Positions 1 through 34,810 of a DNA stretch of 34,810 bases are shown here, piece by piece. Under the pieces are notes generated by a model. That model did not search any database and was not told the DNA's origin. It was given only the letters and a program-made list of their open reading frames with translations. Origin of the DNA: Desulfobacula sp. (GTDB lineage Bacteria; Desulfobacterota; Desulfobacteria; Desulfobacterales; Desulfobacteraceae); contig NZ_JAUWQB010000033.1 in NCBI RefSeq assembly GCF_030611305.1, positions 1 through 34,810 on the forward strand, written 5' to 3'. A program made the translations under genes and the position numbers. Within the stretch, counting starts at the first letter, position 1, and each line of letters opens with the position of its first letter.

Positions 1-4
1 CTCC

Positions 5-37
5 TTGATCATTAAGTTGTGGGGACAACTCGATCAT
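5..37 (+). other. Nested hairpin, possible leader RNA fragment
   Basis: An inner stem AGTTGT (15-20) pairs with ACAACT (25-30) around GGGG, and flanking TGATC and GATCA (6-10 and 32-36) extend it. A second strong hairpin with a short T run follows at 82-104, before the malY-like fossil. The pair could be the end of a structured leader or simply the 3' end of an upstream transcript; the window starts too late to decide. No known riboswitch class was recognised. Confidence 0.3.
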
Positions 38-81
38 AGAGTAACATGAGTCGTACAGATGGCAAAGCCTCTGCACTCTGA

Positions 82-104
82 CCTGGCCCTGAGGGCCAGG
101 GTTT
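82..104 (+). terminator. Rho-independent terminator-like hairpin
   Basis: CCTGGCCC (82-89) and GGGCCAGG (93-100) form a perfect 8-bp GC-rich stem with loop TGA, followed by GTTTT. It may end a transcript entering from the left edge, or terminate conditionally ahead of the malY-like reading frame at 146. The short T run makes it weaker than a classic terminator. Confidence 0.6.
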
Positions 105-145
105 TCACATTAGACTAAACTGATTTAAAGGAGCCTGATGAATAT

Positions 146-640
146 ATGAAATATAATTTTGATGAAATAATTGACCGGACCTGCACCTCTTCGTTGAAAT
201 GGGAAAAATATGTCGGATGTTCTTTTGTTATCGTCCCGAATGAACGGTTAAGAAATAAATTTAAATTCAGATTAAAAGGCCTGATACCGAATGTAAATCT
301 TTTGGGTCTTTTTGCCGCCAAAGCAGCCTATAAAGAATGTAATGAATGGCTTTCCCAATTAATTATCTACCTGAGAAAAAATCGGGATATTGTCCAGGAC
401 CGTGTCAATAAAATGCAGGGGTGTAAACTTACCCCCATTGAGTCTACCTATCTTGCCTGGATTGATGTCAGGGATACAGGTCTTAAAGATCCCGTTCTTT
501 TCTTTGAATAGGCGGGTGTCGGACTTTCCGATGGCAGTTTTTTCGGTCAAAAGGGATTTATACGACTGAATTTCGGATGCCCGAAATCTGTGCTTGAGGA
601 GGGGTTAAAAAGAATGGAGACCGCTTTAAAAAAACTATAA
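146..640 (+). pseudogene. MalY/PatB-type C-S lyase, internally deleted and amber-interrupted
   Basis: The family comprises PLP-dependent cystathionine beta-lyases of about 390 residues (aminotransferase class I/II). The first 20 or so residues match the family N-terminus (MKYNFDEIIDR, then SLKWEKY). The text then jumps to the C-terminal part (IVPNERLRNKF, NLLGLFAAKAAY, CKLTPIESTYLAWID), so about 215 residues, including the PLP-lysine region, are missing. The frame hits TAG at 509-511. In the same frame it continues as AGVGLSDGSFFGQKGFIRLN and reaches TAA at 638-640. Family members usually have a sense codon, often lysine, at the TAG position. AAAGGAG around 128-134 is a surviving ribosome site. 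Only about 164 codons remain, so activity is excluded. Family assignment is by motif memory, not alignment. Confidence 0.8.
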
Positions 641-953
641 TCATCTGAAGGGCCAATGAAACCGACTTGATGGCTTACTGATCAAAAAAAGTACTTAAAA
701 AAGAACAGGGACTGCTTTCTTACGCTGATGCTGCTACCCTGAGATCTAAGAAAAAAAGGGTTCTGGGATATAAAATCACATATCAGACAAAGTTTTACGA
801 TATATTACCTGTCCTTTTAGAAAATTTTAGCTGGTCAAAATACGGGAAATAAAATTCGGTGGCTTTATCTTGTATATACAAGATAAAAGCTTAATATCTC
901 TATAGTTTTGAATATGTTATAAATGTTTTTTTATCCTTATTATCTTTTTTTGC
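641..953. other. Decayed intergenic stretch upstream of liv
   Basis: No convincing gene. An open frame without a start codon at 682-852 (+) encodes a short basic peptide containing LGYKITYQTKFYDILP and ending in WSKYGK. It could be the C-terminal remnant of another lost gene but is not recognised. The rest is AT-rich and contains the palindrome annotated at 864-887. Confidence 0.4.
864..887. promoter_or_regulatory. Perfect 24-bp palindrome, candidate operator of liv
   Basis: Half-site TTTATCTTGTAT is followed directly by its exact reverse complement. It has no T run, so it is not a simple terminator. It ends about 66 bases before the -35 box of the liv promoter. The core TTGTATATACAA resembles operators bound by dimeric GntR/FadR-type regulators in general form; the actual regulator is unknown and none is encoded next to it. 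Confidence 0.5.
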
Positions 954-982
954 TTGACTATGGGGAACCTTCTTTTTATAGT
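954..982 (+). promoter_or_regulatory. Sigma-70 type promoter of the liv operon
   Basis: TTGACT (954-959) and TATAGT (977-982) are separated by 17 bases. The predicted start near 989 gives a leader of about 65 bases to the livK start at 1055. A 12-bp palindrome TAATTGCAATTA (1000-1011) lies just inside the transcript start and could bind a repressor. Confidence 0.65.
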
Positions 983-1054
983 TGCAAAACTTAGAATTGT
1001 AATTGCAATTATGCTGTACTAAACCAGTAATTCAAACTAAAGGGGAGTAAAAGA

Positions 1055-2173
1055 ATGAAATCTTTTTTTAAAACTTTGGCACTTGCGTTAGTCTTATTGA
1101 TTGGCATTACGGCACCTGGCTTTGCCGGTGACACAATCAAACTTGGATCTGGAGGTGTTATCTCCGGCGACCTGGCACCCTATGGAATTTCTGCTGTAAG
1201 AGGTGTTGAGATTGCCATTGAAGACCTAAATGCCAAAAGTGGTATTCTGGGTAAAAAAATCGAATTATTAATCGGTGATGATGTATGTAAACCAGAGGTG
1301 GCAGTTAACATGGCGACCAAACTGGTATCAGACGGTGCACAGATGATTGTCGGCCATGTCTGCTCCGGCGCCACCATCGCTGCAAACAAAATCTATAAAG
1401 ATGCAGGACTTTTGATTGTCTCTCCGGCATCAACCAATGACGATTTGACCCTTAAAGGTGAACATCCCAACTTCTTTCGAACCATTTCCTATGATGGTGC
1501 CCAGGCTGCTCTGATGACTTCTTTTGTTAAAAACAATCTGAAAGTCAAAACAGTTGCCCTGATCCATGACAAAGGCGATTATGGTAAAGGCCAGATGGAA
1601 CTTGCCAGAAAAAACTTTGAAAGCTTAGGTGGCGTTGAAGTCGTTCTTTTTGAAGGCGTAACAACCGGTGCAGTTGATTATACAGCCATTGTACAGAAAA
1701 TCAAAAGATCTAAAGCCGAACTCACCATGTGGGGCGGCTATCATTCAGACGCTTCCAAAATTGTTGGTATGCTCAAAAAGAAAAAAGTTAATACGATTTT
1801 CTTTGGCGCTGATGGTATCATCGGTGACAACTTTGTACAACTGGCAGGCAAATATTCTGACGGTGTCTATGCAACAGGCCCGAATGATACTTCCAGCAAT
1901 CCGCTTTATAAAGAACTTGTTGTCAAACATCAGAAAAAATACGGCGAAGCTCCCGGAACATTTTTCTTCAATGGGTATGCCTGTGTTCAGGCTCTTGCTG
2001 CTGCTGCAGAAAAAGCAGGCTCAATAGATTATGACAAAATGAGAGCTGCCATGTTTGAAATTAAAATCGATTCTCCTTTAGGACCCATCGGTTTTGATAA
2101 AAACGGCGACGTTATCGGCGCAGGTTTTTCTGTCTATCAGGTTCAGAATGGAAAATATACCCAGGTTAATTAA
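1055..2173 (+). CDS. livK: Liv-type ABC transporter substrate-binding protein
   Basis: Periplasmic binding protein of the leucine/isoleucine/valine family (Peripla_BP_6), 372 residues, the usual size. It captures the substrate in the periplasm and delivers it to the membrane permeases encoded downstream. A signal peptide covers about residues 1-24 (basic start, hydrophobic LALALVLLIGI, cleavage after GFA). The mature part opens with IKLGSGGVISGDLAPYG, typical of the fold. GGGGAG precedes the ATG at good distance. The family also binds aromatic acids and amides, so branched-chain amino acids are not the only possible ligands. The nearby aromatic-type oxidoreductase operon makes an aromatic ligand possible (inference). 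The gene is separated from livH by a hairpin that would give it higher expression. Confidence 0.93.
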   Translation: MKSFFKTLALALVLLIGITAPGFAGDTIKLGSGGVISGDLAPYGISAVRGVEIAIEDLNAKSGILGKKIELLIGDDVCKPEVAVNMATKLVSDGAQMIVGHVCSGATIAANKIYKDAGLLIVSPASTNDDLTLKGEHPNFFRTISYDGAQAALMTSFVKNNLKVKTVALIHDKGDYGKGQMELARKNFESLGGVEVVLFEGVTTGAVDYTAIVQKIKRSKAELTMWGGYHSDASKIVGMLKKKKVNTIFFGADGIIGDNFVQLAGKYSDGVYATGPNDTSSNPLYKELVVKHQKKYGEAPGTFFFNGYACVQALAAAAEKAGSIDYDKMRAAMFEIKIDSPLGPIGFDKNGDVIGAGFSVYQVQNGKYTQVN

Positions 2174-2188
2174 TATCTGATCTAAAAT

Positions 2189-2235
2189 AAAAACAGGAGC
2201 GTAATAGAAAACATGTATTACAGCTCCTGTTTTTA
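2189..2235 (+). terminator. Intercistronic terminator/attenuator between livK and livH
   Basis: AAAAACAGGAGC plus GTAATA pairs with TATTAC plus GCTCCTGTTTTT around a short loop, with one unpaired A, and the second arm supplies its own T run. It lies only 16 bases after the livK stop and about 57 before livH. A leaky terminator here would make more binding protein than membrane components, as is common in binding-protein transporters. Confidence 0.85.
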
Positions 2236-2291
2236 TATGTATTAATTTTGCTTAAATTTAACAAAATTTAGGAGATAATAATTTAATTAAC

Positions 2292-3275
2292 ATGCGTCTG
2301 TTTAAAATTATATTGGGTGTGGCAGTTGTCGGGATACTGGGATTTTTAGGCATCAAAGAGATCATTGCAGACCCTGTCTATTTTTTAGAGCTGTTCTTAG
2401 GAGGCCTTACAAGGGGAAGCATATATGCCTTGATCGCTCTTGGGTATACCATGGTCTATGGTATTATCCAGTTGATCAACTTTGCCCATGGTGAAATCTA
2501 TATGATCGGTGCCATGACTGCCCTTATTGTTGCCAGTGTCTTAGGACTTTGGGGATGGAACTCTGCTGTTATCGTTATCCTTGCCTTTGTTTTTGCCATT
2601 GTTTACTCCTGCGCCTATGGATTTACCGTTGAAAAAATCGCCTATATGCCCTTAAGAACTGCACCAAGGCTTTCAGCCCTTATTTCAGCCATTGGAATGA
2701 GTCTTTTTTTACAAAATTATGTCATGCTAGCCCAGACATCAGAATATATGCCCTTTGAAAGTCTGATCCCTGATTTTAAATTCTGGGAACCTTTTAGCCA
2801 CATTATTACTTCCGTTGAAATGACAATCATTGTCACCACTGTCATTGTCATGATTCTCTTAGGCATACTCATTAAATTCACCAAAATCGGCAAGGCCATG
2901 AGAGCGGCTGCCCAGGATAAAATCATGGCATCACTTGTGGGCATCAACGTGAACCGGGTTATTTCCACGACCTTTGTTGTCGGATCAGCCACGGCTGCAA
3001 TCGGCGGTGTTTTAATTGCCTGCCATGTGGGCCAGATAAACTTTTATATCGGATTTCTAGCAGGGCTTAAAGCTTTTATCGCAGCTGTTTTAGGCGGGAT
3101 CGGAAGTATTCCCGGTGCTGTTTTGGGAAGTCTTGTACTGGGTATTTCAGAAAGTATGTTTACCGGTTATTTCTGGAGTGAATATGAAGATGTTTTTGCC
3201 TTTAGCATTCTTGTGATTATTCTGATATTCAGACCGTCGGGTATCCTTGGCAGAGATGAAACCTCTAAAGTTTAA
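2292..3275 (+). CDS. livH: Liv-type ABC transporter permease LivH
   Basis: Inner-membrane permease of the branched-chain amino acid transport family (BPD_transp_2), 327 residues with about eight hydrophobic segments. Family hallmarks are GSIYALIALGYTMVYGI early on, INFAHGEIYMIGA, and the C-terminal GLKAFIAAVLGGIGSIPGAV loop that contacts the ATPase. It carries an N-terminal extension of about 30 residues with an extra hydrophobic stretch. The ribosome site AGGAG (about 2270) is 17 bases before this ATG, which is long. An in-frame ATT at 2286 is closer, so the exact start is slightly uncertain. It pairs with LivM to form the pore. Confidence 0.92.
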   Translation: MRLFKIILGVAVVGILGFLGIKEIIADPVYFLELFLGGLTRGSIYALIALGYTMVYGIIQLINFAHGEIYMIGAMTALIVASVLGLWGWNSAVIVILAFVFAIVYSCAYGFTVEKIAYMPLRTAPRLSALISAIGMSLFLQNYVMLAQTSEYMPFESLIPDFKFWEPFSHIITSVEMTIIVTTVIVMILLGILIKFTKIGKAMRAAAQDKIMASLVGINVNRVISTTFVVGSATAAIGGVLIACHVGQINFYIGFLAGLKAFIAAVLGGIGSIPGAVLGSLVLGISESMFTGYFWSEYEDVFAFSILVIILIFRPSGILGRDETSKV

Positions 3276-3298
3276 CCACATTATTTAGAAAGTTGATT

Positions 3299-4501
3299 AT
3301 GGTTACAAAAAAAGAAATCAAACTATCATTTTTTATTGGTTTATGGTTCATGGTGCTGACCTTCCCTATCATGGTCATAAAAGTCAACACTATAACTAAT
3401 ACTGTGATTTTCAGATGGCCCAACCTTCTATGGGTTGGTATTGTATGCTTTTTTGCCTCTCTTATCTGGAATTATCTTTTGCGGATGAAAGAAGAAAAAA
3501 AAAAAGCAGATACCAAAGATGATATTCCCATTGTTCACAGACTGCTTCAAAATGAAAAATTCAAAATACCGTTTTTAGCTGCACTGGCAATATTTTTCCT
3601 TCTTTATCCCTTTGTGTTTTCCATGTATCATACCAGTATCTTGATTTCAGCACTGATCTATGTGATGCTGGGGCTGGGCCTGAATATTGTTGTGGGACTG
3701 GCAGGACTCCTGGATCTCGGGTATGTTGCTTTTTATGCTGTTGGGGCTTATACCTATGCATTGTTAAACCTGCATTTTGGCATCAGTTTCTGGGTGGTCC
3801 TGCCCATCAGTGCAGTCTTCGGTGCCATAGCCGGAACCCTTTTAGGGTATCCCGTACTCCGTCTGAGAGGCGATTATCTGGCCATTGTTACTTTGGGTTT
3901 TGGTGAAATCATCAGAATTGTCCTTGAAAACTGGGATGATTTTTCAAATGGACCCCGGGGAATAGGCAATATTCCAGCACCGAGCTTTTTCGGTCATCAA
4001 TTTGGGCAGCATGATTCCGTCATTTATATTTATTTTATTGTTATCGGATTGGTGCTGATGACCATTTTCTTTGTCAACCGGCTTGAAAACTCAAGAATTG
4101 GTCGTGCCTGGATCGCCTTGAGGGACGATGAAATTGCCTGTCAGGCCATGGGCATTGACAAGTTCAAAACCAAGCTGACAGCTTTTACCCTTGGTGCAAC
4201 CTGGGCTGCCCTGGGGGGTGTTGTTTTTGCTGCAAAAACCTCATTTATTAACCCCATGTCCTTTACAATCTGGGAGTCCATTACCATTCTGTGCGTTGTT
4301 GTTATCGGCGGGATGGGATCTGCCATTGGTGTTATCGCCGGTGCCCTTGTACTGATACTGCTGCCGGAATACTTAAGAGCCGTTGCCGAATACCGGATGC
4401 TTGTATTTGGTGCACTCCAGGTCATCGTAATGGTATTTAAACCGGAAGGGCTTATTCGAAGTGTCCGTAAAATATATAAATTTAAAAAAGTAAAAGAATA
4501 A
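3299..4501 (+). CDS. livM: Liv-type ABC transporter permease LivM
   Basis: Second membrane subunit, 400 residues. The core shows the LivM signature stretches LGLGLNIVVGLAGLLDLGYVA, LRLRGDYLAIVTLGFGEIIR and VVVIGGMGSAIGVIAGALV. An N-terminal extension of about 100 residues has two further hydrophobic segments and a lysine-rich linker (EEKKKADTK). The start was set at ATG 3299, which has AGAAAG 6 bases upstream; a TTG at 3293 in the same frame is an alternative. It sits 23 bases after livH and 4 bases before livG, so it is cotranscribed. Confidence 0.92.
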   Translation: MVTKKEIKLSFFIGLWFMVLTFPIMVIKVNTITNTVIFRWPNLLWVGIVCFFASLIWNYLLRMKEEKKKADTKDDIPIVHRLLQNEKFKIPFLAALAIFFLLYPFVFSMYHTSILISALIYVMLGLGLNIVVGLAGLLDLGYVAFYAVGAYTYALLNLHFGISFWVVLPISAVFGAIAGTLLGYPVLRLRGDYLAIVTLGFGEIIRIVLENWDDFSNGPRGIGNIPAPSFFGHQFGQHDSVIYIYFIVIGLVLMTIFFVNRLENSRIGRAWIALRDDEIACQAMGIDKFKTKLTAFTLGATWAALGGVVFAAKTSFINPMSFTIWESITILCVVVIGGMGSAIGVIAGALVLILLPEYLRAVAEYRMLVFGALQVIVMVFKPEGLIRSVRKIYKFKKVKE

Positions 4502-4505
4502 ATTT

Positions 4506-5297
4506 ATGGAACCTATACTTAATGTAAAGAACCTCACAATGAATTTTGGAGGTCTAAAAGCGCTGGACACTGTAAACATTGCAGTTGAAAAGGGACAGAT
4601 CGCTGCCCTTATCGGGCCCAACGGTGCAGGAAAAACCACATTTTTCAATTGTATTACCGGAATTTATGAGGTCAGTGAGGGCCGCATGGAAATAACGCCT
4701 CCGGGTAAATCGACTCAGGAATTGAAGGGGCTTAAAACCAATGTTGTGACTGAAAGAGGCCTTGCAAGGACCTTCCAGAATATCAGGCTTTTTGAAGGGA
4801 TGACAGTTCTTGAGAATGTCATGATCGGAAGACACTGCAGGCTGAAATCAGGAATCTTCAGCGCCATGCTTCGACCTTCAAGCCAGAAGGATGAAGAGAA
4901 GAAAGCAGTTAACGACAGTTATAAAATCCTTGAAAAAATCGGTCTTGAGCAATATGTCAATGAAATGGCAGTCAACCTTCCCTATGGTGCCCAGCGACGT
5001 CTTGAAATTGCAAGAGCCCTTGCCACAGACCCGTTTTTGCTGCTCCTGGATGAACCTGCCGCAGGCATGAATCCTCAAGAAACAAAAGAACTTGATGATT
5101 TAATCATCTGGCTGAGGGATAATGAAAATTTATCCATCTTACTGATTGAACATGACATGAAGCTTGTCATGAGCCTGTCAGATAACATTCATGTTGTGGA
5201 TTACGGAAAAAAAATTGCCGAAGGCACGCCTGAAGAGGTGAAATCTAATCCGGACGTAATCAAAGCCTATCTTGGAGACGAGTCTGAAGATGCTTAA
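4506..5297 (+). CDS. livG: Liv-type ABC transporter ATPase LivG
   Basis: ATP-binding subunit, 263 residues, driving import through LivH/LivM. Walker A is GPNGAGKTT (residues 37-45). The signature is the LivG-style variant YGAQRRLEIARALA instead of a strict LSGGQ. Walker B is LLLLDEPAAGMNP, followed by the H-loop in LLIEHDMKLVM. The insert after Walker A with TFQNIRLFEGMTVLENVMIGRH is typical of LivG and separates it from LivF. The gene starts 4 bases after livM with a weak ribosome site, suggesting translational coupling, and its end overlaps livF. Confidence 0.94.
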   Translation: MEPILNVKNLTMNFGGLKALDTVNIAVEKGQIAALIGPNGAGKTTFFNCITGIYEVSEGRMEITPPGKSTQELKGLKTNVVTERGLARTFQNIRLFEGMTVLENVMIGRHCRLKSGIFSAMLRPSSQKDEEKKAVNDSYKILEKIGLEQYVNEMAVNLPYGAQRRLEIARALATDPFLLLLDEPAAGMNPQETKELDDLIIWLRDNENLSILLIEHDMKLVMSLSDNIHVVDYGKKIAEGTPEEVKSNPDVIKAYLGDESEDA

Positions 5298-5997
5298 ATT
5301 AAAAGACATACACACATTTTATGGAAACATTCATGCACTCAAAGGTATTAACCTTGAGATTTCCGAAGGAGAGGTTATTTCTCTGATCGGGGCGAATGGT
5401 GCCGGGAAATCAACCACATTGATGACTACAAGTGGTATCGTTCCTGCCAAACAAGGCTCTGTTGAATTCAAAGGGCAGGATATCACCCACATGCCCGCTG
5501 ATGATATCGTCAAACTGGGAATCTGCCAGGTACCGGAAGGCCGGAGGATATTTCCATACCTTACTGTGGCCGAGAACCTTGACATGGGTGCTTTCCTTCG
5601 GAACGACAAGGATGGAATCAAGGATGATTTTGATTATGTTTACAACCTTTTTCCCATTCTTGCAGATAGGAAAAATCAGATCGGCGGCACCTTAAGCGGC
5701 GGCGAACAGCAGATGCTGGCCATTTCAAGGGCCTTGATGTCAAGGCCAAAGGTGCTGCTCCTTGATGAACCGTCCCTTGGACTTGCACCCATCATTGTCA
5801 AACAGATTTTCGGTATTATTAAAAAAATCAATGAAGAACAAAAAACCACCATTTTCATTGTTGAGCAGAATGCAAACCTTGCTCTAAAAGCAGCCCACCG
5901 CGGGTATGTAATGGAAAATGGTTTGATTACGATGACAGATACCGGTAAAAATCTGCTGGCCAATGAAGATGTCAAAAAGGCATACCTGGGCATATAA
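5290..5997 (+). CDS. livF: Liv-type ABC transporter ATPase LivF
   Basis: Second ATPase subunit, 235 residues from ATG 5290, the usual LivF length; it overlaps the livG end by 8 bases. A TTG at 5272 would add six residues with no family support. Walker A is GANGAGKST (about residues 34-42), signature LSGGEQQMLAISRALM, Walker B LLLDEPSLGLAP, and the C-terminus YLGI is characteristic. The motif VPEGRRIFPYLTVAENL is a LivF hallmark. It is the last gene of the liv operon, followed by a terminator. Confidence 0.94.
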   Translation: MLKLKDIHTFYGNIHALKGINLEISEGEVISLIGANGAGKSTTLMTTSGIVPAKQGSVEFKGQDITHMPADDIVKLGICQVPEGRRIFPYLTVAENLDMGAFLRNDKDGIKDDFDYVYNLFPILADRKNQIGGTLSGGEQQMLAISRALMSRPKVLLLDEPSLGLAPIIVKQIFGIIKKINEEQKTTIFIVEQNANLALKAAHRGYVMENGLITMTDTGKNLLANEDVKKAYLGI

Positions 5998-6020
5998 ACG
6001 CCCACTTATTTACAATTAAC

Positions 6021-6054
6021 AAAACCCTTGGGGAAGATATTCTTAAAGGGTTTT
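6021..6054. terminator. Terminator after livF, usable from both strands
   Basis: AAAACCCTT (6021-6029) pairs with AAGGGTTTT (6046-6054). The loop itself can pair as AAGA/TCTT. With A and T runs on either side it can end livF transcripts on the + strand and the acetyltransferase transcript on the - strand, which converge here. Confidence 0.75.
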
Positions 6055-6078
6055 CGTGATGGTTAGGTTAAACTTGAT

Positions 6079-6531
6079 TTATAGTTTCTTTCTAAGGTTG
6101 ATGAACTCGCTTCTTTCAAACCCGAGTTTTTTAAAAAAGGAAAGCACATCAGTGGAATCCCAAACAACGGACGAATAAATATATTTAATTCCTTTTTCTT
6201 TATAAATATCACAAATTTTCATAGCAAGTGCAACCCCGATGCCCTGTCCCATAAAATCCGGGTGAACCCCAATGGCCAGAATCCAGGCACTCTTTTTAAT
6301 CCCAAATCCTGCGTAAAGACTTGTGCTGATCATATATCCTATCACGTTCCCGTTGATTTCCGCTACCAGGCTTGACTTGCCTGCGTCCTCAGATATCTGC
6401 TGCTCAATAACTTTTATAAAATCCACTCCAGCATCATCTTCCGAGATGGCCTTTCTTATATTTTGAATTGCCTCTGCATCATTAAGAGTGATTTCTCTTA
6501 TGTTGACTGTGTCTTCCACAAGATCCTCCAT
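6079..6531 (-). CDS. GNAT family N-acetyltransferase
   Basis: GCN5-related acetyltransferase of about 150 residues, which transfers acetyl from acetyl-CoA to an amino group of an unknown acceptor. The CoA-binding motif A is ILAIGVHPDFMGQGIGVALA, containing the Q/RxxGxG/A pattern; the C-terminal strand VLSFFKKLGFERSEF fits the fold. Two starts are possible: ATG at 6531, or GTG at 6519. The GTG has an ideal GGAGG (6529-6525 on the - strand) five bases before it, and that site would lie inside the first codons of the longer form. The gene begins 2 bases after the end of the small protein encoded just upstream, so the two are coexpressed. Confidence 0.85.
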   Translation of the reverse strand: MEDLVEDTVNIREITLNDAEAIQNIRKAISEDDAGVDFIKVIEQQISEDAGKSSLVAEINGNVIGYMISTSLYAGFGIKKSAWILAIGVHPDFMGQGIGVALAMKICDIYKEKGIKYIYSSVVWDSTDVLSFFKKLGFERSEFINLRKKL

Positions 6532-6533
6532 TG

Positions 6534-6719
6534 TTATTCTACTTTTATGATCTTAACTATATGACCGACCCAGTTAGGCGGAAGATAAATTCTGCCGCTG
6601 TTACCACTGGATTTTACTTCTTTTTCAATCATCTCTTCACCATAGACCTCAAACTTTACCTTTGTCTGAGATATGGATTGATTTTCTGTGCTTCTTTCTT
6701 TTTTCTCTTTATCTGCCAT
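6534..6719 (-). CDS. Small DUF2080-like (AbrB-like) protein
   Basis: A protein of 61 residues. The C-terminal half contains EKEVKSSGNSGRIYLPPNWV, matching the pattern of DUF2080, the family of small 'putative transposon-encoded' proteins known mainly from archaea, whose KSGNSGRIYLP core also resembles AbrB/SpoVT swapped-hairpin DNA-binding domains. The N-terminus is charged and polar. A ribosome site (GGATAGGATG) precedes the ATG. It forms a unit with the downstream acetyltransferase. No transposase is visible nearby. A DNA-binding or antitoxin-like role is possible but unproved. Confidence 0.65.
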   Translation of the reverse strand: MADKEKKERSTENQSISQTKVKFEVYGEEMIEKEVKSSGNSGRIYLPPNWVGHIVKIIKVE

Positions 6720-6903
6720 ATAACATCCTATCCTTACAAAAAAAATGTTTGTTACCGATTCTTTTATTTAAGATCATTTTTTTTTGTATAAAGCACCTTT
6801 TAATTATAAATAGCTTATTTTTATCTGTTATGTAGCCAAATTATATCTTTTTATGAATATTTTCAACACCAAAGTATTATTTTTTGAAAACATCTTAAAA
6901 ATA

Positions 6904-6947
6904 AAAAAGGACAGGGGGGAAACGATATTCTTGCCTGCCCTTTTTTT
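6904..6947 (-). terminator. Terminator of the molybdoenzyme/2-oxoacid oxidoreductase operon
   Basis: A stem of AAAAAAGG-A-CAGG against CCTG-C-CCTTTTTT with a single mismatch surrounds a loop of about 20 bases. It lies just past the stop of the NrfD-like gene. On the - strand it reads as a GC stem followed by a T run. It is symmetrical enough to work in both directions. Confidence 0.8.
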
Positions 6948-6957
6948 AAATCACTAT

Positions 6958-7860
6958 CTAAATCAAGGGTTTATACACCGCACTTTTCATTATAACATAC
7001 CGCATGGCAAGGTCTCCTGCAAATACTGAGGCCAATCTTAAAAAAATCAGAAAGCCGTTGGTATCCCCACCCCACATGATTAGAGTCAGAAGCAATGGAA
7101 GGACAATTCCAAGCCCTCCCACACCAATTAAAGAGATTTTTGAAACCTCTCCGCTTATCATTGATTTAATGGACTCTTTTCCGATTTCATTGCTGTGCCA
7201 GGTTCCCCAGACGTAGAGCAGAATGCATAAGAAATAAACAAAGAAAAACGCCTCTGCCCATACTTCCATGCCTGATGCCAGAACAGCGGAACTGGAAACT
7301 GCAAACATGAACTGCAGAATCTGGTGTCCGATCCATACCCCTGAAATGACGGACAATGGCAGGACCATTGTTGAACTCCAGGCAGGAAGTGCTCTGATCA
7401 CGTTCATTGTGGCAAATCCATGGGAAATAATTAAGAGACACAAAATTCCCATGATACAATTAAACACAACATTAAAGCTGCCGGCTGTTACAATCTGTAA
7501 AAACCCCAAAGCTGCAAAAATTCCGATTATCCAGATACCGCGGGACAACTCGGATGTGTTGGGTTTCATGATCATTCGCCAGGCCCTTAAAGGCATGCCA
7601 AGATAAAGCACATGAATAATACCACCAAGTACCAGGGTAATCAGCCAACCCAGGATAAGCCCTGCCTTGTATTCATAAAAGAGCGACACAAAATAAAGGC
7701 CAGCTCCGATTTCCGAGAAAAAAAAGGCCAGCCACAAAAATAGGCCTTTGTCATCAATCCATTCTTGCTGACGGGTGGGGCGCATCATCCATTCGTATGG
7801 CTTTAAGTCACTGCCAGTAGGATGGAACATAATTTTTTCAAGCTCATTTCTTTGTTTCAT
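6958..7860 (-). CDS. NrfD-type membrane anchor subunit (PadD-like)
   Basis: Integral membrane subunit, 300 residues with about eight hydrophobic segments (for example LFLWLAFFFSEIGAGLYFV, LILGWLITLVLGGIIHVLYL). It belongs to the NrfD/DmsC/PsrC group that anchors molybdoenzyme complexes and exchanges electrons with quinones. The motif GGIIHVLYLGMPLRAWRM is typical of this group. It is the last gene of a seven-gene operon, 18 bases after the catalytic subunit, with GGAGG upstream. In phenylacetyl-CoA:acceptor oxidoreductase the smallest subunit, PadD, has this role; the match is by context. Neither enzyme part carries a visible Tat signal, so the complex should face the cytoplasm. Confidence 0.8.
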   Translation of the reverse strand: MKQRNELEKIMFHPTGSDLKPYEWMMRPTRQQEWIDDKGLFLWLAFFFSEIGAGLYFVSLFYEYKAGLILGWLITLVLGGIIHVLYLGMPLRAWRMIMKPNTSELSRGIWIIGIFAALGFLQIVTAGSFNVVFNCIMGILCLLIISHGFATMNVIRALPAWSSTMVLPLSVISGVWIGHQILQFMFAVSSSAVLASGMEVWAEAFFFVYFLCILLYVWGTWHSNEIGKESIKSMISGEVSKISLIGVGGLGIVLPLLLTLIMWGGDTNGFLIFLRLASVFAGDLAMRYVIMKSAVYKPLI

Positions 7861-7878
7861 AATTGTTCAATCCTCCTT

Positions 7879-10488
7879 TTAGCCTTTGTAAATTTTAACA
7901 GCAACAGAAGTTTCAATGTTTCCGGTGATGGGGTCATAGTGTCTCAAGTATGATGGAAGCAGCTTGCAGAAATTACTTCCCTTACCCTTGGCAATAGGTC
8001 TGCCATCAGCCCATAAACCACCTTGTCCGCAAACTCCAAGAACTTTTGGATGTTGAGCTTCCATTGTTTTTACAATACCGTTTTCCTTGGTTCCATATTT
8101 ATTTTCCATCCAGATAATATCGCCATCTTTGAATCCTTTTTCATCTGCCAGGCCTTTATTTAACGTAATTGTAAAAGTATAAGGACTCATCTGGCTGACT
8201 TCATCAATTAAAGGATTCTGGAATGTTGAGTTATTTGTGTGGAGAACATCACGATAAGAAAAAGCTAAAAGATCATACTCATCATCAAGTTCTTTGTGGG
8301 ATGTAGGCCAGAACCAGTTAGGTAACGGACCATATTGATCCATTTCCATTTCAAGTTCAAATCCGGTATCTTTCATGATTTTTTCAGCAGCTCTTCTGTC
8401 ATGAATTAAAAATTCCATATAAACCGGGCATCTTGTAGGCATATTCCATCTCCAATAGACATCTTCAATGGGTTTATGCCATGTTGCAAATCCCTGTTCC
8501 TGAATTTTTTCTTTATCATCCCCATAAACCCATGTCAGGACTCTTTCGCCAATTTCCTTCCAGGTCAGGACTTCGCCGGGTTTAAGTTGAAGCTTTTCAT
8601 CTGTAATACTGTAATAATTATTAAGGAGTTCATGATATTTGTCAAGAACACCAACACGGTTTGCAACATCCAGATAAACGTTCATGAAGTCTCGTGATTC
8701 ACCAATGGGTTTTGCAACAGGTTGTTGCAAATGAACATACCAGTCTTCATAGGATGGACTTCCATTGAAGAAAAAACTGTCAATTTCAGAAGACCAGGTA
8801 TCTTTTTCAAGATAAGAGGTATCAGGAAGGATTATATCACCTATGGCCTGGTCAGTTTCATTGACCCATATATCACTTAGTACAACAAAACAATCTTTAA
8901 AATTGTCCAGGGCAACGTCCCAGTCAGAATTACTTATAAGAAAATTCACTGCGATTCCAAAAATCATTTCAGGCTGGACTTTTTCAACACCAAATTTTTC
9001 CTGAATATAATCTTTTTCTTTAACATAGGGTATATGAGAAAGAGTGGAATGTGACCAGAATTCAACACATCCTGAATTGGTACATGGATAGCTTGGTGGA
9101 TGAACAGGCCATGGATCATGTGAATAAAATACTGAAGGAACAATAACGCCGTCTTTACCTACTTTAGGCATACGTTCGTATTGACCGCCAGGGTATTTGC
9201 GCCTGATAGATGGCCAACCCATTGTACCGCCAGGCACATCTTCAGCACCAACAAGCTGACTGATGAGATCTATTGAAGCAACCTGATGTATACCATTTGA
9301 ATGTCCCTGGGCACCACGGAAGGTTACAGATGATACTGGCCGGTAGGGAAATGTTTGTCCTTCTATTGTAATGGTGGATCCGATCTGGGCATTATCCACC
9401 CAGCCCTTTGCAACTTCAAGAATGGTTCCCACAGGAACGGTACTTATGTTGGATGCCCATTCCGGGGTGAATTGTTTTAAATGTTCTTTTAATGCCATAA
9501 AGCAGGGTCGGCATTTTTCGCCCTTATATTCATAGTCACCTTCAAGGGAAAAATCTTCAAACGCTATGGATTCATCATCAAATACTTTTATCTTTTTTGC
9601 TTTTTCATCAAACACAAGAGGCTTGTCAGTTTTTTCATCCCGAATAAAAGTTCCGTCTTCCCGTATCAGATAAACAAAGTTTGTTTTTGCTCTAAGATAA
9701 AGTTCGTCGATTTCTCCTCTGGTATTGAGGATATAGTTGGCTATGGCAAGTCCAACTGCAGTGTCAGTACCAGGTAAGATGGCAACCCATTGTGTAGCCT
9801 TACCACCTGCAAAGTTACCCATTGGATCAAAAACTATCTCTTTTATTCCGCGTCTTACACTATCGGCCCTCAGTCTTGCATTGATCAAGGCTGAATGTCC
9901 GGAACCGGTTCCTTTACTGGAACCCCATTTAAGAACATACTTTGTGTATCGCCAGTCCGGTGCTATTGACCATGCACCATGAATTAATCCACCCAGCATA
10001 TGAGCAGCATTACCGCAGTGCAGACTGCCGCCGCCAATGATAAAGTTACCATTGTTTGGTATGCCGAACGCCTTTGCATAGAAATAAAGATGATTATGAG
10101 GGCCATCACTTGCACGCATGGTCTGGTTTGTGAAGAGAATTTTATTTGGATTATCCTCCATAATCTTTTTCATTCTTGTGGATATCTCTTCAAGGGCCTC
10201 GTCCCATTCAATTTCTTTCCATTTAGGGTCAACACCAAAGCCTTTCTCAGAATTGGTTCGTCTCAATTGTTTTTTAATCCGATTGGGATCATGGTAGTAC
10301 ATCAGTCCTGCAATTCCCTTACCGCAAAGACCTGCTCCTGTCCCCCCCATGGTACTTTCTTTAATACCTTCAACTTTTACCGGCACACCGTTCACCACCC
10401 TAACTCTACAGGCACAGCCGCAGTAACACACGCCACAGGTGGTATTTACCCATTTGTCTTCCCAAATTTCATCTGTTTTATAGGTCAT
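7879..10488 (-). CDS. Molybdopterin oxidoreductase catalytic subunit (candidate PadB)
   Basis: Catalytic subunit of the DMSO-reductase superfamily, 869 residues. The N-terminal [4Fe-4S] site is C18-x2-C21-x3-C25 with C55 in LCGKG; two extra cysteines, C23 and C27, interleave. A cysteine in GGGSLHCGNAAHM (C158) is the likely Mo or W ligand. The C-terminal molydop-binding domain includes MSPYTFTITLNKGLADEKGF. There is no twin-arginine signal, which points to a cytoplasmic enzyme acting on a CoA ester or similar. The size agrees with the roughly 93-kDa subunit of phenylacetyl-CoA:acceptor oxidoreductase, and linkage to a four-subunit 2-oxoacid oxidoreductase supports phenylacetyl-CoA to phenylglyoxylate oxidation. 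Alternatives are other cytoplasmic molybdo- or tungsto-oxidoreductases of unknown substrate. Family is near certain, substrate moderate. Confidence 0.85.
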   Translation of the reverse strand: MTYKTDEIWEDKWVNTTCGVCYCGCACRVRVVNGVPVKVEGIKESTMGGTGAGLCGKGIAGLMYYHDPNRIKKQLRRTNSEKGFGVDPKWKEIEWDEALEEISTRMKKIMEDNPNKILFTNQTMRASDGPHNHLYFYAKAFGIPNNGNFIIGGGSLHCGNAAHMLGGLIHGAWSIAPDWRYTKYVLKWGSSKGTGSGHSALINARLRADSVRRGIKEIVFDPMGNFAGGKATQWVAILPGTDTAVGLAIANYILNTRGEIDELYLRAKTNFVYLIREDGTFIRDEKTDKPLVFDEKAKKIKVFDDESIAFEDFSLEGDYEYKGEKCRPCFMALKEHLKQFTPEWASNISTVPVGTILEVAKGWVDNAQIGSTITIEGQTFPYRPVSSVTFRGAQGHSNGIHQVASIDLISQLVGAEDVPGGTMGWPSIRRKYPGGQYERMPKVGKDGVIVPSVFYSHDPWPVHPPSYPCTNSGCVEFWSHSTLSHIPYVKEKDYIQEKFGVEKVQPEMIFGIAVNFLISNSDWDVALDNFKDCFVVLSDIWVNETDQAIGDIILPDTSYLEKDTWSSEIDSFFFNGSPSYEDWYVHLQQPVAKPIGESRDFMNVYLDVANRVGVLDKYHELLNNYYSITDEKLQLKPGEVLTWKEIGERVLTWVYGDDKEKIQEQGFATWHKPIEDVYWRWNMPTRCPVYMEFLIHDRRAAEKIMKDTGFELEMEMDQYGPLPNWFWPTSHKELDDEYDLLAFSYRDVLHTNNSTFQNPLIDEVSQMSPYTFTITLNKGLADEKGFKDGDIIWMENKYGTKENGIVKTMEAQHPKVLGVCGQGGLWADGRPIAKGKGSNFCKLLPSYLRHYDPITGNIETSVAVKIYKG

Positions 10489-10503
10489 TTTTCCCCCTGT
10501 TCG

Positions 10504-11160
10504 TTAATCAATATAATAGACTGCCGGTTCAGTACCGAATTCTTTTCTGAGTTGTTTACCCTTTTTCTCCATGATCAGACGGCTGATTTCACTGTCAGGA
10601 TCATCAAGATCACCAAAGACCCTTGCTCCGACCGGACAGGCAATTACGCAGGCAGGTGTCGCATCATCGTCAAGACCTGGCTCAAGACCTTTTTTAAGGC
10701 CTTCATCAAGTCTTTCCGAGCAGAAATTGCATTTGATAACCGTCCCCACTTTAAGCGGGTACAATTTTTCACCGATCAGTTCCATCTCGGTTTTACCCTG
10801 ACCTGGAAAATACTCCCTGTCTTTTACCTTCTGATCATAATAGGTTCTCTGCTGGTATGGACAACTCACAAGACAGGCCCTGCAGCCGACACATTTTTCA
10901 TCGTCAACAGCTACAATACCATCTTCCCTGATATAGGTCGCTCCTGTGGGACATGCTTCCACACAGGCAGCATCAGAGCAATGATTACAAAGAATCGGAT
11001 AAATCAACTTGCTGGATGATGGAAATTTTCCGGTTTCTCCGATAAGCACCCTGTTAAAGAATACTCTGGGAGGAAGAAAATGTTCCTCTTTACATGCAAT
11101 GGTGCAGCCCCAGCAAGCGATACACCTTTTTACGTCGATTACCATTCCCCATCTTGGCAT
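10504..11160 (-). CDS. Four-cluster ferredoxin subunit of the molybdoenzyme (candidate PadC)
   Basis: Electron-transfer subunit of the DmsB/PhsB/NrfC type, 218 residues. Four cysteine groups are visible: CIACWGCTIAC near the start, CNHCSDAACVEACP, CVGCRACLVSCP, and CNFC paired with CVIACP; this fits four [4Fe-4S] clusters. It would carry electrons from the molybdopterin subunit to the membrane anchor. The start was set at ATG 11160 (MPRWGMVIDV), which has AGGAGC at proper spacing; an upstream in-frame ATG at 11199 would add 13 residues unlike the family. It lies 15 bases before the catalytic gene and 57 bases after the gamma-subunit gene. Confidence 0.9.
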   Translation of the reverse strand: MPRWGMVIDVKRCIACWGCTIACKEEHFLPPRVFFNRVLIGETGKFPSSSKLIYPILCNHCSDAACVEACPTGATYIREDGIVAVDDEKCVGCRACLVSCPYQQRTYYDQKVKDREYFPGQGKTEMELIGEKLYPLKVGTVIKCNFCSERLDEGLKKGLEPGLDDDATPACVIACPVGARVFGDLDDPDSEISRLIMEKKGKQLRKEFGTEPAVYYID

Positions 11161-11217
11161 AACAGCTCCTTTATTAATATTAAAGTTATCCCCTATCAAT
11201 TTTTAAATATCGAAGTT

Positions 11218-11766
11218 TTAAAAATCAAATATTTTTACCTCTTCAAACCCTCTTTTTACACATACGATATTGGCTGAAAGTTTTTTATCGGAAAAATAAT
11301 CCTGCAGCGCATCGCAGCAGGGGTCTATTTCCAACAGGCCGGACATTTTTGCAAAGGCTCCCACAATCACGGTATTGGGTATGGGAAGACCAATTTCTTC
11401 CAAAGCGATTTTATTGGCATCAATAATCCCCAGTTTTTTAAGATTGTCATGGGAAACATTTACCGTGATGTCCGAATCATTCAACAGCATCATGCCGCCG
11501 GGCAGCAACCCATCGAAAACAGCCTCAGAATCTCTTTGGCTGGGATCAAGCACCACTAAAATATCCGGATTATAGATCTGTGTTTTCTCCCTGACAGGCT
11601 TATCTGAAAATCTGCCGAAAGCCGTAACAGGGGCTCCCCTTCTTTCAAACCCAAACATGGGAAAACTGGCACCGAATTGTCCTGTTCTGGCAAAAGCATT
11701 GGCAAGAATTTTAGATGTAGTCACAACCCCCTGCCCCCCTCTACCATGAAATCTGACTTCACTCAT
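11218..11766 (-). CDS. 2-oxoacid:acceptor oxidoreductase, gamma subunit
   Basis: Gamma domain of the pyruvate/2-oxoacid ferredoxin oxidoreductase family, 182 residues, the usual size for a separate subunit. It opens with VRFHGRGGQGVVTTSKILA, the family signature, and has FPMFGFERRGAPVTAFGRF, where the RRGAPV stretch is conserved. The subunit helps bind CoA and completes the oxidative decarboxylation complex. GGAGG precedes the ATG. In Azoarcus evansii phenylglyoxylate oxidoreductase a 24-kDa subunit corresponds to it (established family knowledge). It is 16 bases from the beta gene. Confidence 0.9.
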   Translation of the reverse strand: MSEVRFHGRGGQGVVTTSKILANAFARTGQFGASFPMFGFERRGAPVTAFGRFSDKPVREKTQIYNPDILVVLDPSQRDSEAVFDGLLPGGMMLLNDSDITVNVSHDNLKKLGIIDANKIALEEIGLPIPNTVIVGAFAKMSGLLEIDPCCDALQDYFSDKKLSANIVCVKRGFEEVKIFDF

Positions 11767-11782
11767 TTTAAAGTTTCCTCCT

Positions 11783-12742
11783 TTAATCTTCTACAGACTC
11801 GGGAATATGACATTCTGCTTCCAGTGTGCTCAGCCCGCCCAACATGCAGTATTCGTAATCCACATCATCCTGAAGGATCTGAAGATCTGCTTCATTCAAA
11901 TGAGCAAATTTTTTCATTAATTCCGTATAGGTTGATACAGGTTTGGGTTTTTTAACGGTTTTGGTCATTCTAATTTTGCCGTTTATGGCCTCCCAAAGCG
12001 GGAAATAGTTTGTTTTTACAGCCCTTCGACAGACCTCGATAGTATTTTCCGGGGCATAGCCCCATCCCGTGGTGCAGGGAGCAAAAACATGAAGAAAGGC
12101 AAAGCCTCTTTCTTTGGCTTCTTTCGCTTTTAACAATTTTTTGGCAAGATCGCCCAGGTCACTCAGTGTTGCCGTGGCTGCATAGGGGATCTTGTGCATG
12201 GCCATTTTCAGGGCCAAATTCATCCGTCGCAAATTTTTCCCTTTGGAAGCAGTTCCAAAAGGAGTGGTTGTCGTGCTCGCACCATAGGGAGTGGTAGCAC
12301 TTTTCTGGACACCCGTATTCATGTATCCTTCATTGTCATAACAGATATAAATAAAGGGTTCGTTTCTTTCTGCCGCCCCAGACAGGTTGCCAAACCCGAT
12401 ATCGGCTGCTGTTCCATCCCCGTTGAAACATACCACTGTATTCTTGATACCTGCTTTTCTATAATATCTGGCAAGACCTGTGGCATTTGCCGCAGCCCCG
12501 GTCATCAGCGTTCCAAAATACGAAAGTGTATGCCAGGACTGATTATTCTGTCCAAGGAGTACAGGCGCTGAACAGGATGGGGTACCCGTAATTACGATAT
12601 CATTTCCCAATACCTGGGGAATAAACCGCAATAATAATTCCAGACCGCAACCAGGGCAGAATGCCACGCCTTTTGAGAAGGGGTCCTCATGTTTGAGGTA
12701 ATCAAGTACTTTTGTCAGCTTGCCTTTCTTTTTTCCTGTCAT
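11783..12742 (-). CDS. 2-oxoacid:acceptor oxidoreductase, beta (TPP-binding) subunit
   Basis: Thiamine-pyrophosphate-binding subunit, 319 residues. FCPGCG (residues 28-33) begins a cluster- or TPP-associated region. The TPP/Mg motif runs from GDG (108-110) to N137 in CYDNEGYMNTG, the classic GDG-x(about 26)-N pattern with the YMNTG tail of the pyruvate/2-oxoacid oxidoreductase family. It oxidatively decarboxylates a 2-oxoacid to an acyl-CoA with ferredoxin-type electron output. The start is ATG 12742, one base after the alpha stop, preceded by GGGAGGG; the reading frame is open further upstream but overlaps alpha. Length and sequence do not separate pyruvate, branched-chain or phenylglyoxylate specificity. 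Confidence 0.92.
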   Translation of the reverse strand: MTGKKKGKLTKVLDYLKHEDPFSKGVAFCPGCGLELLLRFIPQVLGNDIVITGTPSCSAPVLLGQNNQSWHTLSYFGTLMTGAAANATGLARYYRKAGIKNTVVCFNGDGTAADIGFGNLSGAAERNEPFIYICYDNEGYMNTGVQKSATTPYGASTTTTPFGTASKGKNLRRMNLALKMAMHKIPYAATATLSDLGDLAKKLLKAKEAKERGFAFLHVFAPCTTGWGYAPENTIEVCRRAVKTNYFPLWEAINGKIRMTKTVKKPKPVSTYTELMKKFAHLNEADLQILQDDVDYEYCMLGGLSTLEAECHIPESVED

Positions 12743-12743
12743 A

Positions 12744-13982
12744 TTAAAGCCCTCCCTCTTCCTGGGCTTCAGGATATGAAACCCATGTGACTTCGCGGAC
12801 GTCTTTGCCCTCCGCCAGATCACAGGTTGCATCAATCATTTGTCCGATATTGGCTGTTGTGATATCGGTGTTGGCAATACCATCAATAAAACTGACCATT
12901 TTTGAACCGTCAAGTTGTGTTTCAAAGGCTTTTAACTCAGTATAAATGGGACCACCCTTAAATCCAAAACAAAGACTCCTGTCCACCACACCAATGGCTT
13001 TTTTACCTTTGAGAGCCTCAACCATTGCTTCACCGGGAAAGGGTCTGTACATTCTTATCTTTAAAAGACCGACCTTGACACCCGCATCTCTTTTCTCATC
13101 AATAACGGTTTTAATGGTGCCGCACATGGAACCTGAGCCGACCAGAACCACATCTGCATCATCCATTCGATATTCTTCAATCTGACCGCCGTAACTTCGG
13201 CCAAAAATCTCTTGAAACTCCTTATCTATCTGCTCAAATTTCGCTTTGGATCTCTCCATGGCAGACACATGCTTATGCCGAAGCTCAAGATACCCTCCAA
13301 GAATTCCATGTGTACCGCAGCCCAGTTTCCCTCCGGGTACAAGTTTCGTTCTTTCAGGCTGATCATTTAAAACAGATAAAAATCTGTCGACATCTTCCTG
13401 AAAGGGCACGTCTACTCCTTCGGACAGGTAAGATAGATAGAATCCGTCATAATGAACCATGACCGGCACCTGGATATCATAGTCCTCAGCAAGACGATAG
13501 GCCTGGAGAACTAGGTCAAGAACTTCCTGACAATCCTCGGCAATAAGGAAAATCCAGCCGGCATCCCTTGTGGAAATCATGTCCTGCTGGCCGCAAGATA
13601 CTGCTATAATTCCCGGTGTTTCGCGGTTGACATTCACCATGACCACGGGTGCTCTGGCACCGGCCGTTGCAAGAACCGCATCATACATAAAAACAAGTCC
13701 CCATGAAGACGTAGCAGTAAAGACTCTTCCACCTGCAAGGGAGGCTGCCATAACAGCGTTCATGGCAGAATTTTCACCTTCAACAGTAATCAGTTCGCAA
13801 TCCATTTCCCCGTTTGCATGAAATTTGGAAATCTGTTCAATTATCTCGGTTTGGGGTGTAATCGGGTATGCTGCCACCACATCCGGCCGGACAAGTTTTG
13901 CTCCGATCGCTGCTGCGGCATTTCCGGTTATCACCTTAATCTGTGAGCCCGCTTTAGCTTTGGCTTCTGCTTTTATATTCAT
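12744..13982 (-). CDS. 2-oxoacid:acceptor oxidoreductase, alpha subunit
   Basis: Alpha subunit (POR_N and POR core domains), 412 residues, which closes over TPP and contributes to substrate choice. The family signature AYPITPQTEIIEQ lies at about residues 38-50, and TVEGENSAMNAVMAASLAGGR follows. The C-terminal POR_II part has VLVGSGSMCGTIKTVID and GVVDRSLCFGFKGGP. The start was chosen at ATG 13982, with AGGGGGA upstream and 2 bases after the delta stop; upstream in-frame codons to 14051 overlap the delta gene and look non-native. Size is close to the 48-49 kDa subunits reported for phenylglyoxylate:acceptor oxidoreductase. Confidence 0.92.
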   Translation of the reverse strand: MNIKAEAKAKAGSQIKVITGNAAAAIGAKLVRPDVVAAYPITPQTEIIEQISKFHANGEMDCELITVEGENSAMNAVMAASLAGGRVFTATSSWGLVFMYDAVLATAGARAPVVMVNVNRETPGIIAVSCGQQDMISTRDAGWIFLIAEDCQEVLDLVLQAYRLAEDYDIQVPVMVHYDGFYLSYLSEGVDVPFQEDVDRFLSVLNDQPERTKLVPGGKLGCGTHGILGGYLELRHKHVSAMERSKAKFEQIDKEFQEIFGRSYGGQIEEYRMDDADVVLVGSGSMCGTIKTVIDEKRDAGVKVGLLKIRMYRPFPGEAMVEALKGKKAIGVVDRSLCFGFKGGPIYTELKAFETQLDGSKMVSFIDGIANTDITTANIGQMIDATCDLAEGKDVREVTWVSYPEAQEEGGL

Positions 13983-13984
13983 TT

Positions 13985-14266
13985 TTAAAAATCCCCCTCT
14001 GCTATCATGGAAATTGCATTTTTGGGACATTCTTTGGCACAGATCCCGCATCCTTTACAGAATGCCAGGTCAGGCGTGAAATGTGAGTTTTCAACCATCT
14101 CCATCACCTGGATGGGACAATAGATCGCACAAAAACCACAGAATATGCATGTATCCTTGTCAACGACCGGTCTTTTAGTCCGCCAATCCCCGGTATCAGA
14201 ACACATCAGGGGATCATTGGCATCCGACCATGGTCCTTCGTGCTTAAAAAATTTGTTTGGTGACAT
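13985..14266 (-). CDS. 2-oxoacid:acceptor oxidoreductase, delta (2[4Fe-4S] ferredoxin) subunit
   Basis: Ferredoxin-type subunit, 93 residues. Two cluster motifs are complete: C40-x2-C43-x2-C46-x3-C50-P and C70-x2-C73-x2-C76-x3-C80-P. An N-terminal arm of about 30 residues with GPWSDANDP is typical of the delta subunits of four-part 2-oxoacid oxidoreductases. It passes electrons from the TPP site to an external acceptor. It is the first gene of the seven-gene operon. A separate NAD-reactive flavoprotein, present as a fifth subunit in denitrifier phenylglyoxylate oxidoreductase, is absent here, so ferredoxin is the likelier acceptor. Confidence 0.93.
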   Translation of the reverse strand: MSPNKFFKHEGPWSDANDPLMCSDTGDWRTKRPVVDKDTCIFCGFCAIYCPIQVMEMVENSHFTPDLAFCKGCGICAKECPKNAISMIAEGDF

Positions 14267-14613
14267 ACAACCCTCTCCTTAGAAAATAAGATAACCCTTT
14301 ATGAAATATAGTCCTGCAATTGTATCTATTTCATAGCTATTAGATAGCGATAGTATAATTGCATTGTCAAGTAAAAATATATATTTTAATTAAAAGAAAT
14401 ATCAAAATTAAATAAGAAGAAGTGATAGTTATAGAATTTATGCGGGTTTCAAAATCTTTCAAATAGTTGATTAGTCAACTATCGTTATAAAAAATATTCT
14501 GCCTATGATTTACTGAAATAATCCATAAACAAATTTTCGCAAATGTTTAATTCGTTCTATAGCTTCAGGATAGCTTGAAATAAGCAGGTTTTTTGATTCT
14601 AAATTGCTTTGAT
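14267..14613. promoter_or_regulatory. Regulatory gap upstream of the oxidoreductase operon
   Basis: No gene seen. On the - strand TTGACA (14370-14365) is a good -35 box, but the matching -10 (TATCTA with an 18-base gap) is poor. The candidate operators are: GCTAT-TAG-ATAGC (14336-14348) overlapping that -10; TGCAATTGTA (14315-14324) inverted against TATAATTGCA (14354-14363); and ATAGTTGA-TTAG-TCAACTAT (14463-14482), a perfect 8-bp inverted repeat. The last could instead serve the two-component operon ending at 14614. No T-run terminator was found for that operon. Confidence 0.5.
14463..14482. repeat. Perfect inverted repeat, candidate operator
   Basis: ATAGTTGA (14463-14470), spacer TTAG, TCAACTAT (14475-14482). 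It lies in the gap between the two-component operon end and the oxidoreductase operon start, roughly 93 bases upstream of the TTGACA box. No T run follows, which argues against a terminator. TTGA and TCAA are four bases apart, whereas a classic CRP/FNR box has six between them. Confidence 0.5.
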
Positions 14614-15315
14614 TTAAGTCTCATACCGATACCCCACGCCATGAACAGTGGTGATAAGGGACGGGTTGGAAGGATCTGTTTCTATTTTTTTCCGAAGTTG
14701 TGCAATATGTTGGTCAAGGGTCCGGGTTGTGCCAAAATAATCAATCCCCCAGACAGCATTCAAAATATTATCCCGACTTAAGACTTCTCCCGGATGGTCA
14801 TGAAAATGCCTTATCAGCTTAAGTTCTCTTTCCGAAAGATCAATGTTCCTGCTCTGCCAGGACAGCTTAAAGGTTTTAGAGTTTACTTTAAATTTACCAA
14901 ACATGAATGTGCTCTGGACCGGCTCTTTTTTTGCCTTTGCCTGCCTTTTTGACCTGCGAAGCAAGGCGGATATCCTTGCAAGAAGTTCATGAACACCAAA
15001 GGGTTTAGTCATATAATCATCCGCTCCAAGCTGAAGCCCAACGACCTTATCGATTTCCTCACCTTTGGCCGTCAGCATAATAATGGGAACATCTTCATTT
15101 ATTGCCCTGATCTCCCGGCAGACATCATATCCGCTTTTTTCAGGCATCATTATATCGAGGAGAACCAGATCAAAAGAATCTTTTTTAAACAATTCCAAAG
15201 CCGCTTTACCATCTTTGGCTTCGGCTACCCGATAATTTTCGCTTTCAAAAGTATCCACAAGCCCCATCCTGATATTTATATCATCTTCTGCCACAAGAAT
15301 TTTAATGTGCGTCAT
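14614..15315 (-). CDS. OmpR/PhoB-family response regulator
   Basis: Two-domain transcription regulator, 233 residues. The receiver domain (about 1-120) has D11/D12, the phosphoacceptor D54 in LVLLDIMMP, T82 and K104 in MTKPF, all in place. The C-terminal winged helix (about 135-233) shows LSERELKLIRHF, LDQHIAQLRKKIE and the VHGVGYRYE ending. Its start overlaps the kinase gene by 14 bases, so the two are a cognate pair translated together. Probable targets include its own operon: three GTAAA repeats at 11-bp period lie upstream of the first gene of the unit. Confidence 0.95.
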   Translation of the reverse strand: MTHIKILVAEDDINIRMGLVDTFESENYRVAEAKDGKAALELFKKDSFDLVLLDIMMPEKSGYDVCREIRAINEDVPIIMLTAKGEEIDKVVGLQLGADDYMTKPFGVHELLARISALLRRSKRQAKAKKEPVQSTFMFGKFKVNSKTFKLSWQSRNIDLSERELKLIRHFHDHPGEVLSRDNILNAVWGIDYFGTTRTLDQHIAQLRKKIETDPSNPSLITTVHGVGYRYET

Positions 15316-16978
15316 GATTTTTTATCCTTGCTGTAAAACAACTGCCATGTCCCGGCATGGGGTCAAAAGACAGATCACCTTCAAGATCCCTTAAAATCTG
15401 CCTTGCGATACTCAATCCCAAACCCGAGCCCGGCTGTTTTGAGGTTAAGGAATTATCCGCCCTGTGAAATTTTTCAAAAACCATCTCTTGCTGTTCTTTT
15501 GGAATGCCCGGTCCATCATCACAAATTTTTAAAAGAATAAAAGAATCATCCTTTTCCAGAACAAATTTGATAAACTTTCCTTTATCGGCATACTTTAGAG
15601 CATTGTCCACGAGATTCAGAATCACCTGCTCTATGGCATCCCGGTCTGTTTTTACTTTATAATCCCCTTCTTCAATCTGTGATATGATTTCAATGCCTTG
15701 ATTCTCTATTCGGATGCTGTGGGCCTGGATCATCTGCCCTAATAACCGGTCCATTTCAAAGGTTGTCAAATGATACGTTTTTTTGCCCTGTTCAAGTTTC
15801 CCAAAAGCAAGTACGTTATTGATCAGTCTTGTCAGGCGCTCACTTTCACTGACAATTACAGAAAGATAGGTTTGTGTTTTATTCGCATCTTTAATTCTTC
15901 TGGATAGCAAAAGTTCTGCATACATTCTGATACTGGTCAAAGGTGTTTTCAGTTCATGGGATACCGAAGAAACAAATGAAGTTTTCTGCCGGGCATCTTT
16001 CATATTTTGAAGGGTCAGGCGGGTCAGCAGGACACCACCCGATACAATGGCAATGATAAAAACACCCAGTAAAATTACGGAGACATATAAAAAGCCACGG
16101 GTTGATCCAAACCCTTTATTATCGATAAAGACTCCGATCTGCCAGTGAGGCAGCAGGTTTGATATGGAAACGACTGCTACGGGCTTTTCTTTGGAATCGA
16201 GCGTCATTCTTCCGGACTGATGCATAAAGTAGCCGTTTCCGTCCATCAACAATAGTGCAATATCTTTTTCCGGCAATTCTGGAAAATCAACCACCAGTCT
16301 TGAAAGGAGCGCCATCAATTCCAGTTCAATCCCGTATACCGGCCCATTCTGATATTTTTGCACCCAGCCTAAAATGTGCAGCCGGTTCTCACTGAACCAG
16401 GGAATCCATCCTGACTTTTCTATAAATTGTTGTTCCGGCTCCGCGGAGGGAAAGGCCTGTTGCTCTAAAACAGGCGCTTTTTGCACAACCCTTGACAGGG
16501 CAACAAGTTTTTGGCGGGATGATTCTGTTACACCTTTTATCTTTAATTCATCCCTTGAAAGGTCTTCGTTAAAATCAAACTTCATCCTCCCTGAAAACAG
16601 CGAGTCATACCGGGAGATAAACCGTCTTTCCTCAAGGGTGGATTCCATTCCCCTGACCGGATATTCAAGCTCCCGGTTCTTTTGATAAATAAAAACATTA
16701 CGCACCAGAGGATTTGTCTCTTCCCATACCAGAAGAGTTTTCTGCAAGTTATCCTGATCAATATCAAGTAATGACTGCGTAAGATTTTCCTGAACCGCTT
16801 CAACCGTAATGTGAATGGTTTCAGAAATGGTTTTTGCCCTTTCAGATAAAGCCTGTATGGCTGACCGGTTGATCCGTTCCTGCTCGTGGGACAGCAGCTG
16901 GAAGGCAATACCGGTTATAATAAGGGTGGGCACTAAAAATAGTGCCCAGAAGATAATGATAGATCGTTTACTTGTCAT
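15302..16978 (-). CDS. Membrane sensor histidine kinase
   Basis: Sensor kinase, 558 residues. A first membrane segment at about 7-28 and a second at about 295-320 flank a large periplasmic region of about 260 residues. No known sensor domain was recognised there; it contains HILGWVQKYQNGPVYGIE and LLLMDGNGYFMHQ, like a diverged double-PAS/Cache fold. The cytoplasmic part has the H-box SVSHELKTPLTSIRMY (phospho-acceptor H341), the N-box ILNLVDNALKYADKG (about 453-467), G1 DDGPGIP (487-493) and G2 GSGLGLSIAR (517-526). It is downstream of the exported VWA-domain protein, which could act as partner or sensor. Confidence 0.93.
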   Translation of the reverse strand: MTSKRSIIIFWALFLVPTLIITGIAFQLLSHEQERINRSAIQALSERAKTISETIHITVEAVQENLTQSLLDIDQDNLQKTLLVWEETNPLVRNVFIYQKNRELEYPVRGMESTLEERRFISRYDSLFSGRMKFDFNEDLSRDELKIKGVTESSRQKLVALSRVVQKAPVLEQQAFPSAEPEQQFIEKSGWIPWFSENRLHILGWVQKYQNGPVYGIELELMALLSRLVVDFPELPEKDIALLLMDGNGYFMHQSGRMTLDSKEKPVAVVSISNLLPHWQIGVFIDNKGFGSTRGFLYVSVILLGVFIIAIVSGGVLLTRLTLQNMKDARQKTSFVSSVSHELKTPLTSIRMYAELLLSRRIKDANKTQTYLSVIVSESERLTRLINNVLAFGKLEQGKKTYHLTTFEMDRLLGQMIQAHSIRIENQGIEIISQIEEGDYKVKTDRDAIEQVILNLVDNALKYADKGKFIKFVLEKDDSFILLKICDDGPGIPKEQQEMVFEKFHRADNSLTSKQPGSGLGLSIARQILRDLEGDLSFDPMPGHGSCFTARIKNHDAH

Positions 16979-17003
16979 ACTTTAAGCTATACCCGGTTTT
17001 TAT

Positions 17004-18365
17004 CTATTTTGAAAGCTGTTGGTTTTTCATCTGAAAAGATTCGGTTCTCAACAATTTCCGGCTTTTGGGGCTCATACCCTGATCCTCAATTGTCTCAGCC
17101 TGAACTTCCAGCTCATCGGCTTCTTTTAATAATTCTTTATCATTATACTGGAAACCGACTTGTTTCAACCTGGCAGCAGACTGTTTAAGCTCTCTTACAG
17201 CCTCTTTTTTCTTTCCCTGATCAGACAGTTCAATGGCTTTTTCCTGGGCCAGGGCATTCAGATTTAATTGATATTCTCTGATCACTTCAATATTGCTTGA
17301 TCTGGCAACCTTTCCAGAATCACTGCTGAACCTGGCATATGAGATCCCGGTTGATTTTTCCGATTTCCGGCTGAACGGATTTTCATAAGTTACGTCAGCC
17401 TGTGCAATCTTGATTCTTGATCCGGATATTGATTTTGGAATATTGACTTCAACCAGGACATACTTTTCCTGGTCCCCATAAAGCTGGTTCATGTAAAGCT
17501 CTACCTGATTTTCCCGTATCCTGCCTTCCCTGCCGATAATATTAACAGCCTTCACACTGTCCGGAAGCGTTATGATCACTTTTATTTTTTTCGCTACGAC
17601 ATTTAATACATCCCCCAATTCTGCTGCAAAAATTCTGGGAAGATCAAATCCGGATTCGACAAAATACGTATTGCCGTCACTTTTCTGGGCAAGCCTTGTC
17701 ATAAGATCTTCATTATAATCGGTCCCCACGCCCACTGTTGTGACAGAAATATTTTCTTTAATCAAAGCTGCACCCAGTCGTCCAAGATCTTCCGGCATCC
17801 TGGGCCCGACATTGGCCAGCCCGTCAGACAGGAGAATAATTCGGTGGATATAATCACTTTCAAGATTTTTCCTGATCTCGGAAGCACCCTGGCTAACGCC
17901 GCCGAAAAGGGCCGTACTGCCTCCGGCACGAATTTGTTGAATGTTATGGATAATTCCCTGAACGTTCCGGGCATTCTGAGCCGGGACAATGGTATAGACA
18001 TTGGTATTATAGACCACCACAGAAAAAATATCCTGCAAACCAAGCCGAGTTAAGGCTTCAATGGCAGCCGCCTTTGCCTGTTCAATCTTGGTACCGTTCA
18101 TGGAGCCGGACTGATCCAGGACCAGGCTAAGATTGACAGGAGGTCTTTTGGCATGACCCGGTGCCGGAGGCGCAGCAAGGGTCACCTTAAGCACCACATT
18201 CTGGGAATCTCCTGCCGGTAGAACCGCCCTGTCTGTCTCCACCCTGCAAATAACTTTGGACTGTTCAATTCCTGCCCGGACACCCCCTGTCATTATGACA
18301 AAAATAATCAATGCTGTAAAAAATGAAACAATTGTTCGGTGCTGATATCGTTTTAAATGTGCCAT
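17004..18365 (-). CDS. Exported VWA-domain protein (YfbK-like)
   Basis: Protein of 453 residues with an N-terminal signal or anchor segment (basic MAHLKRYQHR, hydrophobic SFFTALIIFVIMTGGV, AG around 32). A von Willebrand factor A domain starts at about residue 77. The metal site (MIDAS) is intact as D84-Q-S-G-S-M in LSLVLDQSGSMNGTK, with IILLSDGLANVG further on. The C-terminal part is helical and charged and may be a periplasmic binding arm. The family resembles bacterial 'Ca-activated chloride channel homologue' proteins whose role is unclear. It is the first gene of an operon with a kinase and regulator, 25 bases upstream of the kinase, so a function in envelope sensing or adhesion is plausible but inferred. 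Confidence 0.85.
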   Translation of the reverse strand: MAHLKRYQHRTIVSFFTALIIFVIMTGGVRAGIEQSKVICRVETDRAVLPAGDSQNVVLKVTLAAPPAPGHAKRPPVNLSLVLDQSGSMNGTKIEQAKAAAIEALTRLGLQDIFSVVVYNTNVYTIVPAQNARNVQGIIHNIQQIRAGGSTALFGGVSQGASEIRKNLESDYIHRIILLSDGLANVGPRMPEDLGRLGAALIKENISVTTVGVGTDYNEDLMTRLAQKSDGNTYFVESGFDLPRIFAAELGDVLNVVAKKIKVIITLPDSVKAVNIIGREGRIRENQVELYMNQLYGDQEKYVLVEVNIPKSISGSRIKIAQADVTYENPFSRKSEKSTGISYARFSSDSGKVARSSNIEVIREYQLNLNALAQEKAIELSDQGKKKEAVRELKQSAARLKQVGFQYNDKELLKEADELEVQAETIEDQGMSPKSRKLLRTESFQMKNQQLSK

Positions 18366-18585
18366 GGTCCTTCTCCTTTACCTGTTGAGTTAATCAATTT
18401 TTGTTTAAACCGCAATATAAAAATCTGTCTTACATCCGGTTCAACTATACAGAGCATGATTCAGGAATGTGTCATAGAGGAGTAAAGAAGTTGTAAAAAA
18501 CTTGTAAAACCGCTTTTTTCTTGACCCATCCTCTATTGTCTGGGATTGTTTGATTTACGACATAACTCCAAAAAAAGGAATAACC
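18366..18585. promoter_or_regulatory. Divergent promoter region between VWA operon and VOC gene
   Basis: A gap of about 220 bases between two oppositely directed genes. It contains three GTAAA repeats (annotated separately). A TTGACC at 18521-18526 on the + strand could be a -35 for the VOC gene, but no good -10 follows. AAAGGAGAAGG precedes the VWA start on the - strand. Confidence 0.5.
18482..18508. promoter_or_regulatory. Triple GTAAA direct repeat, candidate OmpR-family regulator site
   Basis: GTAAA occurs at 18482, 18493 and 18504, exactly 11 bases apart, with spacers GAAGTT and AAACTT. Tandem half-sites at about one helical turn are the usual target of OmpR/PhoB-type regulators, and GTAAA-N(5-6)-GTAAA is the form described for CpxR. 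It lies 117 bases upstream of the operon encoding the regulator at 14614, so autoregulation is likely. Confidence 0.6.
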
Positions 18586-18954
18586 ATGAAATTTACTATC
18601 GACCATTTCAATATCAATGTGCTGAATCTTGAAAAGAGTCTGACATTTTACAATAAAGCACTGGGACTAAAAGAGATTCGAAGAACCGAAGCCAAAGACA
18701 ATAGTTATATTATTGTTTTTTTAGGGGATGGTTCAACCCGGAACAAAATTGAACTCACCTGGCTGAAAGCCATGGACCGGCCTTATGATTTAGGGGACGA
18801 AGAGTTTCATATTGCATTTAAGACATCGGATTTTGATGCTGCATATAAACTTCACAAGGAAATGGGCTGCATCTGTTATGAGAACAAGGATATGGGAATT
18901 TATTTCATCAATGACCCGGACGGTTACTGGCTGGAAATTGTTCCAGTGCGGTAA
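18586..18954 (+). CDS. VOC superfamily (glyoxalase I-like) protein
   Basis: Single vicinal-oxygen-chelate protein of 122 residues. The possible metal ligands sit at the usual places: H6 in IDHFNINV, a glutamate in IELTWLKA, H in EFHIAFKT and E in WLEIVPV. LEKSLTFYNKALGLKEIRR is the typical first-repeat helix. It resembles lactoylglutathione lyase, but many such small proteins act on other substrates. The start was moved to ATG 18586 (MKFTIDHF), with AAAAAGGAA just upstream; an earlier ATG at 18550 would add 12 unrelated residues. It stands alone between a divergent operon and a convergent unit. Confidence 0.85.
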   Translation: MKFTIDHFNINVLNLEKSLTFYNKALGLKEIRRTEAKDNSYIIVFLGDGSTRNKIELTWLKAMDRPYDLGDEEFHIAFKTSDFDAAYKLHKEMGCICYENKDMGIYFINDPDGYWLEIVPVR

Positions 18955-18971
18955 ATCAATACGGTTGCCCT

Positions 18972-19403
18972 TTAATCATCCTTTGTCACCTTTTGTCTCA
19001 ATTGCTTAAGTTTGCCATGTCTTGTCTTTTTGTCCAACCGCTTTTTCTTTGCACTTCCGGAAGGCCGGGTCGATCTCCTTTTCTTTTGCTTGACCATCGA
19101 TTTTAAAATTAAGGCCTTGAGTCTGTTGAGGGCATCTTCCCTGTTTTTTTCCTGGCTGCGAAACTTCTGCGCCTTAATAACAATGATATCATCCTTTGAG
19201 ATTCGCTTATCACTAAGAGCCAGTATTTTTTCTTTAACCTCGTCGGGCAGACTGGAGGCTTGAACATCAAACCTCAGATGTATGGCTGTTGAGACCTTGT
19301 TCACGTTCTGGCCACCCGCCCCCTGAGCTCTGATGGCCTCAAACCGGATTTCATTGTCCGGAATACTGACCTCGCTCGATATATGCAAAACCCGACTTTT
19401 CAT
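18972..19403 (-). CDS. arfB: Peptidyl-tRNA hydrolase ArfB (ribosome rescue)
   Basis: Class-I release-factor-like protein of 143 residues, formerly YaeJ. The catalytic GGQ motif is at residues 30-32 in AQGAGGQNVNKVSTAI. The C-terminal tail is highly basic (KQKKRRSTRPSGSAKKKR), as needed to enter the empty mRNA channel of a stalled ribosome. It hydrolyses peptidyl-tRNA on non-stop complexes. Its ATG follows immediately after the TAA of the elaA-like gene with no gap, so translation is coupled. Confidence 0.93.
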   Translation of the reverse strand: MKSRVLHISSEVSIPDNEIRFEAIRAQGAGGQNVNKVSTAIHLRFDVQASSLPDEVKEKILALSDKRISKDDIIVIKAQKFRSQEKNREDALNRLKALILKSMVKQKKRRSTRPSGSAKKKRLDKKTRHGKLKQLRQKVTKDD

Positions 19404-19868
19404 TTACGAACATATCCTGATCATATCAATGTGCGGAATCCCGTCCTCAAGATAGCTTTCGGATACTGCCTCAAATCCATGGGATTCATAAAATTTCTTT
19501 AAATACACCTGGGCACCGATCCGGATATTCTCATTGGGCCAGGTCCGATTGATTTGATCAAGAGCTTTTTTAATCATGGTATCACTGATTCCCTGCCTCC
19601 GGCTCTCTTTTCCCACAACCACCCGGCCAATACTCACCTCTTTAAAGCTTAAGCCCGGCGGCAGGATTCTTAAGTATGCCATGAGTCCCTTATCTTTTCC
19701 TTTTCCGACAAGATGCAGGGTTTCAGGATGCCTGTCCTTGTCATCAATTTCCGGATAAGGACAATTCTGCTCCACCACAAACACGTCCACCCGGAGTTTT
19801 AAAAGTTCATACAGTTCATCTATATCCAGCTGGCTAAATGATTTTATTTTCCAGTCAATCTGAATCAT
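19404..19868 (-). CDS. elaA: ElaA-type GNAT acetyltransferase
   Basis: Acetyltransferase of 154 residues. Typical of ElaA are the start LYELLKLRVDVFVVEQNCPYPEIDDKD and the CoA-binding stretch IGRVVVGKESRRQGISDTMI, with GAQVYLKKFYESHGFEAVSE near the end. The acceptor substrate is unknown even in Escherichia coli. The gene overlaps the methyltransferase gene by 14 bases upstream and abuts arfB downstream, forming a three-gene unit. Confidence 0.88.
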   Translation of the reverse strand: MIQIDWKIKSFSQLDIDELYELLKLRVDVFVVEQNCPYPEIDDKDRHPETLHLVGKGKDKGLMAYLRILPPGLSFKEVSIGRVVVGKESRRQGISDTMIKKALDQINRTWPNENIRIGAQVYLKKFYESHGFEAVSESYLEDGIPHIDMIRICS

Positions 19869-20511
19869 GTCTTTTGCTTTTCAACTTTCCCAAATAATAA
19901 AACCCATTGGATGTATGTTTGTTCATGGTAGTATACACAATAGTTTCAAATTCCATGGTCTCAAAATTTCGGGTCAGGTTAAACAAATAGTCTGTCGTAT
20001 GATGCCGAAGCTGTGCCCCCTCATCAAGTTCAAATACCCCATATATCCCGTAAGCCTCTTTAAATGCATTATATCTGTCAATATTACGCAAGTCCCGGTT
20101 AATTAAAAAATCATTGATATATAAACTCCCGCCGGACTTTAACACCCGTTCTATCTCACCCACCAACTGCTCCTGATTTTCATCTTTCACAATGCATGTC
20201 AAAACCGAAATCAATATCACCGCATCAAAGGTGTTGTCATCAAAAGGAAAGATAGTGTTGCATTTTTTTAAATCAAGACAGGGATACAGACGATTTCCTC
20301 TTTCAATCATTTTCTGTGAAAAATCAATCCCGAAAATTTTCTTAAACCCTTCCTGATAAAGCTCATTCAGGGTTCGACCGTATCCACAGCCCACATCCAG
20401 GATGATGAATTTTTTTGACACATATGGTTTAAAAATATCCCTCTGAAAGGGCGTGGTAAATTCCTTTTTAGATGCCGCCTTATCCCAGTACGTTTGCTGA
20501 TTCATAATCAT
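19855..20511 (-). CDS. Class I SAM-dependent methyltransferase
   Basis: Methyltransferase of 218 residues. Motif I is IILDVGCGYGRTLNEL (about residues 36-51), followed by FGIDFSQKMIERG (acidic residue of motif II) and PFDDNTFDAVILISVL (motif post-II, Methyltransf_11 style). The substrate is not evident. The start is ATG 20511 or the in-frame ATG 20505; neither has a strong ribosome site. It is first in the unit with elaA and arfB. Confidence 0.88.
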   Translation of the reverse strand: MIMNQQTYWDKAASKKEFTTPFQRDIFKPYVSKKFIILDVGCGYGRTLNELYQEGFKKIFGIDFSQKMIERGNRLYPCLDLKKCNTIFPFDDNTFDAVILISVLTCIVKDENQEQLVGEIERVLKSGGSLYINDFLINRDLRNIDRYNAFKEAYGIYGVFELDEGAQLRHHTTDYLFNLTRNFETMEFETIVYTTMNKHTSNGFYYLGKLKSKRHDSD

Positions 20512-20600
20512 AACAGCTTTAATTTCCGGCTCATGCCTTTATGCCTTTTTAAATATTAACTTTTCACAGTCAGGGAATATCCATATCAGAATTCCGGTCG

Positions 20601-20703
20601 GTTTTAAATCAATTAATCGGACAATAAGGTGCTCTGATTGCCACGGCATTTCATGAAAATGCAAGTTTTTCTTGACGATAAGTTTTAAATCAGTTACTCG
20701 GAT
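20601..20703. repeat. Imperfect direct repeat pair, 81 bases apart
   Basis: GTTTTAAATCAATTAATCGG at 20601-20620 and GTTTTAAATCAGTTACTCGG at 20682-20701 match at 18 of 20 positions. Both lie in the non-coding approach to the decayed methyltransferase locus. They could be insertion-element scars, binding sites or duplicated sequence. Confidence 0.45.
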
Positions 20704-20795
20704 TATCAAAGATATCGATTCATTTTAGTTTTAGCAAGGCTTGGATAAAATGTAATATCAGAGTGGTATACAGAACTGTATAATTATTTGTTCCC

Positions 20796-20854
20796 GGCGG
20801 CTGCGCCGCCTGGAATCGCGGAGCTGAGCCACCTGTAGTCTTGGCTCCGCGATT
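20796..20854. repeat. Two adjacent GC-rich hairpins
   Basis: GGCGGC (20796-20801) pairs with GCCGCC (20805-20810) around TGC. Then AATCGCGGAGC (20814-20824) pairs perfectly with GCTCCGCGATT (20844-20854) around a 19-base loop. The composition is strikingly different from the AT-rich surroundings, and no T run follows. It resembles a REP-type palindromic unit or the end of a small mobile element more than a terminator. Confidence 0.55.
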
Positions 20855-20924
20855 ATATCAACAGACTCATTGGTAATACTGGCAGATTAATAGGACAAGG
20901 TAAGAAAAACACAAAAGGAACAAA

Positions 20925-21192
20925 ATGAAGCTGAACGATAATGAGATAAGAGATATTACCAAGCATCTTGAAGCGGGGAAGCCTTTGCCGGAGAAGTATC
21001 GCTTTTTGTTATTTGAGGACAAGAAAGAAGTTGAGCTGGTGTGGAATAGCAAAACTGGTGAAGTCTGCAATGTGGTACTGCCGTTTCAGGTGATTGAGCA
21101 GGTGGATGAACCCCGGACGGCGCAAGGTTGCTGTGAAAGTGGTGGATATTTTCGGTAATGATACTATGAAGATTATTGAGGTGTCGGTATGA
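20925..21192 (+). pseudogene. Type III-like site-specific DNA methyltransferase, N- and C-terminal scraps
   Basis: The first about 62 residues (MKLNDNEIRDITKHLEAGKP, then KYRFLLFEDKKEVELVW and FQVIEQVDEPR) match the N-terminus of large adenine-specific methyltransferases found with type III-like restriction systems. In the next frame, from about 21118, comes KVAVKVVDIFGNDTMKIIEV, which matches the extreme C-terminus of the same proteins, ending at TGA 21190-21192. The catalytic middle, several hundred residues, is gone, and the junction is out of frame near 21112-21120. A good ribosome site (AAAGGAAC) survives. An intact 77-residue frame (20925-21158) remains but should be non-functional. Assignment rests on recalled family sequence. 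Confidence 0.7.
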
Positions 21193-21341
21193 AAAAAGCA
21201 AAAGATGGAGACTTTTTTCTTTCAGACTGGTTGAGAAACAGCAATACAGTCGAATTTTTGGGAATATGGGAGCGCATCTATAACCCTGATTTTAATTATG
21301 GCGAATATGCCATAATTAAAAAACAGGCTGGTCTGAAATGA
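21189..21341 (+). pseudogene. KilA-N domain protein remnant, 50 codons
   Basis: A frame of 50 codons overlaps the methyltransferase C-terminus by ATGA, as in intact loci. WLRNSNTVEFLGIWERIYNP followed by AIIKKQAGL matches the KilA-N DNA-binding domain. The domain's N-terminal part is shortened, and the protein stops right after KQAGLK, where complete family members continue. It then overlaps the next gene by ATGA. KilA-N proteins often accompany type III-like methyltransferase and restriction genes, consistent with a collapsed module. Confidence 0.65.
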
Positions 21342-21877
21342 TTACCCGAATAGAGACAATAGACCGAATTAAACCGATTTTTAGAGAATATCTGGATTAT
21401 ATGAGTCAATTTTATGAAATTGATAATTATTATTCGTGGTGTAAAGGTGCACTGAAAAATTTACAACTCTATTCAATGGCAGATGACCGGTACATTTATA
21501 TTCTAAAGGAATCAGACTCTATCATCGGCTTTGCCTTGGTCAATAAACACCTGCGGTTCAATACTGACGGCTTTGCAGTGGCAGAGTTCTACATTCAAAA
21601 AGGGCATGAGAAAAAAGGGTATGGCCGTAAGTTGGCTGAATATGTATTTGCACAGTTCACAGGTATTTGGGAAGTTGCCGTCACATTAAAAAACAAGTCT
21701 GCCCTGGTGTTTTGGGAACAGATGGTGTCATCTTACACAGATGGTAAATTTATAAAAAAAAGGACTGCTTCCTTTAAGGGATATGGCTTTATCTTCAACA
21801 CTGTGGACGGGCAAACAATCCATGACTACCACATGGAACCTGGTGAAGTAGGCTTTGTAACGGGGCCAAAATCATAA
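21338..21877 (+). CDS. GNAT family acetyltransferase
   Basis: Apparently intact acetyltransferase of 179 residues. VAEFYIQKGHEKKGYGRKLAEY is the CoA-binding motif A region (QxxGxG-like KKGYGR), and NKSALVFWEQM is the motif B segment. The acceptor is unknown. It begins inside the stop of the KilA-N remnant (ATGA), so it once belonged to, or was fused by deletion onto, the same transcript. Its promoter is not visible; the transcript presumably starts before 20925. Confidence 0.82.
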   Translation: MITRIETIDRIKPIFREYLDYMSQFYEIDNYYSWCKGALKNLQLYSMADDRYIYILKESDSIIGFALVNKHLRFNTDGFAVAEFYIQKGHEKKGYGRKLAEYVFAQFTGIWEVAVTLKNKSALVFWEQMVSSYTDGKFIKKRTASFKGYGFIFNTVDGQTIHDYHMEPGEVGFVTGPKS

Positions 21878-21901
21878 AATTACAATAGGGAGAAAACACA
21901 T

Positions 21902-22297
21902 ATGTCTTCGAAGGGCAAGAACACTGCCAATCTGACTGTCTCAGAGGCGCTTCAGTTTAAAAAAGATCGTGAAAACACTTACCGGGAAAGGGCTCTCAAA
22001 CTTTTCCCATGGATCTGCGGTCATTGTGGTCGCGAGTTCAGCGGCAAACGTCTGAGCGAGTTGACCGTACACCATAAAGACCACAACCATGACAACAATC
22101 CTCCAGACGGCAGCAACTGGGAGCTTTTGTGCATTTACTGCCACGACAATGAACACTCTCGGGACCAGGTTGCCGATGCCTATGACCACGAGGTACCCGA
22201 CAATTCCTCGGAAAATGGCGGTGGTGTTAACCCTTTTGCCGGACTGGGGAATTTGTTGAAAGGCAAACTGCCAGAGGCTGTCAAAAAAATACCATGA
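21902..22297 (+). CDS. yajD: YajD-type HNH nuclease family protein
   Basis: Small HNH protein of 131 residues, slightly longer than E. coli YajD at the N-terminus. Zinc pairs C39-x2-C42 and C77-x2-C80 bracket the HNH motif LTVHHKDHNHDNNPPDGSNW, followed by LLCIYCHDNEH. The C-terminal NPFAGLGNLL matches the family tail (NPFADL). The cellular role is not established; DNA cleavage is expected from the fold. GGGAG lies upstream of the ATG. It is 24 bases after the acetyltransferase gene. Confidence 0.9.
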   Translation: MSSKGKNTANLTVSEALQFKKDRENTYRERALKLFPWICGHCGREFSGKRLSELTVHHKDHNHDNNPPDGSNWELLCIYCHDNEHSRDQVADAYDHEVPDNSSENGGGVNPFAGLGNLLKGKLPEAVKKIP

Positions 22298-22854
22298 AAT
22301 GACTTGTGTAAACCCTGAAATTTATCATAATTTACGTTTTCTGTTTTAATGACCATTAACTCGATTTAATAAGATAAATGCCGGGCGGCAAAGGATATTT
22401 ACCTTCGAGATCTGCATATTGTGCCTGTCCTTGGGAGAGGGACTTATGGATAAAAATCATCAGCTATCTGGTGTTAACTGGCCCCCAACAATATAGCCAG
22501 TTATGTAGTCAGTTTTGTTTTGTTGCGTGTTTACCCCGCCTGATCCCGCAGATCCCGCCCCTTTTTTTTAATAATACCCCGCCTGCCATTCGTATAGACC
22601 TATTATAGACCTGAGGAGGTATCAGGGCTATGAAAAAGAAAGTACGAAGACGAAGGGGCAAAAACTGTCATGATTTATTCAAGCCAGATTCCCGCAATTT
22701 AAAAAAACAAAAGTTCTGTGATAAGCCAGAATGCAAAAGATAAAATATATTCATCCTAACAGCAATATCTATTGTTTGATTCTAATTCCAAAAATAGAAA
22801 AATTTGAATATAAATTTTCACTTTCAGATTAAAATAAAAAAAATAAAAAACCGC
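22298..22854. other. Intergenic stretch with one truncated small ORF
   Basis: No complete gene seen. An open frame at 22378-22608 lacks a ribosome site and any recognisable motif. The only supported item is the short frame at 22630-22743. The stretch becomes very AT-rich toward the tetR promoter. Confidence 0.5.
22630..22743 (+). pseudogene. Truncated zinc-ribbon protein (mobile-element-associated type)
   Basis: A frame of 37 codons with an excellent ribosome site (GAGGAGG at about 22613-22619). The sequence has a basic start and then CHDLFKPDSRNLKKQKFC and CDKPECKR, resembling the first zinc-binding third of small proteins (pattern CxxLFxPDxRxxxxQxYCxxxxC) common beside transposase genes in Desulfobacterota. 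A TAA ends it directly after the last cysteine region, where relatives continue. It is probably a remnant. Confidence 0.5.
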
Positions 22855-22883
22855 TTGACAAATAAAATTTTAATTAATATATA
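22855..22883 (+). promoter_or_regulatory. Sigma-70 promoter of the tetR/TRAP island
   Basis: TTGACA (22855-22860) and TATATA (22878-22883) are spaced by 17 bases, a near-consensus promoter. The expected transcript start near 22890 lies at the left edge of the palindromic operator, a layout for steric repression. Confidence 0.75.
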
Positions 22884-22892
22884 AAAATAATC

Positions 22893-22908
22893 TACCGTAC
22901 GTACGGTA
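22893..22908. promoter_or_regulatory. 16-bp palindromic operator, probable TetR site
   Basis: TACCGTACGTACGGTA is a perfect palindrome 9 bases after the -10 box and about 100 bases before the tetR start. Its position and form suit a TetR-type dimer and suggest autoregulation plus control of the TRAP/CoA genes if they share this transcript. Confidence 0.75.
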
Positions 22909-23009
22909 ATTTATTTAATTAACACTTTTTGCGATAACAGATCTGAGTACAACATAGGCTGAACTGAAAAACGGGTATTATAAAAAACAAAACGGGAGAA
23001 TTTACATCC

Positions 23010-23621
23010 GTGAATACCACAAAAAAAACTATCAAAAAAGCAGCTATCAATTTGTTTTATAAAAAAAGTTACTTTGCCACAGCTATGAGTAATATAGCCA
23101 TGAACAGCAGCATACGCAAAGCCAGTATCTATTATCATTACGATAGCAAGGAAGGCATCCTTTTTGATATTCTCATGACAACCATGAAAGAATTAACCGT
23201 CTATGTAGAAACCTGCCTTGAAGGAATTGAAAACGGTGAAAACAGAATGCGTGCCGCAGTAAGAGCCCATGTCAAATTCCATTGTGATCGCCAAAAAGAG
23301 GTGTTGATTTCTGATAGTGAGCTCCGGGGGCTTACGGCCAATAATTATAAAAGCTTTGTAGTTCTGCGGGATGCCTATGAAAAAAAATTCCAGGACATGA
23401 TTATCCAGGGAATGGACCAGGGATATTTTGCAGCCGGGGATGCCAAGGTAATCTCCTATGCCATACTAACCATGTGTACGGCAGTAGCTAACTGGTTCAA
23501 ACCTAAAGGACGTCTGTCCGGAGACCAAATTTCCAGTATATATGAAGAACTTGTTGTAACAAGGTTATTAAAAGAATCACTACCGCTGTATTCTTTTGAA
23601 AATTCTGTTTTGGAAGAATAG
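23010..23621 (+). CDS. TetR-family transcriptional regulator
   Basis: Regulator of 203 residues starting at GTG (GGGAG 11 bases upstream). The N-terminal helix-turn-helix is recognisable in KKAAINLFYKKSYFATAMSNIA and SIRKASIYYHYDSKEGILFDIL. The effector domain includes HVKFHCDRQKEVLISDSELRGL, which resembles the group of TetR proteins that bind acyl-CoA ligands (KstR2/FadR-like), though that is by impression. The gene stands directly before the TRAP transporter and CoA-metabolism genes with 51 bases between, and behind a strong promoter with a perfect palindrome. It likely represses the island until a CoA ester of the substrate accumulates. Confidence 0.9.
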   Translation: MNTTKKTIKKAAINLFYKKSYFATAMSNIAMNSSIRKASIYYHYDSKEGILFDILMTTMKELTVYVETCLEGIENGENRMRAAVRAHVKFHCDRQKEVLISDSELRGLTANNYKSFVVLRDAYEKKFQDMIIQGMDQGYFAAGDAKVISYAILTMCTAVANWFKPKGRLSGDQISSIYEELVVTRLLKESLPLYSFENSVLEE

Positions 23622-23672
23622 CACAGCGGAAAATATAACCATAGTACACAAACCAAAAAAAGGAGATGTACA

Positions 23673-24743
23673 ATGAAACAAGAAAAATGTACTGAATTTT
23701 GGATGCATAGGCCCAGAACAGGGTATTTCCCCCAAACACTTATTATTTTAGTGGTGCTGCTCATTGCATTGTCCATGATGGTATCTCCCGTTTTTGCCGG
23801 GAAGTCATACAAATGGAAAATCAGCCAGGGAATTGCTGAAGATCATCCAGCCTCTGCACGGTGTAAACAATTTGCCAAACTTGTAGAAGAAAAATCCCAG
23901 GGAAATATTAAGCTCGACTATTTCCCGGCAGGCGTCCTGGGGGACTGGTCAGAACAGATTGAAGCCAACCGTATGGGAACCCTGGAAATCGGACTCAATG
24001 CTGGCTCTACATCTTATGACCCTAAGACCAATCTCATGTTCATGCCCTATCTTTTTTCCTCCTGGGATGAAGCACGGGCTGCCATCGGATCAAAAGGATG
24101 GCTTACCCCCATATTTAACGAACTCTACTCAGGCATCGGCCTCAAGGTGCTGGGTATTTATTTAAATGCGTGGGATGGCATGGCCTATACCAGTCGGGTG
24201 AAAAAATTGGTCAAAGTACCTGCCGATTCCAAGGGAATTAAGATGCGGGTTCCCCCCATCAGGATATTTGAAGTCTATATCCCTACCCTTGGTTTTATCT
24301 CCACACCAGTGGCCTATTCGGAAACATTTACCGCCCTACAGACCGGCATAGTGGATGCCAGGTCTGCCTGCCCTGCGGTTGAAGCCTATGTCATGAGGGA
24401 TGCCATAGATACCTATGTGCTCACCAAGGATGCTTTTGAATACTGGTTTTTGACCATGAATAAAAAACTATGGGACAGTCTTTCCGCGGAAGACCAGGCC
24501 ATTCTCACCGCCAGTGCAGACACGGTCATGGCAGACCAAGCCATCGCAGCAGAGCAGGATGAAAAGGATTTTATGAATAAGCTTACGGCAGCCGGAATCA
24601 AAGTTTATGAAGTCAGTGACCAAGAATGGAATATATCAGCTAAAGTCGTCAGGAACAAGGCATGGCCAATTATTGAAAAAGAACTTTTGGGAACCGAACT
24701 TATGAATAAAATCAAACAGTACGCAACTATCATTCCCCAATAG
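23673..24743 (+). CDS. dctP: TRAP transporter substrate-binding protein DctP
   Basis: Periplasmic solute receptor of the DctP family, 356 residues. A long N-region (about 20 residues) precedes the hydrophobic signal stretch LIILVVLLIALSMMV, with cleavage expected after VFA near residue 42. Mature features are ISQGIAEDHPASARCKQFA, GIKMRVPPIRIFEVYI with the arginine that normally binds the ligand carboxylate, and FTALQTGIVDARSACP. Ligands of this family are organic acids. AAAAGGAG precedes the ATG. A shorter start at in-frame ATG 23703 is possible. A strong hairpin separates it from dctQ. Confidence 0.92.
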   Translation: MKQEKCTEFWMHRPRTGYFPQTLIILVVLLIALSMMVSPVFAGKSYKWKISQGIAEDHPASARCKQFAKLVEEKSQGNIKLDYFPAGVLGDWSEQIEANRMGTLEIGLNAGSTSYDPKTNLMFMPYLFSSWDEARAAIGSKGWLTPIFNELYSGIGLKVLGIYLNAWDGMAYTSRVKKLVKVPADSKGIKMRVPPIRIFEVYIPTLGFISTPVAYSETFTALQTGIVDARSACPAVEAYVMRDAIDTYVLTKDAFEYWFLTMNKKLWDSLSAEDQAILTASADTVMADQAIAAEQDEKDFMNKLTAAGIKVYEVSDQEWNISAKVVRNKAWPIIEKELLGTELMNKIKQYATIIPQ

Positions 24744-24753
24744 GAAAATTCTT

Positions 24754-24780
24754 GTCCGGAAAGGAATAACCTTTCCGGAC
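24754..24780 (+). terminator. Strong intercistronic hairpin between dctP and dctQ
   Basis: GTCCGGAAAGG (24754-24764) pairs perfectly with CCTTTCCGGAC (24770-24780) around AATAA. There is no T run, so it is more likely an RNA-stabilising 3' stem than a full terminator. It would favour excess receptor over membrane subunits. Confidence 0.7.
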
Positions 24781-24799
24781 CCGACCAAAGGGAGAAAAA

Positions 24800-25321
24800 A
24801 TGTTCATGAAAACCGTTCGAAAAACATTTACTGCAATCGACAATGTGTTGACCAATGGCTTTTCACTGTTCATTGTTCTGGGCGGTGCCCTTATGACCCT
24901 GACGGTGGTTCTTCAGGTGTTGTTACGTTATGTTTTTAAACAACCCCTTTTCGGTCTTGAAGAGTTTTCCCGTCTAGTGGCTATATGGCTTTATTTCCTG
25001 GGTGCTGTTTTAAGTACCAAAACCGATAACCATGTCCAGGGAGATGTGGCAAATAAATATATCACAGGGGAAAAGGCAAGAATTGTTCTTAGAACCTTTG
25101 TCTGGATACTATGTCTTGTGACCTGTATTTTATTTCTCTATCATTCCGGGACCTATTCCTGGTGGATTTATGGCACTGGTGAGCGGACCACAGGTCTATG
25201 GTGGCCAAGGGTCATCAGCGTTGGCAGCATGTTTTTCGGTGCATTTTTTATGACGCTCTACTGTTTGACTAACGTGATCAAATATTTGACAACCGCCTTA
25301 AATTATAAAAAAGACCATTAA
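24800..25321 (+). CDS. dctQ: TRAP transporter small membrane subunit DctQ
   Basis: Small four-helix membrane subunit, 173 residues. Hydrophobic segments at about 17-40, 53-70, 95-116 and 137-160 fit DctQ. LFGLEEFSRLVAIWLYFLGA is the family's hallmark middle region and GERTTGLWWPRV precedes the last helix. It joins DctM to form the transporter driven by an ion gradient. GGGAG lies before the ATG. It ends 11 bases before dctM. Confidence 0.9.
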   Translation: MFMKTVRKTFTAIDNVLTNGFSLFIVLGGALMTLTVVLQVLLRYVFKQPLFGLEEFSRLVAIWLYFLGAVLSTKTDNHVQGDVANKYITGEKARIVLRTFVWILCLVTCILFLYHSGTYSWWIYGTGERTTGLWWPRVISVGSMFFGAFFMTLYCLTNVIKYLTTALNYKKDH

Positions 25322-25332
25322 AGGAGCGCTCC

Positions 25333-26634
25333 ATGGTAATTGTATTTTCTATATTAATGGTGGTTATATTGATGATGTTGATAGGCGTACCCGTGGGTTT
25401 CGCCTTTGGTCTTGGAGGGTTTGCCATCCTGTTTTTTACCGGGATTGATCCAAGATTTGCCATGCCTGCCGCCTTTAGGTCCATTGAATCATATACCCTC
25501 ATGGCCCTGCCTTTGTTTATCCTGGCAGGAGGTCTGATAAGCGAATCCGGTATTTCCCAGCGCCTGTTGAATTTTACCATGTCCATTGTGGGCAGAACAA
25601 AAGGTGGGCTGGGTGTGGTTTGTGTGGTTACATGCACGATTTTTGGTGCCATTTCAGGCAGTGCATCAGGTGCCATTGCCGCTATCGGATCCATTATGAT
25701 TCCGGAAATGACAAAACAGGGATATCCAAGAGGTTATGCAACAGGTCTTGTGGCCACCTCCTCCATGCTGGCCCTGCTGATTCCCCCCAGTATCCCCATG
25801 ATTGCATTTGCCATGACCGCACAAATTTCGATTCTGTCAGCTTTTTTAAGCACTTTGATTCCAGGGATTTTGATGATGATAAGTTATAGCCTGATCAATA
25901 TCTTCATGAGCCGGCGCATGGAAAATCTGACACTGGTCCCCAGGCAATCCTCAAAAGAAAGATTTAAAGAAATCGGACGTACTACAAAGCAGGCCACATT
26001 TGCGCTGTTAATGCCAGTCCTTGTCCTGGGCGGTATTTATGGAGGAATTTTTACCCCCACGGAAGCGGCTGCCATGTCTGCCATCTATGCTGTTCTGGTT
26101 GGACTGGTCATATACAGAGCAATGACGTTTAAAAAATTATTCTCCACCATGAAAAAGGCAATGATTACATCCGGTGCTATTATGATCCTTCTATTTTTTA
26201 TTTTAATGGTTTCCAGAATCATGGTAACTCTTCAGGTACCCCAGCACCTGACCGAAGCTATGTTCAGTATCACCACCAATAAATTGGGGGTCCTTTTGAT
26301 GCTCAACGTCATTTTATTGCTCATGGGCATGCTGGTGGATGATGTGTCCGGTAACATCCTTTCAGCCGCTATTCTCTTGCCGGTTGCACAGTCCGTTGGT
26401 ATAGACCCAATTCACTTTGCTGCTATATCTGTTACCAATCTTTCCCTTGGCAATGTCACACCACCTTGTGCCCCCATGCTTTATCTTGCCGGAATGGTTG
26501 GTGGCAACCTGCCCCTGAACGAATATGTAAAACCCGCCGGAGTTTTCATGATATTCGGCGCATTGCCAGTAATACTTATGGTGACCTATGTACCTGAATT
26601 TGCACTAATTTTAGTTGACCTATTTTTAAGATAA
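25333..26634 (+). CDS. dctM: TRAP transporter large membrane subunit DctM
   Basis: Large permease subunit, 433 residues with about a dozen hydrophobic segments, the usual size. Family stretches include GVPVGFAFGLGGFAILFF, LPLFILAGGLISESGIS, TIFGAISGSASGAIAAIGS and GGIYGGIFTPTEAAAMSAIYA. It catalyses uptake of the solute released by DctP, coupled to sodium or protons. AAAGGAG precedes the ATG. It is followed after 22 bases by the crotonase gene, tying uptake to CoA metabolism. Confidence 0.95.
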   Translation: MVIVFSILMVVILMMLIGVPVGFAFGLGGFAILFFTGIDPRFAMPAAFRSIESYTLMALPLFILAGGLISESGISQRLLNFTMSIVGRTKGGLGVVCVVTCTIFGAISGSASGAIAAIGSIMIPEMTKQGYPRGYATGLVATSSMLALLIPPSIPMIAFAMTAQISILSAFLSTLIPGILMMISYSLINIFMSRRMENLTLVPRQSSKERFKEIGRTTKQATFALLMPVLVLGGIYGGIFTPTEAAAMSAIYAVLVGLVIYRAMTFKKLFSTMKKAMITSGAIMILLFFILMVSRIMVTLQVPQHLTEAMFSITTNKLGVLLMLNVILLLMGMLVDDVSGNILSAAILLPVAQSVGIDPIHFAAISVTNLSLGNVTPPCAPMLYLAGMVGGNLPLNEYVKPAGVFMIFGALPVILMVTYVPEFALILVDLFLR

Positions 26635-26656
26635 CTTGAACTTTTTGGAGATAACC

Positions 26657-27421
26657 ATGAAAAATGAAACCGTATTGTACCATTGCAACAAAAATGTGGG
26701 AATTATTACCCTTAACCGTCCCCACCGCCTCAATGCCATTAATCTTGATTTGCTCAAACGGTTCATGGAAAAACTTGACATGGCCAAAAAGGATACAAAA
26801 GCCCTTGTGATTATCCTGACCGGAGAGGGAAAAGCCTTTTGTGCAGGTGAGGATCTAAAAGAGACAGCATCCGGCAAAAGCATTGAGCAATGGATGGATG
26901 AGGCAGAAAGACTCCAGGAAATCCAGTATATGACCATGAAACTTGGTAAACCCATTATTGCGGCAATACCCGGATATGCTCTGGGCGGCGGATGCGAGTT
27001 TGCCATGGGATGTGACATCCGGATTGCTTCTAAAACTGCTGTGTTAGGATTTCCAGAAACCACTGTGGGCATGACCGTTACCAATGCCGGTACGAAAATA
27101 TTACCCCATCTTGTGGGGTTGGGCAAAGCCAAAGAACTGGTATTAACCGGCGACTTTATTGATGCATCTGAAGCACAAAGGATCGGTCTTGTTAATAAAG
27201 TGATTGCGCCTGAAAATCTTATGGCAGAGTCAATGACCATGGCCGAAAAAATTGCAAGTCGTTCACCTCTTGCCACAAGACTGTCACGAACTGCTCTTGA
27301 CCATGGAATGGAGGCCAGTTTTGATCAAATCATGGAACTTGAAAAAAGTCATTTGATCATCTGCGGTCAAAGCGGAACAGAATTTGTGAAAAAACGACTC
27401 AAAGAAATGGGTAAAAAATAA
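26657..27421 (+). CDS. Enoyl-CoA hydratase/isomerase (crotonase) family protein
   Basis: Crotonase-fold enzyme, 254 residues from ATG 26657, which has TTGGAG upstream; an earlier in-frame TTG at 26636 is unlikely. The oxyanion-hole loops are FCAGEDLKE and GYALGGGCEF. Both catalytic glutamates of true hydratases are present: E114 in GGGCE and E134 in GFPE, exactly 20 residues apart as in rat mitochondrial crotonase. So it should be able to hydrate an enoyl-CoA. Beside a methylcrotonyl-CoA-type carboxylase it may act like methylglutaconyl-CoA hydratase on the carboxylated product (inference). It lies between the TRAP and CoA-ligase genes on the same strand. Confidence 0.9.
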   Translation: MKNETVLYHCNKNVGIITLNRPHRLNAINLDLLKRFMEKLDMAKKDTKALVIILTGEGKAFCAGEDLKETASGKSIEQWMDEAERLQEIQYMTMKLGKPIIAAIPGYALGGGCEFAMGCDIRIASKTAVLGFPETTVGMTVTNAGTKILPHLVGLGKAKELVLTGDFIDASEAQRIGLVNKVIAPENLMAESMTMAEKIASRSPLATRLSRTALDHGMEASFDQIMELEKSHLIICGQSGTEFVKKRLKEMGKK

Positions 27422-27462
27422 ACAGACGTTTTTAAAAAAATTGGGCATTACAGGAGAGGAAA

Positions 27463-28794
27463 ATGGAACAGACAATGTTTAATCCAAATATGGAATCCAT
27501 ATCTGCATCAGACCAGGAAAAAATGGAGAAAACCCTGCTCCTCGACCAGATTGAGTATGTATATGGACACAGCAAAATGTACCAGGACAAATTTGCAAAG
27601 GCAGGCATTACAAAGGACAAAATTTGTGATGTACAGGATCTTGCGCTTCTACCCTTTACCACCAAAAAGGAGTTGAGAAATTCCCAGAAAAAACTGGCCC
27701 CGTTTGGTGACTTTCTGGCCACATCTGTTGAAAAAGTCAACCGGGTTCATAGGACATCCGGTACCACAGGCAGCTTTATCTATACCGCCTTGACAAAACA
27801 AGATTTAGACCTGACCCACAATTGCGGGGCCAGGGCATTTTGGGCAGGAGGGTTACGTCCCCATCACCGTGTTATTCATTGCCTGAATTACTGCATGTGG
27901 ATGGGCGGATATACGGATCATGCCAACCTGGAAACAACCGGCGCCACTGTCATACCATTTGGTGTAGGCAACTCCAAACAATTAATCCAGGTCATAAAAG
28001 ATGCCGGAATAAATGCCATATCTTCAACACCTTCCTATCCCAAACATTTGGAAAAAGTAATTAAGGATGAATTTGATATGGATCCCATCGAACTCGGGCT
28101 GAAACTTGGTTTGTTTGGCGGAGAACCCGGGCTTGAAAATCCTGTATACCGTAAACGAATGGAAACCACATGGGGAATGAAGGCTCAGAACGCTAATTAT
28201 GGGGTTTCTGATGTATTGTGCAATTTTGCTTCTGTTTGCCTGGATAATTACAAACTCCATTTTCTGGGGCAGGGTGCATTGCTTCTCCAGCTCATTGATC
28301 CTCTAACACTGAAAGATATTCCTATAACACAAGGAGCTGTTGGTGAAATGGTTCTGACCCACCTGAAAAAAGAAGCTCAGCCTCTGGTCAGATACCAGAC
28401 ATCAGATCTCATGGAAATTCTTGAAACAGGCCCGTGTGAGTGTGGCAGGACAGGGTTTCGGTTCAGGATCGTTGGCAGAGTGGATGACATGCTCCACGTG
28501 AAAGGCATCAATGTATTCCCCAACGGCATTGCAATGGTTCTGGAAGATATAGTTCCTGAAGTCACAGGCGAATTCCAGATCATTATTGATCACCCATCGC
28601 CATATACCAGTCTTGATATAAAAGTAGAGCATGGGGCACACATCACGCCGGACAAGATGATGGATCTTAAATTAAAGATTGAGAATAAAATCAAAGAAAC
28701 CTTAAACTTTAGAGGAATCGTCGAGCTCGTAAAACCTGACTCAATAGAGCGGACCAAAATGGGAAAAGCAAGAAGGGTTATCCGGAATTATTAA
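27463..28794 (+). CDS. PaaK-like phenylacetate-CoA ligase family protein
   Basis: Adenylate-forming ligase of the PaaK family, 443 residues, the family's typical length. It should convert a carboxylic acid, ATP and CoA to the acyl-CoA, AMP and pyrophosphate. The phosphate-binding loop is HRTSGTTGSF (RTSGTTG at 97-103). Further motifs are the adenine-site region ANYGVSD, VRYQTSDL with the ribose-binding aspartate, the CECGRTGFRF knot, GRVDDMLHVKG hinge, and MGKARRVIRNY at the end with likely catalytic K435. AGGAGAGG precedes the ATG. The family includes enzymes for non-aromatic acids; with a TRAP importer and carboxylase beside it the substrate may be a branched or terpenoid acid. Confidence 0.9.
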   Translation: MEQTMFNPNMESISASDQEKMEKTLLLDQIEYVYGHSKMYQDKFAKAGITKDKICDVQDLALLPFTTKKELRNSQKKLAPFGDFLATSVEKVNRVHRTSGTTGSFIYTALTKQDLDLTHNCGARAFWAGGLRPHHRVIHCLNYCMWMGGYTDHANLETTGATVIPFGVGNSKQLIQVIKDAGINAISSTPSYPKHLEKVIKDEFDMDPIELGLKLGLFGGEPGLENPVYRKRMETTWGMKAQNANYGVSDVLCNFASVCLDNYKLHFLGQGALLLQLIDPLTLKDIPITQGAVGEMVLTHLKKEAQPLVRYQTSDLMEILETGPCECGRTGFRFRIVGRVDDMLHVKGINVFPNGIAMVLEDIVPEVTGEFQIIIDHPSPYTSLDIKVEHGAHITPDKMMDLKLKIENKIKETLNFRGIVELVKPDSIERTKMGKARRVIRNY

Positions 28795-28837
28795 TAAAAA
28801 ACAGACAAGACATGAGTCATGTATACACCCCAAACCC

Positions 28838-29644
28838 ATGCCTGATGAAAAAATATATTCAGATCTTGAAGCACAGTATCAGGAGTTAGATGACCTAGTC
28901 GCCGAATTGGATGATAAAAAATGGAGTCTTGAAACCCCGTTTTTTCACTGGACGATCTTTGATGAAGTTGCCCATATCGCTTTTTTTGACCATGAGTCGC
29001 TACTTGCCATTGAAGAGCCGATCCATTTCAAAGAGCGCGCTAAGAAGGTAATGAAAATAATACGTTCAGAGGACAATTGGCCGGAACGATTCAATCCGAT
29101 GTTGGGCCCCAAAGAACCGGATGAATTGTTGTCCCACTGGCGTGACATTCGTACACGCCTGCTTCAACGGTTGAAGGGAATGTCTCTCAAAGATCGACTG
29201 CCTTGGTATGGCCCTGATATGAGTGCATATTCTTTTGCCACTGGTCGTCTGATGGAAACTTGGGCCCATGCCCAGGATGTTTTCGATACGCTCCGGGTGA
29301 AAAGGGTTAATAGCAACAGACTCCGTCACGTGGCGCACATTGGCATGGCCACTTTTGGATGGAGCTTCAAAGTTCGAGGAATGAAAGTCCCTGCGATTAC
29401 TCCCCATGTCGAGCTGTCCGGACCTTCCGGTGAAATGTGGGTATGGGGGAAACCTGATGTATCAGAGCGGATTTGGGGAAGCGCAGAGGAGTTTTGCCTG
29501 GTGGTCACCCAAAGACGTAATGTGGCTGACACCCAGTTGAAATGGCAGGGCGAGCATGTCGAAAAATGGCTTTCCCTGGCCCAGGCATTTGCCGGTTTGT
29601 CACAGGAGCCGCCTTTACCGGGAGTTCGGGTGATTGATTATTAA
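28838..29644 (+). CDS. DinB-like metal protein of the TIGR03084 type
   Basis: Protein of 268 residues resembling the TIGR03084 group in the DinB/maleylpyruvate-isomerase superfamily. The expected metal triad is present with the right spacing: H46 in DEVAHIAFFD, and E140 with H144 in METWAHAQDVFD. In actinobacterial relatives these enzymes use mycothiol; here the thiol cofactor and reaction are unknown. The C-terminal part (about 170-268) is a separate SCP2-like domain. The ATG lacks any ribosome site, and the first part is AT-richer than the rest. The island's shift to GC-rich DNA takes place within this gene. Confidence 0.75.
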   Translation: MPDEKIYSDLEAQYQELDDLVAELDDKKWSLETPFFHWTIFDEVAHIAFFDHESLLAIEEPIHFKERAKKVMKIIRSEDNWPERFNPMLGPKEPDELLSHWRDIRTRLLQRLKGMSLKDRLPWYGPDMSAYSFATGRLMETWAHAQDVFDTLRVKRVNSNRLRHVAHIGMATFGWSFKVRGMKVPAITPHVELSGPSGEMWVWGKPDVSERIWGSAEEFCLVVTQRRNVADTQLKWQGEHVEKWLSLAQAFAGLSQEPPLPGVRVIDY

Positions 29645-29709
29645 CAGATTAGACTATCTAAAATTTCGATATTCTGTATATTTTTAGAAAAATTAGAGGA
29701 AAAAAGACC

Positions 29710-31188
29710 ATGTCAGAAGTCACTAAAGTATTGATTGCCAATCGCGGAGAGATCGCCTGTAGAATTTTGCGCACGCTGGATCGCATGGCCATTCCAGGTG
29801 TTGTTGTCTATCACTCGGTGGACGCCGACTCCCCAGCGGTTAAAACGGCCGCCGAGTCCGTGGAAATCGATGGCCCCACACCAGTGGCAGCCTATTTGAA
29901 TGTGGAGAGTATTATCGCTGCCTGCAAGGAGACCGGCTCCGATGCGGTTCATCCTGGGTTCGGGTTTTTGGCTGAAAATCCAGGGTTTGCTCAACGCCTG
30001 GCAGAGGAGGGAATCACTTTTATCGGGCCACAGCCTTCGACCATCGAGCTGATGGGCAACAAGGTGGCTGCCCGTTCTTTCTGTATGGACAATTGTTTTT
30101 CCCTGGTGTCATCTGTAACCGAGGCGGATGCAGGAGAGGATTTTGCTGAATGTGCCCGAAAAATCGGTGTGCCGATTTTGATCAAGGCGGCGGTCGGTGG
30201 TGGTGGTAAGGGGATGCACATCGTGCGGGAACTGGATGGCCTAGACCAAGCCATCCAGTTGGCCAAGGGTGAAGCGCTGCGTTCTTTCGGAAACAATGAG
30301 GTATACGCCGAGCGATATGTGGAAGAACCGCGTCATATAGAGGTGCAGGTGATGGCCGATCACCACGGCAATGTGGTGCACCTGGGGGAGCGGGAGTGTT
30401 CCATTCAACGTCGCTTCCAGAAGATCATCGAAGAAAGCCCTGCGCCTAATCTGACTCTGGAACTGCGCCAACGTATCTGCAATACAGCAGTGGAGATCGC
30501 CAGGAAAGCGAACTATCTCAATGCAGGAACGGTGGAATTTATACTTGCGCCTGACGGAAAGTTCTACTTTTTGGAGATGAACACCCGGTTACAGGTGGAG
30601 CATCCGGTTACTGAAATGGTGACAGGTTTGGATCTGGTGGAATTACAGCTTCGCGTGGCCCGAGATGAATATCTGCCGTTGTCCCAGGATGAAATCAAGG
30701 CGAAAGGACATGCTATCGAACTTCGTCTATATGCCGAGGACCCGGAAAACGATTTTCTGCCGGCCACGGGGACGCTCCTGGCCTACCGTCTGCCAGCGGG
30801 CAAAGGGGTTAGAATTGAGAACGGATTTGCCGAGGGCATGCAGGTCTCTTCCGCCTTTGACCCCATGCTTGCCAAGCTGATTGTCCACGGCAGGGATCGG
30901 AATCAAGCCATTGAAAGGGCTTTGAAGGCTTTGGACGATACGCTGATACTTGGGGTGACCACCAACATCGACTACCTGGCCCGGATTCTCTCCCATCCAG
31001 CCTATACATCCGGCCAGATACACACCGGTTTTATTCCCAAGTATGGCGAGGATTTGAGCCCGCCGCCTCTGAGCGAAGAACAACGCAACCTACTTTTAGC
31101 TGCTGCGGCTTTGAACAGTCGAGAATTCACCGACCCGGCTTTCCAGGTGCCGGAACCCTATGCATCCCTTGGCGATTGGAGGAACTGA
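29710..31188 (+). CDS. Biotin carboxylase subunit of acyl-CoA carboxylase
   Basis: ATP-grasp biotin carboxylase, 492 residues, which carboxylates biotin using bicarbonate and ATP. It begins VLIANRGEIACRILRT, then GFGFLAENPGFAQRL, the glycine-rich AAVGGGGKGMHIV and the active-site EMNTRLQVEHPVTEM. Compared with methylcrotonyl- or geranyl-CoA carboxylase alpha chains, which continue into a transfer domain and biotin carrier, this one stops at SLGDWRN, a conserved WRxN position of the fused proteins. The rest is encoded in the next gene, so the chain is split. Codon use is clearly GC-richer than upstream (37 of 60 bases G or C at 30361-30420, against 26 of 60 at 26701-26760). Confidence 0.93.
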   Translation: MSEVTKVLIANRGEIACRILRTLDRMAIPGVVVYHSVDADSPAVKTAAESVEIDGPTPVAAYLNVESIIAACKETGSDAVHPGFGFLAENPGFAQRLAEEGITFIGPQPSTIELMGNKVAARSFCMDNCFSLVSSVTEADAGEDFAECARKIGVPILIKAAVGGGGKGMHIVRELDGLDQAIQLAKGEALRSFGNNEVYAERYVEEPRHIEVQVMADHHGNVVHLGERECSIQRRFQKIIEESPAPNLTLELRQRICNTAVEIARKANYLNAGTVEFILAPDGKFYFLEMNTRLQVEHPVTEMVTGLDLVELQLRVARDEYLPLSQDEIKAKGHAIELRLYAEDPENDFLPATGTLLAYRLPAGKGVRIENGFAEGMQVSSAFDPMLAKLIVHGRDRNQAIERALKALDDTLILGVTTNIDYLARILSHPAYTSGQIHTGFIPKYGEDLSPPPLSEEQRNLLLAAAALNSREFTDPAFQVPEPYASLGDWRN

Positions 31189-31192
31189 TATG
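31178..31192 (+). promoter_or_regulatory. Ribosome site formed by the WRxN codons at the alpha-chain split
   Basis: GGAGG (31178-31182) lies in the TGG-AGG codons for the Trp-Arg pair, 7 bases before ATG 31190. The TGA of the carboxylase (31186-31188) is between them, giving tight termination-reinitiation coupling. The carrier frame is shifted by one base relative to the carboxylase. Confidence 0.7.
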
Positions 31193-31693
31193 CAACGCCG
31201 GATTAATTTGCTTGACGTACATTACACCGTAATGGTTGTCGGTCATCCAGAAGAGCGCTGGTTGAAGGTGGAAGCCGGGGAGTTCCAGTCGGTTGCATTG
31301 AAGTCTATGAAGGATGGACAAGGTATCATCCTATTGGGTGAGCAAAACGTTCGGATGAAGATGGCGGTTAAGGGGGAGACGGTGTATATCCGCGCTTTTG
31401 ACCGGACCTTCACCCTGCACATCGTGAATCCTGTGGAGCAGGCGGCCCAGGAGACCAGCGGGCCTGGCAACACCGCCCGGGCACCCATGCCCGGCACAGT
31501 GGTGGAGATCGATGTGGCTGTGGGTGCCCGGGTCACCAAAGGCCAGTCCATGATGACCATCGAGAGTATGAAAATTCTGACGGTGATTACAGCCCCCAGG
31601 GACGGTGAGGTGGTCCAGGTACATTTTGAGCCTGGGGCTACATTTGGTAAGAATGCAGCGCTGATAACCCTGTCGAAAAAGGAGGAAGAATAA
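31190..31693 (+). CDS. Biotin carboxyl carrier subunit of acyl-CoA carboxylase
   Basis: Carrier protein of 167 residues. The C-terminal biotinyl domain (about 95-165) has RAPMPGTVVEIDVAVGARV and the biotin attachment site ESMKI with K128; the usual AMKM is replaced by SMKI. The N-terminal 90 residues (including HYTVMVVGHPEERWLKVE) look like the linker/transfer region that follows the biotin carboxylase in fused alpha chains. Thus this gene supplies the second half of a methylcrotonyl-CoA-carboxylase-type alpha subunit. The start was chosen at ATG 31190, behind GGAGG; the frame is open earlier (31160) but overlaps the upstream gene. It ends 1 base before the next gene. Confidence 0.9.
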   Translation: MQRRINLLDVHYTVMVVGHPEERWLKVEAGEFQSVALKSMKDGQGIILLGEQNVRMKMAVKGETVYIRAFDRTFTLHIVNPVEQAAQETSGPGNTARAPMPGTVVEIDVAVGARVTKGQSMMTIESMKILTVITAPRDGEVVQVHFEPGATFGKNAALITLSKKEEE

Positions 31694-31694
31694 C

Positions 31695-33302
31695 GTGCGT
31701 CGCATAAAATCCAACGTCGATACCCAGTCCGTCGAATTCCGCGCATATCAGCGTCACAACCATAAAATCATGACGCAATTTCATGAACACCAGCGTAAGG
31801 CCCGTTTCGATCGTCCGGAACGGGACGTGGAAAGGCTGAGAAAGCAGAAGAAATTACTGGTACGGGAACGTATTGATCTTTTGCTCGATCCCAGCACGCC
31901 GTTTATGGAACTCTCCACCCTGGCGGCCAACCTGGCCTATGAGGGCACTGTTCCTTCAGCCGGCGTGGTGTCCGGTGTTGGCATCGTCAGTGGCCGTGAG
32001 GTGATGATAATGGCCAGTGACAGCTCCATCAAGGGAGGCGCGTGGTACCCACTTACCGTGAAGAAAATGGTCCGTACTCTGGACATTGCCATTGAAAACC
32101 GTCTGCCCATGGTCCATCTGGTGGATGCGGCCGGTGCATATCTACCCCTGCAGTCGGGACTCTTCCCGGACAGGCACATGGCCGGCCGCATGTTTCGAAA
32201 CCAGTGCGTCCTCAGTGCTCTGGGGGTAGAACAGGTGGCTTTGGTGTTAGGCCATAGCACCGCCGGTGGTGCTTATATCCCTACCCTGAGCGACTACTCG
32301 GTGATGGTGCGGGGTACCGGCGGTGTGTTTTTGGGGGGTCCACCCTTGGTAAAGGCCGCCACCGGTGAAGAGGTGACTGCCAATGAACTGGGAGGCGCGG
32401 ATGTGCACAGCTCCATAAGCGGTACCGCAGATTACGCAGTGGATTCTGAGCAGGAAGGCCTGGCACTTGTGCGCGAGATCGTCGGCACTTTTCCCCGGGG
32501 AACCAAGGTGGCGGTGGAGCGGCGTGAACCCGAAGAACCCTACTACGACCCGAAAGAACTTTACGGCATTATCCCCGACGATGTTAAGAAGCAGTTCGAT
32601 ATGCGGGAGGTGGTTGCCCGCATTGTCGATGGCAGCCGGTTCCATGAGTTCAAACCGGACTATGGCACCACTGTGGTGTGTGGGTTCGCCTTCTTGTATG
32701 GCTGGAAGGTGGGGATAATAGGCAACAACGGAGTGCTGTTTTCCGACAGTGCTCAGAAATGCACTCAGTTTATGCAGATCTGCAATCGTGATCTCGTGCC
32801 GGTTATCTTTTTTCAGAACATTACCGGATTCATGATAGGCAAGGCCTATGAACATGACGGCATTACAAAGGACGGTGCCAAAATGCTAATGGTGCAGAGC
32901 AACCTGGATGTTCCAAAACTTACGATCATGGCCAACGGTAGTTTCGGTGCCGGCAACTACGCCATGTGTGGACGTGCTTTTGATGCTCGCTTTCTGTTCT
33001 CCTGGCCCAACTCGCAGATTTCGGTAATGGGGATGGAGCAGGCAGTAAAGACTTTGACCCAGATCCGTCTCAAGGCTCTACAGCGTCAGGGTAAGGTCTT
33101 ACCCAAAGAAGAAGTGCATAAGATCTACGACGACATTTCCCAGGATTATCTGGAAAAAAGTGGTGCATATTACTCCACTTCGGAACTCTGGGACGATGGT
33201 ATTATAGATCCTTCAGATACCCGTAAGGTGTTGGGCATCTCCCTATCGGTGGCACTGAACTGTGAATTCAACAAAACGCCCAATGGGGTGTTAAGGATAT
33301 GA
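31695..33302 (+). CDS. Acyl-CoA carboxylase carboxyltransferase (methylcrotonyl/geranyl-CoA type)
   Basis: Carboxyltransferase beta subunit, 535 residues, starting with GTG one base after the carrier stop and behind AAGGAGGA. It moves CO2 from carboxybiotin to an acyl-CoA. Features pointing to the methylcrotonyl/geranyl-CoA group rather than the propionyl group are DAAGAYLPLQSGLFPDR, HSTAGGAYIPTLSDYSVMV and QNITGFMIGKAYEHDGITKD. The substrate is therefore probably a beta-methyl enoyl-CoA; 3-methylcrotonyl-CoA would be classic, but neighbours do not include an acyl-CoA dehydrogenase or HMG-CoA lyase. It is the last gene of the island and of the GC-rich segment. Confidence 0.92.
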   Translation: MRRIKSNVDTQSVEFRAYQRHNHKIMTQFHEHQRKARFDRPERDVERLRKQKKLLVRERIDLLLDPSTPFMELSTLAANLAYEGTVPSAGVVSGVGIVSGREVMIMASDSSIKGGAWYPLTVKKMVRTLDIAIENRLPMVHLVDAAGAYLPLQSGLFPDRHMAGRMFRNQCVLSALGVEQVALVLGHSTAGGAYIPTLSDYSVMVRGTGGVFLGGPPLVKAATGEEVTANELGGADVHSSISGTADYAVDSEQEGLALVREIVGTFPRGTKVAVERREPEEPYYDPKELYGIIPDDVKKQFDMREVVARIVDGSRFHEFKPDYGTTVVCGFAFLYGWKVGIIGNNGVLFSDSAQKCTQFMQICNRDLVPVIFFQNITGFMIGKAYEHDGITKDGAKMLMVQSNLDVPKLTIMANGSFGAGNYAMCGRAFDARFLFSWPNSQISVMGMEQAVKTLTQIRLKALQRQGKVLPKEEVHKIYDDISQDYLEKSGAYYSTSELWDDGIIDPSDTRKVLGISLSVALNCEFNKTPNGVLRI

Positions 33303-33649
33303 GGAGGCAACAAATCAAGAAGAGAAACCATCAATAATGCAAACTTAATGGTCCTCATTTTATCAGACCAGGAACTCAACCATCCTTGCATAATCTTGGC
33401 TTCAATTTTTGACGGAAAAGAGTAATGATTTGTATCGGTATCTTTAATATTTTTCACTGTGGACTATGTCTTAATGTCGTCCGGTGTTTTTTTGAAAATT
33501 TATTTTCCCTGACTTTAGCCAGAAGTGCTCAGTGCTTGCTTCAATTTTTTATATTATAAAAAACACTGTGGGAAAGTAACTTAAATTGAACTTATCAAAA
33601 AATAAAGCTGAATGGTCCGGAGCAGCAACCGGGGTTATACCGCTTTTGG
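33303..33649. other. Intergenic stretch, no gene or terminator seen
   Basis: AT-rich sequence between the carboxyltransferase end and the convergent small unit. A - strand frame at 33170-33457 runs into the carboxyltransferase and has no recognisable product. No T-run hairpin was found, so the island's transcript end is not defined. Confidence 0.5.
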
Positions 33650-34267
33650 TTATTTGCCATACCTTCCCCAGAGATATAGTAACGAATCAAGATGATATGG
33701 TGTTATTCCGATGCTGCCTGCAATTTCTTGTGACAAAATAAAGCTCTTTTTAAAGCTCATTTTACGACAGTCATCATTAAGACCTAATAATTGTGGAAAT
33801 TCTTTTCGGAAGTGATGATCGACTTTTACATACCTGGTAAAACCAATCTCTTTTAGAAAATCGCAAAATAGAGCTGGACCGACTTGAGAAATGTTTTTTG
33901 AGGAATCATTTACATATTTCCACATATCTTTAGGAAGTGTGACTTTTTCAATGCGAGCATAAAACTTTTCCAATCCAGTTTTTAACTCGTCCTGCATTTT
34001 TGCAGAGCCTGTTATTAAAACGGAAATAATTCGGGGCTTAAATTGTTTTGATGACAAATCAAATTGAAATTTGTTTTGAATTTGTTGAGCTAACAAGCCC
34101 AATTTTTGAGGCTGCCAATTTTGATAGTCTAAAAAATTTGGTTCTCCAAATGCACGGTGAAGTGCTTCATCAATATTTTGGGTGGACGGCAATTCTTTAA
34201 TAAGTGGTGTTAAGAAATTATTCCGTAAAGGAGCATAGCTAAAACTACTCACACAAAAATGTTTCAT
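33650..34267 (-). CDS. Unknown protein, possibly HhH-GPD DNA glycosylase-like
   Basis: A 205-residue protein not confidently recognised. The stretch ISQVGPALFCDFLKEIGFTR followed by VKVDHHFRKEF and a late HLDSLLYLWGRYG recalls the helix-hairpin-helix plus catalytic-aspartate layout of HhH-GPD base-excision glycosylases (G-x-G-x-x-x-A, then KxD). A lysine (YVKVD) and aspartate fall near expected positions. No Fe-S cysteines are seen. The start overlaps the stop of the 58-residue gene upstream by one base (TAATG), so the two are coexpressed. A defence or repair role is a guess from this similarity. Confidence 0.55.
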   Translation of the reverse strand: MKHFCVSSFSYAPLRNNFLTPLIKELPSTQNIDEALHRAFGEPNFLDYQNWQPQKLGLLAQQIQNKFQFDLSSKQFKPRIISVLITGSAKMQDELKTGLEKFYARIEKVTLPKDMWKYVNDSSKNISQVGPALFCDFLKEIGFTRYVKVDHHFRKEFPQLLGLNDDCRKMSFKKSFILSQEIAGSIGITPYHLDSLLYLWGRYGK

Positions 34268-34443
34268 TAATTTTTCAATTGTTTTGGGTCGTTCAGGGGG
34301 GCCCCTCCTCTTTCCAGAAAAGCTTGAATCCTTTTCCTTTCAAACGGCTCCATTAAAAAATTAGGATTGTGTGAAAGCTCAATGAGGATGCTTTTACGAC
34401 GCTCTAACTCAGTTTGGATTTCAATAGTTTTTTGCGGATTCAT
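34267..34443 (-). CDS. Small 58-residue protein upstream of the HhH-GPD-like gene
   Basis: A short gene with a good ribosome site (CGGAG, about 12 bases before the ATG). The product is charged and helical: ELERRKSILIELSHNPNFLM, then FERKRIQAFLERGGAPLN. No family recognised. The length, helical character and one-base stop/start overlap with the following gene suggest an accessory or partner protein of that gene, in a pattern similar to antitoxin-toxin or subunit pairs. Confidence 0.65.
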   Translation of the reverse strand: MNPQKTIEIQTELERRKSILIELSHNPNFLMEPFERKRIQAFLERGGAPLNDPKQLKN

Positions 34444-34810
34444 CTTTTATTTCTCCGAAAAATGATTTATTCAATTTGGTGATTTTAAGAGATATCTATT
34501 GAGGTATAACCAATTTATTATCAGGTTAATTTTCCCTGCTAAGTTTTAAAACCATCAATATCAGGGAGAATATTTCTATAGTATCTTTTATTTAATAGTC
34601 TCTATCCGGATGTAGCGATAATCCAGATGAAATTACCTATATCAACAATTTTTCAATTATTCAACTATACCCAAATCCACCGCCTAATTTTTTATAGACC
34701 CCTCCAAAGGTAAAATCGGGGAATTTTTTTCTTGGTGGGGCCGATTCCGGTGCAGTTTTCCTTTTTTTGAGTTCAGAACCTTGAGATGCCCTTCGATGGG
34801 GCTGTTTTTA
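34444..34810. other. AT-rich stretch with a decayed coding remnant at the edge
   Basis: No intact gene. On the - strand, 34807-34661 is an open frame of 48 codons without a start that ends FTFGGVYKKLGGGFGYS before TGA (34663-34661). It reads like the C-terminus of a lost protein, and an in-frame TAA lies at the window edge. A promoter for the small - strand unit should lie at 34450-34560 but no convincing boxes were picked out. Confidence 0.4.

Follow-up and report, generated by a model that had tools for sequence, protein, structure and literature searches.

Why does the biotin carboxylase (BC) gene of a Desulfobacula sp. stop at a conserved WRxN motif, one base before a separate biotin carrier gene, and is the alpha chain of this acyl-CoA carboxylase broken there or built in two pieces? 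The locus lies in the window, by which we mean the whole stretch of 34,810 nucleotides that was analysed, taken from an assembly of 159 contigs. An earlier note, made from the sequence alone, had read it as a working gene fission in which the Trp-Arg codons of the motif double as the ribosome site of the carrier gene. The features of the locus are the following.

23673..26634, + strand: TRAP transporter genes together (DctP and DctM by domain search)
23673-24743, + strand: TRAP solute-binding protein, DctP (domain search)
24800-25321, + strand: TRAP middle gene, labelled DctQ from its position
25333-26634, + strand: TRAP large permease, DctM (domain search)
26657..27421, + strand: crotonase-family enoyl-CoA hydratase (domain search), in the putative operon; TTG at 26636 offers another open start, and the searches ran on 26660-27421
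27463..28794, + strand: PaaK-like CoA ligase (domain search), member of the putative operon
28838..29644, + strand: TIGR03084 / MDMPI_N (DinB-like) protein, directly upstream of the BC (297 bits, cut-off 248)
29710..31188, + strand: biotin carboxylase subunit, 492 aa (PF00289, PF02786, PF02785), BC domain with presumed BT helix and hook, ending in GDWRN
31177..31185, + strand: hook Trp-Arg-Asn codons TGG AGG AAC, holding GGAGG; the hook Trp is identified from the PDB alignment and PMC4673880
31186..31188, + strand: BC stop codon TGA, 1 nt before the carrier ATG
31190..31693, + strand: biotin carrier subunit, 167 aa (PF00364), BT-type barrel, linker helix and biotinyl domain with ESMK biotin site
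31695..33302, + strand: carboxyltransferase (CT) subunit of the methylcrotonyl-/geranyl-CoA carboxylase (MCC/GCC) class, 535 aa (PF01039), starting with GTG 1 nt past the carrier stop, with Ala163 in the place of MCC Phe191

The junction and its spread

The window sequence confirmed base for base the junction that had been described. The BC frame ends in SLGDWRN, and the codons TGG AGG AAC TGA are followed by a single T (31189) and by the ATG of the carrier, a separate gene in the +1 frame relative to the BC. The GGAGG built by TGG AGG (31178-31182) stands 7 nt from this ATG and is likely the Shine-Dalgarno site of the carrier gene. A longer carrier of 177 aa could be read from an in-frame start at 31160. 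In L044, L051, L127, and L133, a scan begun some 30 nt ahead of the BC stop codon met as first usable start an ATG 1 nt past that stop, which points to 31190, rather than 31160, as the likely start in the window.

The BC, the carrier and the single CT are separate genes of one operon, as judged from spacing, and this BC is the only biotin carboxylase that we found in the genome, two other weak matches (22-24% identity, contig C99) not being full BCs. The TIGR03084 protein also precedes the BC in L044, L045, L047, L050, and L051, and the crotonase and PaaK-like ligase come in the same order in L044 and L050. The whole operon is present in L044, with TRAP transporter-sized ORFs, crotonase, CoA ligase, TIGR03084 protein, BC, carrier, and CT.

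We recovered the same junction in two independent genomes of the same family as the window, L044 (TGGAGGAATTGATATG) and L045 (TGGAGGAACTAGTATG), with BC identities of 69 and 74%. Outside the clade of the window, split sets of BC, carrier, and CT in one order, with BC identities of 49-57%, were found in Actinomycetota (L052, L057), Chloroflexota (L063), Myxococcota (L055), Pseudomonadota (L053, L054, L056, L058, L060-L062, L065, L066, L069, L070), and a further Desulfobacterales genome (L059). Together with Thermodesulfobacteriota, five phyla thus have the split in common. The BC and the carrier were split at all 33 junctions (4 of them duplicates) and never fused in one alpha chain; the BC ended in WRN in 28 cases, in WRP in two, and in WQN, WSN, and WRNE in one each, so the site of the split is indeed the conserved WRxN/WRN motif. 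Gly488 and Trp490 were invariant in 18/18 BCs and so was the ESMK motif in 18/18 carriers. The BC of L058 is broken over two frames, and the carrier of L045 is itself interrupted.

The same three genes are held by the plasmid regions L170-L174, where the names given to them mostly reflect domains or are loose (acetyl/propionyl- or methylcrotonoyl-CoA carboxylase); the clade is therefore without assigned function in those records. At 1e-120 the BC query matched 94 plasmid records, which is a number of BC matches and not of split loci. A scan of genome contigs with an alignment of three carriers was followed for the best 80 of at least 505 confirmed matches. Among 389 genomes of the order, 21 had a carrier match at 1e-15; the open frames around the 12 matches above 100 bits measured 118-206 aa, and long frames of 667-1121 aa surrounded 10 of the 11 weaker matches. 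Proteins of 650-750 aa in relatives were rejected as candidate fused BC-carriers, a BC being present in L026 alone among 26 loci (L018-L043); we take them to be, probably, CT-carrier proteins.

Since relatives share the split, it is due neither to decay, as the earlier note had maintained, nor to a sequencing error; because the arrangement is common to several phyla, the split is an old design and neither a recent break nor a fission of this lineage, so that the "gene fission" of the same note was not supported at this level. One could invoke the interrupted carrier of L045 and the 159-contig assembly of the window in favor of a fused gene broken by decay or assembly error. The homologues refute this reading, to which we give practically no credence, with the same junction in independent genomes and like junctions in other phyla, intact ORFs, conserved residues, and biased codons at the junction. 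The note had further opposed to its reading the case of close homologues with a naturally stand-alone AccC and a different carrier. This case is borne out by half: the BCs of the homologues do stand alone, but their carrier is of the same kind.

Codons and spacing at the junction

The codon test covered 27 loci, i.e., 33 rows minus four duplicates (equal codon counts) and two loci without Arg at this position (L063, Gln; L069, Ser). The Arg codon following the Trp was AGG or AGA in 24/27 loci, against 3.2 expected from each BC's own usage, and AGG in 17/27 against 2.0 expected. Outside the Desulfobacterales clade of the window, AGG/AGA was found in 11 of 14 loci, with 0.9 expected. Six GC-rich loci (L052, L053, L054, L055, L057, L066) use AGG/AGA at the junction and nowhere else among the 33-50 Arg codons of their BC. 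The background usage of L058 is unreliable, its BC being broken. Plasmid loci obtained later stand outside this count (AGA in L170, L171, and L174, CGG in L172 and L173, AGG in L184), and L063, L070, and L173 are without AGR at the site, but their Gly-x-Trp codons supply a GGAGG slightly farther upstream. A control on the codons of fused chains (0/18 AGR, 0.35 expected) had little power, some of its sites being non-homologous, and was given no weight.

Anti-SD energies upstream of the carrier pointed the same way, with a mean of -8.3 kcal/mol versus -4.7 for synonymous recodings. This test scored 30 of 32 rows (all but L171 and L172) and gave a Fisher P of 2e-8 over the 30 loci and of 7e-7 for the 18 outside the clade, values to be read with the loci being related and not independent. 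Taken singly, only 7/30 loci had a p below 0.05. For the window alone the strength of the site was not significant (p 0.11), the support coming from the set of loci, and five of the 30 (L062, L065, L069, L170, L174) had no clear excess (p 0.40-0.69). Given the excess of AGG/AGA over expectation, the embedded ribosome site looks to be under selection.

The carrier starts between -1 and +4 nt from the BC stop in 30 of 32 homologous junctions; of the remaining two, L171 has an annotated 4-nt overlap and in L172 the carrier start is annotated 84 nt after the stop. A start and a stop kept within a few nucleotides are what is seen in a translationally coupled pair, and tight gene pairs are reported in PMC10666635 to encode commonly the subunits of complexes. 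Of the 30 near-start loci, 18 have the carrier in the +1 frame relative to the BC, 11 have it in the alternative shifted frame, and one has it in frame with the BC. This variation bears on programmed frameshifting, by which part of the product would be a long chain joining BC and carrier: with 1 nt between TGA and ATG, a +1 shift would join the two frames in the window, and the upstream GGAGG could serve as stimulator, but no single shift is kept from locus to locus and start codons at the junction are kept instead. We thus rejected frameshifting, which seems highly improbable to us. The spacing of start and stop in three frame relations fits coupling by re-initiation.

The BT domain and the carboxyltransferase

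In GCC, the BT domain is described as a long helix within an eight-stranded barrel, with a "hook" between the helix and the first strand, and a Trp from the last segment of the hook, Trp543 of PaMCC by the human numbering, lies buried in the CT subunit (PMC4673880). Counting in the PDB sequence alignment, the W of WRxN aligns to position 543 of human MCC alpha. By this alignment, the junction Trp is the hook Trp reported for GCC and MCC in PMC4673880, and the break sits 2-3 residues past it.

In the model of the BC (overall pLDDT 90.1), a helix spans 456-468 and the tail is ill defined, with pLDDT falling to 46-67 at residues 471-492; residues 1 to 492 of the model superpose on PaMCC 46 to 543 (3u9t_A, Z 55.9, rmsd 6.8, 471 aligned), and by sequence the last residue would match MCC alpha 545. 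The model of the carrier (pLDDT 88.7, pTM 0.54; Foldseek TM-scores about 0.4-0.56) shows eight strands (2-79), a linker helix (81-89), and a biotinyl domain (about 94-162); the eight strands agree with the barrel reported for GCC (PMC4673880). Carrier residues 1 to 164 superpose on human MCC 551 to 717 (8j78_C, Z 13.6, rmsd 11.8, 154 aligned), and we take the high rmsd as reflecting the two modelled domains moving apart. Together, the carrier barrel, the BC helix, and the alignment to MCC suggest that the two chains share out the BT domain, helix and hook being on the BC and the eight-stranded barrel on the carrier. By homology, we infer that the helix of one chain would pair within the barrel of the other.

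The earlier note judged that little sequence appeared lost and proposed to see whether the two products tile without gaps. They do tile on MCC/PCC alpha chains, though not without a gap: since the BC extends to 543-545 and the carrier begins at 551, about 5-7 residues are absent at the junction. Little is thus missing at the junction itself, and the part before the motif is also 6-7 residues shorter (48 in the window versus 54-55 in MCC-type chains). In alignment A2, motif and biotinyl domain lie 97 residues apart when the two window products are joined, compared with 96-98 in 8/18 fused chains (L064, L073, L076, L079, L086, L087, L092, L103), and 77-131 in the other ten.

The CT of the window matched human MCC beta (1e-166), PaMCC beta (1e-164), and GCC beta (1e-133), and far more weakly PCC beta (1vrg_A, 4e-79). 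The best match, 9tps_A (3e-172), is labelled PCC beta, and the same sequence occurs in 9tqc, titled 3-methylcrotonyl-CoA carboxylase. By sequence, this CT is of the MCC/GCC class. Phe191 of human MCC beta aligns, counting in the alignment, to Ala163 of the window CT; GCC has Gly162 there, where a Phe reportedly clashes with the geranyl group (PMC4673880), and the CT of the window resembles GCC in having a small residue. All 35 distinct CTs of the split clade have Ala (28) or Gly (7) at this position. This count leaves aside the CT of L063, which is too short to be scored, and is less certain for L052, L057, L058, and L184 because of a gap of three residues. Phe was present in 24 further CT rows, most of them next to fused BCs. 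Because Gly occurs also in 17 CTs beside fused BCs, the small residue is no marker of the split itself.

An Ala where MCC has Phe191 suggests a bulky branched substrate, and our guess is that the enzyme probably acts on a branched 2-enoyl-CoA bulkier than methylcrotonyl-CoA, in a roomy pocket. The operon could provide uptake through the TRAP transporter and activation through the PaaK-like ligase, and it includes a crotonase. AtuA lies beside L052, L066, L170, and L174, being annotated in two of the five plasmid regions (L170-L174) and in none of the other three; none was recognised in the operon of the window. Acyl-CoA dehydrogenase and HMG-CoA lyase-like (HMGL) genes lie beside L063.

The class of the CT also bears on whether the locus encodes an ordinary acetyl-CoA carboxylase of the AccB/AccC type, with a BC for fatty acid synthesis and a GGAGG arising by coincidence with tight packing. 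The absence of any other biotin carboxylase in the genome speaks for this, as does the commonness of tight pairs among genes of complex subunits (PMC10666635). However, the CT is one 535-aa chain of the MCC class and not AccA plus AccD, the BC scored below the cut-offs of the AccC models (PRK08591, 545 vs 597 bits; TIGR00514, 528 vs 626.5), BCs of the AccC type in the relatives and plasmids examined lack WRN and end near residue 450-480, and the codon bias at the junction goes beyond what the usage of each gene would give. An AccB/AccC-type enzyme therefore appears unlikely to us.

Relationships, origin, and proposed working of the enzyme

The split BCs formed one clade in both trees (SH-aLRT 99), with 32 split rows in tree 1 and 20 in tree 2. 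Tree 1, which omitted 22 named BC rows (duplicates, partial or broken sequences, and a few others) and 8 pyruvate-carboxylase-type rows, had no labelled PCC chains. The split clade was sister to 49 fused rows plus L115, and outside them (fork 96) branched a second split group of Desulfobacterales (L148, L161-L163, L026), whose BCs stop two residues after the same Trp, as in the window. This group is a separate clade (100 in tree 2), and its three scored CTs have Gly in the place of Phe191; it differs from the window in its AMKM biotin site, in carrier starts predicted 7-48 nt after the stop (four loci), and in having no GGAGG in the Trp and following codons. PCC chains from plasmids were added for tree 2 (60 hand-chosen rows), where the split clade (20 rows, 99) paired with a group of 19 fused MCC-type and actinobacterial rows (94), the two being joined at 88, and fused PCC and fused Desulfobacterales chains fell outside. 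As the addition of PCC chains changed the topology, we claim no direction of fusion or fission.

The fission read by the earlier note, if moved back to one old event at the base of the clade, in which a fused MCC-type alpha chain changed frame at WRxN and the change was then retained, would agree with the outer position of the fused PCC and fused Desulfobacterales chains in tree 2, on which one fission is as parsimonious as two fusions, and with the presence of WRN inside fused actinobacterial chains (L079, L082, L084, L091, L113, L116). Nevertheless, every row found in the clade is split, in all five phyla, which places no such event in this lineage; the second split group ends at the same Trp plus two and lies outside the split and fused rows in tree 1; a single clade of all fused chains was not rejected (p-AU 0.35); and the scheme published in PMC3199775 has three separate subunits as ancestral and the BC-BCCP fusion as derived. 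We consider this old fission rather doubtful and lean to an ancestral split state, without claiming it.

Separate BC, carrier, and CT subunits and coupled gene pairs are known kinds of arrangement. MCC (LiuB/LiuD) and GCC (AtuC/AtuF) resemble the enzyme of the window in their collinear BC, BT, and biotinyl domains, their CT class, and their hook Trp, but their alpha chain is one protein where that of the window is two, MCC has Phe191 where the split clade has Ala or Gly, and the MCC chains compared have AMKM instead of ESMK at the biotin site. The archaeal acetyl/propionyl-CoA carboxylase is a three-subunit acyl-CoA carboxylase; we liken the archaeal enzymes by description only to the clade of the window, which is bacterial and MCC/GCC-like. 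Three-subunit acyl-CoA carboxylases, proposed as ancestral (PMC3199775), share with the window a separate BC, carrier, and one CT. We recognised no description of a split MCC/GCC in the open-access literature that we consulted, where the nearest entry was GeneTack cluster 697472870, "Biotin carboxylase" (PMC3711429, Table 2). This cluster holds 128 frame-transition genes from 44 genera (+1), with a start within 10 nt of the stop in 75%, and is classed as translational coupling; it may or may not be the same family as the BC of the window. An MCC/GCC-like clade with its break inside the BT domain and a ribosome site in the hook codons thus seems to be undescribed.

Sequence comparison makes it very probable, in our view, that the locus encodes a three-subunit acyl-CoA carboxylase of the MCC/GCC class, with separate BC, BT-biotin carrier, and CT, and with coupled BC and carrier genes. 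A ribosome finishing the BC would restart, or a new one would bind, at the carrier ATG, and restarting there would give matched amounts of the two halves. The BC chain would supply the BT helix and the hook, whose Trp would dock on the CT, and the carrier would supply the BT barrel; the two BT halves would pair without a covalent link and position the biotinyl domain for shuttling between BC and CT. Import of the substrate would fall to the TRAP transporter, and its activation to the PaaK-like ligase. More tentatively, as a plausible idea to which we do not commit ourselves, the BT domain would be split over two proteins in an ancient clade and assembled non-covalently, and the last three codons of the BC gene would be doubly selected, as CT-docking hook and as Shine-Dalgarno site.

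The boundary between BC and carrier in a major enzyme class could then fall inside the BT domain, and such a boundary would make the order of fusion and fission in MCC, GCC, and PCC directly testable; if the split is ancestral, fused MCC alpha chains would have arisen through loss of this stop and start. The junction would be a clear case of a conserved C-terminal peptide whose codons are also the likely ribosome site of the partner gene, and the substrates of the clade in sulfate reducers and proteobacteria may be branched or terpenoid acyl-CoA.

Junctions between the carboxylase genes

At the junction of the carrier and carboxyltransferase (CT) genes, the final codons of the carrier read AAG GAG GAA GAA TAA and are followed by a single C and then by the GTG start codon of the CT (31680-31697). 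An AGGAGG motif lies inside the last codons of the carrier, 9 nt ahead of the CT start, and, as judged from the sequence, is a putative embedded ribosome site of the same kind as that at the junction of the biotin carboxylase (BC) and carrier genes.

A second clade of separate BCs was observed in Desulfobacterales (loci L148, L161, L162, L163, and L026). These BCs end with LGNW plus two residues (NWRL, NWNL, NWRQ, or NWKL), the break point being the same as in the window, and the embedded ribosome site is absent. In one relative (genome G005), a frame change interrupts the carrier gene (L045:8168-8657) while the BC and CT are intact; this interruption may correspond either to an assembly error or to decay.

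Flanking genes and fused actinobacterial loci

The carboxylase genes of the window are flanked by the following genes:

28838-29644, TIGR03084 (MDMPI/DinB-like) gene, adjoining the BC
33650-34267, minus strand, ORF of 205 aa, after the CT

No Pfam match was obtained at 1e-8 for the 205-aa ORF. The TIGR03084 gene also adjoins the BC in the related loci L044, L045, L047, L050, and L051, and it was recovered inside fused actinobacterial carboxylase loci (L082, L113, L116, L117, L119, L121, L125, and L126). In L082, L084, L116, and other fused actinobacterial loci, WRN is internal to the BC chain, and the substrate-size position of the CTs exhibits a three-residue gap together with a GCC-like Gly.

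Biotin enzymes of the window genome and AtuA neighborhoods

A search of the window genome (assembly 97.4% complete) recovered only one full biotin carboxylase, despite the presence of five CT-family genes, including the CT of the window, and four further small biotin/lipoyl carriers (frames of 74-76 aa). A lone AtuA gene is present on another contig of this genome (L186, contig C120), in the neighborhood of genes for a beta-keto acid cleavage enzyme, a 3-hydroxyisobutyrate dehydrogenase-like protein, and a TRAP-type transporter. On a plasmid of Roseovarius indicus (L170), a split carboxylase is located beside AtuA. A longer BC with a Phe-type CT is encoded in the same cluster at a distance of a few genes, and the annotated length of this BC fits a fused chain. 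A second plasmid region (L174) resembles L170, with a split carboxylase by AtuA and a longer BC with a Phe-type CT nearby.
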